Shown here: one piece after another, positions 1 to 64,000 of the stretch
How the letters are laid out: every line of letters starts with the position of its first letter
Numbering within the stretch: the first letter of the stretch is position 1
From: Leclercia adecarboxylata
GTDB lineage: Bacteria > Pseudomonadota > Gammaproteobacteria > Enterobacterales > Enterobacteriaceae
DNA: 64,000 bases
Assembly: GCF_006171285.1 (NCBI RefSeq)
Contig: NZ_CP040889.1
Coordinates: 4,092,001 to 4,156,000, forward strand
Direction: 5' to 3'
The notes under the pieces: generated by a model
Told to the model about the DNA's origin: nothing
The model's input: only the letters and a program-made list of their open reading frames with translations
The model's database searches: none
Position numbers and translations under genes: made by a program

Positions 1-1
1 A

Positions 2-661
2 CGCGTGATCGTGCGTCTCTCTGACTTCAAATCGAACGAATACGCCAACCTGGTGGGCGGCGAGCGTTACGAGCCGGAAGAAGAGAACCCGATGCTGGGC
101 TTCCGTGGCGCCGGTCGTTATGTCTCTGACAGCTTCCGCGACTGTTTTGCCCTGGAGTGCGAGGCGGTGAAACGCGTGCGTAACGAGATGGGCCTGACCA
201 ACGTCGAGATCATGGTGCCGTTCGTGCGTACCGTGGATCAGGCGAAGGCGGTGGTTGACGAGCTGGCGCGTCAGGGGCTGAAGCGCGGCGAGAACGGACT
301 CAAAATCATCATGATGTGTGAGATCCCGTCCAACGCCCTGCTGGCAGAGCAGTTCCTTGAGCACTTCGACGGCTTCTCTATCGGCTCGAACGATATGACG
401 CAGCTGGCACTGGGTCTGGATCGCGACTCCGGCGTGGTCTCCGCGCTGTTTGATGAGCGTAACGAAGCGGTGAAAGCGCTGCTGTCGATGGCTATCCGCG
501 CCGCGAAGAAACAGGGCAAGTACGTCGGCATCTGTGGCCAGGGTCCTTCCGACCATGAAGACTTTGCCGCATGGCTGATGGAAGAGGGGATCGACAGCCT
601 GTCCCTGAACCCGGACACCGTGGTACAAACCTGGCTCAGCCTGGCCGAACTGAACAAGTAA
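2..661 (+). CDS. ppsA: phosphoenolpyruvate synthase, C-terminal part (5' end outside window)
   Basis: PpsA makes phosphoenolpyruvate from pyruvate and ATP, giving AMP and phosphate, for gluconeogenesis in the cytoplasm. The visible 219 codons are the C-terminal PEP-utilising TIM-barrel: [16 protein letters not shown], the [17 protein letters not shown] segment that binds substrate, and GICGQGPSD about 40 residues from the end, whose Cys is the conserved acid/base residue of the PEP synthase/PPDK family. The reading frame is open at the window edge, so the start is upstream; the GTG at 5 is internal. A strong terminator follows. The identification is secure because the sequence is nearly identical to E. 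coli PpsA. Confidence 0.97.
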
Positions 662-682
662 CGTCACGCTTCAGCACCGAAT

Positions 683-714
683 AAAGGCGAGGACTTTGGT
701 CCTCGCCTTTTTTT
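683..714 (+). terminator. Rho-independent terminator of ppsA
   Basis: An 11-bp perfect stem (683-693 with 700-710) with a six-base loop is followed by a run of T. It lies 22 bases after the ppsA stop codon. Confidence 0.93.
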
Positions 715-1258
715 ATGCTTCATGCTCAGGACATTAACCGTTACGTTATCGCTCTGTTTACCAGTGCGGTTTCTTTAAATATTTCAACTGATTAAAAAAT
801 AGCCAGCGATATTAACGCTGATTTTATTTGATGCATTTGTGCTATTCAGGGCGGTCAGCGTTGACTGTTTTATCCTGTAAGAACATTCTTAGCGGGCACA
901 AGTGAACGACGCTTTATTAATAGTGGTGGGAGCTAACAAATAATTAATATTAACACGCGATGGAAAGCTAAATATTCTCAAGGCTCAATGCGAAACACAA
1001 ATACGCTGCATTTATGGAACGTTTCAAACATTGTGAAACAGGTGCGGTGTGTGAGCAGTGCTTTATCCCACTGTATTGTTGCATGGGTTCTGGTATTGAA
1101 ATTTAGGGTGTTATCACCGTTGGTATAATGCCAGTTATCACGGTTAAAGAGTTGATTGTGCTTCTTCAGCGTCAGCAAATAGTTGCTGACGTATCGGGGT
1201 GATCCTTATGAATATGATCGTCCCGCTCTGTTCTGTTAATTTAAGTGTGGAATTTAAA
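715..1258. other. intergenic stretch without a recognised gene
   Basis: About 540 bases of AT-rich DNA separate ppsA from the His-rich protein gene. The only open frame of note (minus strand, 978-1178) has no ribosome binding site or recognisable protein and I reject it. The one clear structure is a perfect 9-bp hairpin at 1170-1191 (arms CGTCAGCAA and TTGCTGACG, loop ATAG) without a T-run, 68 bases ahead of the next start codon. Confidence 0.6.
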
Positions 1259-2266
1259 ATGAAACGTTCTGTCTTAGCTTTGCTTATTCTTAGTTCTTTT
1301 GCTGCCTCTGCTCACGGTAATCACGGTAATCACGGTGGCGGTCATATGGGCGGCCATTCTTTTAATAATCATTCTTTCAATGGTCATGGTTTTAATGGTC
1401 GTAATGCAGGACGCATTAATAATGGGCACACCTTTAACGGCTTTTCGCGCGGCTCAATTAACATGGGTGACACCAGCCGTACTATTGCTGTAAAAGACGG
1501 TGCGATAGTGGGTACCAAAACGACCACTATGGGTAATGTCACACGACTGGAAACTAACGTTATTTCTGCAGACTATCGCTCGCATTCTGTCGCGGTAACC
1601 AACGGCACGAAGACGGCGGTAGCAACGGGTAGCTATAAAGACGGTATGGGTGGTATCAGCGTGCATGGCGTGAATAATGGTGTGAATACTGTCGGTCATG
1701 TCTCTTTATACAACGATGTTGCAAATGCCGCTTATCGCACCAGTGTGGTTAAAAACGACGAAGTGACCCGTGTTGGCCTTAACGTTGTCTCTCCAACTCA
1801 GCGTTCACATATGGTCGATGTGAAGAGTGGTGACTACTCCCATGTTCACACGCGTGGTTCCCTTGACACTGAAGAGGGCGTGCGTGGCTGGAACAAGTCA
1901 GTTACCAAAGAAGGCCAGTATGGTTTTGAACGTTCTGTTGATGCTAAAGGCATTGCAACTGTCGCTGCCTTTGGTCCAGCGCATTACGCTGAGATTGTCG
2001 CCAATCTGAACACCGGTAAATACAAAGCGTTTAGTGATATCACTCCACCGACGCCTGTACCAACCCCGACTCCAACCCCAACGCCGACGCCAGCACCAGC
2101 ACCGACGCCAGCACCAGCGCCGACGCCAGCACCAGCACCGACGCCAGCACCGACGCCAACACCAGCGCCAGCGCCAACCCCTGTCACACCTGACATGCCT
2201 GTTACCGCTCACATCTCATATGTGAACGCTGATAACGACTACGTTTTGTACTGGTGGAATGTATAA
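1259..2266 (+). CDS. secreted His/Gly/Asn-rich protein with Pro/Thr/Ala repeat tail
   Basis: I do not recognise this 335-residue protein. The start at 1259 is chosen because it begins a clean signal peptide ([14 protein letters not shown], cleavage near ASA-HG); the frame is open 60 bases further upstream, but that extension is not signal-like. After cleavage, residues about 20-65 are rich in His, Gly and Asn ([19 protein letters not shown]), which could bind metal. Residues 70-260 are a Thr/Val/Asn-rich region likely to be beta structure. Residues about 262-311 are a PTPTPAPAP repeat linker, and the protein ends in a short aromatic tail, DYVLYWWNV. It is probably periplasmic, surface-bound or secreted. 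It is transcribed towards rprA, with only 25 bases between the stop codon and the rprA 3' end. Confidence 0.72.
2043..2190 (+). repeat. in-frame low-complexity repeat coding for Pro/Thr/Ala tail
   Basis: Hexamer- and dodecamer-like units of the type CCGACGCCAGCACCAGCA recur with small variations and encode alternating PT and PA dipeptides. The units are multiples of three, so change in copy number would alter linker length without a frameshift. Confidence 0.85.
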
Positions 2267-2291
2267 CAGGCAGGAGCATGAATTTTATTAT

Positions 2292-2400
2292 AAAAAAAAG
2301 CCCATCGTGGGAGATGGGCAAAGACTACACACAGCAATTCGTTGTTTCACTCAGGGGATTTCCATGCTTATAAATCAAGATGTTGTTGATTCATAACCGT
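2292..2400 (-). ncRNA. rprA: RprA small RNA
   Basis: RprA is an Hfq-binding sRNA that activates rpoS translation and is induced by the Rcs envelope-stress phosphorelay. Read on the minus strand the sequence starts ACGGTTATGAATCAAC, passes through the conserved GGAAATCCCCTGAGTGAAAC block that pairs with the rpoS leader, and ends in the GCCCATC/GATGGGC terminator hairpin plus eight U. Length is about 109 nt against 105-106 nt in E. coli. The gene lies next to ydiK, as in E. coli. An AT-rich element (CTACTATTA on the minus strand) just upstream of 2400 is the likely -10 region. Confidence 0.95.
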
Positions 2401-2555
2401 GACCTAATAGTAGGCATAGCGAATTTTTGCGTCGATCAGATTCGTCTCAATAGTTTAAAAAGCATGAAGAATTTATGAAGTAGATTGAAGGAATTAGGGG
2501 CGCTGAAGGGTTTAGTGGTGCTTAATGCCAAGCTAATTGATAAGTGTTGCTTAAC

Positions 2556-2581
2556 ATTCTGGTGGGCGTACCCACCAGAAT
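2556..2581 (-). terminator. perfect hairpin after ydiK
   Basis: An 11-bp perfect stem, ATTCTGGTGGG with its complement around a CGTA loop, begins eight bases past the ydiK stop. It lacks a clear U-run on the minus strand, so it is either a weak terminator or an mRNA 3'-end stabiliser. Confidence 0.55.
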
Positions 2582-2588
2582 GGGAGAT

Positions 2589-3701
2589 TTACTGTTTCGG
2601 CTCGTCCGTTTCGTGAAGCGTGGCAAGCAGGACATCGGGATCGGTTGGCGGTAGCGGGACTTCGTGCACCCAGGCGGAGAAGAGTCGCCAGGAGACGGCC
2701 AGCAGCACCGGTCCGATAAACAGACCGATCATGCCGAAAGCGATCAACCCACCGATCACGCCGGAGAGGATCAGAATCAACGGCAGATCGGCCCCCATGC
2801 GGATCAGTAGCGGGCGGATCACGTTATCCATCGTACCCACCACGCAGCTCCAGACCAGCAGCACCGTGCCCCAGGTGGTATCCCCGCTCCAGTAGAGCCA
2901 GATAATTGCCGGAACCAGAACCAGCAATGGCCCCAGCTGCATCAGACAGGTTAACAACATCAGCACCGTAAAGAGGGTGGCGTAAGGCACCCCCGCGATC
3001 GCCAGACCAATACCGCCCAGCACCGACTGCACCAGCGCCGTCACCACCACGCCTAACGCCACCGCGCGCACCGCCTGCGCCGCCAGCAGCATCGCCGCGT
3101 CGCCGCGCGTCGAAGCCAGACGGGTGGCAAAATGACGCACCCCAAGGGCTACCCGCTCTCCGCGCCAGTAGAGCAGGGCGCTGAACAGCAGCATCAGCAC
3201 GCAGTGCACCACAAAGCGGCCCAGATGGGCAGCGGTACCCACAAACCAGGTGGTGGTGGCGCCAATATAGGGCCGCACTTTCGCCATAATGGCGCTGCCG
3301 CCCATGTCCAGCAGGTTGTGCCAGCCGGCATAGAGCTTGTCGCCAATCAGCGGAATGTCGTTCAGCCAGGCCATTTCCGGCAGCGTCATATCGCCGCTGG
3401 TGATGCTGGAAATGAGCGGGCCGCTGCCGTCCACCAGGCTATTCACCAGTAACGCAACCGGGATAACAAACAGCAGCACCAGCAGCAGCGTCATCACCAG
3501 CACCGCCAGCGTGCGGCGACCAAACAGTAAACGCTCGAGGCGAATGAACAGCGGCCAGGTGGCGATCACCACGGTCCCCGCCCATGCAAAGCCAAGAATA
3601 AAGGGTTGAACAATCCACAGACACGCAATAATCATGATTGCCAGGAACAGCACCGACAGCAAAACTTGTGCAACGTCCCTGGGCTGGTGTCGATTGACCA
3701 T
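2589..3701 (-). CDS. ydiK: AI-2E family inner-membrane transporter YdiK
   Basis: This 370-residue polytopic membrane protein belongs to the AI-2E/PerM (UPF0118) family; the substrate of YdiK itself is not established. The sequence shows about eight hydrophobic segments, starting with LSVLFLAIMIIACLWIV and FAWAGTVVIATWPLF, and the family's conserved C-terminal half with GGLIAFGMIGLFIGPVLLAV. Length equals the E. coli protein. It is divergent from ydiJ, with about 200 bases between them, and its downstream neighbour is rprA, as in E. coli. A purine-rich AAGGTG precedes the start codon at long spacing. Confidence 0.92.
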   Translation of the reverse strand: MVNRHQPRDVAQVLLSVLFLAIMIIACLWIVQPFILGFAWAGTVVIATWPLFIRLERLLFGRRTLAVLVMTLLLVLLFVIPVALLVNSLVDGSGPLISSITSGDMTLPEMAWLNDIPLIGDKLYAGWHNLLDMGGSAIMAKVRPYIGATTTWFVGTAAHLGRFVVHCVLMLLFSALLYWRGERVALGVRHFATRLASTRGDAAMLLAAQAVRAVALGVVVTALVQSVLGGIGLAIAGVPYATLFTVLMLLTCLMQLGPLLVLVPAIIWLYWSGDTTWGTVLLVWSCVVGTMDNVIRPLLIRMGADLPLILILSGVIGGLIAFGMIGLFIGPVLLAVSWRLFSAWVHEVPLPPTDPDVLLATLHETDEPKQ

Positions 3702-3907
3702 AAATGAAATTCACCTTGTGAGAACACCGGCAGACCGGCGAGAACATGAAACCGCATCACTATAATCATTAGTGATTTCAGCCATTTTTAACAGGCAGAT
3801 TCTGCCTGTAATTCTGTCGGGCGGATACGTTTAAAATGTGATACAAAATGTGAGACACAACGCAAACGATTATCTACAACTATTCAGATTGGGCAGGGTC
3901 GACAGTA

Positions 3908-6900
3908 ATGATCCCACAAATTTCTCAGGCACCCGGCGTCGTTCAGCTGGTGCTGAATTTTTTGCAGGCACTGGAGCAACAGGGTTTTACCGGCGATACC
4001 GCCACACGTTATGCCGACCGGCTGACGATGGCGACCGACAACAGTATCTACCAGCTACTTCCCGATGCAGTCGTTTTTCCCCGTTCTACCGCTGATGTGG
4101 CACTCCTTGCCCGTCTGGCGTCCCAGGAGCGATTCGCTTCGTTAATCTTTACCCCTCGCGGCGGCGGCACCGGCACCAACGGCCAGGCGCTGAACACGGG
4201 GATCGTTGTCGATATGTCCCGCTACATGAACCGCATCATTGAGATCAACCCGGAAGAGGGGTGGGTGCGGGTGGAAGCCGGGGTCATTAAGGATCAGCTG
4301 AACCAGTACCTGAAGCCGTACGGCTATTTCTTTGCGCCGGAGCTGTCGACCAGTAACCGCGCCACCCTCGGCGGCATGATCAATACCGACGCCTCCGGTC
4401 AGGGGTCGCTGGTGTACGGTAAAACCTCCGATCGCGTCCTTGGCGTGCGGGCGGTGCTGCTGGGCGGTGATATTCTCGATACCCAGCCGATGCCGGTTCA
4501 GCTTGCCGAAACGCTCGGAAAAGACAACACCACCACCGGGCGCATCTATCGCACCGTACTGGAACGCTGTCGCGACAACCGCCAGCTGATTATCGATAAA
4601 TTCCCGAAACTGAACCGCTTCCTGACCGGCTACGATCTGCGCCATGTCTTTAATGACGATCTCAGCCAGTTCGATTTGACCCGCATCCTCACCGGTTCCG
4701 AAGGGACGCTGGCCTTTATCACCGAGGCGCGTCTCGACATCACTCGTCTGCCCAAAGTCCGCCGCCTGGTGAATGTGAAGTACAACTCCTTCGACTCTGC
4801 GCTGCGTAACGCGCCCTTTATGGTGGATGCCCGCGCGCTGTCGGTGGAAACCGTCGACTCCAAAGTGCTTAACCTGGCGCGGGAAGATATCGTCTGGCAC
4901 TCGGTCAGCGAGCTGATTACCGACGTGCCCGACAAAGAGATGCTTGGCCTCAACATCGTTGAATTTGCCGGCGATGACGCCGGGCTTATCGAAAGCCAGG
5001 TCGAGAACCTGTGCCAGCGCCTGGACGAGCTCATCGCCCGGGGCGAGGGCGGGGTAATTGGCTGGCAGCTTTGCAACGATCTCTCCGGCATCGAGCGTAT
5101 CTATGCGATGCGTAAAAAAGCGGTGGGGCTGCTGGGCAACGCCAAAGGGGCGGCCAAGCCGATCCCCTTTGCCGAAGATACCTGCGTCCCGCCGGAAAAC
5201 CTGGCGGATTACATCGTCGAGTTCCGCGCGCTGCTCGACAGCCACGGCCTGAGCTACGGCATGTTTGGCCATGTCGACGCCGGGGTGCTGCACGTGCGCC
5301 CGGCGCTGGATATGTGCGATCCGCAGCAGGAGATCCTGATGAAGCAGATCTCCGACGACGTGGTGGCGCTCACCGCGAAGTATGGCGGCCTGCTGTGGGG
5401 CGAGCACGGGAAGGGGTTCCGCGCGGAATACAGTCCGGCCTTCTTTGGCGAGCAGCTGTACGGCGAACTGCGCAAAATCAAAGCCGCCTTTGATCCGGAC
5501 AACCGCCTCAACCCCGGTAAAATCTGCCCGCCAGAAGGCATTGACGCCCCGATGATGCAGGTGGACGCGGTCAAACGCGGCACTTTCGACCGTCAGATCC
5601 CCATTGCCGTGCGCTCGTCCTGGCGCGGGGCGATGGAGTGTAACGGCAACGGCCTGTGCTTTAACTTTGATGTTAAAAGCCCGATGTGCCCGTCTATGAA
5701 GATCACCAGCAACCGCATCCACTCGCCGAAGGGGCGTGCGACTCTGGTACGCGAGTGGCTGCGTCTGCTCGCCGACCGCGGCGTGGATCCGCTGGCGCTG
5801 GAAAAAGAGCTGCCGGAAAAACGCGCCAGCCTGCGGACTCTCGTCGAGCGCACCCGCAACAGCTGGCATGCGCGCAAAGGGGAGTATGACTTCTCCCACG
5901 AGGTGAAAGAGGCGATGTCGGGCTGCCTGGCCTGCAAAGCCTGTTCCACCCAATGCCCGATTAAGATCGACGTCCCGGAGTTCCGCTCGCGCTTCCTGCA
6001 GCTCTATCACAGTCGTTATCTGCGCCCGATGCGCGATCATCTGGTGGCCACGGTGGAGAGCTATGCCCCGCTGATGGCCCGCGCGCCGCGCACCTTTAAC
6101 TTCTTTATCAACCAGCCGCTGGTGCGCAAACTCTCCGAGAAGCATATCGGCATGATCGACCTGCCGCTGCTCTCCACGCCGTCATTGCAGCGTCAGATGG
6201 TCGGCCACCGCTCCGCTAACCTGACCCTCGAGCAGCTTGAGACCCTGAGCGCCGAGCAAAAAGCGAAAACGGTGCTGGTGGTGCAGGATCCCTTTACCAG
6301 CTATTACGATGCGCAGGTGGTGGCCGATTTTATTCGTCTGGCCGAGCGGCTGGGGTATCAGCCGGTGCTGCTGCCGTTTTCACCGAATGGCAAAGCGCAG
6401 CACATTAAAGGTTTCCTCAACCGCTTTGCGAAAACGGCGCAAAAAACCTCGGACTTCCTGAGCCGGGTGGCGCAGCTGGGCATGCCGATGGTGGGCGTCG
6501 ATCCGGCGCTGGTGCTCTGCTATCGCGATGAGTACAAACAGACGCTCGGCGACAAGCGCGGCGAGTTCCACGTGATGCTGGTGCACGAGTGGCTGCCATC
6601 GGTTGTCAACGCGCAAACCGCGCCGGAGACCAGCGGCGAGCCGTGGTATCTGTTCGGGCACTGCACCGAAGTAACCGCGCTGCCGGGGGCGCCTGCGCAG
6701 TGGGCCGCTATCTTTGCTCGCTTTGGCGCGAAGCTGGAGAGCGTCAGCGTGGGCTGTTGCGGTATGGCCGGAACCTACGGCCATGAGGTGGTGAACCACG
6801 CCAACTCGCTCGGGATCTACGAGCTCTCCTGGCACCAGGCGATGCAGCGTCTGCCGCGTAACCGCTGTCTGGCGACCGGCTACTCATGCCGTAGCCAGGT

Positions 6901-6964
6901 CAAACGCGTCGAGGGCAGCGGCGTGCGCCATCCACTGCAGGCCTTACTGGAGATTATGGGATGA
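3908..6964 (+). CDS. ydiJ: FAD/4Fe-4S D-2-hydroxyglutarate dehydrogenase YdiJ
   Basis: YdiJ-type enzymes oxidise D-2-hydroxyglutarate to 2-oxoglutarate. The 1018-residue length matches E. coli. Domains in order: FAD_binding_4 (about 45-200) with the pyrophosphate-binding stretch [11 protein letters not shown] near residue 83; FAD-oxidase C domain (about 230-545) with [12 protein letters not shown] and [11 protein letters not shown]; a cysteine-rich 4Fe-4S domain with [14 protein letters not shown] near residue 672; and a C-terminal CCG domain with [13 protein letters not shown] near 949. The stop codon overlaps the menI start by four bases (ATGA), so the two are translationally coupled. The fusion of GlpC-like and GlcD-like parts in one chain is normal for this family. 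Confidence 0.96.
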
Positions 6965-7371
6965 TGTGGAAACGCGCGGTCACGTTGCAGGCGTTAAACG
7001 CCATGAGCGACGGAAATATGGTGGGATTGCTGGATATCCAGTTTACCCGCATCGGCGAGGATGAACTGGAAGCCACTATGCCGGTGGACAGCCGCACCCA
7101 TCAGCCGTTTGGCCTGCTGCACGGCGGCGCCTCTGTGGTGCTGGCCGAAACCCTGGGTTCGGTGGCGGGCTATCTCTGCACTGAAGGGGAGCAGAAGGTG
7201 GTGGGGCTGGAGGTGAATGCCAACCACATGCGTTCCGTGCGCAGCGGTCGAGTGCGCGGGGTCTGCCGCGCGCTGCATACCGGCGGGCGCCACCAGGTGT
7301 GGCAGATTGATATCTTCGATGAACAGCAGCGTCTGTGCTGCTCGTCGCGGCTCACCACCGCCGTAGTATAA
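6961..7371 (+). CDS. menI: 1,4-dihydroxy-2-naphthoyl-CoA hydrolase (hotdog thioesterase)
   Basis: MenI (YdiI) releases 1,4-dihydroxy-2-naphthoate from its CoA thioester in menaquinone synthesis. At 136 residues it is a single hotdog domain. The signature [19 protein letters not shown] contains the catalytic glutamate at residue 63. It is the second gene of a ydiJ-menI pair with ATGA overlap, and a terminator sits directly behind the stop. The sequence is nearly identical to E. coli YdiI apart from conservative changes. Confidence 0.95.
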
Positions 7372-7397
7372 AAAAAGGCCGCGAATGCGGCCTTTTT
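7372..7397 (+). terminator. Rho-independent terminator of ydiJ-menI
   Basis: A perfect GGCCGC/GCGGCC stem extended by A/T pairs, with a GAAT loop and a U-run, starts one base past the menI stop. The A-rich left side means it may also work on the minus strand. Confidence 0.9.
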
Positions 7398-7482
7398 GCT
7401 TTTCCATCTCGTTGAAATAGCATCGCTTCCTGGCGGGCCGCAATTTATGCTAATTCGCACCCTCGGATTTATGAGACTATTC

Positions 7483-7587
7483 CTATGCTCCTTCAAGAGC
7501 TAAGCCATATTGAGTGCCGGAGATAAGCGCCGGATGGAGCGAGAAGCCCTTAAGATTACCTCAGGTAGTCTTAAGGGCTTTCTTTTT
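7483..7587 (+). ncRNA. candidate small RNA with strong terminator
   Basis: No protein fits here, yet the plus strand ends in an 11-bp perfect terminator stem (7545-7555 with 7569-7579), a loop that itself carries ACCT/AGGT, and TTTCTTTTT. The segment before it has a CCGG-AGATAAGCG-CCGG mini-hairpin and the text CTCCTTCAAGAGC. A CTATGCT element at 7483-7489 resembles a sigma-S -10 box. By position between menI and suf it could correspond to E. coli RydB, but I cannot confirm this from memory of the sequence. The 5' end is a guess; the terminator is certain. Confidence 0.45.
7545..7587 (+). terminator. strong intrinsic terminator without an upstream ORF
   Basis: Stem AGCCCTTAAGA / TCTTAAGGGCT plus a T-rich tail on the plus strand. 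No plus-strand gene lies between the menI terminator and this one, which is why a short RNA gene is proposed. Confidence 0.85.
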
Positions 7588-7592
7588 GGTAC

Positions 7593-7688
7593 TCAGTAAT
7601 CGTTGTTAATGTCCTGCATGGCAGACAGGATAACCAGCCCGGTAATGACGACGGCAACGACGGCGATGGTCACAAGTGCAATGAGCAT
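7593..7688 (-). CDS. 31-residue single-span membrane protein
   Basis: A short minus-strand frame, translating to MLIALVTIAVVAVVITGL followed by VILSAMQDINNDY, is preceded by a near-perfect ribosome binding site (GGAGGGGAAA directly upstream of the ATG). Residues 2-22 form one uninterrupted transmembrane helix; the last residues are polar and acidic. Size and form match the single-pass small membrane proteins of enterics (for example YnhF), but I do not recognise the family. It lies between the candidate sRNA and the IprA-like regulators and ends five bases from the convergent terminator. Confidence 0.6.
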   Translation of the reverse strand: MLIALVTIAVVAVVITGLVILSAMQDINNDY

Positions 7689-7802
7689 TTTCCCCTCCGT
7701 ATGCTGCCCTTTTGCCAAAGCATAGCGCACCAGGAGGGGATCGCCTCAGCCATCCGACTGAGATTCGGAATACGCTTACAATGCGAACATGTGCGAATTC
7801 AC

Positions 7803-8444
7803 TCAATATTTAGTGGGGAGTTTGTTAATTTTAATCAGTCGGCCCTCTTCCATTTCCACATAACCGCCGGCTTTCAGATCGGCCAGAATACGCATTACGC
7901 CGCTGCGTGAAAGCTGCGTCTTATCCCGGATATACCTCTCTGCGGTGATCTTTTCGCGAAAACTCTCATCCTCATTCATCAGTTCAAGCAGGTGCTTGCG
8001 GATTAATTCATACGCCGTTGGCGTGCCCTCGGGCATGATGTGGTGGTAGAGCCGGTTATAGACAAACATCAGATGGCTGGAAACCAATCCCCACAGATCC
8101 TGCTGCTGGCAAATAGCGTTGACCTTATCGGCCGGAATAATGCCAATTTTGCACGGCTTGATGGTTTTGAAATAGTCGTCGAAATAGATATCCGTCAGGT
8201 TCGCCAGGCCGAAAACCGCAGGGCTGGTGGCGGTTGACAGCAGCATATTGTTGCTCCGGCGATAGATCGCCACGCTCCCTTCAATGATCAGGTAACAGAT
8301 CCCCTGACCTTTAACACACAGATCAAAGCGTTCCCCCCGCTGGGCGTCGTAAATGGTGGCGTGGGGTTGCAGATGGTTAATAAGTTCCTGAGACCAGGGC
8401 GACCCACGCGGAACCGAACCGGGCGGCGTTGTTGGCGATGACAT
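7803..8444 (-). CDS. CRP-like winged-helix regulator, IprA/YaiV family (copy 1)
   Basis: At 213 residues this matches the E. coli YaiV (IprA) layout: an N-terminal cyclic-nucleotide-binding-like beta barrel (about 25-125) lacking the cAMP-contacting residues, a helical linker, and a C-terminal winged helix with TQLSRSGVMRILADLKAGGY near 173-193 and the family ending INKLPTKY. YaiV/IprA of Salmonella and E. coli influences oxidative-stress resistance. It is the second gene of a minus-strand pair, 85 bases after its paralogue, and the pair is divergent from the fimbrial operon. A role in fimbrial control is an inference from position and from the shared palindromes at 9281-9476. Confidence 0.8.
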   Translation of the reverse strand: MSSPTTPPGSVPRGSPWSQELINHLQPHATIYDAQRGERFDLCVKGQGICYLIIEGSVAIYRRSNNMLLSTATSPAVFGLANLTDIYFDDYFKTIKPCKIGIIPADKVNAICQQQDLWGLVSSHLMFVYNRLYHHIMPEGTPTAYELIRKHLLELMNEDESFREKITAERYIRDKTQLSRSGVMRILADLKAGGYVEMEEGRLIKINKLPTKY

Positions 8445-8529
8445 AAAATAACCTGCGAGCTGAGAGTGTCGTAATGACGATTATTATAGTGCCACTCGGC
8501 TTTGATTAGCTCGGGTTACGCAGCGCGGA

Positions 8530-9189
8530 TCAATATTTTTGCGGCAGGTGGTGAATATCCAGCAGTACACCCCGCTGCATGGTGATATATCCCCCGGTAC
8601 GCAACTCTGACAGAATGCGCATGATGCCGCTTCGGGAAAGATAGGTGCGGCTCTTTATGTAAGCCGCCGCGGTGGTATTGAGCCGGACCGAATCGGGTTC
8701 CTGTAATAGCTCCACCAACTGCACCCGAATAATGTCATACGCGGACATTTGCGATATTTGCGAGCAGTGTTCATATATGCGGGAAACCGTGTAGATCAGC
8801 AGCCGGGAAAAATATTCCCATAACCCATCATTGGCGATGATTTGATTAAATAACGCCAGCGGCATACGGGCCACTTCAGAATCTTCCAGCGCCCTGGCAT
8901 ATAAATGCTCCGAGCACAATTGGCTGCTCACTCCCAGGATAAAGGGTGCGGATTCTGAATTCAGCACCACGCCATCGCCACGGCGATGCAGCGCCACACT
9001 GCCTTTTAATAACAGCCAGCACTGGCGAACATCCGCCTCGTAATAATGCACCACTTCGCCCTTATTAATCGTCATGGTCTCGGTAAAAGGTCGAAGATGC
9101 GCAATAAGTTTTTCTATATCGGCAAAAGGTTTTAACGCCAGCGAAGATGTGTTGGGACCGGCCTTTACCGCCGTCATACGGGTATTCAT
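8530..9189 (-). CDS. CRP-like winged-helix regulator, IprA/YaiV family (copy 2)
   Basis: This 219-residue protein is a diverged paralogue of its neighbour with the same architecture: a degenerate cNMP-binding barrel (about 30-120), a helical linker, and a winged helix with TYLSRSGIMRILSELRTGGY, ending IHHLPQKY. A GAGG ribosome binding site lies upstream of the chosen ATG. It is the first gene of the minus-strand pair and sits across a 500-base intergenic region from the major fimbrial subunit. That region carries three copies of GTCTA-N4-TAGAC, the nearest about 90 bases from this start codon, so autoregulation together with control of the fimbriae is plausible. Confidence 0.8.
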   Translation of the reverse strand: MNTRMTAVKAGPNTSSLALKPFADIEKLIAHLRPFTETMTINKGEVVHYYEADVRQCWLLLKGSVALHRRGDGVVLNSESAPFILGVSSQLCSEHLYARALEDSEVARMPLALFNQIIANDGLWEYFSRLLIYTVSRIYEHCSQISQMSAYDIIRVQLVELLQEPDSVRLNTTAAAYIKSRTYLSRSGIMRILSELRTGGYITMQRGVLLDIHHLPQKY

Positions 9190-9280
9190 CAGGTGACCTC
9201 AATCTTAGCGAAATTATTGGCTGGTTATTACCGGGTAGGATTATCTTAAAAAGCATTGACACAGGGAATATGTGGGTTTG

Positions 9281-9294
9281 GTCTAAAAATAGAC
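9281..9294. promoter_or_regulatory. palindromic operator candidate, copy 1
   Basis: GTCTAAAAATAGAC; the dyad extends one more base each side (G at 9280, C at 9295). First of three GTCTA-N4-TAGAC inverted repeats in the regulator-fimbriae intergenic region. Confidence 0.6.
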
Positions 9295-9347
9295 CGGGCA
9301 TAAGCAATACGCCTTAACATATTGATTGGTCATTCTTTTTTCGCTGA

Positions 9348-9361
9348 GTCTATTAATAGAC
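9348..9361. promoter_or_regulatory. palindromic operator candidate, copy 2
   Basis: GTCTATTAATAGAC, a perfect 14-bp palindrome, 67 bases downstream of copy 1 with identical arms. Confidence 0.6.
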
Positions 9362-9462
9362 CCGACAAGGGAAGGTATTGTTCTATTCATAAGAATGAGA
9401 TGAGACCCCTCGTGATGCGCGGAATTTCTTCAGTGAAGCCAGCGAAAAGAAGCCGTCCCAAA

Positions 9463-9476
9463 GTCTACAACTAGAC
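9463..9476. promoter_or_regulatory. palindromic operator candidate, copy 3
   Basis: GTCTACAACTAGAC, 115 bases (close to eleven helical turns) after copy 2. It lies just upstream of the candidate fimbrial -35 box, the usual place for an activator site. Confidence 0.6.
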
Positions 9477-9486
9477 TGAAAAACAA

Positions 9487-9514
9487 TTTGAGTTTGGGAA
9501 AGTCTTTATATAAA
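9487..9514 (+). promoter_or_regulatory. candidate fimbrial operon promoter
   Basis: TTTGAG (9487-9492) and TATAAA (9509-9514) are spaced by 16 bases. A start site near 9521 would give a leader of about 170 bases before the major subunit. Chosen because it is the best -10-like sequence in the region and abuts the third palindrome. Confidence 0.4.
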
Positions 9515-9690
9515 TTGCCGCCATGTGAGTAAAAAACAGACAGTGTCTTTTATATGCAGACAGGGTATTGTTCTTTTATTTACACCCAGGAACCAGCATA
9601 ACGGGCATACAAAAATAAAAGGTGATGAACACCTTATGGATGCTTTTGCCCAAAAATGGTGATGACAAAAGTAATTAAGGAAATAATTTT

Positions 9691-10221
9691 ATGAAAAAGA
9701 ATATTATTATTGTTGCGTTAACAACTCTCGCTGCCGTTTCGTCCTCTTCTGTCTTCGCGGCAGCAGGGACGGTTAATTTTTCCGGGAATATTCTTGACTC
9801 GGCCTGTGAGGTTGCTGTTGCATCGCAAAACCAGAACGTAAACCTTGGCAATATTGATAGATCAGAGTTTCAAATTAAAGGGGACAAAACCACCGCAAAA
9901 GACTTCGACATTATATTAAAAGATTGTCCCGTTACTGTCACATCAGCGAAAGTCCGTTTTGACGGTGCGCCGGATTTAGTTAACCCGAGCCTGCTGGCCA
10001 TTAATTCTTCAGTTGCGGGTGCGGCGACAGGGGTGGCGATTAATCTGATGTCGGCAGATAAAGCCGATCTGCCCCTGCACGGCGAAAACAACTACAACTA
10101 TGTTCTGAGCAGCACCCAGGATAATATCCTGAAGTTTTATGCACAGTATATTTCCACGGCGTCAAGCGTGACGGCGGGGCCAGCAAACTCTGTCGCCAAC
10201 TTCTCTGTTGTTTATAACTGA
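9691..10221 (+). CDS. type 1-like major fimbrial subunit (FimA family)
   Basis: This is a 176-residue pilin. Residues 1-23 are a signal peptide cleaved near VFA-AAGTV. The mature part has the paired cysteines of the fold (SACEV and KDCPV), the donor-strand-like N-terminal segment GTVNFSGNI, and the C-terminal beta strand ending NFSVVYN. It is exported and polymerised through the chaperone and usher encoded next. The gene is visibly more AT-rich than the backbone, as expected of a horizontally gained fimbrial gene. It is the first of five plus-strand genes. Confidence 0.9.
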   Translation: MKKNIIIVALTTLAAVSSSSVFAAAGTVNFSGNILDSACEVAVASQNQNVNLGNIDRSEFQIKGDKTTAKDFDIILKDCPVTVTSAKVRFDGAPDLVNPSLLAINSSVAGAATGVAINLMSADKADLPLHGENNYNYVLSSTQDNILKFYAQYISTASSVTAGPANSVANFSVVYN

Positions 10222-10280
10222 TTTCCTGACCGGATATCAGATGGGGCCGGAAAACGGCCCCGTTGTTACTGAGGTATGTA

Positions 10281-10958
10281 ATGAAATTTGTTCACAAAAC
10301 CCTGCTCGCCAGTCTGCTTATTGTGACCGGCATATCAACTGCACGGGCAGGTATCGTTATTGGCGGAACGCGCCTCGTCTTTGATGGCAGTAAAAAAGAA
10401 GCGTCTATTAACGTAAATAATCCTGATAACTCACCGTATCTGATTCAGTCGTGGATAGAGGCGGCGGGTGACAGCACGCAAAAGCCGCCTTTTATTATTA
10501 CGCCACCTCTTTACCGGCTGGATAAAGGACAGCAAAACGTTGAGCGGGTGGTATTAACCGGGGCATTACCTCAGGATCGTGAGAGTCTGTTCTGGCTGAA
10601 TATAAAATCGATTCCTTCAGCAACCACAGTGGAGAATTCGCTGCAAATTGCCGTAAAAACGCGAATTAAACTAATTTACCGTCCGGCAGCATTAAAGCGC
10701 TCAACACCAGAGGAGCAGGCCGATAAATTAACCTGGCGACGCAGTGGAAATAAAATAGAGGTTACTAACCCTACCGACTATGTCATGAATTTCAACGAAA
10801 TTACCGTCGGGGGTAAAAAAGTGCCGGAAGCAACCTGGATATTGCCGCATTCACAAACGGCAATCTCTCTGCCTGCACAAATCACGTCAGGTGCAGTGGT
10901 ATTTAAATTGATCAACGATTTTGGCGGTACAGGGGAAGCACATACGGCAAACCTGTAA
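10281..10958 (+). CDS. periplasmic fimbrial chaperone (PapD/FimC family)
   Basis: The start at 10281 is preferred over an ATG-like start 18 bases upstream because GAGG stands six bases before it. The 225-residue protein has a signal peptide ending ARA-GIVIGG, an N-terminal immunoglobulin-like domain with the chaperone signature (ESLFWLNIKSIPS) and the subunit-binding basic residues, and a C-terminal domain. It caps pilin subunits in the periplasm by donor-strand complementation and delivers them to the usher. It lies 60 bases behind the pilin gene. Confidence 0.92.
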   Translation: MKFVHKTLLASLLIVTGISTARAGIVIGGTRLVFDGSKKEASINVNNPDNSPYLIQSWIEAAGDSTQKPPFIITPPLYRLDKGQQNVERVVLTGALPQDRESLFWLNIKSIPSATTVENSLQIAVKTRIKLIYRPAALKRSTPEEQADKLTWRRSGNKIEVTNPTDYVMNFNEITVGGKKVPEATWILPHSQTAISLPAQITSGAVVFKLINDFGGTGEAHTANL

Positions 10959-11002
10959 CTAATAACAGGGGTTAAAGGTGATATTCATGGAGCAGCGTTA
11001 AG

Positions 11003-13510
11003 ATGGACATCAGCGGATATAAAATCACGTGGCTGGCATGGTTTATTACCCTTGCCCTGGCGAGTGGTTTAAATAAAACTCAAGCACGAGAATTTTTTAA
11101 CCCGGATTTAATCGAGCTCGATAATCCAGGCATCGACAAGGCCGATCTACAGGGTTTTGAAACAGGTTCCCAGGCGGCAGGTATTTACCATGTTGATATT
11201 ATTCTTGACGGTCAGTTAACGGATACCCAGGACATCACCTTTAACAAAGTCAGTGATACGCAGGGGGAGGCGCGGCTTGAGCCCTGTCTGAGCGTCGAAA
11301 TGCTGAGTAAATGGGGCGTTAAGACGGAGCAATTTCCACAGCTTAATCAGCCCGGTACGCCATGTGCGCGTCTGAGTGCCATTCCCCAGGCCAGCACTGA
11401 TTTTCAGTTTACCAGCCAGCGCCTGGTGATCAGCGTCCCGCAGGCTGCGCTGTCGATGCAGGCCAGAGGCTATGTCCAGCCTGCGCTGTGGGATGACGGG
11501 ATCACCGCCGCGATGCTCAACTACTCGCTGAGCGGCGCAAACAACCTGAACAAAAACGGCGGCAATGACAGCAGCCAGTACGCCAACCTGCGACCGGGCC
11601 TCAATATCGGCCCCTGGCGACTGCGCAACTACACCACTTGGTCACGGGACAACGACGGCCACACGCAGTGGGATAGCGTCTATACCTATGCCCAGCGCGG
11701 CATTGTCCCGCTGAAAGCCCAGCTGACGCTCGGAGACAGCTCCTCTCCGGCCGACGTGTTTGACAGCCTGCCTTTTCGCGGCGGACAGCTGGCGTCAGAC
11801 GATGACATGCTGCCGGATTCGCTCCGGGGATACGCTCCGGTGGTGCGCGGCATTGCCAGAACCAACGCGCAGGTGATTATCCGCCAGAACGGCTACCAGA
11901 TTTACCAGAACTATGTTGCACCGGGCGCGTTTGAAATTACCGATATGTACCCGACCGGTGGCGCAGGGGATCTCGACGTCACCATTAACGAGGCCGACGG
12001 CAGCGTACAGCACTTTACCGTGCCCTTTGCTTCCCTGCCGGTTTTGCAGCGTGAAGGGCAGCTGAAGTACGCCGTCACCGGCGGGCAGTACCGCTCATGG
12101 GATAGCCGCGTCGATAAGACGCCGTTCAGCCAGCTGACCGGGATCTACGGACTTCCGTATGGCCTGACCCTGTACGGCGGTTTTCAGGGCGCGAGTAAAT
12201 ACCAGTCGCTAGCCGCCGGGCTGGGGAAAAATATGGGCGATTTCGGCGCCTTTTCCGCGGATGTCACCCAGGGCTGGTCCACGCCGAAAGATGAGCAAAA
12301 ATCGAACGGTCAGTCCTGGCGGGCGCGGTACAGCAAGAATTTCATTGGCACCGGGACCAACTTTGCCATCGCCGGCTATCGCTACTCCACCCGCGGCTTT
12401 TACGGGATGCAGGAGGTGCTGGACTCCTATGGCAGCGACAGTGCGCTCATTGAAAGGCGTCGTAACCGTGCCGAGCTAACCATGAGCCAGTCCCTGGGCA
12501 ATAACCTCGGCTCTTTGATGTTAAGTGCGATGAGGGAAGATTACTGGAACGATGGCCAGTCGAAGACCTCATGGAGCCTGGGCTATAACAACTTCTGGCG
12601 TAGCGTCAGTTACGGTTTGACCTACACCTACAGTCACAACGGGAGCAACAGCGACGGTCGGTATGCTAAAGACCAGATGGTCGCTTTCAATATCAGCGTT
12701 CCGCTGGCGGCCTTCCTGCCGCAGACCTGGGTGAACTACAGCGTCACCGCCAGTAAGAACGGCGGCACCACGCACAATCTGGGGATCAACGGCACCGCGC
12801 TGGAAAATAATGCGCTTAGCTGGAACGTCCAGCAGGGTTACGGCACCAACAATGTTGGGTATACCGGCAACGTTAACGGGGATTACAAAGGCACCTACGG
12901 TGAAGTGACCGCTGGCTACAGCTACGACCAGCACAGCGACCGGCTGAATTACGGCCTGCAGGGTGGGGTGGTTGCCCACGAAGACGGCATCACCTTTTCT
13001 CAGGCGCTGGGCGAAACCAACGTGCTGATCAAAGCGCCGGGAGCAGCCGGGGTAGGGGTGCAAAACCAGTCAGGGGCCAGGACGGATTACCGCGGTTATA
13101 CCCTGAGCGGCAATATTACCCCGTACCGGAAAAACGATATCTCGCTGTTGACCGACACCCTGCCCGCCGACGTCGAACTGGAACAGACGGTGCAGACCGT
13201 GGTGCCAACCCGGGGGGCGATTGTGCGGGCCAGCTATGTCGCCAGCGTCGGGCAGCGGATCCTGATGACGCTCACCCGGCAAAATGGACAGCCCGTTCCG
13301 TTCGGGGCAATTGCCACGGTGAACGGGGCGCAGAATTCGGGCTTTATTGTCGGCGATAGCGGGCAGGTTTATTTAACCGGCTTGCAGCCGGATGTGAAAT
13401 TGACCGTGAAGTGGGGCGAAGGTGAACAACAGCGTTGCCAGGCTCATTACACTCTTAATAACAAGCAACCCGCCAGCGATATTATTCGTGCCGATGTTGT
13501 TTGCCGTTAA
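11003..13510 (+). CDS. outer-membrane fimbrial usher (FimD/PapC family)
   Basis: The 835-residue length is typical of ushers. In order: signal peptide (to about TQA-REFF), N-terminal periplasmic domain with FNPDLIELDN, a 24-strand pore region containing the plug (RGYAPVVRGIARTNAQVIIRQNGY is split by the barrel), and two C-terminal domains ending in the conserved cysteine pair (QRCQAHYTL and ADVVCR). It accepts chaperone-subunit complexes and secretes the fibre. Two short gaps (44 bases before, 24 bases after) place it mid-operon. Confidence 0.94.
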   Translation: MDISGYKITWLAWFITLALASGLNKTQAREFFNPDLIELDNPGIDKADLQGFETGSQAAGIYHVDIILDGQLTDTQDITFNKVSDTQGEARLEPCLSVEMLSKWGVKTEQFPQLNQPGTPCARLSAIPQASTDFQFTSQRLVISVPQAALSMQARGYVQPALWDDGITAAMLNYSLSGANNLNKNGGNDSSQYANLRPGLNIGPWRLRNYTTWSRDNDGHTQWDSVYTYAQRGIVPLKAQLTLGDSSSPADVFDSLPFRGGQLASDDDMLPDSLRGYAPVVRGIARTNAQVIIRQNGYQIYQNYVAPGAFEITDMYPTGGAGDLDVTINEADGSVQHFTVPFASLPVLQREGQLKYAVTGGQYRSWDSRVDKTPFSQLTGIYGLPYGLTLYGGFQGASKYQSLAAGLGKNMGDFGAFSADVTQGWSTPKDEQKSNGQSWRARYSKNFIGTGTNFAIAGYRYSTRGFYGMQEVLDSYGSDSALIERRRNRAELTMSQSLGNNLGSLMLSAMREDYWNDGQSKTSWSLGYNNFWRSVSYGLTYTYSHNGSNSDGRYAKDQMVAFNISVPLAAFLPQTWVNYSVTASKNGGTTHNLGINGTALENNALSWNVQQGYGTNNVGYTGNVNGDYKGTYGEVTAGYSYDQHSDRLNYGLQGGVVAHEDGITFSQALGETNVLIKAPGAAGVGVQNQSGARTDYRGYTLSGNITPYRKNDISLLTDTLPADVELEQTVQTVVPTRGAIVRASYVASVGQRILMTLTRQNGQPVPFGAIATVNGAQNSGFIVGDSGQVYLTGLQPDVKLTVKWGEGEQQRCQAHYTLNNKQPASDIIRADVVCR

Positions 13511-13534
13511 ATAAATTTATGTGGATTACTCGAA

Positions 13535-14542
13535 ATGTCTATTATCAGACGTCTGTTAATTTTGCTGGGGGGCGTATTTCCGCTGTACGGTTATGGGTGT
13601 AATTACACCACTATCGGCGCCCCTTATTCCGTTAATTACGGCAATATTATCGTCCAGCGCGATGTTCCCGTCGGGCAGGCGATAAGCAACGAAATTTATG
13701 GCTCGATGGCGCTGGCATACAGCTGCACGGCAACCGGAAATGAAGGCTCAACCACCGGGATGAAAAGCGGGGTATTAACCTATGCGTTTACCTCCGCTAA
13801 TGGTCGCCGGGTGTATCAAACCAACCTGCCGGGCGTTGGGGTCTCTATCGGTTACTATGAGAAAACCACCGCCGGACCAAACTCATTCAGTGGCGATACC
13901 TGGCTCGGGGCCGATCTGTTCACAGCCTCATGGTCGTCGAATCCGAATGAGGTGGATGCCAGCAACTTCCAGCCGATCATCCAGTTCTGGAAAACCGGCA
14001 ATATCACCTCGGGTTCTGTAACCGGGCAACTGGCGTCGTTTGTGGCCTGGACCGAGCAATATCGGGGTGGGGCGGCGGCCCCGGAGATCCCGGTTTATGC
14101 GGGAACCGGTTCGATTACCCAGGTGGCCTGTGACATCACGACGCCAAATCTGGTGTTCCCCCTGGGCGACATACCGGCAGGCGATTTCGGCGATACCGTT
14201 GGCACCGTCCCGGAACGGGGGCAGAACACGCAGAACCTCGGCCTGAACTGCGACAGTGGCGCCAATATTAACGTCACGCTGAGCGGCGTTCAGTACCCAG
14301 GCTTCAGTGATAACAGCGTGCTGGCGCTATCCGGACAGGGCTCGCCGGGCGTTGCTGACGGTGTCGGTGTGCAACTGCTTTATGACGGCAGGCCGCTGGT
14401 ACTTAATAGCACCATTGCGCTGAAACAGACGACAGGCGGTCAGGAGAGTTTCGCAATCACCGCCCGCTATTATCAAACCAAAACCTCGGTAAGCACCGGA
14501 ACCGCAAATGCCAGTGCCACCCTGATCCTCACCTATCAATAA
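13535..14542 (+). CDS. fimbrial tip adhesin, two-domain
   Basis: This 335-residue protein starts with a signal peptide cleaved before CNYTTIGAPY. Its N-terminal half (about 20-200) is not pilin-like and probably forms the receptor-binding lectin domain, as in FimH or related adhesins. The C-terminal half (about 205-335) is a pilin domain with VACDITTPNLVFPLG and NLGLNCDSG cysteines and the terminal strand SATLILTYQ. The size and last-but-one position in the operon fit a tip adhesin. The receptor cannot be predicted. Confidence 0.78.
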   Translation: MSIIRRLLILLGGVFPLYGYGCNYTTIGAPYSVNYGNIIVQRDVPVGQAISNEIYGSMALAYSCTATGNEGSTTGMKSGVLTYAFTSANGRRVYQTNLPGVGVSIGYYEKTTAGPNSFSGDTWLGADLFTASWSSNPNEVDASNFQPIIQFWKTGNITSGSVTGQLASFVAWTEQYRGGAAAPEIPVYAGTGSITQVACDITTPNLVFPLGDIPAGDFGDTVGTVPERGQNTQNLGLNCDSGANINVTLSGVQYPGFSDNSVLALSGQGSPGVADGVGVQLLYDGRPLVLNSTIALKQTTGGQESFAITARYYQTKTSVSTGTANASATLILTYQ

Positions 14543-14555
14543 AAGGAAAAGGTCG

Positions 14556-15068
14556 ATGACGCTCAATATCATCGCGGTCGCGTTCGCCTGCCTGTTTACC
14601 GCCGGGGCGGCAGCAACGGATGCGGTCAATATCGCCGTAAAAGGCAGAATTGTGGCCTCGCCATGCGTGTTTAACGGTGGAAACTCGATTGTGAACGTCA
14701 GCCTGGGGAATATGCAGGCGAAAAATATGGCGACACCGGCTTCATCATCCACGCCCGTGCCTTTCAGTCTGACCTTTACCGACTGCCCGGCAGCAACACA
14801 AAGCGTGACGGCCACCTTTACCGGCACCGCCGATCCTGTTGCCGGGACTAATTATTACAAGAACAGCGGTTCAGCGACGAACATCGCGCTGGGCATTATT
14901 GAAACCAGCTCAGGGAGCTTAAAAGGCCCGGGTAACAGCATTACCCAAAATATTGCTGCCGATCGTACCGCCACCATGAATATGCAGGCGATTGCTTATT
15001 CCGATACCGGCGGTGTCACCCCCGGCACCCTCAGCGTCGCGGTGGTCGCGACGCTGGAATACAACTAA
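14556..15068 (+). CDS. minor fimbrial subunit (FimA-like)
   Basis: The 170-residue pilin has a signal peptide (to about AAA-TDAVN), cysteine pair SPCVFNG and TDCPAAT, and the final strand VVATLEYN. A strong ribosome binding site (AAAAGGAAAAGG) lies in the 13-base gap behind the adhesin gene. It probably works as an adaptor or second shaft subunit. Confidence 0.85.
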   Translation: MTLNIIAVAFACLFTAGAAATDAVNIAVKGRIVASPCVFNGGNSIVNVSLGNMQAKNMATPASSSTPVPFSLTFTDCPAATQSVTATFTGTADPVAGTNYYKNSGSATNIALGIIETSSGSLKGPGNSITQNIAADRTATMNMQAIAYSDTGGVTPGTLSVAVVATLEYN

Positions 15069-15110
15069 TTCTGAATACGAAAGACGATAAACAGGAAGTG
15101 GAGGAGAGAT

Positions 15111-15749
15111 ATGACCATCAACGTGCTTATTAAAGAGACAGAGACACTTTACTGTTATGCGCTGAAAAATTTCATTGCCGATGTATTCAGAACACAGTTT
15201 CTGAGTGAGATTAATTTTATTACGGAATTTACCCGGGAGAGCATCAGCGAAGCCGATATTATTGTGCTCTCTCTTTGCCGTGGCGAGCCTTTTATCTGCA
15301 CGCCCGAATTACTGGCCCGCAATAAAGGGGTGATGATTGGTCTGGTCAGTGGTGAACAGTACGAAAAAGAGACGTTACCGGGCTGTTTTAAAGAGATGGT
15401 TTTCATCTCGCGGGATGCCCCGTTAAACGACTTTCATCAGGTTTTTCGGGCGGCATGGCAAACCCTGCAGAGCGACGAGCAAAAGAGCGACACCCCCTCA
15501 TGCGCCGATTGCCATCACCGGACGTTATCGCCCCGGCAAACCGTGATCATGGCGAGCCTGTATCAGGGGCTGTCGACGCCTGAAATCGCCAAAAAGCTGC
15601 ATATTGATTACAAAACGGTGTATGCGCATAAGTATGACGTTATGCAGAAATTCCAGTTGGGCAGCGACCACGACCTGCAGGTGCTGCTGTCCAGAATGCG
15701 GGAAAAAAATACCCAGATAAACTTGCTGCGCGAATGCCTGAGAACGTAA
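15111..15749 (+). CDS. LuxR/NarL-type transcriptional regulator linked to fimbriae
   Basis: A 212-residue protein with a poorly conserved N-terminal receiver-like domain (MTINVLIKETETLYCYALK; no clear phospho-acceptor triad) and a C-terminal LuxR helix-turn-helix at about 138-195 (LSPRQTVIMASLYQGLSTPE, then KTVYAHKYDVMQKF). A GGAGGAG ribosome binding site precedes it. It follows the last pilin gene by 42 bases and is probably cotranscribed. Fimbrial loci of enterics often carry regulators of this type (FimW, EcpR), so it probably controls the operon. Confidence 0.8.
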   Translation: MTINVLIKETETLYCYALKNFIADVFRTQFLSEINFITEFTRESISEADIIVLSLCRGEPFICTPELLARNKGVMIGLVSGEQYEKETLPGCFKEMVFISRDAPLNDFHQVFRAAWQTLQSDEQKSDTPSCADCHHRTLSPRQTVIMASLYQGLSTPEIAKKLHIDYKTVYAHKYDVMQKFQLGSDHDLQVLLSRMREKNTQINLLRECLRT

Positions 15750-15767
15750 CGGGGTGCTGGCATGCAA

Positions 15768-15791
15768 CAACCAGCCCACAGGGGCTGGTTG
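15768..15791. terminator. hairpin between convergent luxR-type gene and chemoreceptor gene
   Basis: A 10-bp perfect stem, CAACCAGCCC with its complement around ACAG, lies between the two convergent stop codons. No long T-run follows on either strand, so strength is uncertain. Confidence 0.6.
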
Positions 15792-15803
15792 TCTGGCAAA
15801 GCG

Positions 15804-17375
15804 TCAGACGCTTTGCGGCTTCACTCTGAATACCGCCACGCTTTGTGCCAGCAGATCCGCCTGATCGTTAACCCCTGCGGCGGTGGTCGCGACCTCTTCT
15901 ACCAGCGCGGCGTTTTGCTGCGTGACGTGATCCATCTGAGTGATTGCCACCCGGATCTGCTCCACGCCCCGGCGCTGCTCCTCGGAGGCGAGGGCAATAC
16001 TCTCCATCACCTGGTTCACCTTGCCAACGGAATTGCTGATTTCAAGCATCGTCTGGCTGGTTTTACCGGCAAGCGCAGCACCTTCCTGGATATAGAGGGT
16101 CGATTCGTTAATCAGGGTGGTGATCTCTTTGGCCGATTCGGCACAGCGACGGGCGAGATTGCGAACTTCCCCTGCCACCACCGCAAAGCCGCGGCCCGTC
16201 TGCCCGGCGCGCGCCGCTTCAACGGCGGCATTCAGCGCCAGGATATTGGTCTGGAAGGCGATGCCGTCGATCACGCTGATAATGTCGACCATCTTCTGCG
16301 CGCTCTGGCTGATGGCGTCCATTTTTTGCGTGACATCCTGCATCTGCTTTTCGCCCGCGCTGGCGATTTTCGCCGTATTCTGCGCCATCTGTGAGGCATT
16401 AAGCGCGTTATCGGTATTCATTTTCACCGTAGAGGTGATCTGCTCCATGCTGGCCGCCGTCTCGACAACGGCTGCGGCCTGCTCTTCCGTGCGCCGGGAC
16501 AGATCGTTATTCCCGGAGGCAATCTCCTGCGTACCGATATTGATCGTCTCCACGCCGTTTCTAATCGACCTGACGGTGTCGTTCAGTCCGGCCTGCATAG
16601 CCTGCAGCGAGGCGCACAGTTGCCCGATTTCATTGGTGCTGGTGACGCGGATCTCCCCGGTCAGGTTTCCGTTGCCAATATTGTCAAAGTGGTGCGCGAC
16701 CTCCTGTAATGGGCGTATTAGCATTTTCCGCATCCAGATATTGATCATAAAGAACATAATAATCGCGACGACGATCATGCCCGACATCAGAATTAACGAA
16801 AATGAATAAGAGTGATTGCTGAACTGAATCACCTTATCTAATGCTGACTGAGTTTTGGCAATATAGGCGGTATAATCGCTGTCCCACTGCTGACGCGCAT
16901 TTTTAATCTGCTCGCGGTGACTGTCCAGAAACGTTTTTATTTCCTGAGGGGATGCACCTGAATTGAGTGCTCCCTGATTTAATTTAACCGTATCAACCAT
17001 TTGATTGTAGCTGCGGTTCATCTGCTGGCCTAGCTCTGGCAACGTGGTAGTCAGGCCTGGGATCTCAACAAACAGGTGATATTGCCGATCGGCTTCTTTA
17101 AGCAGGGTGTTGATTTTATTCATTGTTTCCGGCGTATCAACCGGCTCGTTATGGAGCCTGGCCTGAAACGTTGAGTCAATCAATATACGCACGCTTAACA
17201 GATTATCGCGGGTGGCATTCAACGCTTTTTGTTCGCTGGAGTTATAACTCATCTTTGTCACATAGCTGTTGCTGAGCTTGAGGAAATAAAGCCCCAGCCC
17301 GCTGGAGAGCACAAGCATAAGGGTAAATAATCCCAGCACGATCATTAACCCTGAGCTAATTTTTAAATTTTTCAA
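15804..17375 (-). CDS. methyl-accepting chemotaxis protein
   Basis: Transmembrane chemoreceptor of 523 residues. I choose the TTG at 17375 because AAGGAGT stands ideally upstream of it and it gives the usual receptor start (K-N-L-K-I-S before TM1). The frame stays open to 17474, but the promoter lies inside that stretch. TM1 is about 8-33, the periplasmic four-helix sensor about 34-190, TM2 about 191-214, followed by HAMP and the signalling hairpin with NILALNAAVEAARAGQTGRG. There is no C-terminal CheR-binding pentapeptide; it ends RVKPQSV, so methylation would need help from Tsr/Tar. The ligand is unknown. Confidence 0.9.
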   Translation of the reverse strand: MKNLKISSGLMIVLGLFTLMLVLSSGLGLYFLKLSNSYVTKMSYNSSEQKALNATRDNLLSVRILIDSTFQARLHNEPVDTPETMNKINTLLKEADRQYHLFVEIPGLTTTLPELGQQMNRSYNQMVDTVKLNQGALNSGASPQEIKTFLDSHREQIKNARQQWDSDYTAYIAKTQSALDKVIQFSNHSYSFSLILMSGMIVVAIIMFFMINIWMRKMLIRPLQEVAHHFDNIGNGNLTGEIRVTSTNEIGQLCASLQAMQAGLNDTVRSIRNGVETINIGTQEIASGNNDLSRRTEEQAAAVVETAASMEQITSTVKMNTDNALNASQMAQNTAKIASAGEKQMQDVTQKMDAISQSAQKMVDIISVIDGIAFQTNILALNAAVEAARAGQTGRGFAVVAGEVRNLARRCAESAKEITTLINESTLYIQEGAALAGKTSQTMLEISNSVGKVNQVMESIALASEEQRRGVEQIRVAITQMDHVTQQNAALVEEVATTAAGVNDQADLLAQSVAVFRVKPQSV

Positions 17376-17422
17376 GTCGACTCCTTTAATATGGACTGAA
17401 GCAATTACATTTCTCAGGGTGT

Positions 17423-17449
17423 TTATCGGCAAGGGTGAGAGCGGATTGA
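17423..17449 (-). promoter_or_regulatory. sigma-28 (FliA) promoter of the chemoreceptor
   Basis: On the minus strand, TCAA-N15-GCCGATAA; the -10 element matches the FliA consensus exactly and the spacer is the canonical 15 bases. It predicts a start near 17415 and a 40-base leader to the TTG codon. Confidence 0.75.
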
Positions 17450-17450
17450 G

Positions 17451-17788
17451 GTGATAAAGCGGATATTCAGGCAAAACGCGAAATACGCATTAAATAGCCA
17501 GAATGACATCGTTGCGCAGAAGAGAAAGTTGATGATCCGTATGCCTATAAAACCGATGTTCACGGGGCAATCCGGTGAGCGTAAAAAGAGCTATCCCAAA
17601 AATAGGCATTTTCTATACATATTTTCGCTTTTGACCATTTCTGCCGATTTCCTTCCGTAATCCTCAGCATTATCAACAGATTAAACATTCACCTTCAGGC
17701 CTGATAAGCCCGTCAGCAGGGTCTATGCTTAATGAAAGTAAGCAAAAAGGGCGATTAAGCCGAATGACCCTGCAACTGAGGGGTTGAA
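17451..17788. other. intergenic stretch upstream of suf
   Basis: No gene is visible here. The 69-codon plus-strand frame at 17451-17660 has no ribosome binding site and looks random. In E. coli the matching region carries OxyR and IHF sites for suf; I cannot place them here with confidence. Confidence 0.5.
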
Positions 17789-17805
17789 GTGATAATCATT
17801 ATCAC
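17789..17805. promoter_or_regulatory. Fur box of the suf operon
   Basis: GTGATAATCATTATCAC is a perfect dyad and matches the classical Fur consensus GATAATGATAATCATTATC in its right half. It lies 46 bases ahead of sufA, so iron starvation should derepress the operon as in E. coli. Confidence 0.88.
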
Positions 17806-17850
17806 TAACATGGTGTTATGCCCTGGGGGCGCAATACATGAGGTGGACTT

Positions 17851-18219
17851 ATGGAACAGCATTCAGAAACGTTTGATCCGACAGATTTCGCGTGGCGTGG
17901 ATTATCGCTTACGCCTGCCGCTGCGGCGCACATTCGCGACCTGGTCAGCAAACAGGCAGGCATGCTTGGCGTGCGGTTAGGGGTGAAGCAGACCGGGTGC
18001 GCCGGTTTCGGCTACGTCCTGACGACCGTCAGCCAGCCGGAGAAAGACGATCTGGTCTTTGAACATGACGGCGCCCGACTCTATGTGCCGCTACAGGCGA
18101 TGCCGTTTATTGACGGTACGGAAGTGGATTACGTGCGCGAAGGCTTGAACCAGTTATTCAAATTCAATAACCCGAAAGCCCAGAACGAATGCGGCTGCGG
18201 CGAAAGTTTTGGGGTATAG
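17851..18219 (+). CDS. sufA: A-type Fe-S carrier protein SufA
   Basis: SufA receives Fe-S clusters from SufBCD and passes them to apoproteins. The 122-residue protein carries the three A-type cysteines: one in [10 protein letters not shown] and two in [10 protein letters not shown] near the C terminus. It is the first gene of sufABCDSE, which is used under iron limitation and oxidative stress. A GAGGTGG ribosome binding site precedes the ATG. The sequence closely follows E. coli SufA. Confidence 0.96.
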
Positions 18220-18227
18220 GCGGTATT

Positions 18228-19715
<1,488 letters not shown>

Positions 19716-19731
19716 GGATTAAGGAAAGCAC

Positions 19732-20478
19732 ATGTTAAGCATTAAAGATTTACAGGTCAGTGTGGAAGATAAAGCGATCCTGCGCGGCCTGAGCCTTGAG
19801 GTTCGCCCGGGCGAAGTGCATGCCATTATGGGCCCTAACGGCTCCGGGAAAAGTACGCTGTCGGCCACCCTGGCCGGGCGCGAAGATTACGAAGTGGTTG
19901 GCGGATCGGTGGACTTTAAGGGCAAAGATTTGCTGGAGCTGTCGCCGGAAGAGAGAGCCGGGGAGGGCATCTTTATGGCCTTCCAGTATCCGGTGGAGAT
20001 CCCGGGGGTCAGCAACCAGTTCTTCCTGCAGACCGCGCTGAACGCGGTGCGCAAATACCGCAGCGAAGAGGAGCTGGATCGCTTCGACTTCCAGGACCTG
20101 ATGGAAGAGAAAATTCAGCTGCTGAAGATGCCGGAAGATCTGCTTACCCGTTCGGTCAACGTCGGTTTTTCCGGCGGGGAGAAGAAGCGTAACGACATCC
20201 TGCAGATGGCGGTGCTCGAGCCTGAGCTGTGCATCCTCGATGAAACCGACTCCGGGCTGGACATCGACGCCCTGAAGATCGTCGCCGACGGCGTTAACGC
20301 CCTGCGCGACGGCAAGCGGTCGTTCATCATCGTCACCCACTATCAGCGCATCCTTGACTACATCAAGCCTGACTACGTTCATGTGCTCTATCAGGGGCGA
20401 ATTGTGAAATCCGGTGATTTCACGCTGGTCAAACAGCTGGAGGAGCAGGGCTATGGCTGGCTTAGCGAACAGCAGTAA
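19732..20478 (+). CDS. sufC: Fe-S assembly ATPase SufC
   Basis: SufC is an ABC-type ATPase that drives conformational change in SufB-SufD rather than transport. The 248 residues contain Walker A GPNGSGKST (about 34-42), the signature FSGGEKKRNDI, and Walker B LCILDETDSGLD. The 3' end overlaps the sufD start by 26 bases in another frame, as in E. coli. Confidence 0.97.
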   Translation: MLSIKDLQVSVEDKAILRGLSLEVRPGEVHAIMGPNGSGKSTLSATLAGREDYEVVGGSVDFKGKDLLELSPEERAGEGIFMAFQYPVEIPGVSNQFFLQTALNAVRKYRSEEELDRFDFQDLMEEKIQLLKMPEDLLTRSVNVGFSGGEKKRNDILQMAVLEPELCILDETDSGLDIDALKIVADGVNALRDGKRSFIIVTHYQRILDYIKPDYVHVLYQGRIVKSGDFTLVKQLEEQGYGWLSEQQ

Positions 20479-21724
20479 CGCGCTGCAGCAGTGGCATCGT
20501 CTGTTTGAAGCGCAGGGCCAGACGCGCTCGGAGCAGGCGCAACAGCACCTGCAGCAGATGCTGCGCCTCGGGTTGCCGACGCGTAAGCACGAAAACTGGA
20601 AATACACCCCGCTGGACGGGCTGCTCAACGGCGAGTTCGTGGCGCGTCCGGCAAGCGTAGAGCCTGGCGACCGCAATGCGCTGGCGCTGACCCTCGACGC
20701 CACACGGCTGGTCTTTGTCGACGGGCGCTTTAACGCGGATCTGAGCGACAGCACCGACGAGAGCGGGTTCGAAGTGGTAATTAACGACGAACGTCAGAGC
20801 CTGCCGACAGCGGTTCAGCCGGAGCTGTTCCTGCATCTGACCGAAAGCCTGGCCCAGAGCGTCACCCATATCAGCGTGAAGCGTGACCAACGGCCTTCTA
20901 AGCCGTTGCTCCTGCTGCATATCACCCAGGGGCTGGCAGGTGAGGAGATCAACACCGCTCACTATCGCCACCATCTGGAACTTGCCGAGGGGGCAGAAGC
21001 CACGATCGTTGAACATTACGTCAGTCTCAACGACATGCGCCATTTCACCGGCGCGCGCCTGACCATGAACGTGGCGGCCAACGCCCGGCTGCACCATATC
21101 AAGCTGGCGTTTGAGAATGCGGCGAGCCACCACTTCGCCCATAACGATCTGCAGATGGCCGCCGATGGGTCGGCGTTCAGCCACAGCTTCCTGCTGGGCG
21201 GCGCGGTCCTGCGCCATAACACCAGCACCCAGCTGAACGGCGAAAACACCACCCTGCGCATCAACAGCCTGGCGATGCCGGTGAAAAACGAGGTGTGCGA
21301 CACCCGCACCTGGCTTGAGCACAACAAGGGCTACTGCAACAGCCGTCAGCTGCATAAAACCATCGTCAGCGACAAGGGGCGGGCGGTCTTTAACGGGCTG
21401 ATCAACGTGGCCCAGCACGCCATTAAAACCGACGGGCAGATGACCAACAACAATCTGTTGATGGGCCGCCTGGCGGAGGTGGACACCAAACCGCAGCTGG
21501 AAATCTACGCCGATGACGTGAAGTGCAGCCACGGTGCCACCGTGGGCCGGATCGACGACGAGCAGATGTTCTATCTGCGCTCCCGCGGGATCGACAAGCA
21601 GGCGGCGGAGAAGATGATCATTTACGCCTTCGCTGCCGAACTGACCGAAGCCCTCGGGGATGAAACATTAAGACAGCAGGTGCTGGCGCGTATCGGCCAG
21701 CGTCTGCCGGGAGGTGTGGCATGA
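20453..21724 (+). CDS. sufD: Fe-S scaffold complex subunit SufD
   Basis: SufD is the paralogue of SufB in the scaffold and helps iron entry. The start at 20453 ([14 protein letters not shown]) gives 423 residues, matching E. coli. The conserved C-terminal [16 protein letters not shown] contains the His needed for iron acquisition. It overlaps sufC by 26 bases and sufS by four bases (ATGA). Confidence 0.97.
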
Positions 21725-22941
21725 ATTTCCCTGTAGAGAAAGTGCGGGCGGATTTTCCCGTCCTGACCCGTGAAGTGAACGGTCTGCCGCTTGCCTATCT
21801 CGACAGCGCCGCCAGCGCGCAAAAGCCTGCCCAGGTGATCGAGGCCGAAGCGGAATTTTACCGGCACGGCTACGCGGCGGTGCACCGGGGGATCCACACC
21901 CTCAGTGCCGAAGCGACCCAGCGGATGGAAAACGTCCGCACCCGGGCGGCGGCGTTCTTAAATGCCCGCTCGCCGGAGGAGCTGGTCTTTGTACGCGGCA
22001 CCACCGAGGGGATCAACCTGGTGGCGAACAGCTGGGGCAGCGCGGAGGTCCACGCGGGCGATAACATCATCATCACCCAGATGGAGCACCACGCCAACAT
22101 CGTCCCCTGGCAGATGCTGTGCGAGCGCGTCGGAGCCGAACTGCGGGTGATCCCGCTGAATCAGGACGGCACCTTACAGCTTGAGCGGCTGGATAGCCTG
22201 CTGGATGAACGCACCCGGCTGGTGGCCATCACCCAGGTCTCCAACGTGCTGGGCACCGAAAACCCGGTGGCGGAGATTATCGCCAAAGCCCATCTGGCAG
22301 GGGCGAAAGTGCTGATCGATGGCGCCCAGGCGGTGATGCACCATACGGTGGACGTGCAGGCGCTGGACTGCGACTTCTACGTCTTTTCCGGGCACAAGCT
22401 CTACGGGCCAACCGGCATCGGCGTCCTCTACGTTAAAGACGAGATTTTACAGGCCATGCCGCCGTGGGAAGGGGGCGGGTCGATGATCGCCACCGTCAGC
22501 CTGAGCGAAGGCACCACCTACGCCCGCGCGCCGTGGCGCTTTGAGGCGGGCACGCCGAATACCGGGGGCATTATCGGGCTGGGCGCGGCGATGGAGTATG
22601 TGTCAGACATTGGCCTTGATGCCATCGCCGAGTATGAGCAGATGCTGATGCGCTACGCGCTGGCGGAGCTTGCCAGCGTGCCGGATCTGACGCTGTACGG
22701 CCCGGCAGATCGCCTTGGCGTCATTGCCTTTAATCTCGGCAAGCACCACGCCTACGACGTTGGCAGTTTTCTTGATAACTATGGGGTGGCGGTGCGCACC
22801 GGACACCACTGCGCCATGCCGCTGATGGCGTTCTATGAGGTACCGGCGATGTGCCGCGCGTCGCTGGTGATGTACAACACAACGGAAGAGGTCGACAGAC
22901 TGGTGGCAGGGCTGAAGCGTATCCACCGTCTGCTGGGCTAA
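21721..22941 (+). CDS. sufS: cysteine desulfurase SufS
   Basis: SufS is a PLP-dependent group II cysteine desulfurase that takes sulfur from cysteine as a persulfide. The 406-residue chain has the PLP lysine in [11 protein letters not shown] and the catalytic cysteine in the short loop [11 protein letters not shown]. The ATGA overlap with sufD shows coupled translation. SufE, encoded next, is its sulfur acceptor. Confidence 0.97.
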
Positions 22942-22955
22942 CAAGAGGGCAAGAG

Positions 22956-23372
22956 ATGGCTGCATTGCCAGACAGAGACAAATTGCTGCGCAACTTTACC
23001 CGTTGCGCAAACTGGGAAGAGAAGTACCTCTACATCATCGAGCTGGGGCAGCGTCTGCCTGCCCTGAGCGAAAGCGACCATGTTCCGGAAAATAGTATTC
23101 AGGGCTGTCAGAGCCAGGTGTGGATAATAATGCACCAGAATGAAGCCGGGATGATTGAATTAGCGGGTGACAGTGATGCGGCAATAGTAAAAGGCCTTAT
23201 TGCCGTCGTGTTTATTTTATATCAGCAGATGTCCCCTCAGGATATTGTCGCCTTTGACGTCCGCCCGTGGTTTGAAACAATGGCGCTCACCCAGCATTTA
23301 ACGCCGTCCCGTTCTCAGGGGCTTGAGGCGATGATCCGCGCAATCCGCTCCAAAGCTGCCAACATTAGCTAA
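22956..23372 (+). CDS. sufE: sulfur acceptor protein SufE
   Basis: SufE accepts persulfide sulfur from SufS on Cys51 and hands it to SufB. The start at 22956 yields 138 residues, the E. coli length; the AAGAGGGCAAGAG stretch upstream supplies the ribosome binding site. Cys51 is visible in [11 protein letters not shown]. It is the last gene of the operon and a terminator follows. Confidence 0.97.
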
Positions 23373-23398
23373 ACTATCTAAACAGCCCTCATTCTGTT

Positions 23399-23429
23399 CC
23401 GCGAGACGGCTCCCGCCTCGCGGATTTTT
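23399..23429 (+). terminator. terminator of the suf operon
   Basis: Stem CCGCGAG/CTCGCGG with an 11-base loop that can fold further, followed by ATTTTT, 26 bases after sufE. Confidence 0.85.
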
Positions 23430-23469
23430 CAGCTTTCTGACGATCCGTCAGTGAATAAGGAATCTCAGT

Positions 23470-24483
23470 ATGAAGCGCGCGTCTCTATTAACTCTTATTC
23501 TCTTTGGTTCGCTCAGCGCGCTTAATAGCGCCTGGGCGGTGGATTATCCTTTGCCACCGGCGGGCAGCCGGCTTATCGGGCAAAACCAGACGTATATTGT
23601 TCAGGAAGGTGATAATAACCTGCAGGCAATAGCGCGTCGGTTTAATACCGCTGCGCATTTAATACTCGAAACCAATAATACCATCGCCCCGGTCTATCCG
23701 GCGCCGGGAACGGTCATCACCATTCCGTCGCAGATGCTGCTGCCGGATACCCCCCGGGAAGGGATTGTGGTGAACCTGGCGGAGCTGCGGCTCTACTACT
23801 ATCCGCCGGGTGAAAACAGCGTGCAGGTCTATCCGCTGGGGATTGGTCAACTGGGGCTGGAGACGCCGGTGTCCACCACGCGAATCAGCCAGAAGATCCC
23901 GAATCCGACCTGGACGCCAACGGCGGGCATCAGAGCGCGCTCGCTGGCGCAGGGCATCAAACTGCCCCCGGTGGTACCCGCAGGGCCTAATAACCCGTTA
24001 GGACGCTTTGCGCTGCGTCTGGGCATAGGCAACGGTGAATACCTGATCCATGGCACCAGCGCGCCGGACAGCGTCGGGTTGCGGGTCAGCTCCGGCTGTA
24101 TGCGCATGAACGCCCCGGATATCAAAGCGCTTTTCGCCCAGACCCGGGTCGGTACACGGGTGCAGATCATCAATGAGCCGGTAAAGTTCTCGGTTGAGCC
24201 GGACGGTAAGCGCTACGTTGAAGTGCATCGTCCGCTGGCAATGGTAGAGGGAGAAAACCCACAGACGGTGTCAATCGCGCAGTCCAGCGCCTTTACGTCA
24301 TTTGTCTCACAGGGCGGCAGCGATAAGCTGCTGGTGAATAAAGCCTTGTCCCGTCGGGCAGGTCTCCCGGTAGTGGTATCAACAGGAGCCGGGCAGGCGG
24401 TGAACAGTACGGGGCTGTCGGCGCAGAACACGCGCTTGCCGGTGGCGGCGTCGCAGGGTGGGCAGGAGCAGGCGATTCAGTAG
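23470..24483 (+). CDS. ldtE: L,D-transpeptidase LdtE (YnhG)
   Basis: LdtE forms 3-3 (meso-DAP to meso-DAP) crosslinks in peptidoglycan. The 337-residue precursor has a signal peptide (cleaved near AWA-VDYPL), a LysM peptidoglycan-binding domain (about 43-86, [19 protein letters not shown]) and a YkuD catalytic domain (about 97-230) with the [10 protein letters not shown] and SSGCMRMN motifs that supply the catalytic His and Cys. The tail of about 100 residues is Gln/Ser/Gly-rich and poorly conserved. It is convergent with lpp. Confidence 0.95.
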
Positions 24484-24498
24484 AGCAAAATGCGGGGC

Positions 24499-24531
24499 AA
24501 AAAAAATGGCGCACAATGTGCGCCATTTTAT
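24499..24531 (-). terminator. terminator of lpp
   Basis: On the minus strand a perfect AATGGCGCACA/TGTGCGCCATT stem is followed by eight U. It is the well-known efficient lpp terminator. Confidence 0.95.
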
Positions 24532-24545
24532 TAACACAGGTACTA

Positions 24546-24794
<249 letters not shown>

Positions 24795-24827
24795 CTAGAT
24801 TGAGTTAATCTCCATGTAGCGTTACAA

Positions 24828-24856
24828 GTATTACACAAAGTTTTTTAGGTTGAGAA
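24828..24856 (-). promoter_or_regulatory. lpp promoter
   Basis: Minus-strand TTCTCA (complement of 24851-24856), 17-base spacer and TAATAC (complement of 24828-24833). The flanking sequence CTTTGTGTAATACTTGTAAC is nearly identical to the E. coli lpp promoter. Confidence 0.88.
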
Positions 24857-25037
24857 TATTTTTTTGATGGGAATATGCCTATTTTTGATCGTTCGCTCAA
24901 AGAAACACCTGTTTTGACTATTTCGTCAAAAATGTTGTGTTAAAACAGACAATTTTCATCGGATTCATCTTAGAAAACGTACCCGTTAAATAGAAAAACC
25001 CGATTTGCTTTTTTAATAAGTTTGGCTGATAGCGGAA

Positions 25038-25069
25038 ATAAAAAAAGCGCCCCGAAGGACGCTTTTTAA
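25038..25069 (-). terminator. terminator of pykF
   Basis: Minus-strand hairpin AGCGTCC-TTCG-GGGCGCT (one imperfect pair) followed by a run of seven U, 24 bases past the pykF stop. Confidence 0.88.
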
Positions 25070-25092
25070 ACAAATTAATTCGTTCGGTATTA

Positions 25093-26514
25093 TTACAGGA
25101 CGTGAACAGATGCGGTATTAGTGGTGCCGCTTGGAACCAGCGCACCCGAAACCATTACTACCACGTCGCCTTTCTGCGCCAGGCCACGCTCAACCAGCTG
25201 CAGGGCCACTTCTTTACCCAGACGGTAGAAATCGTCAGTAGAAGCGATCTCTTTCACCAGGTGTGGAACTACGCCTTTGCTCAGCACCAGCTGACGCGCG
25301 GTCACTTCGTTAGTGGTCAGCGCCAGGATAGTCGCGTTCGGGAAGTATTTACGTACGGCTTTCGCAGATTTACCGCCCTGGGTCGCCACAACGATCAGTG
25401 GGGCTTCCAGTTTCTCGGCAGTTTCTACCGCGCCACGGCACACCGCTTCGGTGATGCGCAGCTTACGGCTGTCGTTGTTGTTGTCCAGACGGCTCTGCAT
25501 TACGCGGTCGGTACGTTCGCAGATGGTCGCCATGATGGATACGGCTTCCAGCGGGTATTTACCCTTCGCGGACTCACCGGACAGCATAACGGCATCGGTA
25601 CCGTCGAGGATGGCGTTGGCCACGTCGCCAGCTTCAGCGCGGGTTGGACGTGGGTTTTTGATCATGGAGTCCAGCATCTGCGTCGCGGTGATAACCACTT
25701 TACGCGCGCGAACACACCTCTCGATCATCATCTTCTGCGCGAAGATAACTTCTTCAACCGGGATCTCAACGCCCAAGTCGCCACGCGCAACCATGATGCC
25801 GTCAGACGCTTCGAGGATTTCGTCGAAGTTGTTCAGGCCTTCCTGGTTTTCGATTTTTGAGATGATCTGGATGTTTTCGCCGCCGTGGGCTTTCAGGTGC
25901 TCACGGATCTCAACGACGTCAGAACGTTTACGGATAAAGGACGCCGCAACGAAGTCAACGCCTTGCTCGCAACCGAAGATCAGGTCCTGTTTGTCTTTCT
26001 CAGCCAGCGCTGGCAGTGCGATGGAAACGCCCGGCAGGTTAACGCCTTTGTTTTCGCCCAGGTCGCCGTTGTTCAGTACTTTACAAACAACGTTTTTGCC
26101 TTCGATAGCGGTGACTTCCATACCGATCAGGCCATCGTCCACCAGAACGGTGTTGCCGACGGAGAGATCGCTGGTGAAGCCTTCATAGGTCACAGCAACG
26201 ATGTCGCTGTTGCCGACAACAGACTTGTCTGTGGTGAACGTGAAGGTCTGGCCCGCTTTCAGAGAAACGTCGTTGCCGCCTTCCAGTTTAATGGTACGAA
26301 TTTCTGGACCTTTGGTATCCAGCAGGATTGCTGCTTTTTTACCGGTCTTGCTCATCACGTTGCGCAGGTTCTGGATGCGCTGGCCGTGTTCAGCATAGTC
26401 ACCGTGAGAGAAGTTCAGACGCATCACGTTCATGCCGGCGTCCAGCATTTTGGTCAGCATCTCTTCAGATTCGGTTTTCGGGCCGATGGTGCAAACAATT
26501 TTCGTCTTTTTCAT
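25093..26514 (-). CDS. pykF: pyruvate kinase I (fructose-1,6-bisphosphate activated)
   Basis: PykF converts PEP and ADP to pyruvate and ATP, the last step of glycolysis. The protein starts [16 protein letters not shown] and has 473 residues, close to the 470 of E. coli. Seen are the substrate-loop [12 protein letters not shown], the PK signature [17 protein letters not shown] with the active-site Lys and Glu, and [12 protein letters not shown]. The C-terminal domain binds the activator. Cra repression is suggested by a site just downstream of the promoter. Confidence 0.98.
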
Positions 26515-26720
26515 GACAGTCTTAGTCTTTAAGTTGGGAAGGATATGGAATTCTCGCTCCGGGGGCGCAGGGCCTCAGAGTCAAACCTGTGTTGCGAAAT
26601 TTTTTATGACACGCAGTAAGGATAGGTGACATCAATTGAGCGTGCAGAAGAATGTGTGCCTGTGTTTCAGCCCAGGAGGAGAGGGTAAGTTGTGTGCGTT
26701 GTTTTTTGTAGTCCAAGCGC

Positions 26721-26732
26721 TGAAACCATTCA
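26721..26732. promoter_or_regulatory. Cra (FruR) operator of pykF
   Basis: TGAAACCATTCA is an imperfect palindrome close to the Cra consensus TGAAWCGWTTCA. It lies about 10-20 bases downstream of the predicted pykF start site, where bound Cra would block transcription, as known for E. coli pykF. Confidence 0.7.
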
Positions 26733-26749
26733 TCAGGAGTTTGGCGCGC

Positions 26750-26778
26750 ATTATACGCTGAAAGATGCGCAAAAGGAA
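26750..26778 (-). promoter_or_regulatory. pykF promoter
   Basis: Minus-strand perfect -10 TATAAT (complement of 26750-26755) with a weak TTCCTT -35 at 17 bases. The leader to the ATG is about 230 bases. Confidence 0.65.
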
Positions 26779-26782
26779 AATG

Positions 26783-27097
26783 AAAACAGCGTTTCAAAAA
26801 TTTTATATGCAGTTTCACAAAGGATTGTTATCAAGGCGTTAAGGTTCGCTGCACGGATGTTGCGCCAGCGAAAAACCTTAAGGCAAATGTCCCATTTTTA
26901 TGGCCATTACCCATTGCCGCTCCTCAACTATTGATTGCTGAAAATAAGCAATATGGCGATTCCCACGCGCCACGCGGCATATCACTCAAAGTTATAAGAT
27001 ATTCCTTTTCATTCATTTAAAAGCTAATAACGGCTGTTTACTATCATTTGGACATCCATACTGCTAAACCGCCACAGGCGAACGGATTACCCGAATA
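26783..27097. other. intergenic stretch between pykF and the MetN-like gene
   Basis: No gene is visible. It must hold the promoter of the metNIQ-type operon; I see no convincing MetJ box array (AGACGTCT repeats). Confidence 0.5.
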
Positions 27098-28120
27098 ATG
27101 ATTGTACTCAGGAATATTTCGAAGATTTTTGACAACGGAAAAGTGGCGCTGACGGCCGTTGATAATGTGAACCTGGCGATAGAGCAGGGACAGATTTATG
27201 GAATTATTGGCTACAGCGGCGCGGGCAAAAGCACCTTAATTCGCCTGCTTAACGGCCTCGAAAAACCGACCACCGGCAGCGTGACCATTAACGGCCAGGA
27301 CATCTCGGCGGCGAAAGGCGAAACCCTGCGCCAGGCGCGGCTGAAAATCAGTATGGTGTTTCAGCACTTCAACCTGCTGTGGTCGCGCACCGTGAGCGAG
27401 AACATCGCTTTCTCCATGCAGATTGCCGGAGTGCCAAAGGCCAAAATTAAAGCCCGCGTGACGGAACTGGTTGAGCTGGTGGGGCTGAAGGGCCGCGAAC
27501 AGGCCTATCCGTCCCAGCTGAGCGGCGGACAAAAGCAGCGCGTCGGCATTGCCCGCGCGCTGGCGAATAACCCTGATGTGCTGCTCTGCGATGAGGCCAC
27601 CTCGGCGCTGGACCCGCAGACCACCGATCAGATCCTCGATCTGCTCCTCGACATTAACCGTCGTTTTAAGCTGACCATCGTGCTCATCACCCATGAGATG
27701 CACGTGGTGCGCAAAATCTGCGACCGCGTGGCGGTGATGGAAAACGGCAAGGTGGTGGAGGAGGGCGAGGTACTGCAGGTCTTTACCCACCCGCAGCAGC
27801 CGATTACGCAACAGTTTGTGCGCCAGGTGAGCCAGTACGCGGAGGAAGAGACCTTCAATACCGAGCTGGCAAACGATCTGGAAGGCACCGTTATCAAGCT
27901 GACCTTTACCGGACACAGCACCCATAAGCCGGTGGTGGGTGAACTGACGCTGCGCTACGGCCTGCCGTTTAACATCCTGCACGGCAAAATGACGCAAACC
28001 GCTCACGGCGTATTCGGCCAGCTCTGGCTGCACGTGGTGGCAACGGAAGAACAACTGAACAATATCCTCGCCGATTTGCAGCACAGTGATATTGAAGGCG
28101 AGGTAATTAAACATGGCTGA
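27098..28120 (+). CDS. MetN-type ABC importer ATPase
   Basis: A 340-residue cytoplasmic ATPase of the methionine-uptake family. Walker A GYSGAGKST (about 38-46), the signature LSGGQKQRVGIARAL, Walker B VLLCDEATSALD, and a C-terminal NIL-like regulatory domain (about 265-338) like the one that senses methionine in MetN. It is the first gene of a three-gene importer and overlaps the permease gene by eight bases. The canonical metNIQ is elsewhere in enterics, so this is probably an additional copy with related substrate (methionine, methionine derivative or other amino acid). Confidence 0.88.
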   Translation: MIVLRNISKIFDNGKVALTAVDNVNLAIEQGQIYGIIGYSGAGKSTLIRLLNGLEKPTTGSVTINGQDISAAKGETLRQARLKISMVFQHFNLLWSRTVSENIAFSMQIAGVPKAKIKARVTELVELVGLKGREQAYPSQLSGGQKQRVGIARALANNPDVLLCDEATSALDPQTTDQILDLLLDINRRFKLTIVLITHEMHVVRKICDRVAVMENGKVVEEGEVLQVFTHPQQPITQQFVRQVSQYAEEETFNTELANDLEGTVIKLTFTGHSTHKPVVGELTLRYGLPFNILHGKMTQTAHGVFGQLWLHVVATEEQLNNILADLQHSDIEGEVIKHG

Positions 28121-28781
28121 GAATCTCTTCCCGCACCTGAAATGGGACCAGCTCTGGGCCGCCACCCTGGAAACGCTGTACATGACGGCGCTCTCCGGCG
28201 TCGCCACCTTTGTACTGGGTCTGGTCCTCGGCCTGGCGCTTTTTTTAACCGCCCGCGGTGGGATGTTCCACAACCGCACGGTCTACAGCGTCATTTCGAT
28301 TGTGGTGAACGTGTTCCGCTCTATCCCGTTCATCATTTTGATTGTGCTGCTGATCCCCTTCACCAAAACCGTGGTGGGGACCATCCTCGGGGCGAACGCC
28401 GCACTGCCCGCGCTGATTGTCGGCGCCGCGCCGTTCTATGCCCGTCTGGTGGAGATTGCCCTGCGTGAAGTGGACAAAGGGGTGATCGAAGCGACGCGCT
28501 CGATGGGGGCCCGTCTGAGCACCCTAATTTTTCGGGTTTTACTGCCGGAATCATCGCCCGCCCTGGTCTCAGGGATCACGGTGACGCTGATTGCCCTGGT
28601 GAGCTACAGCGCCATGGCAGGGGTGATTGGTGCCGGTGGCCTGGGAAATCTGGCTTATCTGGAAGGATTCCAGCGCAACCATGGTGACGTCACGCTGGTG
28701 GCAACGGTGACCATTTTGATCATCGTTTTCATTATCCAGTTCTGCGGCGACATCATTACTTCACTGTTAGATAAAAGATAA
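28113..28781 (+). CDS. MetI-type ABC permease
   Basis: A 222-residue inner-membrane permease with five predicted transmembrane segments and the EAA loop IEATRSMGARLSTLIFRVLLPE that contacts the ATPase. It starts inside the end of the MetN-like gene (ATGGCTGA overlap) and forms the channel of the importer with the substrate-binding protein encoded next. Confidence 0.9.
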   Translation: MAENLFPHLKWDQLWAATLETLYMTALSGVATFVLGLVLGLALFLTARGGMFHNRTVYSVISIVVNVFRSIPFIILIVLLIPFTKTVVGTILGANAALPALIVGAAPFYARLVEIALREVDKGVIEATRSMGARLSTLIFRVLLPESSPALVSGITVTLIALVSYSAMAGVIGAGGLGNLAYLEGFQRNHGDVTLVATVTILIIVFIIQFCGDIITSLLDKR

Positions 28782-28809
28782 ACACGAATAACACACAGGA
28801 ACCATCATC

Positions 28810-29622
28810 ATGAAAAAGACACTGACGTTGATCGCCGCAGCAACCCTGAGCGCCCTGAGCTTTGCCTCCTGGGCTGACACCCTGACCGTGGGCGCGTCCA
28901 ACACACCGCACGCCGAAATTCTGGAGCAGGCGAAGCCGATTCTGGCGAAACAGGGTATCGATCTGGAGATCAAACCGTTCCAGGACTACATCCTGCCGAA
29001 CACCGCCCTGGCGGGTCGCGACATCGACGCCAACTACTTCCAGCACATCCCTTACCTGAACAGCGTGCTGAAAGATCACGCCGGGGATAAAGAGTACGAT
29101 TTCGTCAGCGCCGGTGCGATCCACATCGAGCCGATCGGTATCTACTCTAAAAAGTACAAATCGCTGAAAGATCTGCCGGAAGGCGGCAAAATCATCATGC
29201 GTGATGCGGTCTCTGAAGAGGGTCGTATCCTCTCTATCTTCGAGAAAGAGGGCGTGATCAAGCTGAAGCCAGGCATCGACAAAGTGACCGCGCGCATCAG
29301 CGATATCGTTGAGAACCCGAAAAAGCTGCAGTTCACCCCGAACGTTGAAGCCTCTCTGCTGCCGCAGATGTACAACAACGATGAAGGCGCTGCGGTCGTC
29401 ATCAACGCTAACTACGCCATCGACGCTGGTCTGGATCCGGTTCACGACCCGATTGCGGTAGAGAGCGGTGAAAACAACCCGTACGCCAACATCATCACCG
29501 TCCACCGTGGCGATGAGAAGAAGAAGGACATCGTAGCGCTGGTAGACGTCCTGCACTCCAAAGAGATCCAGGACTGGATCCGCACCAAGTATAAAGGCGC
29601 GGTGATCCCGGTTAACAACTGA
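28810..29622 (+). CDS. MetQ/NlpA-family substrate-binding protein
   Basis: A 270-residue periplasmic binding protein: the mature part opens DTLTVGASNTPHAEILEQ and includes IAVESGENNPYANI, both typical of the NlpA/MetQ family. The signal peptide ends SFASWA-D, a signal peptidase I site without a lipobox cysteine, whereas E. coli MetQ is a lipoprotein. The product is therefore expected to be soluble in the periplasm. A terminator follows directly. Confidence 0.9.
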   Translation: MKKTLTLIAAATLSALSFASWADTLTVGASNTPHAEILEQAKPILAKQGIDLEIKPFQDYILPNTALAGRDIDANYFQHIPYLNSVLKDHAGDKEYDFVSAGAIHIEPIGIYSKKYKSLKDLPEGGKIIMRDAVSEEGRILSIFEKEGVIKLKPGIDKVTARISDIVENPKKLQFTPNVEASLLPQMYNNDEGAAVVINANYAIDAGLDPVHDPIAVESGENNPYANIITVHRGDEKKKDIVALVDVLHSKEIQDWIRTKYKGAVIPVNN

Positions 29623-29639
29623 TTTATCAGCTTGATTTC

Positions 29640-29673
29640 AAAGCCCGGCGGGTCTCCTGCCGGGCTTTTTTTG
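29640..29673 (+). terminator. terminator of the MetNIQ-type operon
   Basis: Stem AAGCCCGGCGGG/CCTGCCGGGCTT with a short loop and a run of seven T. Confidence 0.92.
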
Positions 29674-29727
29674 TATACGGGCGATGAATGAATTAAGCTG
29701 GCGTTTTAAGGCAATGGAGTGAAAGTC

Positions 29728-29937
29728 ATGGGCAATGTAACCAAAGACGAAGCGCTGTATCAGGAGATGTGCCGCGTGGTAGGCAAAGTCGTGCTTGAAA
29801 TGCGGGATTTAGGGCAGGAGCCAAAGCATATTGTCATCGCCGGGGTACTGCGCACCTCGCTGGCGAACCAGCGGGTGAAACGCAGTGAACTGACCACCCA
29901 GGCGATGGAGACCGTCGTTAAAGCGCTGGCCGGTTAA
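29728..29937 (+). CDS. fumD: fumarase D (YdhZ)
   Basis: A 69-residue protein matching E. coli FumD (YdhZ), including REMCRVVGKVVLEMRDLG-like text (here YQEMCRVVGKVVLEMRDLG) and EPKHIVIAGVLRTSLAN. FumD has been described as a small protein with fumarase activity in E. coli. The start at 29728 has GGAG nearby and gives the E. coli length; an ATG-like start nine bases upstream is less likely. In E. coli it is directly beside pykF; here the MetNIQ-type operon separates them. The 3' end overlaps the convergent permease gene by 20 bases. Confidence 0.9.
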   Translation: MGNVTKDEALYQEMCRVVGKVVLEMRDLGQEPKHIVIAGVLRTSLANQRVKRSELTTQAMETVVKALAG

Positions 29938-30604
29938 GCTGCCAGCGTTTTGCCAGCTGTTCGACCCCACAGCACAGCAGGTAATAGACCACACCGGTAA
30001 AAACAAAAATAGCCGCCGGGTAAATCTGCACCCGGTTGTTCACCTGGCCTGCCACGGTGGTCAGCTCCGGCACATTGACAATAAACGCCAGCGATGTGTC
30101 CTTCAGCAGGCTGATAAAAATCCCCAGCAGCGAAGGCAGCGTGTTGCGCAACGCCTGCGGCAGCAAAACGAACCCCAGGGTCTGCAGCGCACCAAACCCC
30201 TGCGCCTGCGCCGCTTCATATTGCCCGTCCGGCAACGCCCCCAGCCCGGCCAGCACCGAGTGCATCACCGCGGCGGCGGTAAACCACGCCAGCGCCAGGG
30301 TGACGGTCAGCGCCCCCGGCAGATCGCCGCCGGTCATCAGCGGCAGCAGATACCACAGCCAGAAGATGACAAAAATCAGCGGGATGCCGCGGATGATCTC
30401 CGCCCAGACAAACAGGGTTTTGCGTATCACTCCCGGAAAACGCCACGCCAGCCCCGCCAGCGCAACCCCGGCCGGTAGCGCCAGCGCCGCAGCGCCGAAG
30501 GCCATCAGCAGCGTCAGCAGCACGCCGCCGGGCTCCCCGGCCGCAGCCCGCCCCCAGAGCAGGTAATCCAGGTTATCGGTAATCACGTTCAGTCCGGCTA
30601 ACAT
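29918..30604 (-). CDS. polar amino acid ABC permease (second subunit)
   Basis: A 228-residue HisM/GltK-type permease with about five transmembrane segments and an EAA-like loop, QYEAAQAQGFGALQTLGFVL. It is the last gene of a four-gene leftward operon (binding protein, ATPase, two permeases) and overlaps the first permease gene by seven bases. It ends within the fumD 3' end, on the opposite strand. Confidence 0.87.
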   Translation of the reverse strand: MLAGLNVITDNLDYLLWGRAAAGEPGGVLLTLLMAFGAAALALPAGVALAGLAWRFPGVIRKTLFVWAEIIRGIPLIFVIFWLWYLLPLMTGGDLPGALTVTLALAWFTAAAVMHSVLAGLGALPDGQYEAAQAQGFGALQTLGFVLLPQALRNTLPSLLGIFISLLKDTSLAFIVNVPELTTVAGQVNNRVQIYPAAIFVFTGVVYYLLCCGVEQLAKRWQLNRPAL

Positions 30605-31365
30605 CTCTCTTCACTCCGGGTGGCTGGGGCGACGTTTTGACGCCGCCGGTTTGCGGGGCCCAGTCTGGTCAGCACCATGCCCATCACCACGCCGGTGAGC
30701 AGGTACAGCACCGTGCCGATGGTGAAGGCCTCCAGCGCGTGGGCGTTATAGCTCTCAATCTGGCGCACCTGATAGGTCAGTTCCGCAAAGCCGATGCCGC
30801 TGGCCAGGGACGAGAGTTTCATCAGGTTGAGATACTGCCCAACAACCGGTTGCCAGGCGTTCGCCAGCCCCTGCGGCAGCAGAATATGCCGCAGCAGCGG
30901 CCAGGCAGAAAACCCCTGCGCCACGGCGGCTTCGCGTTGCCCGGCAGAGACGGCGCGCAGGCCAGCGCTAATCTCCTCCGTCAAAAACGCCGAGGTAAAG
31001 ACCCCGAGCCCCCAGGCGGAGCAGAGAAACTCTGGCGTAAACCACCACACCTGGCCCGGCAGCACCGACCAGAGGTGATCGTCCATCACCAAGGCGCGGA
31101 AACCCTGCGGGAGCCCGTTCCAGGCGGCGAAGTACCAGAACAGCAACTGCACCAGCAGCGGGGTATTGCGAAACAGCGACACCCACACGGCGACAATCGT
31201 TGCGCCAGGGCGGCCTCCGGCGAGTCGCAATCCCAGGCAGACGAGGGTGATGAGGCTGGCGACGGCCATCCCGGCGAGCGTCACCCACAGGGTGGTCAGA
31301 AAACCGGACAGGATCCACGTCAGAGGCTGGCCGGTCAGCACCCCCTGCCAGTCGAGGGCGGGCAT
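30598..31365 (-). CDS. polar amino acid ABC permease (first subunit)
   Basis: A 255-residue permease of the HisQ/GltJ type with SLFRNTPLLVQLLFWYF (the family signature following TM1-2) and the EAA loop GQREAAVAQGFSAWPLLRHI. Its start codon abuts the broken ATPase gene (31365 is shared), so translation was probably coupled; the upstream frameshift could reduce its synthesis by polarity. Confidence 0.87.
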   Translation of the reverse strand: MPALDWQGVLTGQPLTWILSGFLTTLWVTLAGMAVASLITLVCLGLRLAGGRPGATIVAVWVSLFRNTPLLVQLLFWYFAAWNGLPQGFRALVMDDHLWSVLPGQVWWFTPEFLCSAWGLGVFTSAFLTEEISAGLRAVSAGQREAAVAQGFSAWPLLRHILLPQGLANAWQPVVGQYLNLMKLSSLASGIGFAELTYQVRQIESYNAHALEAFTIGTVLYLLTGVVMGMVLTRLGPANRRRQNVAPATRSEERC

Positions 31366-32241
31366 CAGGACGCTCCCGGATGCAGCGGATTGAGCACCTT
31401 CTGTAGAAAACGCTGCGTGCGGGGATGCTCAGGATGCTGAAAGAACTGCGCCGGGGGTGCCACTTCCAGAATGTGTCCGCCGTCGATAAACACCACCCGG
31501 TCGGCAATCTCCCGGGCGAACTGCATCTCATGGGTGACGACAATCATGGTGATCCCGCTGTGGGCGAGGGCTTTCATCACCAGCAGCACTTCGCCGATCA
31601 TCTCGGGATCGAGGGCCGAGGTGGGCTCATCAAACAGAACGATCTGCGGTGAGGAAGCCAGGGCGCGGGCGATGGCCACCCGCTGCTGCTGCCCGCCGGA
31701 TAACGCCTCCGGGTAGTGGTCGGCTTTATCCGGCGGCCACCCGCTGCTGCTGCCCGCCGGATAACGCCTCCGGGTAGTGGTCGGCTTTATCCGCCATCCC
31801 CACCTGCGCCAGCAGCGCGTCGGCGCGGGCATCGGCCCCGGCTGGCTGCCAGCCGTGAACATGCTTCAGCGCCAGGGCGATGTTTTGCCGCGCCGTCAGA
31901 TGGCTGTACAGATTGAACTGCTGGAAGACAAAACCCACCCGGCTGCGCAGCTGGCGCAGCGCCTGGCGGGGAAGCTGGCGGGTGGATTTCCCGTCGATCA
32001 GAATGTCGCCGGAGGTCAGCTCTTCCAGCTGGTTGATAAGGCGTATCAGCGTCGATTTGCCGGAACCCGACGGGCCAAGAATGGCGACCACTTCACCGGG
32101 CATCACGCTGAGGTTGATGCCTTTCAGCACTGGGCGATCGCCGTAACGTTTCACTACGTCACTAAAGGTGACGCTGGCCTGCTCCAGATGTGAAAAATCC
32201 GCGGCACGGGCCGCGGAGCGAGAAAATAGACCTGACAGCAT
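31365..32241 (-). pseudogene. polar amino acid ABC ATPase, broken by a 61-bp tandem duplication
   Basis: The intact gene would encode 271 residues of the GlnQ/HisP/GltL family. The N-terminal part (32241 down to 31726) has Walker A GPSGSGKST and ends after the signature SGGQQQRVA with an early stop; the C-terminal part (from 31725 region to 31365) repeats [20 protein letters not shown] and continues with Walker [13 protein letters not shown] and the H-loop VVTHEMQF, in another frame. Removing one 61-bp unit (61 = 3x20+1) restores a single perfect frame: 877-61 = 816 bases, 272 codons. The truncated 171-residue product lacks Walker B and should be inactive. A sequencing or assembly error is the alternative. 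Confidence 0.9.
31674..31793. repeat. 61-bp tandem duplication inside the ATPase gene
   Basis: Positions 31674-31732 and 31735-31793 are identical over 59 bases, period 61. The unit is within coding sequence and contains the ABC signature region. Perfect identity shows the duplication is very recent or artefactual. Confidence 0.97.
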
Positions 32242-32242
32242 G

Positions 32243-33061
32243 TTACTGGGCTTCTATTTTAAAGGCGCGCGGCTGCGGGGAGGGCGTCTGTGGGCCAAAC
32301 CAGACATCGTAGATTTTTGCCGCGTCGCCGTTGTTCTCCAGCTTCACCAGCTCATCGTTCACCACCTTCAGCAGCGCGGTTTCGCCTTTTTTCACCCCGA
32401 CGCCAATCTCCTCTTTACTCAGCAGGTCCGGGAGAATTTTAAAATTCGCCTTATCCGGTGCCTGGGCCAGCAGCCCCGCCAGAATGGTGCTGTCCTGAGT
32501 GATCGCCTGCACGTTGCCGTTGCGCAACGCCGTCAGCGCCAGCGGAATATCGTCATAGGAGAGCACGCGGGACTGCGGGAAGCGCTGATGCAGCGCCTGC
32601 TCCCCGGTGGTACCTTTCACCGCCCCGATACGCGCCTTGCTGTAGGCGTCGAGTTTATCCGCGCCGCTGGCCGGAACCAGGATCTGCTGGCCGGTAACAA
32701 AGTACGGCGTTGAAAAATCAATCACCTGGGCGCGCTCCGGGGTGATGGTGATATCGGCCACGATCAGATCCGCCTTGCCGGACTGCAGCAGCGGGATGCG
32801 GTTCGCCGGGTTGGTGGCGACCAGCTCCAGTTTTACCCCGAGAGTTTTCGCCAGCGCTTTAGCAAAATCGACGTCATAGCCGACGATCTCGTGGCTTTTC
32901 GCATCTATCGAGCCAAACGGCGGGTTGGCATCGAAGGTGGCGACCTTAACGACCCCCGCCGCCTTGATATCCGCCAGCTGGTCGGCCTGCACCTCTGCAG
33001 AAAGGATCCCGCCTGCGGCCAGTAAAGCCAGTACCAGCGCCCGTTTTGTGTGTATTGCCAT
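32243..33061 (-). CDS. polar amino acid ABC transporter, periplasmic binding protein
   Basis: The start at 33061 is chosen for its GAGGAA ribosome binding site and for giving a proper signal peptide (cleaved near VQA-DQLAD); 272 residues. The mature protein is an SBP_bac_3 domain: VVKVATFDANPPFGSID, GYDVDFAKALAKTLG and ADLIVADITITPERAQ are the family's ligand-pocket segments. The substrate is probably an amino acid or related compound. It is the first gene of the leftward importer operon, one base ahead of the broken ATPase. Confidence 0.88.
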   Translation of the reverse strand: MAIHTKRALVLALLAAGGILSAEVQADQLADIKAAGVVKVATFDANPPFGSIDAKSHEIVGYDVDFAKALAKTLGVKLELVATNPANRIPLLQSGKADLIVADITITPERAQVIDFSTPYFVTGQQILVPASGADKLDAYSKARIGAVKGTTGEQALHQRFPQSRVLSYDDIPLALTALRNGNVQAITQDSTILAGLLAQAPDKANFKILPDLLSKEEIGVGVKKGETALLKVVNDELVKLENNGDAAKIYDVWFGPQTPSPQPRAFKIEAQ

Positions 33062-33298
33062 AAATTCCTCTGCACCTGTTTTTGTTTTGTCCTCATACGC
33101 TCCCATAACCGGCCCTGGCCGCCAAATGCCAATATCGACTTTGCTATTTGAAAAAACTCATTAGTGAACAGCGTGTTACATGGCGGTAAAAGAAAACTGC
33201 TTTTGCGCCTGGCGCAAATCCTCTGCCGGAATAGGCATTTCTCAGGGGGGCAGAATGCTGGTTAACTGCATTCAGGCTGAGCAAACGAGGACAAGGCA

Positions 33299-33460
33299 AT
33301 GGGCAAATTGATGAGTACGTTACGGCGGTTTTTTACCGCAAGATCGGAAGAGAACAGCGCGCAGCGTATTATTGAATCCATTCTGCCGGCAGCCAGCCTG
33401 TATGGCGTGGATATCGCCAACATCGATCCGGAGTGGTTCCATGACAAAACGTCACGCTGA
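33299..33460 (+). CDS. small hypothetical protein, 53 residues
   Basis: Translates to MGKLMSTLRRFFTARSEEN followed by a helical stretch (AQRIIESILPAASLYGVD) and ends FHDKTSR. The N terminus is basic, the rest mixed. GAGGACAAGG stands upstream as a ribosome binding site. It is divergent from the binding-protein gene and precedes the two-component system by 160 bases. I do not recognise a family. A second small frame (33441-33536) begins inside its 3' end. Confidence 0.45.
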   Translation: MGKLMSTLRRFFTARSEENSAQRIIESILPAASLYGVDIANIDPEWFHDKTSR

Positions 33461-33536
33461 ACACCGTCAGGTGCGGGAAACCTACTGGAATGAGGTGTGC
33501 GTTCTTCACCGCACCGCCTGCCATTCTGGACGCTGA
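33441..33536 (+). CDS. possible 31-residue peptide overlapping the previous frame
   Basis: The frame starts ATGACAAAACGTCAC, overlaps the 53-residue gene by 20 bases in another register and has GGAG eight bases upstream. The product (MTKRHAEHRQVRETYWNEV then CVLHRTACHSGR) is basic and has two cysteines. Only position and ribosome binding site support it. Confidence 0.25.
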   Translation: MTKRHAEHRQVRETYWNEVCVLHRTACHSGR

Positions 33537-33620
33537 CATCCAAAATTCACCGCAAGTTTTGTCCCCGGCCTAGCTTCCTGCTAAGGTCTCTGGCGTCTTC
33601 CTCCAGCGCCAGTTAAATAA

Positions 33621-34949
33621 ATGAACAGCAAAAAATTTCTGCAACGTGGGCTTCTGATCTGGCTGATGCTCTGCCTGCTCAGCAGCGTGCTGCTGTATGC
33701 CGAACTGATCCGCCGCCAGTTCTGGGAACTCGACCGTGAATTTGCCACGGCGTATACGGAGATCGGCGCGGTTCTCACCCAGAATGAATCGGTGCTGCCG
33801 CTGTTGAATGGCGATGAAGATCTGGCGGCGCTGGGCAAAAAATTCCCGCAGATACATGGCCTGCAAAAGACCCAGGGACGTGCCCTCGACGCCGCCCGGG
33901 TTGAACCCCTGTCCGGCACGCAGTACTGGCTCTACAACCCCTGGCGACAGATCCGGGTGCTGATCGACCTCGCGCCGGTCATCAATGCCTGGCCCAGGTT
34001 TACCCGCATCACCCTGGATCTTACTGGCCGTTTGCCGTCCCCATCCACGGACGCCTTCTGGCACTGGCAACGGCAATTTCCCCAGCATACTCAACCCTTC
34101 GTGCTGCTGGCCGACGCCCGACCGGCGTGGCTGAACGTGACGCTGCTGCCGTTTTTCCTGCTGTTTGTCGGCTGGGCTGTTGTGGTGGCGGCAGGGGGGC
34201 TGATCCTCTGGCAGCGCAAGCAGCGCCAGAATGCCGATCGGCGCGCCTGGTACTATCAACACGCCCGGCTCAATACCCTGGGGGAGATCACCGCGGGCAT
34301 CGTGCATGAGATCAACCAGCCCCTGACGGCCGTTCAGACCTGGATCCAGGGCGCGCAGCGCCAGCTGGATCAGGATAACCCCGCAGCGGTGTCCCAGGCC
34401 CTGGGCTCGGCGCTGGTGCAGACCCGGCGGATTAGCGAGCTGCTGACCCGCTTTCGCGAGCACGTTACCCAGGATGCCGTCACCTTAGGTGAAGTGGATC
34501 TCGCCGAGTGCTGGCAGCACGTCGGCAACCTGCTGGAGCACGAACGCACCGCCAGACATATTCGCCTTACCCATGATTTTGCCGCCGATGCCCGAACCCT
34601 CTGCGCCGACCGGCTGTGGCTGGAGCAGGTGCTGCATAACCTGCTCAGCAACGCCATTCAGGCCCAGCAGGACCGCGCGGCGGGCTGGGTGCATATCCGC
34701 AGCCATCGCGAGGGCGAACGCGTTCACGTCGAGATCGCCGACGGCGGCCCGGGCTTTACCCCGGAAGCACTCCACAACGCCTTTATGCCTTTTTACAGCG
34801 GGCGGGAGGGCGGTACGGGGCTGGGGATGACCTTAACGGAGTCTTTAGTTACCCGAATGAACGGCACGCTCGCGCTGGACAATGCGCCGGAAGGCGGAGC
34901 CAGGATCAGATTGCAGTTTGCTCACCACGGGAGTCAGGAACATGGATAA
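33621..34949 (+). CDS. membrane sensor histidine kinase
   Basis: A 442-residue kinase. TM1 is about 10-27, followed by a periplasmic sensor of roughly 145 residues, then TM2 about 174-197, a HisKA domain with the phospho-accepting His near residue 228 (GEITAGIVHEINQPLTAVQ), and the HATPase domain with N box HNLLSNAIQAQQ, G1 EIADGGPGF and G2 GGTGLGMT. The HEINQPL form is that of FixL/DctB/TtrS-type kinases. It is translationally coupled to the response regulator (eight-base overlap). No cytoplasmic PAS domain is seen, so the periplasmic region should be the sensor. Confidence 0.92.
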   Translation: MNSKKFLQRGLLIWLMLCLLSSVLLYAELIRRQFWELDREFATAYTEIGAVLTQNESVLPLLNGDEDLAALGKKFPQIHGLQKTQGRALDAARVEPLSGTQYWLYNPWRQIRVLIDLAPVINAWPRFTRITLDLTGRLPSPSTDAFWHWQRQFPQHTQPFVLLADARPAWLNVTLLPFFLLFVGWAVVVAAGGLILWQRKQRQNADRRAWYYQHARLNTLGEITAGIVHEINQPLTAVQTWIQGAQRQLDQDNPAAVSQALGSALVQTRRISELLTRFREHVTQDAVTLGEVDLAECWQHVGNLLEHERTARHIRLTHDFAADARTLCADRLWLEQVLHNLLSNAIQAQQDRAAGWVHIRSHREGERVHVEIADGGPGFTPEALHNAFMPFYSGREGGTGLGMTLTESLVTRMNGTLALDNAPEGGARIRLQFAHHGSQEHG

Positions 34950-35553
34950 CGTCATCTGGTTAATTGATGATGATGCGTCAGTCAGGGAGTCGCTGGTTTT
35001 TCTTTTCACCGGGATGAACTGGCGCGTGGAGCCTTTTGAGAGTATTGCCGCCTTTACCGCCGCGCAGCAGGCAGGAAAAGAGCTGGCCGGCTGCCTGCTG
35101 CTGGACATGCGCATGCCGGGCAAAGGCGGGCTGGCCTGGCTGGAAGAGGGGAAATGGCCGTGGCCGCTGCTGCCGGTGATCCTGATGACCGGTCACGGCA
35201 CCATTGATGCCTGCCGCCGCGCGTTTCACAACGGGGTGTTTGAGTTCTTCACCAAGCCGCTGGACGCCGACAAGCTGATCGAGTCCATCACCGCCGCGCT
35301 CGCCGAAAGCCAGCGGCGCGTGGGGGTATGGCAGGAGGCGAAACGCGTGAAGACGCTGTTTGAGCAGCTCACCTCCCGGGAGCATGAAGTGCTGCTGGCG
35401 TTAATGGAAGGCAGCAGTAATAAAGAGGTCGCCGCCCGGCTGAATCTCTCGCCCCGGACGGTGGAAGCGCACAGGGCGGCGGTGTTCCTCAAGCTGGGCG
35501 TTTCCAGCCTGGTGCAGGCCATCCGGGAATACGACAAATTGCAATCCGTATAA
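34942..35553 (+). CDS. FixJ/TtrR-type response regulator
   Basis: The 203-residue regulator has a receiver domain (1-120) with acidic pocket IDDD, phospho-acceptor Asp55 in LLLDMRMPG and Lys in FFTKPLD, and a C-terminal LuxR helix-turn-helix (about 140-195; LTSREHEVLLALMEGSSNKE, NLSPRTVEAHRAAVF). The start at 34942 begins the receiver domain directly and overlaps the kinase stop; the frame open upstream lies inside the kinase gene. It probably activates the adjacent heme-binding-like gene or a nearby operon. Confidence 0.93.
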   Translation: MDNVIWLIDDDASVRESLVFLFTGMNWRVEPFESIAAFTAAQQAGKELAGCLLLDMRMPGKGGLAWLEEGKWPWPLLPVILMTGHGTIDACRRAFHNGVFEFFTKPLDADKLIESITAALAESQRRVGVWQEAKRVKTLFEQLTSREHEVLLALMEGSSNKEVAARLNLSPRTVEAHRAAVFLKLGVSSLVQAIREYDKLQSV

Positions 35554-35642
35554 CTACCAGGATCACCCCGTAGTCAACCGAATAACATTTCTTCGCCCGC
35601 TTCGATACGCTGCATCTGTTTCCACTTACCAGAGGATGTGCG

Positions 35643-36125
35643 ATGAAAAAGTTAATGATGGCGGCAGTGTGTGTAGCAGGGATGGTCAGCGTATCGGCGC
35701 AGGCACAGTCCGTGGCGCAGAAGAGCCTTTCCCTGAGCCAGGCGAACGCGTTAGCCAGCGCGGCGATTCAGGCCTGTACGGCCAAAAATTATCAGGTCAG
35801 CGTCACGGTGGTGGATCGCGCCGGGGTGGTGAAAGCGGTACAGCGCACCGATAACGCCGGTCCACATACCCTGAAAGCCAGCGAGATGAAAGCCTTCACC
35901 GCGCTCAGCACCAAAAACGCGTCGGGGAAAGTGATGGAGTCGGCCCAGAGCAATGCGGGCGCGCAAAACTTAAAAGATATCCCGGGTTTCCTGTTACTGG
36001 CGGGTGGGCTGCCGGTGAAAGAGGGTGATGAGGTGATTGGTGCCATCGGTATTGGCGGTGCGCCGGGCGGGCATCTGGATGAAGCCTGTGCCCAGCAGGC
36101 GATTGAAAGCCTGACGAAGTCGTAG
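35643..36125 (+). CDS. secreted HbpS/GlcG-family (DUF336) protein
   Basis: A 160-residue protein with a signal peptide (cleaved near AQA-QSVAQ), so periplasmic. The mature part is a single GlcG/HbpS domain: LSLSQANALASAAIQAC, VSVTVVDRAGVVKAVQRTDNAGPHT and the glycine-rich end GAIGIGGAPGGHLDEACAQQA. In Streptomyces, HbpS binds heme and modulates the SenS/SenR two-component system. Here the gene stands 89 bases behind a two-component system, suggesting the same accessory-sensor arrangement; this is inference. Confidence 0.85.
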   Translation: MKKLMMAAVCVAGMVSVSAQAQSVAQKSLSLSQANALASAAIQACTAKNYQVSVTVVDRAGVVKAVQRTDNAGPHTLKASEMKAFTALSTKNASGKVMESAQSNAGAQNLKDIPGFLLLAGGLPVKEGDEVIGAIGIGGAPGGHLDEACAQQAIESLTKS

Positions 36126-36131
36126 TCAATC

Positions 36132-36202
36132 GCCCGGCGGCGCTTCGCTTGCACGGGCCTACGGTTTTGTAGGCCGGGTAAGGCGCAAGCCGCCACCCGG
36201 CG
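36132..36202. repeat. REP/BIME element
   Basis: Two facing REP units (GCCCGGCGGCGCTTCGCTTG... and GTAGGCCGGGTAAGGCGCAA...), each with the typical GCCGG-rich palindrome, separated by GGTTTT. Such elements lie in enteric 3' untranslated regions and protect mRNA ends or bind gyrase/IHF. Confidence 0.9.
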
Positions 36203-36209
36203 TTTTACA

Positions 36210-36353
36210 TCAGATCTTGCAGGCGTCGCCGCAATCATCGTCCGCGACAATCGCCTGCGCTTTTTTATCCGCATCTTCAAGGCGTTCCGCGTTACGTTCT
36301 TCGGCTTCATCCAGCCCGTCAAACACCAGATTGTTGAGATCAATTTCCATCAT
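36210..36353 (-). CDS. small acidic protein, 47 residues
   Basis: The frame begins MMEIDLNNLVFDGLDEAEER, continues with a charged helix (RLEDADKKAQAIVADDD) and ends CGDACKI. AGGT precedes the tandem ATGs; the second ATG (36350) is an alternative start. It is very acidic and probably cytoplasmic. I cannot name the family. It lies between the REP element and the divergent metallo-beta-lactamase-like gene. Confidence 0.6.
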   Translation of the reverse strand: MMEIDLNNLVFDGLDEAEERNAERLEDADKKAQAIVADDDCGDACKI

Positions 36354-36478
36354 TTACCTGCTTTGTTCGGTTATTGTTCCAGGTCGTATTATAGAGCAAA
36401 AGAATGGGATGAGGCACCCCAGCGCACATAAGGATAATCCTTGCCATACTGATGACTCACCCGCGCTCAGGAGGAGTG

Positions 36479-37297
36479 ATGATCGTCTTATGTAAAACCT
36501 GCGGCACGTCCTATGACGCCCCCCGCGAACCCCAACGCTGCGCCATCTGCGACGATGAACGCCAGTACGTGCCCGCGACGGGCCAGGCGTGGGTAGATTT
36601 TGCCACCCTGACCCGTACCCATACCAACAAGTGGCAACAGATCGAACCCGACCTGCTAACGCTCAAAACCGTGCCCGCGTTTGCCATTAGCCAGCGCGCG
36701 ATCCTGCTGCGCACCCCGCAGGGGAACGTGCTGTGGGACTGCATCGCCAACCTCGACCCCGCCACCCACGCGCTGATAACCGCCCTCGGCGGGATCGACG
36801 CTATCGCCATCTCGCACCCGCACTATTACACCACCATGCAGGACTGGGCGGAGGCCTTTAACGCCCCGGTGTACCTGCACGCCAGCGATCGCGAGTGGGT
36901 GATGAGAGGCAGCCCGGCGCTGCGCTTCTGGGAAGGGGACTCGCTGGAGATCGCCCCGGACGTGACGCTGCACAGGCTGGGCGGCCATTTTGCCGGAGGC
37001 ACGGTGCTGCACTGGAACCGCGCCAGCGGCACGCTGCTGGCGGGAGATATCCTGCAGGTGACCCCCGGAAAAGACGCGGTGTCGTTTATGTGGAGCTACC
37101 CGAACATGCTCCCGCTGCCGGCAAGTGAGGTGGCTGACATCGCCGCGCGGCTGGAAAACGTCCCCTTCGAACGGCTCTATGGTGCCTTTGAAGGGCAGAA
37201 CATTTCCGGGAATGCGCGGGAGATTGTTATGCGGTCGGTGCAGAAATATATTGCTTGTCTGAACTCGGGGCCGGTGGGTAAACTCCAAAAACCGTGA
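36479..37297 (+). CDS. metallo-beta-lactamase-fold protein with zinc-ribbon N terminus
   Basis: The start at 36479 has an AGGAGGAG ribosome binding site; 272 residues. Residues 1-30 form a two-pair cysteine ribbon (CKTC and CAIC). The rest is an MBL fold, but the metal motif is degenerate: where HxHxDH is usual it reads SHPHYYTTMQDW, the next His (GGHFAGG) and bridging Asp (LAGDILQV) remain, and the final His region reads YGAFEGQN. It may be a noncatalytic or single-metal member. The function is unknown. Confidence 0.8.
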   Translation: MIVLCKTCGTSYDAPREPQRCAICDDERQYVPATGQAWVDFATLTRTHTNKWQQIEPDLLTLKTVPAFAISQRAILLRTPQGNVLWDCIANLDPATHALITALGGIDAIAISHPHYYTTMQDWAEAFNAPVYLHASDREWVMRGSPALRFWEGDSLEIAPDVTLHRLGGHFAGGTVLHWNRASGTLLAGDILQVTPGKDAVSFMWSYPNMLPLPASEVADIAARLENVPFERLYGAFEGQNISGNAREIVMRSVQKYIACLNSGPVGKLQKP

Positions 37298-37340
37298 TCT
37301 CGATCATGCCTGTACAATCACAAAAAAATGAGACATTGCT

Positions 37341-37976
37341 ATGCAACATATCATTGAAGGTTTTCTCAGCTTTCAAAAAGAAGTTTTTCCGCAACGTAAA
37401 GACCTGTTCCGCAGTCTGGCGTCCAGTCAGAATCCCAAAGCGCTGTTCATCTCCTGTTCTGACAGCCGCCTGGTGCCGGAATTAGTCACCCAGCAGGAGC
37501 CGGGACAGCTCTTTGTCATTCGTAATGCTGGCAACATCGTGCCACCGTTCGGGCCAGAGCCGGGCGGCGTTTCCGCCACCATCGAATACGCGGTTGTGGC
37601 GCTGGGCGTTACCGACATCGTGATCTGCGGCCACTCTAACTGCGGCGCGATGAAGGCCATTGCCGACAACGCTAACCTCGAGCCGATGCCTGCCGTTTCA
37701 CACTGGCTGCGCTACTCCGATGCGGCGAAAGCAGTCGTGGAAAACAAAACCTGGGATAACCCGACCGACAAAGTGAATGCCATGGTGCAGGAGAACGTCT
37801 TCGCCCAGCTGAGCAACATCAAAACTCACCCGTCCGTCGCGGTCGGCCTGCGTAACAACGCCATTCGCCTGCACGGCTGGGTGTACGATATCGAAAGCGG
37901 CGACATTCGCGCCCTGGATAAAGAGACCAAAACCTTCGTCTCTCTGTCCGAAAACCCAGGCGTTTACTTCGAGTAA
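37341..37976 (+). CDS. beta-class carbonic anhydrase
   Basis: Interconverts CO2 and bicarbonate. The 211-residue protein has the zinc ligands Cys39 (ISCSDSR), His98 and Cys101 (CGHSNCGA), with the Asp41-Arg43 dyad. It is closer to the CynT/plant-type branch than to E. coli Can by its [22 protein letters not shown] stretch. No cyanase gene is next to it, so I assign no symbol. A perfect hairpin follows. Confidence 0.92.
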
Positions 37977-37986
37977 CGTGCCGAAT

Positions 37987-38010
37987 TCAGGGCGGGGTAA
38001 CCCGCCCTGA
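37987..38010. terminator. hairpin between convergent carbonic anhydrase and cupin genes
   Basis: Perfect 10-bp stem TCAGGGCGGG/CCCGCCCTGA with loop GTAA. There is no U-run, but its position between two convergent genes suggests a bidirectional stop. Confidence 0.65.
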
Positions 38011-38016
38011 TATCCC

Positions 38017-39183
38017 TCACGGCAGTGCTTCGAGCTTCAGCCCCGCGCGCTTCGCCGTTTCCGGTAACAGATCCATTGCCGTAACAAACCCATCCGGATC
38101 CAGACAGCGGTTCGCCGCTCTTGCCTGCTTCAGTATCTCCCGATCCCAGTACACGCGCTTACGCTGATCGCCCTCCGTCGTCAGAATGCACTCCATGTCG
38201 CCCTCCAGGGCGCGGTAGCGCCGCCAGCTGTTCGCCGGGATCGAAATAACCGAACGCTCAGGGGCGACAATGCTCACCTCTTCGCCTTCTTCATTCCAGG
38301 TCACCTCCAGCGTGCCCTTGAAGACCATGATCACCTGCACGTCCGGGCAGAGGTGGCGGCCCACCACGTGGTCTGACTTCAGGCGCAGCCACTCAACGGA
38401 GAAGCCGTGCGGGTTAACGATAGCCGGTTCCGCGTGTTTATCCTGGCTAATGCCAAAGCCGATCACCGGGGCGAGCTCGCCGCCGTGGCCCGGCAGCACC
38501 GAATCGAGTAACCCCGCCGCCGACCAGCGACGATCCTCCCCGGTCACCGCCCGCTGGCGCATCTCCTCCACGGAGTAGTGGCGCAGGGCGGCGATTTCGT
38601 GCTCCGGCAGCGGGGTCAGCAGCCCCGCCGGCTCCGGCAGGGTATCCCCCGCATTGACGTCGAGGAGCATATTCTCCTTGCTCAGGTAGAGTCCGTACTC
38701 GCTGGCCGCGGCCAGAATCGACGGATGCCAGATGATCCCCCCGGTGTTATTCCCGCCCAGCACCGTGTAGACCATGCCGCAGGTCTCTTCTTTACTGACG
38801 TTGGTGAAGCCGCGGAAGATCCAGGTCGGGATAGAGAGGATGGCCGGGGCGCTGAACTCGGCTTCGTTTTCGCCGTTGGCTCCCCAGCGAAAGCGCCAGG
38901 TTCCCTCATGGATCAAAAACACTTCGGCGGTGAAGTGCAGGTGCAGGTTATTGGTCACCCCTTTTGGCATCGCCGCCGCGCCGATGTTGAAGCCGTGCGG
39001 TTCCGGGATATTGACCACCTGGGCGGACGACTGGGTCACGCCCGGGCCAATAAAGGAGTAGTTCTGTTTCAGGTGCGAGCCGGGAAGCTTGCAGTCGATA
39101 AAGGCCAGATTGCAGGACACCATATCTTCAGGGGCAACCAGACGGCTGCGGGCCAGTTCCGGGGTAATGTGACGTGCTTTCAT
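38017..39183 (-). CDS. bicupin protein of the catabolic cluster
   Basis: A 388-residue protein with two cupin domains. The first (about 75-145) shows NLHLHFTAEVFLIHEGTWRF, the second (about 265-330) shows VVGRHLCPDVQVIMVFKGTLEV; both retain His and Glu/Asp metal-ligand positions only partly. It resembles gentisate-dioxygenase-like bicupins in layout, but dioxygenase activity is not shown. It is the last gene of a six-gene leftward operon, 11 bases after the aldolase. Confidence 0.75.
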   Translation of the reverse strand: MKARHITPELARSRLVAPEDMVSCNLAFIDCKLPGSHLKQNYSFIGPGVTQSSAQVVNIPEPHGFNIGAAAMPKGVTNNLHLHFTAEVFLIHEGTWRFRWGANGENEAEFSAPAILSIPTWIFRGFTNVSKEETCGMVYTVLGGNNTGGIIWHPSILAAASEYGLYLSKENMLLDVNAGDTLPEPAGLLTPLPEHEIAALRHYSVEEMRQRAVTGEDRRWSAAGLLDSVLPGHGGELAPVIGFGISQDKHAEPAIVNPHGFSVEWLRLKSDHVVGRHLCPDVQVIMVFKGTLEVTWNEEGEEVSIVAPERSVISIPANSWRRYRALEGDMECILTTEGDQRKRVYWDREILKQARAANRCLDPDGFVTAMDLLPETAKRAGLKLEALP

Positions 39184-39194
39184 GTTCTCTCCTG

Positions 39195-39983
39195 TTAATA
39201 GCCTGATGCGCCGGATTTAGGGATCGCGTTGCCGCGCGCCAGGGCGATAGCCTCGCGTGAGGCGCGGCCAAGTTGCATGACATCGTTCGCCGGGGTGACA
39301 AACTGAAAACCTTCGTTGATGCGCCGGGCGGCGGCGTCGCCGGAGGTACAAAAGATCCCGGCGATTTTCTGCCACTGACGACAGCGGCTGACCACCAGCT
39401 CAATGGCGGCCAGCATCTCAGGGTGCTGAGATTCGGCGCTGGCGCTGCCGGTCAGGGTTAACGAGAGATCGTTCGGGCCGATAAACACCCCGTCCAGCCC
39501 CTCGGTGGCGAGGATCGCATCGAGATTAGCCAGCCCGTCGCGGGTTTCGATCATCGCCAGGGTCAGAATTTCATCGTTGGCGTGCTGCGGGTAATCGGCC
39601 CCGCCGTAGAGCAGGCCGCGGGCCGGGCCAAAGGAGCGGTTGCCCAGCGGCGGATAGCGGCAGGCGGCCACAAAGCGCCGGGCCTGTTCCGGGGTGGAGA
39701 TCATCGGGCAGATAATGCCGTAGGCCCCTGCATCCAGCATGCGCATGATCTGCGCCGGGTCGTTATCGGAGACCCGCACCAGCGGCACCGCCGGGGTAGC
39801 GGAGAGCGCCTGCAGCATCGACAGCGCGCTGGCGAAGTCGATCATGCCGTGCTGAAGATCGACGGTGACCGCGTCAAAGCCCTGATGGCCGACGATCTCG
39901 GCGCTGTAGCCCGACGGGATCGCCAGCCAGCCGTTAATAATGGCGCTGCCGTCCGGCATTGCCCTGAGTCTGTTCTTACGCAT
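39195..39983 (-). CDS. HpcH/HpaI-family aldolase
   Basis: Start at 39983 (ribosome binding site AGGAGTG); 262 residues. A class II pyruvate aldolase fold of the HpcH/HpaI family: DAVTVDLQHGMIDF carries the catalytic His, PLVRVSDND the catalytic Arg, and MIETRDGLANLDAI plus GLDGVFIGPNDLS the metal ligands. Such enzymes cleave 4-hydroxy-2-oxo acids to pyruvate and an aldehyde. It overlaps the hydrolase gene by eight bases and so is translationally coupled. The natural substrate is unknown. Confidence 0.88.
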   Translation of the reverse strand: MRKNRLRAMPDGSAIINGWLAIPSGYSAEIVGHQGFDAVTVDLQHGMIDFASALSMLQALSATPAVPLVRVSDNDPAQIMRMLDAGAYGIICPMISTPEQARRFVAACRYPPLGNRSFGPARGLLYGGADYPQHANDEILTLAMIETRDGLANLDAILATEGLDGVFIGPNDLSLTLTGSASAESQHPEMLAAIELVVSRCRQWQKIAGIFCTSGDAAARRINEGFQFVTPANDVMQLGRASREAIALARGNAIPKSGASGY

Positions 39984-40692
39984 GTAAACACTCCTGGATC
40001 CAGTGACGTAGCGGGAGGGCAACCTCGTCGGGCGCTTCGAGCAGGGTGAAATGCCCGGCACAGGCGACGGTAACGTGCTTCACCTGAGGCGCGCTCTGCG
40101 CCACCCGCTGGTGGTGATGAGGCGTGCAGATGGGATCGTGCAGGCCGTTGATAACGATGATGGGGCAGGCGAGGGCGGCCAGCGCCGCGCGATTATCCCG
40201 CCGGGTAATGGCGATCTCGGTCTGGGTGGCGAGGGTATCGAGGCCACTCTCCTCTGCCATCAGACAAATAAGATCCTGCAGGGCCTGGTCATCCACGCGC
40301 GACGGCGCAACGTACTTCGGCCACAGGCTGGCGGAGAGCCAGTTTGTCAGCCCCTGCTGCCGGGCAGCGCGCACCGCCTCGCGGCGGGGAGCGGCATTTT
40401 CTGGCGCATCCGCAAGGGGGTTAACCGACAGCAGCGCCAGCCCGGCAATGCGCCCGGGCGCGTCGGCGACCATCTGTAGCGCCACAATCGCCCCCAGCGA
40501 GAAGCCCGCCAGCAGAAAGCGCGGCGGCAGTTCGCTCAGCAGCGAGCGGGAGGCTTGCGCCGCCGAGGTAGCGTCCGCAAGCGTAATGCACCGCACGTCA
40601 GAGACCTTGAGCCTGTCGAGCACCGGCTGCCAGAGGCGCGGGTTACAGAGCGTGCCGCCGATCAGCACCAGCGGCAGGGCGTGATTATCCAT
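39976..40692 (-). CDS. alpha/beta hydrolase
   Basis: A 238-residue cytoplasmic hydrolase with nucleophile elbow GFSLGA, acid in INGLHDPICTP and general-base His in ACAGHFTLLE. Such enzymes hydrolyse esters, lactones or C-C bonds. It sits between the SDR and aldolase genes, so it may open a lactone or ester intermediate of the pathway. Confidence 0.85.
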   Translation of the reverse strand: MDNHALPLVLIGGTLCNPRLWQPVLDRLKVSDVRCITLADATSAAQASRSLLSELPPRFLLAGFSLGAIVALQMVADAPGRIAGLALLSVNPLADAPENAAPRREAVRAARQQGLTNWLSASLWPKYVAPSRVDDQALQDLICLMAEESGLDTLATQTEIAITRRDNRAALAALACPIIVINGLHDPICTPHHHQRVAQSAPQVKHVTVACAGHFTLLEAPDEVALPLRHWIQECLHA

Positions 40693-40700
40693 ATGTCTCC

Positions 40701-41465
40701 TCAGGTTGCGGTCCAGCCGCCGTCGACCATCAGCGCGCTGCCGGTGATCATCCCTGCGGCACCGGAGGCGAGAAACACCACCGGACCCATCACGTCCTCC
40801 ACCGTGCCGGTGCGTCCGAGCTTGATGTTCTCCAGTACGTAGCGGCGAAAGTCGGGGTCAGCCAGCGACGAGGCGGTTAGCGCCGTCTCAATAAAGGTCG
40901 GGCAGAGGGTGTTGACCCGGATCCCGTCCTCGCCCAGCTCCAGCGCCATGGCTTTGGTTAACCCTTCCAGCGCAAATTTCGACGCGCAGTAGACGCTGCG
41001 CTTCGGGCCACCGACGTGGCCCATCTGCGAGGAGATGTGGATGATGGAACCCGCAATGCGCGCCTCGCGCATCCGGGCCGCTACCCGCTGGCTGACAAAA
41101 AAGGTGGCCCGCAGGTTGATCGCCATGACCGCATCGAAGTTCGCCTCGCTGACCGCCAGAAACGGCTCGTGGCGTGCCAGTCCGGCGCTGTTCACCAGAA
41201 TATCGAATGCGGGCAGGGCATCGGTTACGGCCTCAACCTGGGCGACATCGGTGATATCCAGCACCACTGGATGCAGGCGCAGATCGCGCTCGGCGGCGAG
41301 GGTTGTGGCCGCCTCCAGCGTCTGGCGATCCCGGGCGGCGATCCATACCTGCGCCCCGGCATGGGCCAGCGCGACGGCGCAGGCGAACCCCAGCCCTCTG
41401 GAGCCGCCCGTCACCAGGGCACGCTTGCCGTGCAGGCTAAAGGAGGGCATCTGAGGAAAGGTCAT
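40701..41465 (-). CDS. short-chain dehydrogenase/reductase
   Basis: A 254-residue SDR of the classical type: coenzyme motif TGGSRGLGFA near residue 19, NSAG, catalytic Ser in IHISSQMG and the YCASK pair, and the GSALMVDGG end. It oxidises a secondary alcohol with NAD(P). In the R-2,3-dihydroxypropanesulfonate pathway, HisD-like HpsN is accompanied by another dehydrogenase, but no sulfonate lyase is nearby here. Confidence 0.9.
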   Translation of the reverse strand: MTFPQMPSFSLHGKRALVTGGSRGLGFACAVALAHAGAQVWIAARDRQTLEAATTLAAERDLRLHPVVLDITDVAQVEAVTDALPAFDILVNSAGLARHEPFLAVSEANFDAVMAINLRATFFVSQRVAARMREARIAGSIIHISSQMGHVGGPKRSVYCASKFALEGLTKAMALELGEDGIRVNTLCPTFIETALTASSLADPDFRRYVLENIKLGRTGTVEDVMGPVVFLASGAAGMITGSALMVDGGWTAT

Positions 41466-41468
41466 GGC

Positions 41469-42791
41469 TTATACCTTCTCTCTGACCGGCGCAGGGGTGG
41501 CGTAAGGCACCTCCACCTGACCGTAGCGGCGCACGCGGATATTGGCCTGCTCGGCGTGACCGGCGAAGCCTTCCAGCAGGGACAGGCGCGAGCAGTAGCT
41601 GCCGATCTCGGCGGTGGCCTCGTCGCTGAGCACCTTCTGCCAGGTACAGGTTTTCATGAATTTGCCCACCCACAGACCGCCGGTGTAGCGCGCCGCTTTT
41701 TGCGTCGGCAGGGTGTGGTTGGTGCCGATCACCTTGTCGCCGTAGGCCACGTTGGTGCGCGGGCCGAGGAACAGCGCGCCGAAGTTGGTCATGTTGGCGA
41801 GGAACCAGTCGTCGCGGTTAGTCATCACCTGCACATGCTCGGAGGCGATGCGGTCGGCTTCGGCGAGCATTTCGTCGTAGCTGTCGCAAACGATGATCTC
41901 CCCGTAGTCGTGCCAGGCCTGACGGGCGATGTCGGCGGTGGGCAGTTTTTCCAGCAGGCGCTCGATCTCCCGCAGCGTCTCTTTGGCAAGCGCCATCGAG
42001 TTGGTCAGCAGAATGGCGGGGGTGGTGACGCCGTGCTCGGCCTGCCCCAGCAGGTCGGTGGCGCACATTTCAGCATCCACGGTGTCGTCGGCAATCACCA
42101 GCGTCTCGGTCGGACCGGCAAAGAGATCGATCCCCACCCGGCCAAACAGCTGACGTTTGGCCTCCGCCACAAAGGCGTTGCCGGGGCCGACCAGCATATC
42201 CACCGGAGCCAGCGAATCGGTGCCGAGCGCCATCGCGCCGATGGCCTGGATGCCGCCTAAGGCGTAGATCTCAGTGGCCCCGGCCATTTTTTGCGCCGCC
42301 ACAATAGCAGGGGCAGGCTCGCCGCCGAACGGCGGGGCACAGCTGACGATGCGCGAGCAGCCCGCCACGTTGGCGGTGATAATCGACATATGCGCCGAGG
42401 CCAGCAGGGGATATTTCCCGCCAGGGACATAACAACCCACCGCATTAATAGGAATGTTTTTATGCCCGAGAATCACGCCCGGACGGGTTTCAATTTCCAG
42501 ATCGAGCAGACAGCCTTTTTGCGCCCGGGCGAAATTAAATACCTGTTCCTGAGCGAATTCGATATCGTGAATATCCTGGCGGCTCAGTTTATTGATACAG
42601 GCATTAATTTCCGCGTCGCTCAGACGATAATCCTGTCGATCGTAGCGGTCGAACTTAACCGATAATTCGCGAATGGCTTTATTTCCGCGTTTTTCAATAT
42701 CCGCCAGAATAAGCTCCACCGTTTCCCTTATTTGTCGCTGTGCATCCTGACGTTCCTGAACCGGTTTACTGGTTTTAAGCATATAAGCCAC
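41469..42791 (-). CDS. HisD-like zinc dehydrogenase (copy 1)
   Basis: A 440-residue member of the histidinol dehydrogenase superfamily, of the HpsN (sulfopropanediol 3-dehydrogenase) branch rather than true HisD. All catalytic positions are kept: QAEHG zinc ligands, the SEHVQ Glu-His pair, Asp in [15 protein letters not shown] and the last His in [10 protein letters not shown]. These enzymes oxidise primary alcohols to acids in two NAD-dependent steps. It starts 74 bases after the MFS gene and is three bases from the SDR gene. ATG at residue 4 is an alternative start. Confidence 0.87.
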
Positions 42792-42865
42792 AATATCGTC
42801 CTCGCATAGTTAAGATGATGACTGTCCTCCCGGCAGGCCGGGATAAATGTATGGGTGTTTAAAAA

Positions 42866-44104
42866 TTACTGGTCGCGCGCGGGCGCGAGTGGACCGTTAA
42901 TAGATAATTCCGCAGACGCAGGCATTTTACGGTTATTCACCCAGCGCACGGAGAGCGGGGTGACAATCGCCGCCACAACCGACAGGCCAGCAATAAACAG
43001 ATAGCCGGACGAGAGGTTAATGTGCTGCATCATCACCCCCATGATCACCGGCCCGGCAAACATCCCGCAGGAGTAGATGGTCTGGAACAGACCCATGCGC
43101 GTGGATTGCTCATCGGAGGTGGTGTTGACCACGCTCAGGGACATAAAGGCCGCAAACGCCATCCCGAAGGAGAAGCCGGCCAGCGCCTGCAGCAGATAGA
43201 TGACATACAGATTGCTGGTGAAGGGGATGCCAAAGGTCGACACCACCTGCAGCACAATGCCCAGCACCGCCGTCTTCAACAGCCCCAGGCGCGGGTAAAA
43301 GAGGCTGCTGCACAGGGCGATGGCCAGGGCGTAGAAGATGAGATGGATGTTGCTCAGCAACGTTAAGATCCCGGCACGCCCGCCTAACTGCTCGGCGTAG
43401 ATCGGCGTCAGCGTATCGCGGGTGGCAAAAGGCACCAGGATGACGAGGGTCGCCAGAATACCAATCAGCCACACCGAGCGGTCGGCCAACTGCTGGCGGG
43501 CCCCGGCGATACAGGCTTTCAGGGTCGGGGCTTTCACCGGGTCATGCACATCCCGGATGCGGGTGGTGAGGAACAGCGCCACCAGCGCCGAGACGCAGGA
43601 GACGAAAAATGCGATGTTGTTCTCAAAATAGTGAATCAACAGACCGCCGATGCAGTTGCCGAGAAATACCCCAAGCGGGCCCGCCAGCGCCAGGAAGGCC
43701 ACCGCGGCTGGGGCGTCTTTGCGGTCAAAGTAGCGCATAAACAGGATGTTGTAGAGCACCCAGGTGGCGGCGGTGACGCCGTCAGCCGCTTTGGCCAGGT
43801 ACAGGGTGATGGCATTCGGCTCCAGCCAGGCCAGCGGCCAGGCGATAATCGGCAGCACCAGCGCGGCCTGGATAAAGATTTTTCGACTCTTCACCACGTC
43901 GGAAATAATCCCCAGCGGGAAGCGGATCAGCAGGGTGGCGAGGCCGCTGGCCCCCATGATGATCCCCATCACCTGCGGCTCCATCCCCTGATTGATCATC
44001 ATCGGGGCCAGAAACGCATCAATGCTGTGAATACAGATAAAAAACAACACGCTGATGATAAAAAACAGCCGGGCTTCAGGTCGGCGTAACAGTGCTCGAA
44101 ACAT
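42866..44104 (-). CDS. MFS transporter of the catabolic cluster
   Basis: Start at 44104 (ribosome binding site AGAGG), 412 residues, about 12 transmembrane segments, with the MFS loop 2-3 motif in the form FPLGIISDVVKSRK. The preceding open stretch lacks a ribosome binding site. It is first in the leftward operon and should import the substrate. Family members of this kind (DHA-like) are not specific enough to name the compound. Confidence 0.87.
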   Translation of the reverse strand: MFRALLRRPEARLFFIISVLFFICIHSIDAFLAPMMINQGMEPQVMGIIMGASGLATLLIRFPLGIISDVVKSRKIFIQAALVLPIIAWPLAWLEPNAITLYLAKAADGVTAATWVLYNILFMRYFDRKDAPAAVAFLALAGPLGVFLGNCIGGLLIHYFENNIAFFVSCVSALVALFLTTRIRDVHDPVKAPTLKACIAGARQQLADRSVWLIGILATLVILVPFATRDTLTPIYAEQLGGRAGILTLLSNIHLIFYALAIALCSSLFYPRLGLLKTAVLGIVLQVVSTFGIPFTSNLYVIYLLQALAGFSFGMAFAAFMSLSVVNTTSDEQSTRMGLFQTIYSCGMFAGPVIMGVMMQHINLSSGYLFIAGLSVVAAIVTPLSVRWVNNRKMPASAELSINGPLAPARDQ

Positions 44105-44222
44105 GGTTGTGAACCTCTTAAGAATTAATGGGTTATAACCAGCCAAGTACAACGTTTACCGGCTCAATCCTTTTGGATACTGCCCAATCTGCCCGGTACA
44201 ATTGACGGTGTGAAAACTGCGC

Positions 44223-44236
44223 TGCATACGTATTCA
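44223..44236. promoter_or_regulatory. LacI-family operator candidate, distal copy
   Basis: TGCATACGTATTCA, a 14-base palindrome with one mismatch, near the likely -35 region of the leftward operon. It shares TGCATACG.AT.CA with the second copy 90 bases away. Confidence 0.62.
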
Positions 44237-44312
44237 AAAATTGAAGTTACGAAAAGGTTTCAATTTTGTAAAGGTCGTTTGTCACCATTGTGAAAAAAAT
44301 AATTTAGGCTGT

Positions 44313-44326
44313 TGCATACGCATGCA
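44313..44326. promoter_or_regulatory. LacI-family operator candidate, proximal copy
   Basis: TGCATACGCATGCA inside the longer dyad TTGCAT-ACGC-ATGCAA. It lies just downstream of a TTGTCA/TAATTT promoter candidate (44279-44305) for the regulator gene, so it could mediate autorepression. Confidence 0.62.
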
Positions 44327-44433
44327 AACATGGTGTAAGTATAAAAAGTACCCGCTTCCTGCGGCGCGGTGACAGGGGAATGACCTGCCACAGACGCCGG
44401 TTCGGGAAGCGTCAGGGATAAGGAACACGGGTA

Positions 44434-45504
44434 ATGAAACGTAAGACTTTTACAGCGGTGACCTCGCAACAGGTGGCACAGCTGGCGGGAGTATCACAGT
44501 CGGCGGTGTCCCGCACCTTCACGCCGGGCGCCAGCATCTCACCGGCAACGCGTGAGAAGGTGCTGAAGGCTGCGCGGGAGCTGGGCTACCGACCCAACGC
44601 CATCGCCCGCTCGCTCAACACGGCCCGATCCCGCATCATCGGGGTGGTGATCTCCTATTTTGATAACCAGTTTTACCCGCAGGTGCTTGAGGCGCTGGCG
44701 CAAAAGCTGGATACCCTTAACTATCACCTGCTGCTGTTCGTGGGCGATCGTGACGGCAATGTGGATCGCATTTTCGACCAGATCATGCAGTACCGGGTGG
44801 ACGGCATCGTGCTTGCCTCGGTCACGCTGTCGCTGGATCTCTCCCAGGAGTGCCTGGCCGCCGGGATCCCGGTGGTGCTGTTTAACCGCAGCGAAGAGAG
44901 CGGAATGGCCTCGAGCGTCAACAGCAATAACGAAGCGGCCTCCCGCCAGATTGCCGAGTTTTTACTGGCGGCAGGGCATAAGCGTTTTGCCTACGTGGGC
45001 GGCGTGGCGGACTCGTCGGTGAATATTGCCCGCCAGCGCGGGTATCAGCAGGCCCTGCAGGAGCAGGGGATCGACGATATTCGGGTGGTGAACGGCAACT
45101 ACGATGCCCAGGAAACTGCCCGCGCGGCCTACGCGCTCTTCTCCACGTCGCCCGCGCCGGACGCCATTTTTGTCGCCAATGACCATATGGCGGTGATCGT
45201 TATGGACGTGGCGCGCTACGAGTTTGGCCTGCGCATCCCGGAGGATGTCTCGGTGGTGGGATACGACGATATCGGCCCGTCCGGCTGGGCCTCCTACGCC
45301 CTAACCTCCGCGTCGCAGCCGGTTGAAGAGATGGTCAGCGCTACGGTGGAGTTACTGATGAAGCAGATCGACAGCGGCACTATCGAACCTGAACAAATTA
45401 CCGTGCCGGGCAAGCTGGTGGTACGCCACTCTGCGCGCCGACCGCATACGGGTGCCCTCGACGCAGAGGGTTATGACATGTTCCAGACGCAGGAGGACAA
45501 ATGA
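44434..45504 (+). CDS. LacI-family transcriptional repressor
   Basis: A 356-residue LacI/GalR regulator: helix-turn-helix in the first 60 residues (TSQQVAQLAGVSQSAVSRTF, hinge PNAIARSLNTARS) and a periplasmic-binding-protein-like effector domain. It is divergent from the MFS operon, with two TGCATACG-type operators in the 330-base gap, and its stop overlaps the start of the next gene (ATGA). It most likely responds to the substrate or an intermediate of the cluster. Confidence 0.92.
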   Translation: MKRKTFTAVTSQQVAQLAGVSQSAVSRTFTPGASISPATREKVLKAARELGYRPNAIARSLNTARSRIIGVVISYFDNQFYPQVLEALAQKLDTLNYHLLLFVGDRDGNVDRIFDQIMQYRVDGIVLASVTLSLDLSQECLAAGIPVVLFNRSEESGMASSVNSNNEAASRQIAEFLLAAGHKRFAYVGGVADSSVNIARQRGYQQALQEQGIDDIRVVNGNYDAQETARAAYALFSTSPAPDAIFVANDHMAVIVMDVARYEFGLRIPEDVSVVGYDDIGPSGWASYALTSASQPVEEMVSATVELLMKQIDSGTIEPEQITVPGKLVVRHSARRPHTGALDAEGYDMFQTQEDK

Positions 45505-46472
45505 GCAGATTGCCGGGCTTCAGCCCCCAGTTCGATTCCATTCAACAGTTTATTCTCACCCTGACTCATGTGGTCTGGGAGCAAAAAGATATCGGCCAGC
45601 TCGCCGACTTTTACGCCTCGCCGGTGGTCTTTATCACCCCGGAAAAGCAACTGACCGACCTGCAGCAGTTTATGCGCCTGACCCTCGAGGCGATGCACAG
45701 CTTTCCCCAGCGCACCGTGCTGACGGAAGACATTCTGGCGACCGAGAATCCAGGCAATGAGTACTACGCCGCCCAGCGCACCATCGCCTGCATCCGCCAC
45801 ATGGGCGAAGGCTTTTTCGGTGCCCCCAGCGGCAAAACCCTCTGGGTGCGCACCTGGGCCGACCGCATCTGCGCCGACGGCGCGGTGCGCCAGGAGTGGC
45901 TCCTGCAGGACCGGGCGGCGATTGTCGCCCAGCTCGGCTTAAACGTGCAGGCGTTCGCGCGCAATCTGGCGGTGATGCAGGAGCAGCTCGGCATTACCCC
46001 TGCCACCGCAGAAACGCTCGACGCCCGCTGGGCGGGTGGCCCGGACGGGGATGACGTTGAGGGGCCGATTGCCGGGGTGGTGGAGCGCTATCTGACCATG
46101 TGGGCCGGGGGCAACAGCGGCACCGTGCCGGGGCTGTACCATCCTGCCGCCACCCTCTATGCTCCGGGCCACTGCAGCGGCACGGGAGAGCAGGAGATCG
46201 CCGCGCTGCTGTCGGGCTACCGGGCGTCATTCGCCGACAGCGAAGTGCAGCTGCACCACCTGATCGTGCGTCGGGATCCTGGCGAGCCGGTGCGCATCTC
46301 CCTGCGCTGGTCGCTCCTGACCTGGCACGACGGCTACGGTAAATTTGGCGTGCCGACCCGTAAACCGGTGTCGATTACCGGTATCAGCCAGCTTGAACTG
46401 CGCGATGGGTTAATTATTCGCGAATATCTTGGTATTGATGAATTAGCTATCTGGTCGCAAATCGTGAATTAA
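45501..46472 (+). CDS. double-domain NTF2/SnoaL-like protein (copy 1)
   Basis: A 323-residue protein with two NTF2-like halves (about 10-160 and 180-320), each shaped like SnoaL-type cyclases or isomerases (THVVWEQKDIGQLADFYAS; then VERYLTMWAGGNSGTVPGLYH). Start and stop overlap the lacI gene, so it is cotranscribed with the repressor. SnoaL-like domains catalyse aldol, dehydration or isomerisation chemistry, but many are not enzymes. Not recognised in more detail. A terminator follows. Confidence 0.72.
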   Translation: MSRLPGFSPQFDSIQQFILTLTHVVWEQKDIGQLADFYASPVVFITPEKQLTDLQQFMRLTLEAMHSFPQRTVLTEDILATENPGNEYYAAQRTIACIRHMGEGFFGAPSGKTLWVRTWADRICADGAVRQEWLLQDRAAIVAQLGLNVQAFARNLAVMQEQLGITPATAETLDARWAGGPDGDDVEGPIAGVVERYLTMWAGGNSGTVPGLYHPAATLYAPGHCSGTGEQEIAALLSGYRASFADSEVQLHHLIVRRDPGEPVRISLRWSLLTWHDGYGKFGVPTRKPVSITGISQLELRDGLIIREYLGIDELAIWSQIVN

Positions 46473-46500
46473 GCGGAGGTTCGCCTCCGTTATATTTTTT
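46473..46500 (+). terminator. terminator behind the first NTF2-like gene
   Basis: Stem CGGAGG-TTCG-CCTCCG with a very stable UUCG tetraloop, then TTATATTTTTT. It separates the regulator-NTF2 unit from the next three genes, which may have their own promoter in 46503-46603. Confidence 0.8.
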
Positions 46501-46603
46501 CTCTGAAACGTTTTTAAATCCGCCGCAATAAATATTGCGGCTCCATTCTCCATCCATTCCGGGTGCGGGATCGTATTGTCTGAAAACAGAAGCAGGGGTT
46601 CAT

Positions 46604-47743
46604 ATGTCTTCCACTGAAGCAACGAATAAAGCACCAGCCGTACCTGAAAAAAACAATAAGCCCACCCGTGATGAACCGGTATTACAGGTTGAACGTCGCG
46701 ACTTTATTGATTTAGTGCCGGAGAAACGTCCCCGCGCGCAATCATTACGCGGGTTCGATGAGTGTTATACCGATATTGTCGATTATATCGTTCGCTGCAC
46801 CCATAAAATATGGGATGAACGCGACGTGGGATTAATTTACACCCACTATACCCACAACTGCGTTTTATATAACGCGCTCGGCACGCTCTATACCCGCGAG
46901 CAGGTGGTGCAGGATACGCTCCAGCGTCTGGTGGCCTTCCCGGAACGTCGCGGCATGGCAACGCAGGTGATCTGGAACGGTAACGACGTGGACGGTTTCT
47001 ATACCTCGCACCTGGTGACCGGCAGCGGGCGTCACACCCAGTTCAGCCACCTTGGCAAACCGACCAACCGCACCTTTGTCACCCGCACCGTGGCTGACTG
47101 CATGATCCACGAGAACAAGATCTACCGTGAGTGGGTGGTGAGCGACAACATGTCCCTGATGAAGCAGCTGGGGCTGAACACCGACGAAATCGCTTACAAC
47201 ATGGCGAAAGAGCAGTTCGACAAGGGTTTTCGCGTCACCGACATCGGCGAAAACGGCCGCATGCTGGGCCAGTATCCGCCGGAGATGGTCTGCGATGTCT
47301 CCATTGCCCATACCGACACCGAAGAGCAGTGCCTGCGCTGGATGCACGAAATCTACAACCGCCGCATGCTCGGCAAAATCAAGGAAGTGTACGCGCCAAA
47401 CGTCCAGTGGCACGGTCCGCTGATGAAAGAGCTGTACGGCACGGCGTCGGTGACCCACCAGACGCTGGCCCTGATCGGCATGATCCCCGATGGCGCCTGG
47501 CTGCCGCAGCATATCTGCTCCAATCCGTGCGAGGAAGGCGGCACCAAGGTGGCGATTCGCTGGATCATCGAGGGCCATCATCTGGGCTACGGCGAGCTGG
47601 GTAAACCGACCGGGGAACGCCTGTTCGTGATGGGGATGTCTCACTACCACATTATCAACGGCAAAATTGTCGACGAGTGGGTGATTTACGATCATCTGGC
47701 GCTGCTGGCACAAATCAAACTGGGTCAAATGGAGGAAGCATAA
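46604..47743 (+). CDS. double-domain NTF2/SnoaL-like protein (copy 2)
   Basis: Start at 46604 (AGGGGT upstream); 379 residues. After a polar N terminus come two NTF2-like domains (about 60-200 and 225-370), with CTHKIWDERDVGLIYTHYTH and EQCLRWMHEIYNRRMLGKIK as matching helices and a Trp/His-rich pocket. It is a paralogue of copy 1. Its stop overlaps the next start by one base (TAATG), showing coupling with the second HisD-like gene. The activity is unknown. Confidence 0.72.
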   Translation: MSSTEATNKAPAVPEKNNKPTRDEPVLQVERRDFIDLVPEKRPRAQSLRGFDECYTDIVDYIVRCTHKIWDERDVGLIYTHYTHNCVLYNALGTLYTREQVVQDTLQRLVAFPERRGMATQVIWNGNDVDGFYTSHLVTGSGRHTQFSHLGKPTNRTFVTRTVADCMIHENKIYREWVVSDNMSLMKQLGLNTDEIAYNMAKEQFDKGFRVTDIGENGRMLGQYPPEMVCDVSIAHTDTEEQCLRWMHEIYNRRMLGKIKEVYAPNVQWHGPLMKELYGTASVTHQTLALIGMIPDGAWLPQHICSNPCEEGGTKVAIRWIIEGHHLGYGELGKPTGERLFVMGMSHYHIINGKIVDEWVIYDHLALLAQIKLGQMEEA

Positions 47744-49053
47744 TGTCTGTACAGTCAATCGTGGACCAGGTGAGCTGGATCAAACGTCCCCAGGGGCAGA
47801 ACGCGCAGGCCGACAAATCGTTAACCGATAAGGTCAGCGCCATTATCGAGCGCGTGAAGGGCGAGGGCGATGCCGCCCTGAGAGACTTCTCGCAGCAGTT
47901 TGATAAGGTGGTCCCGGCGCAGTTCGAAGTCACCCCTGAGGAGATCGAAACCGCGCTGCGCGAGATGGACCCGCAGACCCGCCGCGACAGCGAGTTTGCC
48001 ATCGCTCAGGTGCGTCGCTTTGCCGAAGCCCAGCTCGCCACCATGCAGCCGCTGGAGGTGGAAACCCTGCCTGGCGTGCATCTGGGGCACCGGATCATTC
48101 CGGTCCAGACGGTGGGCTGCTACGTCCCGGGCGGGCGCTACCCGATCCTCTCCGCGCCGGTGATGTCCATCGTGCCCGCCACGGTGGCCGGATGCGAACA
48201 GATTATCGCCTGCCTGCCGCCCGCGGCGCACCCGTCGATGATTGCGGTCTGTCACCTGGCCGGGGCCCATCGCATCTTTAAAATCGGCGGCGCTCAGGCG
48301 GTGGCGGCGATGGCCTGGGGCACTGAGAGCGTCCCGGCGGTGGATAAAATTGTCGGGCCGGGCAACGCCTTTGTGAACGAGGCCAAGCGCCAGGTGTTCG
48401 GCAAGGTGGGGATTGACGCCCTGGCGGGACCGAGCGAAATCTTCACCATCGCCGACGACAGCGCCGATGCGCGCATTATTGCCGCCGACCTGCTGGCGCA
48501 GGCCGAACATGACGTTCATACCCGCGTCGGGCTGGCGACCACCAGCCGGGCGATTGCCGAGGGAACCCTGGCCGAGATCGAACGCCAGCTGACCACGCTG
48601 CCGACCGCCGCGACGGCGGGTGAAGCCTGGCGTCGCCAGGGGGAGATCGTGGTGTGCGACAGCGAAGAGCAGCTGATCGCCTTCGCTGATTACATGGCCA
48701 CCGAGCATCTGCAGGTCCATACCCGGGATCCGCACGGCACCGCGGCGAAAATTCGCAATTACGGCTCGCTGTTTATCGGCCAGAACGCCAGCGTGGTGTT
48801 CTCGGATAAATGCTGCGGCACCAACCACACCCTGCCCACCATGGCGGCGGCGCGCTACACCGGCGGGCTGTGGGTGGGAGCCTACGTTAAAATCTGTACC
48901 CATCAGTGGATCGACGAGCAGGGCATCGCCGCCATTGCGGAACCGGCGATCCGCCAGAGCCGTACCGAGGGGATGCAGGGCCACCGCCGTGCGGCGGAGA
49001 TCCGTCTGCGCCCGGAAGCGCTGGACGCCATCACCTCCGGGCTGCGCGACTAA
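47743..49053 (+). CDS. HisD-like zinc dehydrogenase (copy 2)
   Basis: A 436-residue paralogue of the first HisD-like enzyme, well diverged from it. Zinc and catalytic residues are conserved: QAEHD, ATEHLQVH, Asp in [14 protein letters not shown] and His in EGMQGHRRA. It has [11 protein letters not shown] and GPGNAFVNEAKRQ, the NAD and substrate loops. It is not the biosynthetic hisD: there are no other his genes. Two such enzymes suggest two alcohol-oxidation steps or two substrates. Confidence 0.87.
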   Translation: MSVQSIVDQVSWIKRPQGQNAQADKSLTDKVSAIIERVKGEGDAALRDFSQQFDKVVPAQFEVTPEEIETALREMDPQTRRDSEFAIAQVRRFAEAQLATMQPLEVETLPGVHLGHRIIPVQTVGCYVPGGRYPILSAPVMSIVPATVAGCEQIIACLPPAAHPSMIAVCHLAGAHRIFKIGGAQAVAAMAWGTESVPAVDKIVGPGNAFVNEAKRQVFGKVGIDALAGPSEIFTIADDSADARIIAADLLAQAEHDVHTRVGLATTSRAIAEGTLAEIERQLTTLPTAATAGEAWRRQGEIVVCDSEEQLIAFADYMATEHLQVHTRDPHGTAAKIRNYGSLFIGQNASVVFSDKCCGTNHTLPTMAAARYTGGLWVGAYVKICTHQWIDEQGIAAIAEPAIRQSRTEGMQGHRRAAEIRLRPEALDAITSGLRD

Positions 49054-49105
49054 CGGCGACGGGAGGCCGGGCGCAGGCCTGGCCTCCGGCATGATAAGGG
49101 ATGGT

Positions 49106-50419
49106 ATGAAAAAACAACGGCTGATTCCCCCCAGGGACTGCGTTGAGGAAATAGCCCGGCGGCTGGCGATTATCGCTGCCCAGCCGCAGCTGAACGCCAT
49201 ACTTGGGGTAAACCCGGACGCGCTGGCCGAGGCGGAACAGTGCCAGGCGCTGCGCCGTCGCGGCCAGCTGCTGGGGCCCCTGCACGGCGTGCCGCTGATC
49301 GTCAAAGATAATATTGCCTGCGCCGGACAACCGCTCACGGCAGGGTGCGAGGCGCTGGCCGCGCTTCGACCTACCACCGACGCGCTGGTGGTGCAAAGAT
49401 TACGCGCCGCCGGGGCGATTATTCTGGCCCGGGCCAATATGTCCGAGTTTGCTTTTGACGTCCGCTCCCGCAGCTCACTCGGCGGGGACGTGCATCACCC
49501 ATTGTTTCCGGGCATCACCGCGGGCGGCTCCAGCGGGGGCAGCGCGGCGGCGGTGGCTGCCGGTATGGCGGAAGGCGCCCTCGGCACTGATACCGGCGGC
49601 TCGATCCGCATCCCGTGCAGCTACACCGGGCTGGTGGGGCTAAGACCCCGCCTGCGCCGGGCCATGATGGAGGGGATTGCGCCGCTCTCCCTGAGTAAAG
49701 ATACGGTGGGACCGATGGTCCACAGCGTGCAGGATGCGGCTCTGCTGCACGGGATACTCCACGGCCACAGGCCGCGCGCCGTTGAGCCGGTGTCGCTGAA
49801 AGGGGTGCGCTTTGGAACAATCCGCGCCCTGGAGGGCGTTGATGCTCAGCAGCATGAGGTGTGGCACGCCGCCCTTGCGCGGCTGACGCGTCACGGCGCG
49901 ACGCTTGTTGAAACAGACCTGCCGATCCTGGGGGAAATTGAGGTGGCAACCTGCCTGAGCCTGTATGAATTTCGGGTGGGGTTGGACGCCTGGCTAAAAC
50001 AGCATCCGGGCGCGCCCGGCGATCTGCGGGGGATTGTCGCTTCAGGACGATTTTTGCCAGAGTTTTTACCGTTGCTGACGCAGATGCTCGCCAGCGACAG
50101 GCTGAAAACTCCGGCATGGCTCGCCGGACGGCAGCTGCGTCGTCGGCTGCGTCAGGCTCTGGCACAACGAGCGGAGCAGGAACGTTTAGACGGTTTTCTT
50201 TACCCGACGGTGAGCCGGATCCCGGAGAGCCTGGAGAAAATGCCCCCCGGCTGCGCGCCGGAGCTTGCAGCAATCAGCGGATTCGCCGCCATCACGCTGC
50301 CCTGCGGCAGAACGCGGAGCGGCTTTCCGGTGGGGCTGGAAATTCTTTCGCCAGCGGCGGATGAAGCCCCGCTGCTGGCGCTGGCCGCCGCCTGCGAAAC
50401 CGCGTTTACTCGTCCGTAA
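49106..50419 (+). CDS. amidase-signature family hydrolase
   Basis: Start at 49106 (AAGGG five bases upstream); 437 residues. The Ser-Ser-Lys triad is clear: Lys in LIVKDNIAC, Ser in AGGSSGGSAAAVAAG and the second Ser in GTDTGGSIRIPCS. It hydrolyses an amide, possibly on the pathway substrate. It is the last gene of the rightward unit and ends 14 bases inside the convergent ydhS gene. Confidence 0.9.
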   Translation: MKKQRLIPPRDCVEEIARRLAIIAAQPQLNAILGVNPDALAEAEQCQALRRRGQLLGPLHGVPLIVKDNIACAGQPLTAGCEALAALRPTTDALVVQRLRAAGAIILARANMSEFAFDVRSRSSLGGDVHHPLFPGITAGGSSGGSAAAVAAGMAEGALGTDTGGSIRIPCSYTGLVGLRPRLRRAMMEGIAPLSLSKDTVGPMVHSVQDAALLHGILHGHRPRAVEPVSLKGVRFGTIRALEGVDAQQHEVWHAALARLTRHGATLVETDLPILGEIEVATCLSLYEFRVGLDAWLKQHPGAPGDLRGIVASGRFLPEFLPLLTQMLASDRLKTPAWLAGRQLRRRLRQALAQRAEQERLDGFLYPTVSRIPESLEKMPPGCAPELAAISGFAAITLPCGRTRSGFPVGLEILSPAADEAPLLALAAACETAFTRP

Positions 50420-52016
50420 ACTCCAGCCGTCTGCGCACCCGCGAGGCGGGCTGGACGGCGGCTTTCGCTATCGCCTCGCCGATCTCGGCACAGACCACCA
50501 GACCCTGGACAAAGGGGCGATCGTGCATCAGATACGGCAGCGCGCCGAAGGCGATGCGCCCGCGCAGATACTCCGGTGCCAGCAGGGTGTAATCGTCCCC
50601 CACGTCGGGGATCTCCTCTCCGGCGGATTCCAGCTGGTGGCGCAGCACCGGGAACGGCAGGTCTTTGGTCTTGAGCGGTTTCTGCCCGCGCGCATCGATA
50701 AAGACATCGAAATACGCGACCTCGCCCCGGGCCTCGATCACCGTCCGGTCCTCTTTTACCGCCATCTCATAGTCGTCACCCAGCGTCAGAATGCTGATGA
50801 TGCCCGCCTCGCGCAGGGCCAGCAGTCGGCGGATGGACTGAGACGGGATCGCCGCATAGTTGTCGATAAAAACGCGCGCCAGCCCGACCTTAAAGCGCTC
50901 CCGGTCCTTTTTCGTCAGATGGGGAACAATCTTCTCAACGGCCTCGTGCAGCCGCAGGATCGTATAGCGCCACGGCACCGTGCGTTTGTCGCGCTTGTTG
51001 CGTTCCACTTCATTAAGGTTAGAGACCGCCCAACGGAACGGGCCATGTTTCTCGCGGTCGGCAAACCAAGCGTCGCGAATGGTGTCGGCCGTCAGGGTCT
51101 CTAACGCTACCGCGTCACTCCACTGGGGATCGGCATGCTTGAGCTCGGCAACGACAAGTTCAAAGATGCGGTCGAGCAAGCCCTCTGAACCCTGCTCGAT
51201 GGCCGCGTCAATCGCCTGTTCCGTGGCGATAGTTAACGGCTCATAGGGGATCGGACAATAAAAATCGGCTTCGGGAAGGATGCCCGAGCGGGACATCAGC
51301 ACAATCTTCAGCGTCTCGCTGTCCTCATCCAGTTGGAAATGAATCTGTTCATCATCGGTCTCGATAAACTTGCCATGCTGAATGGCCACGGCCATCGCCG
51401 CATCCAGCCCGCTTAACGATGTGCCAAGAATGCCGACGTTACAGGCCGGGATTTTGGCCTCCATCAGCCCGGACCAGGGGCTCGGGAAGAAGGAGCGCGA
51501 GGCGGCATCTTCGTCAGGCCAGACGTGTCCGGTGGCGATAACGGCCAGATCGAACGGCTCAGGCTCGATTTCACCCTCGGCCCATACATTGACCCCGTCA
51601 GGCGTAGCCTCCACGTCGGTGACCTGACAGGACTCGAGGACGTTAACCTCAAAGCCCTGTTTTCTTGCCTGCCCGATAAGCGCCAGGAACTGATCGCGGA
51701 AATACTGGCCCAGCAGAATACGCGGCAGGAACTGCCGGTCGTGCAGGGCGGATTTTTGCACGCCGTAGCGCGCCAGATGGGCGTCGCTCTGGGTGCGCAG
51801 CCACTCGAGATAGGTCGAAAACAGGGGCGGGATCTCGATGCTGGCGATATTGGCCAGCATCATGCGCGAGTTATCTTCATCGCTGTAGGGCATCCCGACG
51901 CCTGCCTCTTCGGCCTGCTCATAGACGTTGACGCAGAGCGGTGTGTTCAGTTTCAGAAGCGAGAAGAGGGTATAAATACCGGTGGGGCCAGCCCCGACAA
52001 TGGCGATCTTTTTCAT
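50406..52016 (-). CDS. ydhS: FAD/NAD(P)-binding protein YdhS
   Basis: The start at 52016 gives 536 residues starting MKKIAIVGAGPTGIYTLFSLL, in line with E. coli YdhS (534). It has the dinucleotide fold at the N terminus and the family stretch IATGHVWPDE, and CNVGILGTSLSGLDAAMAVA as second nucleotide-binding motif. It is an uncharacterised FAD-dependent oxidoreductase. It is convergent with the amidase gene, marking the return to backbone. Confidence 0.92.
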   Translation of the reverse strand: MKKIAIVGAGPTGIYTLFSLLKLNTPLCVNVYEQAEEAGVGMPYSDEDNSRMMLANIASIEIPPLFSTYLEWLRTQSDAHLARYGVQKSALHDRQFLPRILLGQYFRDQFLALIGQARKQGFEVNVLESCQVTDVEATPDGVNVWAEGEIEPEPFDLAVIATGHVWPDEDAASRSFFPSPWSGLMEAKIPACNVGILGTSLSGLDAAMAVAIQHGKFIETDDEQIHFQLDEDSETLKIVLMSRSGILPEADFYCPIPYEPLTIATEQAIDAAIEQGSEGLLDRIFELVVAELKHADPQWSDAVALETLTADTIRDAWFADREKHGPFRWAVSNLNEVERNKRDKRTVPWRYTILRLHEAVEKIVPHLTKKDRERFKVGLARVFIDNYAAIPSQSIRRLLALREAGIISILTLGDDYEMAVKEDRTVIEARGEVAYFDVFIDARGQKPLKTKDLPFPVLRHQLESAGEEIPDVGDDYTLLAPEYLRGRIAFGALPYLMHDRPFVQGLVVCAEIGEAIAKAAVQPASRVRRRLEFTDE

Positions 52017-52144
52017 TGTGTCCACCTGCTGTTTTTTACCGAATCCATGGGAATAATGCCATGCAGGATAAGTGTGGTAGAAAACGGGTGATGAGCAACT
52101 CAGAAACGAGGCTGAAAGCGATAAATCAGATAAGAAGAGGAGTT

Positions 52145-52170
52145 GCACCATTTCAGGACTGAAATGGTGC
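52145..52170 (-). terminator. hairpin overlapping the tRNA-Val 3' end
   Basis: A 12-bp perfect inverted repeat, GCACCATTTCAG and complement; its left minus-strand arm is formed by the last bases of the tRNA (GCACCA). It is followed on the minus strand by a T-rich stretch, ACTCCTCTTCTT. It probably acts as the tRNA terminator. Confidence 0.6.
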
Positions 52171-52241
52171 GTCCGAGTGGACTCGAACCACCGACCCCCA
52201 CCATGTCAAGGTGGTGCTCTAACCAACTGAGCTACGGACGC
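52165..52241 (-). tRNA. valW: tRNA-Val (anticodon GAC), distal copy
   Basis: 77 nt cloverleaf beginning GCGTCCGTAGCTCAGTTGG and ending in encoded CCA. The anticodon GAC lies in the loop CTTGACATG (complement of 52205-52207). Second of a tandem pair; position and sequence match E. coli valV-valW. Confidence 0.96.
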
Positions 52242-52245
52242 AGAA

Positions 52246-52322
52246 TGGTGCGTTCAATTGGACTCGAACCAACGACCCCCACCATGTCAAGGTGGTGCTC
52301 TAACCAACTGAGCTATGAACGC
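52246..52322 (-). tRNA. valV: tRNA-Val (anticodon GAC), proximal copy
   Basis: 77 nt, beginning GCGTTCATAGCTCAGTTGG and ending with CCA; anticodon at the complement of 52286-52288. The acceptor stem differs from the other copy by compensated changes. Only four bases separate the two. Confidence 0.96.
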
Positions 52323-52473
52323 AATGTTGTGTGTGACAACGGGGACGGATATTAGCGGCAGTGGCCGCACGAGGCAAGAGGCAAACTGCAAATTTCTTTC
52401 AGATTTCACGCGATTGCTGTATTCCCGCGCAAAATGAAGAGAAAGTAGCCGCCCGCAGGCGGCTGGTGGGTAT

Positions 52474-53847
52474 TTAACGCGCGGCGCGTTGCAATATCAC
52501 GCTGGAGGGCTGGCGCTGCAAATACCGCATGCGCAGCATCATCATGATCGCGGCAGAGGTTAAGCCGATAATAAAGCCCATCCAGAAACCGGCCGGGCCC
52601 ATGCGATCCACCACCAGATCGGTGAGCGCCAGGATATAACCGCTCGGCAGGCCCAGCACCCAGTAGGCGATAAAGGTAATAAAGAAGATCGAACGCGTAT
52701 CTTTATAGCCACGCAGCACGCCGCTGCCGATCACCTGGATGGAGTCGGAGATCTGATACACCGCCGCCAGCATCATCAGCTGGGAGGCGAGGAGCACCAC
52801 CTCCGGGTTGTCGTTATAGAGCAGGGCGATCTGCTCCCGCAGCGTGACGGTAAACAGCGCGGTGCAGACCGCCATGCAGATCCCTACGCCAATCCCGGTG
52901 CGGGCCGCGATCTGCGCTTCCAGCGTGGAGCCCTGACCGAGGCGATAGCCCACGCGAATGGTTACCGCGGCGGCGAGCGACAGCGGCAGAACGAACATCA
53001 GCGAGCTGAAGTTCAGGGCGATCTGGTGCCCGGCCACGTTCACGATCCCCAGCGGTGAGACCAGCAGCGCGACCACGGCGAACAGCGTCACTTCGAAGAA
53101 CAGCGCCAGGGCAATAGGCAGGCCGAGCTGCACCAGGCGTTTCACCACCTCCATGTCCGGCTTGTTGAAACCCGGCTCGCTGCGGATATCGCGCATCGAG
53201 CGGGCGCGCTTCACGTAAGAGAGCATGCCGAAGAACATCACCCAGTAGACCGCCGCGGTAGCGACGCCGCAGCCGACACCGCCGAGTTCCGGCATGCCGA
53301 AATGACCATAAATAAAGATGTAGTTCACCGGAATATTGACCAGCAGGCCGATAAAGCCCATCACCATGCCCGGTTTGGTTTTCGCCAGGCCTTCACACTG
53401 ATTACGCATCACCTGGAAGAATAAATATCCCGGCGTACCCCAGAGCAGGGCGCGTAAATAGCCGACGGCGGTATCCGCCAGGGCCGGATCGATATTGTGC
53501 ATGGCGTGAATAATATAGCCGGCGTTCCACAGCACGATCATGATTAACACCGAAACAAAGCCTGCCAGCCAGAAGCCCTGGCGGATCTGATGGGCGATAC
53601 GTTCGCGACGCCCGGAGCCGTTCAACTGGGCGATAACCGGCGTCAGCGCCAGCAGCAGGCCGTGGCCGAAGAGAATAGCCGGGAGCCAGATAGAGGTGCC
53701 GATAGCCACCGCCGCCATGTCGGTGGCGCTGTAGCCACCCGCCATTACGGTATCAACGAATCCCATTGCGGTCTGGGCGATTTGCGCGAGTATCACCGGG
53801 ATTGCCAGAGCTAATAACTGACGCGCTTCACTCATGTACTTCTGCAC
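52474..53847 (-). CDS. mdtK: MATE multidrug efflux pump MdtK (NorM)
   Basis: The 457-residue protein has 12 transmembrane segments and the MATE family segments ([20 protein letters not shown], and the repeat in the second half). MdtK exports fluoroquinolones, cationic dyes and dipeptides using Na+ or H+. Length equals the E. coli protein. It is divergent from ribE, as in E. coli. Confidence 0.96.
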
Positions 53848-54069
53848 GTGAACACCTTTGATATTGTTGTTATTTGAAAGAATAAAAGTCGCTGTGAGAA
53901 AACAGCAAAAAGAAGATGCGGGGAAGTCCAGCTATTGTAGCGGGGATAAGCTATTTATCTAGTGAAAAAATCGCCAGAAAAGGTGGGTACTGGCAACCTC
54001 TTTTTTCAACTGTTATTGTGGTGGGATTAAACGGTGTTATCACCGAAAGAACAAACAGGAGTCGTAAGC

Positions 54070-54714
54070 ATGTTTACTGGTATTGTGCAGGGCACCGCGA
54101 AGCTGGTGTCCATTGATGAAAAACCCAACTTCCGCACCCACGTCGTCGCCCTGCCGGATGAGATGCTCGATGGGCTGGAGACCGGGGCATCGGTTGCGCA
54201 CAACGGCTGTTGCCTGACGGTAACCGAAATTAACGGTAACTTGATCAGCTTCGATTTGATGAAAGAGACGCTGCGTATCACCAATCTTGGTGACCTGGCT
54301 GAAGGCGATATTGTTAACGTTGAGCGCGCCGCGAAATTCAGCGACGAAATTGGCGGACATTTAATGTCGGGCCATATTATGACTACCGCAGAAATTGCCA
54401 AAATCCTGACTTCGGAAAATAACCGCCAGATCTGGTTTAAGGTTCAGGATCCGTCATTAATGAAATACATCCTTTATAAAGGCTTTATTGGCGTGGACGG
54501 CATCAGCCTGACCGTCGGTGAAGTGACGCCGACCCGCTTCTGCGTGCACCTGATCCCGGAGACGCTGCAGCGCACGACGCTCGGCAGCAAAAAACTGGGT
54601 CACAGGGTGAATATCGAAATCGATCCGCAAACCCAGGCGGTGGTGGATACCGTCGAGCGCGTGCTGGCGGCAAAAGAGGCCGCCGCCATCCAGCAGACGC
54701 TCAACGACGCGTGA
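54070..54714 (+). CDS. ribE: riboflavin synthase alpha chain
   Basis: Dismutates two 6,7-dimethyl-8-ribityllumazine molecules into riboflavin and a pyrimidine. The start at 54070 (AGGAGTCG upstream) gives 214 residues, with two lumazine-binding repeats: [12 protein letters not shown] at the start and [16 protein letters not shown] opening the second half. E. coli names it ribE or ribC. A terminator shared with cfa follows. Confidence 0.97.
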
Positions 54715-54718
54715 TAAT

Positions 54719-54748
54719 AAAATACCCCGGCATGCCGGGGTATTTTAT
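54719..54748. terminator. bidirectional terminator between ribE and cfa
   Basis: AAAATACCCCGGC-AT-GCCGGGGTATTTT: T-runs on both strands make it usable in both directions; it lies within 40 bases of both stops. Confidence 0.9.
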
Positions 54749-55897
54749 TTAGCGGGCTACCCGCAGGCCGTGCTCCACGCCGCGGCTGAATACCACCTGC
54801 CACAGCTGAATATCACGGGCGCGAAACGCCCCGGCGCAGGCGTTCAGATAGTAGCTGAACATCCGTTTAAATCGTTCAGAATAGTTGTCGGCGATCTCCG
54901 GCCAGCTGGCAATAAAGCGCTCATGCCAGGCCATCAGCGTCGTATCGTAGTCAGCGCCAAAGTTATGCCAGTCCTCCATCACAAAATGGGGTTCGCTGGC
55001 ATTCGCAATCTGGCGTACTGACGGTAAACAGCCATTCGGAAAGATGTACTTATCTATCCAGGGATCGACGCGATGGTCGGTTTTTCGGGAGCCGATGGTG
55101 TGCAGCAGGAACAGGCCGTCGGGCTTCAGGTTGCGATCCACCACCTCAAAGTAGGTCGGGTAGTTTTTCGGCCCCACGTGTTCGAACATCCCCACCGAGA
55201 CAATGCGATCGAACTGGTCGTTGAGATCCCGGTAATCCTGCAACAGAATAGCGACATCCAGACTGGCGCAGCGCGCCTGCGCCATGCGCTGCTGTTCCGC
55301 TGAAATGGTAACGCCCACCACGCTGACGCCATAGTGCCGTGCCATAAACTCCGCCAGACCACCCCAGCCGCAGCCGATATCCAGTACCCTCATGCCGGGT
55401 TCCAGCTGCAGTTTTTCGCAGATAAGGCGCAGTTTATCCTGCTGCGCCTGCTCAAGGCTGGTCGCCTGTTTCCAGTAACCGCAGGAGTACTGCATGGCCG
55501 GGTCGAGCATGCGGCTGAACAGATCGTTGCCGAGATCGTAATGCTCTTTGCCGACAATCCAGGCGCGCTTTTTACTTTGCAGATTGAACAGGCGGGCAGC
55601 GGCAATACGCAGGGTATCCTTCAGGTGGTTGGGCAGTTGCTGCTCCAGGCCCGCCCGCAGGACGTTATTGAAAAAAATATCGAGGCGCTCGCACTCCCAC
55701 CAGCCGTCCATATAGCTTTCGCCAAGGCCAAGCGACCCTTCCTGCAGGACGCGTTTAAAAAAGTCGGGGTGTTTGACCTGCAAATCGAAGGATGCCGGGC
55801 CGTTGATGGTGATCCCTGCACGGCTCAGCATTTCATTGATTATCCGGTACCAGTTATCTTTGCGAACGCTGACTTCTTCCAGACACGATGAACTCAT
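54749..55897 (-). CDS. cfa: cyclopropane-fatty-acyl-phospholipid synthase
   Basis: Cfa methylenates cis double bonds of membrane phospholipid acyl chains using SAM, in stationary phase and acid stress. The start at 55897 (MSSSCLEEVSV) gives the E. coli length of 382 residues. SAM motif I is RVLDIGCGWGGLAEF; GVTISAEQQRMAQ and VGMFEHVG follow. The longer open frame upstream is only the leader, which in E. coli is a target of small RNAs. Confidence 0.97.
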   Translation of the reverse strand: MSSSCLEEVSVRKDNWYRIINEMLSRAGITINGPASFDLQVKHPDFFKRVLQEGSLGLGESYMDGWWECERLDIFFNNVLRAGLEQQLPNHLKDTLRIAAARLFNLQSKKRAWIVGKEHYDLGNDLFSRMLDPAMQYSCGYWKQATSLEQAQQDKLRLICEKLQLEPGMRVLDIGCGWGGLAEFMARHYGVSVVGVTISAEQQRMAQARCASLDVAILLQDYRDLNDQFDRIVSVGMFEHVGPKNYPTYFEVVDRNLKPDGLFLLHTIGSRKTDHRVDPWIDKYIFPNGCLPSVRQIANASEPHFVMEDWHNFGADYDTTLMAWHERFIASWPEIADNYSERFKRMFSYYLNACAGAFRARDIQLWQVVFSRGVEHGLRVAR

Positions 55898-56048
55898 AGC
55901 TTCTCCACCACATGATGTGATCAGAACCCTTAAACAGCGTAGCCGCTCTTTATGGTTTGTGAGAAATCTCACGGTGTGACCCGCGAGGCTAATATCCGAC
56001 GTAGAACAGAGGAAGGGAGATAACCCTTGCCGAAAGGCCATCCATGCT

Positions 56049-56074
56049 AAAACGGGAGCACTCCGGCTCCCGTT
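56049..56074 (-). terminator. terminator of punC (ydhC)
   Basis: Minus-strand stem AACGGGAG/CTCCCGTT followed by UUUU, about 100 bases after the stop codon of ydhC. Confidence 0.7.
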
Positions 56075-56177
56075 AATACTTAATAATTTTCGTATTTATC
56101 AGAATGCGCTAATAAGTATAGGCCTGATAAATGGGTGCTTCAACAGAAAATCGTTAGCACCCTAATCAGTTACGCCA

Positions 56178-57374
56178 TCAGGCGCGAGAGGACTCCGCCT
56201 GCATCTCGTCATGCTGCTGGCGGGCAGGGAGGTACTGCATCCGGTAGCCCAGCGCGGCCAGTATCACGGTGGCGACCATCACGCTGGTGGTGGTCAGCAG
56301 CGGGGTGGCAATCAGCCATGAGACCAGCAGGCTGGCAAGGAAGCAGAGGCCCAGCTGCAGGGTGTTCTGCAACGCGGCCGCGCTGCCGGTGGCCTGCGGG
56401 AAGGGACGCAGCGCCTGCGCGACGACGATAGGGTAGATCGCGCCGTTCGCCACCGCCATCAGGCAGAAGGGTATCAGCAGCTCCGCCAGGCTCACGCCCG
56501 GAATAAACCCTACCGCCCAGGTGCCTATCACGCTGAGCGCAAACAGGCCCAGCAGCCACGGCAGCATCTGGTGACCCTGCCATTTTTGCAGCGCAGCGCG
56601 ACAGCCGTAGCCACCAATCAGGAAGGCGATGGTCTGCGGCACGTAGCTCAGGCCGATCGCTGCCGGGCTGTAGCCCATCTCGCTGAGGATAAACGGCGAG
56701 CCGGTCAGCCAGGCGAAGAAGCTGGCGGAACAGGCGGCGTAGATCAGCACGTTACCGCGATAAACACGCGAGCGGAGCAGGGTGAAGAAGGTGACGCGGG
56801 ACTCAGGCCGATCCGCTTTTGCCGCGACCGGTTTCAGGAAAAAGGCCGGGATCATCAGCACCAGGGTGATGGCAAACAGCACGGCAAAAATGGCCTGCCA
56901 GCTGAAATGGGCGAGGATCCAGCTGCCGAGCAGCGGTGCCAGGGCCGGTGACAGCCCCACCAGCGGCATGATGGTGGCGAAAATCCGGTTGGTCCGCGTC
57001 GCCGGGTAGTAGTCCGTCACCAGCGCCTGCCAGGTGACCGCCGCCGCGCAGACGCCTACCGCCTGGATAAAGCGCAGCACCAGCAGCCAGGTGGCATCGC
57101 GTACCCACAGCATGCCCAGACAGCCCAGCGCGAAGATGGCTAAACCGGTCAGCAGAACCGGCTTACGCCCGAAGCGGTCGGACATCGGTCCCCACAGCAG
57201 CTGCGCGAAAGCAAAGCCCGCAAGGAAGAGGCTCAGGCTGGCGCTGATGGCGGCCGCCGGGGTTTGCAGATCTTCCTGCATGATCGAGAAGGCAGGCAGA
57301 TACATATCGGTGGCGAGGAAGCCCAGTACGCTCAGGCCGCCAAGCCAGACTAAAAATCCTTTCCTGGGTTGCAT
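56178..57374 (-). CDS. punC: Bcr/CflA-family MFS transporter PunC (YdhC)
   Basis: The 398-residue exporter/importer has 12 transmembrane segments, the family start [16 protein letters not shown] and the MFS motif [16 protein letters not shown]. In E. coli YdhC was renamed PunC after being linked to purine nucleoside transport under control of PunR. Divergent from punR, with the 115-base promoter region between them. Confidence 0.92.
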
Positions 57375-57489
57375 TGTTTTATTGTCCTTATGGGTGCAGG
57401 TTTAGGTAGCCGCTGAGTGTAGGCAGTGCAATCCCGCTTGTGAAACGCTAATATTTGGCGGTTGCATTCAAATTTTTTGCAGGCAGAAA

Positions 57490-58413
57490 ATGTGGTCTGA
57501 ATATTCCCTTGAAGTGGTGGACGCCGTGGCGCGTAACGGCAGTTTCAGCGGCGCGGCCCAGGAGCTGCACCGCGTTCCCTCGGCGATCAGCTATACGGTG
57601 CGTCAGCTTGAGGAGTGGCTGGCGGTGCCGCTGTTTGAACGGCGCCATCGCGACGTGGAGCTCACCCCGGCCGGCATGTGGTTTCTGAAGGAGGGGCGCT
57701 CTGTTATCAAAAAAATGCAGATCACCCGCGAACAGTGCCAGCAGATCGCCAACGGCTGGCGCGGGCACATCTCCATTGCGGTGGACAACATCGTTCGCCC
57801 CGAGCGCACCCGCCAGATGATTGTCGATTTTTACCGTCACTTCTCTGACGTCGAGCTGCGGGTCTCCCAGGAGGTCTTTAACGGCGTGTGGGATGCGCTG
57901 GCGGACGGCAGGGTGGAGATGGCCATCGGCGCGACCCAGGCGATCCCGGTGGGGGGACGCTACGCTTTTCGCGATATGGGCATGCTGAGCTGGATCTGCG
58001 TGGTGGCGAGCCATCATCCGCTGGCCGCGCTTCCCGACCCGCTCAGCGATGATACCCTGCGCAACTGGCCGTCGCTGGTGCGGGAAGACACCTCCCGCTC
58101 GCTGCCAAAACGCATCACCTGGCTGCTGGACAACCAGCGGCGGATCGTCACCCCGGACTGGGAGTCGGCGGCAACCTGCCTCTCGGCCGGACTGTGCGTG
58201 GGGATGGTGCCGGTGCATTTTGCCCGCCCGTGGATCGACAGCGGCAAATGGGTGGAACTGACGCTGGAGAACCCGTTCCCGGATGCGGCCTGCTGCCTGA
58301 CCTGGCAACAAAACGATATGTCACCGGCGCTGGCGTGGCTGCTGGATTATCTGGGGGACAGTGAAACGATGAACAGGGAGTGGCTGCGGGAGCCAGAGGT
58401 GCTGGCTCCCTGA
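57490..58413 (+). CDS. punR: LysR-type regulator PunR (YdhB)
   Basis: A 307-residue LysR-type activator with an N-terminal winged helix (SFSGAAQELHRVPSAISYTV) and a periplasmic-binding-like effector domain. In E. coli YdhB/PunR activates punC in response to purines. It is divergent from punC, as usual for a LysR regulator and its target. A 9-bp hairpin (58388-58410) overlaps its 3' end, before the convergent purR gene. Confidence 0.93.
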   Translation: MWSEYSLEVVDAVARNGSFSGAAQELHRVPSAISYTVRQLEEWLAVPLFERRHRDVELTPAGMWFLKEGRSVIKKMQITREQCQQIANGWRGHISIAVDNIVRPERTRQMIVDFYRHFSDVELRVSQEVFNGVWDALADGRVEMAIGATQAIPVGGRYAFRDMGMLSWICVVASHHPLAALPDPLSDDTLRNWPSLVREDTSRSLPKRITWLLDNQRRIVTPDWESAATCLSAGLCVGMVPVHFARPWIDSGKWVELTLENPFPDAACCLTWQQNDMSPALAWLLDYLGDSETMNREWLREPEVLAP

Positions 58414-58418
58414 GGGGA

Positions 58419-59444
58419 TCAACGGCGGTAGTCGCGGAACGGGCCATCGGCGACGGAGCGGCGTTCGATCAAACGCGGATGCACTTCAATGGACTGCGAC
58501 TCTTCGCGCTTGTTGACGATACGGTCGAGCAGCATGTTGAAGGCCGTCTCCCCCAGCGAATCTTTTGGCTGGTGGATAGTGGTCAGCGCCGGGGTGAAGA
58601 ACCGGGCGTTGCGCACGTTATCATAGCCGATCAGCGAAACGTCCTGCGGCACGCGCAGACCCATTTCATCGGCGGCGCACAGGGCGCCCATCGCCATAAT
58701 GTCGCCGCCGCAGAAAATAGCGGTCGGACGCGGGCTCTGGGAGAGGATCTGCTGCATGGCGCGATAGCCGGACTCTGGCTCAAAGTCGCCCTGCACGATC
58801 CAGTTTTCCGGCACCGTGATTAACGCTTCTTCCATCGCTTTCATAAAACCGGCCAGACGCCCGGCACCGGTATTGCGCTCCAGCGCCCCCGGAATAACGC
58901 CGATGTCGCGGTGACCGCGTTCAATCAGATAACGTCCGGCCATATAGCCGCCTTCAAAGGCGTTATCGATCACCGAGTCGGTGAAGTCGGCTTTCGCTTC
59001 GCCCCAGTCCATCACCACCATCGGAATATTGCGATACTCTTCCAGCATCGTCAGCAGGGGCTCCGGATATTCGGAGCACATCACCAGCAGGCCGTCGACA
59101 CGCTTTTGCGCCATCATTGACAGGTAGGCCCGCTGCTTCTCGAGGCTGTTCCAGGCGTTGCCGAGGATCAGGGTATAGCCTTTCTGGAAGCAGTTTTTCT
59201 CTACCGCTTCAATAATTTCTGCGAAGTAGGGGGCTTCGCTGCTGGTCGCCAGCAGGCCGATCGATTTGGTGTGATTCACCTTCAGACTGCGGGCCACGGC
59301 GCTGGGAGAGTAGTGCAGCTCTTTGATCGCTGCCCAGACGTTGTTACGCGTCTCTTCCGCCACAAAGCGGGTTTTGTTAATAACATGTGATACGGTTGTA
59401 GTGGAAACGTTTGCGCGTTTCGCTACGTCTTTAATTGTTGCCAT
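58419..59444 (-). CDS. purR: purine repressor PurR
   Basis: LacI-family repressor of purine biosynthesis, active with hypoxanthine or guanine. The 341 residues match E. coli: helix-turn-helix [20 protein letters not shown], the minor-groove hinge helix [11 protein letters not shown] and the corepressor domain. It autoregulates through two operators (59400-59415 and 59488-59503). Confidence 0.98.
59400..59415. promoter_or_regulatory. PurR box O2, inside purR
   Basis: Minus-strand GCGCAAACGTTTCCAC, close to the consensus ACGCAAACGTTTGCGT. It lies in the first codons of purR, as O2 does in E. coli. Confidence 0.75.
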
Positions 59445-59487
59445 CAGATGTCACTCCAGACCATATCTAAGCTCCTGAAAAACCAAT

Positions 59488-59503
59488 AGGTAAACGTTTG
59501 CCT
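59488..59503. promoter_or_regulatory. PurR box O1, upstream of purR
   Basis: AGGTAAACGTTTGCCT, a nearly symmetric 16-base site about 45 bases upstream of the purR ATG. Confidence 0.85.
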
Positions 59504-59739
59504 TCACTCGCCCTAATTGCGCAATTTGAATTGCGGTACGCCGGGAAAACGACACAGGACGTCAGGAGGGGGTCAATGGCCGGTACGCTAATAAATTTAG
59601 CGTGGAATTTTGTCTGATCTTGACCAAAAGGGGAAGAGTAAAAATGGATATCAACCTAATTCCCGCAAGATTTTTACCCTGAACTGTGCAAAAATGAGCA
59701 AGCTCACTCTTCATGGGGTGATTAAAAGGAGAAAAATTG

Positions 59740-59829
59740 ATGAGTACCGATCTTAAGTTTTCGCTGGTTACCACCATTATTGTTCTGGGTCTGATCGTAG
59801 CAAGCGGTCTGACTGCTGCGCTGCACTGA
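59740..59829 (+). CDS. ynhF: small inner-membrane protein YnhF
   Basis: 29 residues beginning MSTDLKFSLVTTIIVLGLIV, one transmembrane helix; it differs from E. coli YnhF only by Ser at the second alanine-like position near residue 22. The ribosome binding site AAAAGGAGAAAA is strong. It lies between purR and ydhP, as in E. coli. Confidence 0.95.
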   Translation: MSTDLKFSLVTTIIVLGLIVASGLTAALH

Positions 59830-59993
59830 TCCTCGCGAGGGAGTCACCGCTCCCTCGTCTCCCTTCCTTTATTGTTACGCTCCCTGCAAAAATCTTTTGC
59901 CAAATTGTTAACTTCTCATTTTTTGTGATTGATGTCATGCTTTCGCCTTCATTGTTCTGTGTCGCCTGACGACACGGTGTCTGGAGTTGAAGT

Positions 59994-61160
59994 ATGAGAA
60001 TCAATTTTCCGCTGCTGGCCCTGGCCATTGGTGCGTTTGGTATCGGCACCACCGAGTTTTCCCCGATGGGGCTGTTACCGGTGATTGCCCGGGGTGTGGA
60101 TGTTTCTATTCCCGCGGCAGGCATGCTGATCAGCGCCTACGCCATCGGCGTGATGGTGGGGGCGCCGCTGATGACCCTGCTGCTGTCGCACCGCGGTCGC
60201 CGTAACGCGCTGATCTTCCTGATGGCGATCTTTACCGTCGGTAACGTTCTCTCGGCGCTCTCCCCGGATTACACCACCCTGCTGCTGTCGCGCATTCTGA
60301 CCAGCCTCAACCACGGCGCCTTCTTTGGCCTCGGGTCTGTGGTGGCCGCAAGCGTGGTGCCGAAGCACAAACAGGCCAGCGCCGTGGCAACCATGTTTAT
60401 GGGGCTGACCATCGCCAACATCGGCGGCGTCCCTGCCGCGACCTGGATGGGCGAAGCGATCGGCTGGCGCATGTCATTCCTCGCAACCGCGCTGCTCGGC
60501 GTGGTCTCGATGATCGCACTGTTCTTCTCTCTGCCAGCGGGCGGGGCGGGCGAAAAGCCGGAAGTGCGCAAAGAGCTGGCGGTGCTGATGCGCCCGCAGG
60601 TGCTCTCGGCCTTGCTGACTACCGTGCTCGGTGCCGGGGCGATGTTTACGCTCTACACCTACATTGCACCGGTCCTGCATGACATTAACAACGCCACGCC
60701 TGCCTTTGTCACCGCGATGCTGGTGCTGATTGGCGTCGGTTTCTCGCTTGGCAACTTCCTCGGCGGCAAGCTGGCGGACCGCTCCGTGAGCGGCACCCTG
60801 AAGGGGTTTTTACTGCTGCTGATCGTCATCATGCTGGCGATCCCGTGGCTGGCGCGTAACGAAGTGGGCGCGGCATTTGCGATGGTGGTGTGGGGAATGG
60901 CGACCTTTGCGGTAGTACCACCGCTGCAGATGCGCGTGATGCGTGTAGCGAGCGATGCGCCGGGGTTATCCTCTTCCGTGAATATCGGGGCGTTTAACCT
61001 CGGGAATGCGCTGGGGGCGGCGGCCGGTGGGGCGGTGATCTCGGGCGGACTGGGTTACAGCTTCGTTCCGGTGATGGGGGCCATCATTGCGGCGCTGGGG
61101 CTTCTGCTGGTGCTGACTGCTGACAGAAAACAACCTGATCCGGTGTGTGCTACCGAATAA
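59994..61160 (+). CDS. ydhP: DHA1-family MFS transporter YdhP
   Basis: A 388-residue inner-membrane transporter with 12 predicted segments (LLALAIGAFGIGTTEFSPMG at the start, typical of the arabinose-efflux-like subfamily). The substrate is unknown. Length is that of E. coli YdhP (389). It is convergent with sodB, with a shared terminator. Confidence 0.93.
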   Translation: MRINFPLLALAIGAFGIGTTEFSPMGLLPVIARGVDVSIPAAGMLISAYAIGVMVGAPLMTLLLSHRGRRNALIFLMAIFTVGNVLSALSPDYTTLLLSRILTSLNHGAFFGLGSVVAASVVPKHKQASAVATMFMGLTIANIGGVPAATWMGEAIGWRMSFLATALLGVVSMIALFFSLPAGGAGEKPEVRKELAVLMRPQVLSALLTTVLGAGAMFTLYTYIAPVLHDINNATPAFVTAMLVLIGVGFSLGNFLGGKLADRSVSGTLKGFLLLLIVIMLAIPWLARNEVGAAFAMVVWGMATFAVVPPLQMRVMRVASDAPGLSSSVNIGAFNLGNALGAAAGGAVISGGLGYSFVPVMGAIIAALGLLLVLTADRKQPDPVCATE

Positions 61161-61165
61161 AACAG

Positions 61166-61199
61166 AAAAGCAGAAGGCCGGGCCTTCTGCTTTTTTTGT
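61166..61199 (+). terminator. terminator between ydhP and sodB
   Basis: Stem AGCAGAAGG/CCTTCTGCT with a CCGGG loop and a run of seven T; it ends at the sodB stop codon. The A-rich left side could also serve sodB. Confidence 0.92.
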
Positions 61200-61780
61200 T
61201 ACGCCGCGAAGTTCTTCGCAACAAACGCCCAGTTTACCAGCGCCCAGAAGTGCTCAAGATAGTTCGGGCGCGCATTGCGGTAATCGATGTAGTACGCGTG
61301 CTCCCAAACATCCACCGTTAACAGCGGGGTGGCGTTGCTGGTCAACGGCGTGCCCGCGTTGGAAGTAGAAACGATGGCCAGTTTGCCGTCCGCCTCTTTT
61401 ACCAGCCAGGTCCAGCCTGCGCCAAAGTTCTTCACCGCCGCGTCGGTAAACTTCGCCTTAAACTCTGCAAAGCTGCCGAAGGTAGCGGTGATGGCATCTG
61501 CCAGTTCACCGGTCGGTTCGCCACCGGCCTGTGGTGCCAGGCAGTGCCAGTAGAAGGTGTGGTTCCATACCTGTGCGGCGTTGTTGAATACGCCGCCCTC
61601 GGAGCTGCGCACGATCTCTTCCAGGGTTTTCCCTTCAAAGGCGGTACCGGCGATAAGGTTGTTCAGGTTGGTAACGTAGGTCTGGTGGTGTTTGCCGTAG
61701 TGGTATTCCAGGGTCTCCGCAGAAATATGCGGGGCCAGGGCGTCTTTTGCATACGGTAATGCAGGTAATTCAAACGACAT
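61199..61780 (-). CDS. sodB: iron superoxide dismutase
   Basis: SodB dismutates superoxide in the cytoplasm. The start at 61780 ([15 protein letters not shown]) gives the E. coli length of 193 residues. Metal ligands lie in [21 protein letters not shown] and [12 protein letters not shown]. In E. coli its 5' leader is a target of the iron-responsive sRNA RyhB; the leader here is AT-rich. Confidence 0.98.
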
Positions 61781-61904
61781 TGCTTCTCTCCTTATTATAG
61801 TGATCCATTCAATAACCATATTGAATGTAAGGGTAGAGTAGCAAATTGAAAGGGTATGCAAAAGAGGAACTTACCCCGCTGGCGTGCCAGCGGGGTAGGG
61901 GAGA

Positions 61905-62726
61905 TTAACGCAGGGTGTTGGCCTTCATCACGCGGCGCGCGCCGACGTAATGGCGCTGCCAGTAGTCTTCGCTCAGGGAGGTGATCTGAATGTCCTGGCC
62001 GGTACGCGGGGACTGGATAAATTTGCCGTTGCCCACGTAAACGCCCACGTGGTCGGCGGTGCCGCGCCCACGGGTGCGGAAGAACACCAGATCGCCGCTT
62101 TCGAGCTCGCCGCGATCGACCGGAGAGGCGTCACGCAGGTGGTACATTTCGTTCGCGGTGCGCGGAATACGGAATTTAACCAGGTCTTTATAGGCGTAAT
62201 AAACCAGGCCGCTGCAGTCGAAACCGGTACGCGGCGAGGAACCGCCCCAGCGATAGGGTTTACCAATCTGGCCCATTAGTTTATTTAACGCCGTTTTTTG
62301 CGCCTTTTGCACCCGGACTTTATGCGCTTCAGCAAGGGTCGTGGTTTTGCTGGTTTTGACGCACTGCGTTTTGCGTCCTTTACGGGTGGTGCATTTTTCT
62401 GTCACAACGCGGGAGGCGGTTTGCGTGGTGCGGGTCGCGCTGCGGGAGGAAGTTTTGCTTTTCTTGCTGGAGGTGGCTGGCTGTGTTTTAGCGAGGCTAC
62501 TTTTTTTGCTGCTGCTCTTTTTGCTGGTAGTGCTTTTTTTCGTGCTCTCTTTTTTGCTGGTTTTACTGGTGCTGCTTTTTTTCTTAGGTTCGGTTGCTTT
62601 CGCCAGATGCGTTTTATGGGCGGCAGAAGGCCGCGCCTGCTCTGAGGCGTTTGCCACCGGCGTGAAGGTGAGAGATGAAAACAGCAAAGCACAGAGCGTG
62701 ATCGAGAATTTATTTATTCGCGCCAC
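61905..62726 (-). CDS. mepH: peptidoglycan D,D-endopeptidase MepH (YdhO)
   Basis: MepH cleaves D-Ala-meso-DAP crosslinks to allow wall growth. The 273-residue precursor has a signal peptide (near ANA-SEQAR), a Lys/Ser/Thr-rich disordered region (about 35-125), and an NlpC/P60 domain with catalytic Cys in RTGFDCSGLVYY, His in GTADHVGVYVG and a third polar residue. Length matches E. coli YdhO (271). Confidence 0.96.
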   Translation of the reverse strand: MARINKFSITLCALLFSSLTFTPVANASEQARPSAAHKTHLAKATEPKKKSSTSKTSKKESTKKSTTSKKSSSKKSSLAKTQPATSSKKSKTSSRSATRTTQTASRVVTEKCTTRKGRKTQCVKTSKTTTLAEAHKVRVQKAQKTALNKLMGQIGKPYRWGGSSPRTGFDCSGLVYYAYKDLVKFRIPRTANEMYHLRDASPVDRGELESGDLVFFRTRGRGTADHVGVYVGNGKFIQSPRTGQDIQITSLSEDYWQRHYVGARRVMKANTLR

Positions 62727-63063
62727 TGGGCATTCCCCTGGTAATCGCAGGATATAAATAACCCTGCGTATGATTTACAAAACTCGTCGATTCTAATCTA
62801 TAAAAAGGCCCGACGTTAATAAACTTTTTGCATCTAAAACTGTGTTTCGTTAGCAAGTGCAAAAATATCAGAATTTCACAGGGGCATTCTGTACATTAGC
62901 TGTGCAAAACCGCAGCTAATCTCGCGATAAGGTATGTTGTGAATGCATCTTTAAAGGACGCGCGGTAAAATCATAAAGGTGACGAAAATGTTATTTTCCG
63001 TAGTCGGCCTGAAACGCTACAATGTCAGACTATTGCCGTAACAGAAGTAAAAGGAAGCAAAAC
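62727..63063. other. intergenic region between mepH and grxD
   Basis: About 335 bases hold the divergent promoters of mepH and grxD. I see no extra gene; a short AT-rich segment with TAAACTTTTTGC and CAAAAATATCAG stands upstream of mepH. Confidence 0.5.
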
Positions 63064-63411
63064 ATGAGCACTACTATTGAAAAAATTCAGCAACAAATCG
63101 CTGAAAACCCGATCCTGCTGTACATGAAAGGTTCTCCGAAACTGCCAAGCTGTGGTTTCTCCGCTCAGGCGGTCCAGGCGCTGTCTGCCTGTGGCGAACG
63201 TTTTGCTTACGTTGATATTCTGCAGAACCCGGATATCCGCGCTGAGCTGCCAAAATACGCTAACTGGCCGACCTTCCCGCAGCTGTGGGTTGACGGTGAA
63301 CTGGTTGGCGGTTGCGACATCCTGATTGAGATGTATCAGCGTGGCGAACTGCAACAGCTGATCAAAGAGACGGCTGCGAAATACAAATCAGAAGAGCCAG
63401 GCGCCGAATAA
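63064..63411 (+). CDS. grxD: monothiol glutaredoxin GrxD
   Basis: GrxD binds a [2Fe-2S] cluster with glutathione and BolA partners and helps Fe-S trafficking. The start at 63064 gives 115 residues, the E. coli length. The active-site motif SCGFSAQA and the glutathione-binding WPTFPQLWVDGELVGGCDI are intact. Confidence 0.97.
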   Translation: MSTTIEKIQQQIAENPILLYMKGSPKLPSCGFSAQAVQALSACGERFAYVDILQNPDIRAELPKYANWPTFPQLWVDGELVGGCDILIEMYQRGELQQLIKETAAKYKSEEPGAE

Positions 63412-63429
63412 TTCCGCGTCCCGGTAAAT

Positions 63430-63459
63430 AAAAAAGCGACCCTGAGGTCGCTTTTTTTA
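63430..63459. terminator. bidirectional terminator between grxD and rnt
   Basis: AAAAAAGCGACC-CTGA-GGTCGCTTTTTTT: perfect stem with T-runs on both strands between two convergent genes. Confidence 0.93.
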
Positions 63460-64000
63460 TGCGTTGTTCTCGGCGTCCGGCAGCGGCCAGCCGCCGAGGC
63501 GTTTCCAGCGGTTAACGATTTCACAAAACAACTCCGCCGTGCGCTCGGTGTCATAAAGCGCCGAATGCGCCTGGGTACCGTCAAAATCGATACCGGCGGT
63601 AATACAGGCTTTAGAGAGGACGGTCTGCCCCAGCGCCAGTCCGCTTAAGGCGGCGGTATCGAAGGTCACAAACGGATGGAACGGGTTGCGCTTGAGCGAT
63701 GCGCGCTCGGCGGCAGCCATCATAAAACTGTGATCGAAGGTAGCATTGTGCGCCACCATGATCGCGCGGTTACAGTTCTGGTCTTTCATTCCCTTGCGCA
63801 CCATTTTGAAGATGGCATGCAGCGCGTCATATTCACTCACTGCCCCACGCAGCGGGTTATGGGGATCGATGCCATTAAACGCCAGCGCCTCAGGCTGCAG
63901 GTTCGCCCCTTCGAAAGGTTCGACGTGAAAGTGCAGCGTGGAGTCCTGCAGCAAATTGCCCTGTTCATCCATTTTCAACGTGATGGCGGCAATTTCCAGC
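63457..64000 (-). CDS. rnt: ribonuclease T, C-terminal part (5' end outside window)
   Basis: RNase T trims tRNA and other stable RNA 3' ends; it is a DEDD 3'-5' exonuclease. About 180 of 215 residues are visible; the first exonuclease motif (Asp/Glu) lies beyond the window. Motif II is [13 protein letters not shown] and motif III is [15 protein letters not shown]. The frame continues to the window edge. It is convergent with grxD, as in E. coli. Confidence 0.96.

Follow-up and report, generated by a model that had tools for sequence, protein, structure and literature searches.

A LacI-associated accessory islet with two HisD-like enzymes in Leclercia adecarboxylata, probably catabolic

Eleven genes, in two divergent arms flanking a LacI-family regulator, occupied positions 38017-50419 (12.4 kb) of the window, the whole 64,000-nt stretch of the Leclercia adecarboxylata genome that was analysed. 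They were delimited by open reading frames and family profile matches. All 11 frames of the initial annotation were present, and the families and the divergent two-arm layout that it had given were confirmed. The features were as follows.

38017..39183, minus strand: bicupin, 388 aa (Cupin_2 match and AlphaFold2 model)
39195..39983, minus strand: HpcH/HpaI aldolase (PF03328; similarity to SwHKA)
39976..40692, minus strand: alpha/beta hydrolase, distantly PcaD-like (Ser/Asp/His triad visible in the sequence)
40701..41465, minus strand: short-chain dehydrogenase/reductase, SDR (family profile match)
41469..42791, minus strand: HisD-like A (PF00815; start GTG 42791 or ATG 42782)
42866..44104, minus strand: MFS transporter (PF07690)
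44222..44237, no strand: predicted LacI operator 1, CTGCATACGTATTCAA (1 mismatch to the consensus)
44312..44327, no strand: predicted LacI operator 2, TTGCATACGCATGCAA (word search and enteric conservation)
44434..45504, plus strand: LacI-family regulator (profile match; GVSQSAVSR stretch)
45501..46472, plus strand: NTF2/SnoaL-like A, 323 aa (PF12680/PF07366)
46604..47743, plus strand: NTF2/SnoaL-like B, two-domain, 379 aa (PF07366; AlphaFold2 model)
47743..49053, plus strand: HisD-like B (PF00815; own clade; motif GRYPI)
49106..50419, plus strand: amidase-signature hydrolase, 437 aa from ATG 49106 (PF01425)

The aldolase frame was over-extended, and its start was moved from 40061 to the more probable ATG 39983. 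ATG 44104 was preferred over TTG starts as the probable start of the MFS gene; with it the divergent region between MFS and LacI shrank from 344 to 329 bp. Gaps of 1-11 bases and several overlaps had been proposed. This held for six of the nine within-arm junctions, and failed at those of 74, 131 and 52 bp. In gene order, the gaps were 11, -8, 8, 3 and 74 bp from bicupin to MFS, and -4, 131, -1 and 52 bp from LacI to amidase, the start of HisD-B (ATG 47743) overlapping the stop of NTF2-B.

The gene set is a single 12.4-kb accessory insertion. It was present at one site in 12 of 60 genomes of the genus, where the flanking genes were 11.2-12.5 kb apart; three of the 60 were left out of this comparison. 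In 44 of the 45 genomes without the islet at that site, the same flanking genes were separated by only 31-179 bp, and seven of these 45 carried the islet elsewhere. A search of plasmid DNA turned up a single near-complete copy, from Pantoea dispersa, and a DNA search of E. coli genomes gave no match. As part of the reading as a LacI-controlled catabolic islet, the cluster is probably horizontally mobile.

The LacI protein contained a helix-turn-helix and a sugar-binding (periplasmic-binding-like) domain, with a palindromic candidate operator nearby. Its stretch GVSQSAVSR also occurred in LacI proteins of the alphaproteobacterial clusters. With up to two mismatches, operator words gave five strand matches in the window (0.15 expected), namely two palindromic sites on both strands and one site at 61846. 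In 30 of 31 enteric loci, LacI was preceded by two such sites. With up to one mismatch, operator-like words were found in 45 of 49 non-enteric loci (100 sites) and 8 of 10 plasmid loci (15 sites), and the reversed-word control gave 0 sites in both groups. In its own genome, the only two sites with up to one mismatch were both within the islet, and matches with two mismatches were at control level. A related word, TTGMATWCGWATKCAA, had 53 exact sites in 17 of 18 carrier genomes, which were chosen from the 49 non-enteric loci mostly because an operator site was already known there. By coordinates, all but one of them (52/53) fell inside the fetched cluster locus or no more than about 7 kb away from it, and one preceded an aldehyde dehydrogenase gene.

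In a phylum sample of 398 genomes, 14 carried the exact enteric operator and six carried HisD-B (E 1e-170 or better); five of these six had both. The other nine operator genomes lacked HisD-B at this cut-off. One of them (G483) had a HisD-A/LacI/HpcH cluster. For five genomes of family f7, with a single region taken from each, and for one of two operator sites in G495, tblastn showed no cluster enzyme genes; two of the f7 regions, named by Pfam, were starch regulons. Two further genomes of this kind (G383 and G447) were left out of the region comparison. Because genomes without HisD-B also carry the exact operator, it lends support without being unique to the cluster.

Among relatives of solved structure, HpsN (PDB 8v35), which had been offered as the nearest described context for a HisD-like enzyme, was the best match to both HisD proteins. 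The tree bore this out for HisD-A alone, whose group was the sister of HpsN; HisD-B formed its own deep clade (support 0.999), and a long branch separated both groups from HisD. The catalytic Glu-His (Glu318-His319 of HpsN) and the zinc Asp-Lys (Asp352 and Lys353) were kept in all 142 HisD-like sequences, and every sequence scored had the Gln and the His of QAEH. The C-terminal His was found in 67 of 70 HisD-A sequences (3 gaps) and in 73 of 73 of the HisD-B group, a set that contained the genome's true HisD as well. HpsN has the motif GRY[AS]H with the sulfonate-contacting His126 (PMC11382572). This His was found in 0 of 142 HisD-A and HisD-B sequences, which had Leu, Met or Ile at that position. 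All 142 showed the motif G[KR][YF]P (GKYPL in HisD-A and GRYPI in HisD-B of the window) and Lys after the zinc Asp; EcHisD and the genome's own true HisD had GSAPL and DY instead. Judged by these residues, neither HisD-like protein fits HpsN or histidinol dehydrogenase. Dihydroxypropanesulfonate and histidinol were rejected as substrates on active-site residues. Both groups are labelled 'histidinol dehydrogenase' in the records covered, and hence are probably mis-annotated.

The whole or most of the set was also found in Alphaproteobacteria, Halomonas and Deinococcus with different transporters. Records that contained it came from Pantoea, Novosphingobium, Roseibium, Sinorhizobium, Martelella, Alloyangia, Octadecabacter and Deinococcus, and it recurred in the 80 genome loci described next. 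The recurring members were two HisD-like enzymes, an SDR, a bicupin, an alpha/beta hydrolase, a pyruvate-type aldolase, SnoaL/NTF2-like proteins and often an amidase. They were accompanied by MFS, solute-binding-protein ABC, TRAP, TonB or SSF uptake systems. The family searches were anchored on NTF2-B, and 80 genome loci were kept, 63 of them spanning more than 19 kb. At least one HisD type was present in 61 of these 63 long loci and both types in 48, and therefore the gene association exceeds chance. Thus the conserved-neighbourhood check bore out co-conservation, and the claim of one co-conserved cluster with a shared predicted regulator site was supported.

The HpcH/HpaI aldolase and an RraA-like protein are mutually exclusive and interchangeable: over 83 loci, 38 had HpcH, 29 had RraA, none had both, and 16 had neither within the fetched stretch. 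Of the 25 full enteric loci, five lacked HisD-A, and in two of these five every left-arm enzyme was missing. With these HisD-A gaps and the 16 of 83 loci without either aldolase, the carriers may not all have one pathway. The amidase, listed before as a cluster member, is one at 49106..50419, but not an enteric core gene (11/25 full-length enteric loci). In Deinococcus, a carbon-nitrogen hydrolase occupied its place, and in a Devosia genome the operator preceded a sugar-type ABC transporter and an amidase.

For the aldolase, the family proposed initially (PF03328) stood, but its kinship to a solved, well-studied enzyme had been missed. It was 44% identical to Swit_5035, the sequence of which is that of SwHKA (PDB 6r62). 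Against the named NCBIfam equivalogs (HpaI, GarL and KDR aldolase), its best score was 183 bits (cut-off 369). SwHKA is a hydroxyketoacid aldolase of Sphingomonas (Rhizorhabdus) wittichii RW1 that binds hydroxypyruvate and D-glyceraldehyde, and the part of that article covered here names no natural role for it (PMC10099721). The RW1 gene order at Swit_5035 was SDR-hydrolase-aldolase-bicupin.

The AlphaFold2 model of the bicupin (pLDDT 92) showed two cupin barrels and resembled oxalate decarboxylase and the quercetinase YxaG. His81, His83 and Glu87 were invariant in 44 sequences, and the second half was variable; a conserved later His of the HxHxxxE-plus-His set, the fourth metal ligand, was not seen in a 10-sequence alignment. 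Bicupin relatives (E 1e-20 or better) occurred in 24 of the 398 phylum-sample genomes, more than HisD-B.

NTF2-A was 24% identical to NTF2-B and was assigned by Pfam. In the AlphaFold2 model of NTF2-B both domains were SnoaL-like, and in P0014, P0017, P0021, P0056 and others precomputed Pfam domains showed NTF2-B fused to an alpha/beta hydrolase. The roles given below to the SnoaL-like proteins and the bicupin are guesses from fold. The best NCBIfam match of the amidase was indoleacetamide hydrolase (326 bits, under the cut-off of 532). The ABC solute-binding protein of related clusters had only weak solved relatives, and no solved relative was found for an accessory MetE-like protein.

We interpreted the islet as a LacI-controlled, mobile unit that probably serves the uptake and breakdown of a single polyhydroxylated sugar-like compound, amide-bearing in many carriers. 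An inducer would free LacI from the predicted operators between the arms. The compound would be imported by the MFS transporter (elsewhere by a sugar-type ABC, TRAP or TonB system), and the amidase would take off the amide-linked part where present. The predicted reaction of HisD-A, and likewise of HisD-B, is a four-electron oxidation, dependent on zinc and NAD, that would turn a CH2OH group adjoining a hydroxyl (or amino) group into the carboxylate, and the SDR may oxidise a secondary alcohol. The SnoaL-like proteins, bicupin and alpha/beta hydrolase would then, in one order or another, convert the product to a 4-hydroxy-2-oxo acid by isomerisation, dehydration or cleavage. From this acid the class II aldolase would release a pyruvate- or hydroxypyruvate-type acid together with an aldehyde or keto acid. 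As steps that the parts suggest, the initially proposed uptake, hydrolysis, alcohol oxidation and retro-aldol cleavage were supported.

A gadusol- or mycosporine-type cyclitol is a highly doubtful candidate for the substrate. One HisD would oxidise the CH2OH on its tertiary carbinol carbon, and the second HisD and the amidase would act on an amino-alcohol or amide side chain, such as glutaminol. The MetE-like protein would strip the methoxy methyl group, and the bicupin would open the enediol ring to give a 4-carboxy-4-hydroxy-2-oxoadipate-type acid. Such an acid is a known substrate of the RraA family.

Degradation of a sugar acid that is branched or has four carbons (of the tetronate, apionate or hamamelonate type), with the amidase and NTF2 proteins merely widening the conjugate range, is possible but unlikely. 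Consistent with it, the bicupin-aldolase-hydrolase trio had OtnK as a neighbour in four genera: together with a class II aldolase and OtnI in Vibrio and Salinivibrio, with an aldolase and a TIM-barrel protein in Thioclava, and with an aldolase in Ensifer. The three Otn proteins from Vibrio were above their NCBIfam cut-offs. HisD-A relatives also occurred beside sugar-type ABC transporters. On the other hand, there were no Otn-type genes among the window's 11, OtnK gave no match in the 63 full loci, and two HisD-like enzymes would be superfluous for a tetronate. A sugar acid would be a narrower form of the polyhydroxylated sugar-like substrate.

That the nearest folds of NTF2-B include the polyketide-cyclase/hydroxylase structures IdmH, SnoaL2 and AclR would suit a small biosynthetic cluster, with SnoaL-like cyclases and cupin, SDR and HisD-like tailoring enzymes. 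Yet none of the 11 genes encodes a polyketide or peptide synthase, and the several uptake-system types, the interchangeable class II aldolases and the LacI control make this improbable. The kinship to HpsN, HisD-A being its sister group, would fit a dihydroxypropanesulfonate pathway, but the missing sulfonate-binding His argues against it and leaves it hardly any probability. As noted initially, no sulfo-lyase family occurs among the 11 genes, and the cluster is unlike the HpsN pathway. Equally remote are spare histidine-biosynthesis genes co-opted without a pathway: both HisD proteins scored above the TIGR00069 (hisD) cut-off, but the biosynthetic hisD of the same genome lies elsewhere (C2:246665), and the long branch, together with the G[KR][YF]P motif and a Lys rather than a Tyr following the zinc Asp in 142/142, speaks against it.

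The initial statement that no described pathway has this gene combination was supported; none was found in the part of the open-access (PMC) literature covered, and six family terms were absent from the main text of the rhizoSMASH paper. The islet reading, if true, would add two separate four-electron alcohol dehydrogenase groups to the HisD superfamily, provide a genomic setting for SwHKA as a well-studied biocatalyst, and imply that some natural compound is common enough to maintain one conserved, mobile pathway in bacteria ranging from Enterobacter to Deinococcus. The cyclitol, if true, would give the first breakdown route for sunscreen compounds of the gadusol/mycosporine type and HisD-type enzymes acting on carbohydrate-like substrates. 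Thanks to the operator and the HpcH/RraA swap, the question of the substrate is open to direct testing.

Among known systems, HpsN shares with the cluster HisDs the fold, the Glu-His, the zinc Asp with its following Lys and the other zinc ligands; in the cluster, His126 is replaced, the sulfo-lyase is missing and HisD-B stands in a separate clade. HpsN is partnered by an SDR, HpsO, and the cluster likewise has an SDR. At the SwHKA locus, the RW1 hydrolase and bicupin are each 33% identical to their window counterparts, whereas no HisD, NTF2 or amidase is annotated in the fetched RW1 stretch. The tetronate pathway (OtnK/OtnC/OtnI) has its genes beside the trio in four genera, but they are missing from the window cluster. 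In contrast to SnoaL, SnoaL2 and IdmH, NTF2-B of the window (379 aa) has two domains in tandem, and its cluster includes a transporter but no polyketide synthase. The regulation resembles LacI-family sugar regulons in the helix-turn-helix, the periplasmic-binding-like domain and a palindromic operator with a CG centre, and differs from them in that its own-genome sites with up to one mismatch both lie inside the islet.

The islet is a conserved, mobile, LacI-linked and probably catabolic set. All 11 open reading frames, with the families that the initial annotation had given them, were found at 38017-50419 in two arms: bicupin, HpcH/HpaI aldolase, alpha/beta hydrolase, SDR, HisD-A and MFS on the reverse strand, and LacI, NTF2-A, the two-domain NTF2-B, HisD-B and amidase on the forward strand. 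Start sites were adjusted using an annotated Pantoea copy and start codons. The gaps, in gene order, were 11, -8, 8, 3 and 74 bp, then the divergent region, then -4, 131, -1 and 52 bp. The tight junctions claimed earlier were found at six of the nine within-arm positions, and not at those of 74, 131 and 52 bp. The biosynthetic hisD of the same genome sits elsewhere, outside the cluster.

Sixty genomes of the genus were surveyed using a carbonic-anhydrase-like gene (37341-37976) and the open reading frame at 50406-52151 as flanks; presence of the islet was scored by NTF2-B, and three genomes were not assessable. The cluster lay between both flanks in 12 genomes, the window's own counted, with a flank gap of 11.2-12.5 kb. 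Among the 45 genomes without it there, the flanks were 31-179 bp apart in 44 and 2 kb apart in the other; seven of the 45 carried NTF2-B at another place. Since the flanks nearly adjoin where the cluster is absent, both ends of the islet lie close to the described genes. In Pantoea dispersa the islet is plasmid-borne. Two tandem tRNA-Val genes (52165-52322) lie near its right end in the window, with the gene at 50406-52151 in between. One same-site copy (G055:C1:1997497-2012221) contained stops and broken matches; because the completeness of this assembly is only 78%, either decay or sequencing error could explain them.

Scanning genome contigs with NTF2-B yielded 118 confirmed loci; the analysis used the 80 best (31 grouped as Enterobacterales and 49 others). 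In the 25 enteric loci longer than 19 kb, HisD-B, LacI, MFS and NTF2-A were present in all, aldolase in 23, hydrolase and SDR in 22 each, bicupin in 21, HisD-A in 20 and amidase in 11; all such counts are lower bounds, the loci reaching only 10 kb from NTF2-B. The 38 long non-enteric loci contained LacI (36), HisD-A (32), HisD-B (32), both HisD (28), bicupin (28), hydrolase, SDR and amidase (26 each), aldolase of either type (25), a MetE-like gene (14) and a sugar-type solute-binding protein (13). Two long loci among the best 80 lacked a HisD match. A Klebsiella michiganensis plasmid lacks the second arm but has LacI, HisD-A, SDR, MFS, hydrolase, aldolase and bicupin, which shows that the left arm can occur by itself.

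The 31 include a record titled Chryseobacterium, probably a mislabelled assembly, with an enteric-type right arm like that of a Citrobacter locus; both are without left-arm enzymes. The Novosphingobium cluster (L006:22109-30950) has glycoside hydrolases (GH127, GH95, arabinofuranosidase) and TonB receptors in its vicinity. A genome from another family within the same taxonomic order has a locus (G065:C41:143000-162900) where relatives of HisD-A, SDR, bicupin, aldolase, hydrolase, LacI, NTF2-B and the MetE-like protein are accompanied by genes for an SSF symporter and an Amidohydro_2 protein; the exact operator word was not found there.

Two operators were predicted in the inter-arm region:

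44222-44237, both strands, predicted LacI-type operator
44312-44327, both strands, predicted LacI-type operator

Allowing two mismatches, the word gave five strand matches in the window against 0.15 expected: four from these palindromes, each read on both strands, and a fifth at 61846. Two sites stood upstream of LacI in 30 of 31 enteric loci, the 31st being a short contig; three more were before HisD-A (two loci) and before SDR (one locus without HisD-A). A related word, TTGMATWCGWATKCAA, was exact in 29 of 49 non-enteric loci. When up to one mismatch was allowed, 45 of the 49 had it, with 100 sites in all, as did 8 of 10 annotated plasmid clusters, with 15; reversed as a control, it gave no site in the same loci. 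The Deinococcus site lies in a divergent stretch with the cupin on one side and the transporter on the other. In Devosia and relatives, sites precede both HisD-A and an ABC-transporter-amidase operon (genes named by Pfam in one genome), and also fall between HisD-B and the hydrolase. On another contig of a Devosia genome (L118:1501-1516; G109:C41), an exact copy of the word precedes the start of an aldehyde dehydrogenase gene by 34 bp; this gene may be a distant member of the regulon. Where the DNA-binding region could be read, the stretch GVSQSAVSR was common to the LacI proteins of these groups. In another family, genomes carry the enteric word beside starch genes, which means that the operator is not proof by itself. 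In two such loci (L173 and L174, of G065 and G342), these genes encode a TonB receptor plug domain, alpha-amylase and pullulanase, and the nearby LacI is just 28-30% identical.

The nearness to HpsN (R-DHPS 3-dehydrogenase) proposed earlier was borne out, HpsN being the closest solved structure to both HisD-A and HisD-B. In a FastTree tree of 146 sequences, HisD-B formed its own clade (72 sequences, local support 0.999), and 69 of 70 HisD-A were sister of HpsN (support 0.937; joint node 0.996), the odd one being from Deinococcus. The window's pair counted twice among the 142 scored sequences, once directly and once through own-genome loci; 117 others came from the 80 genome loci, and plasmid loci supplied the rest. 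The catalytic Glu-His and Asp-Lys were kept in all 142. In the QAEH stretch, Gln and His were conserved in every sequence scored; the C-terminal His was present in 67 of 70 HisD-A (three gaps) and in every member of the HisD-B group. The sulfonate-binding His of HpsN was found in none of the 142. Because the catalytic residues are kept and this His is absent, both proteins are probably active four-electron alcohol dehydrogenases with a substrate other than DHPS or histidinol. Lys353 touches the sulfonate in HpsN, according to passages of PMC11382572. Its retention here makes it likely that a group near the alcohol of the substrate is anionic or carries oxygen.

Other steps varied. Across 83 loci, some of them truncated and one a fragment of the genome that contains the window, the aldolase was HpcH/HpaI in 38, RraA-like in 29, both in none and neither in 16; 16 (L066 and L089 among them) additionally had a MetE-like gene, located between cupin and hydrolase in L102 (15985-17106) and L104 (14961-16082). 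The transporter was MFS, sugar-type ABC, TRAP beside ABC, TonB with MFS, or SSF. In Deinococcus sp. QL22, SDR, LacI, HisD, aldolase, hydrolase and cupin adjoin a sugar ABC transporter, with four SnoaL-like genes, a second HisD and a carbon-nitrogen hydrolase. NTF2-B is fused to alpha/beta hydrolase in some proteins, and these fusions link the two predicted steps.

We infer the chain of catabolic steps. Branched or tetronate-like sugar acids are a candidate substrate class; degradation of gadusol/mycosporine-type cyclitols would be a bold and very improbable case. A bicupin-aldolase-hydrolase trio also occurs with 3-oxo-tetronate kinase and more tetronate-type genes in Ensifer, Vibrio, Thioclava and Salinivibrio (L094, L095, L100 and L101), where neither HisD nor SDR is annotated next to it; this is possibly a second undescribed pathway.

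As the initial annotation had held, no description of such a cluster was found in the open-access literature. The nearest solved relatives of the cluster aldolase are the SwHKA (hydroxyketoacid aldolase) structures. Its ligands are hydroxypyruvate and D-glyceraldehyde according to the passages of PMC10099721, which name no physiological role or natural substrate. Swit_5035, on plasmid pSWIT02 of Sphingomonas wittichii RW1, is the SwHKA sequence over residues 2-251, and its neighborhood reads SDR-hydrolase-aldolase-bicupin.
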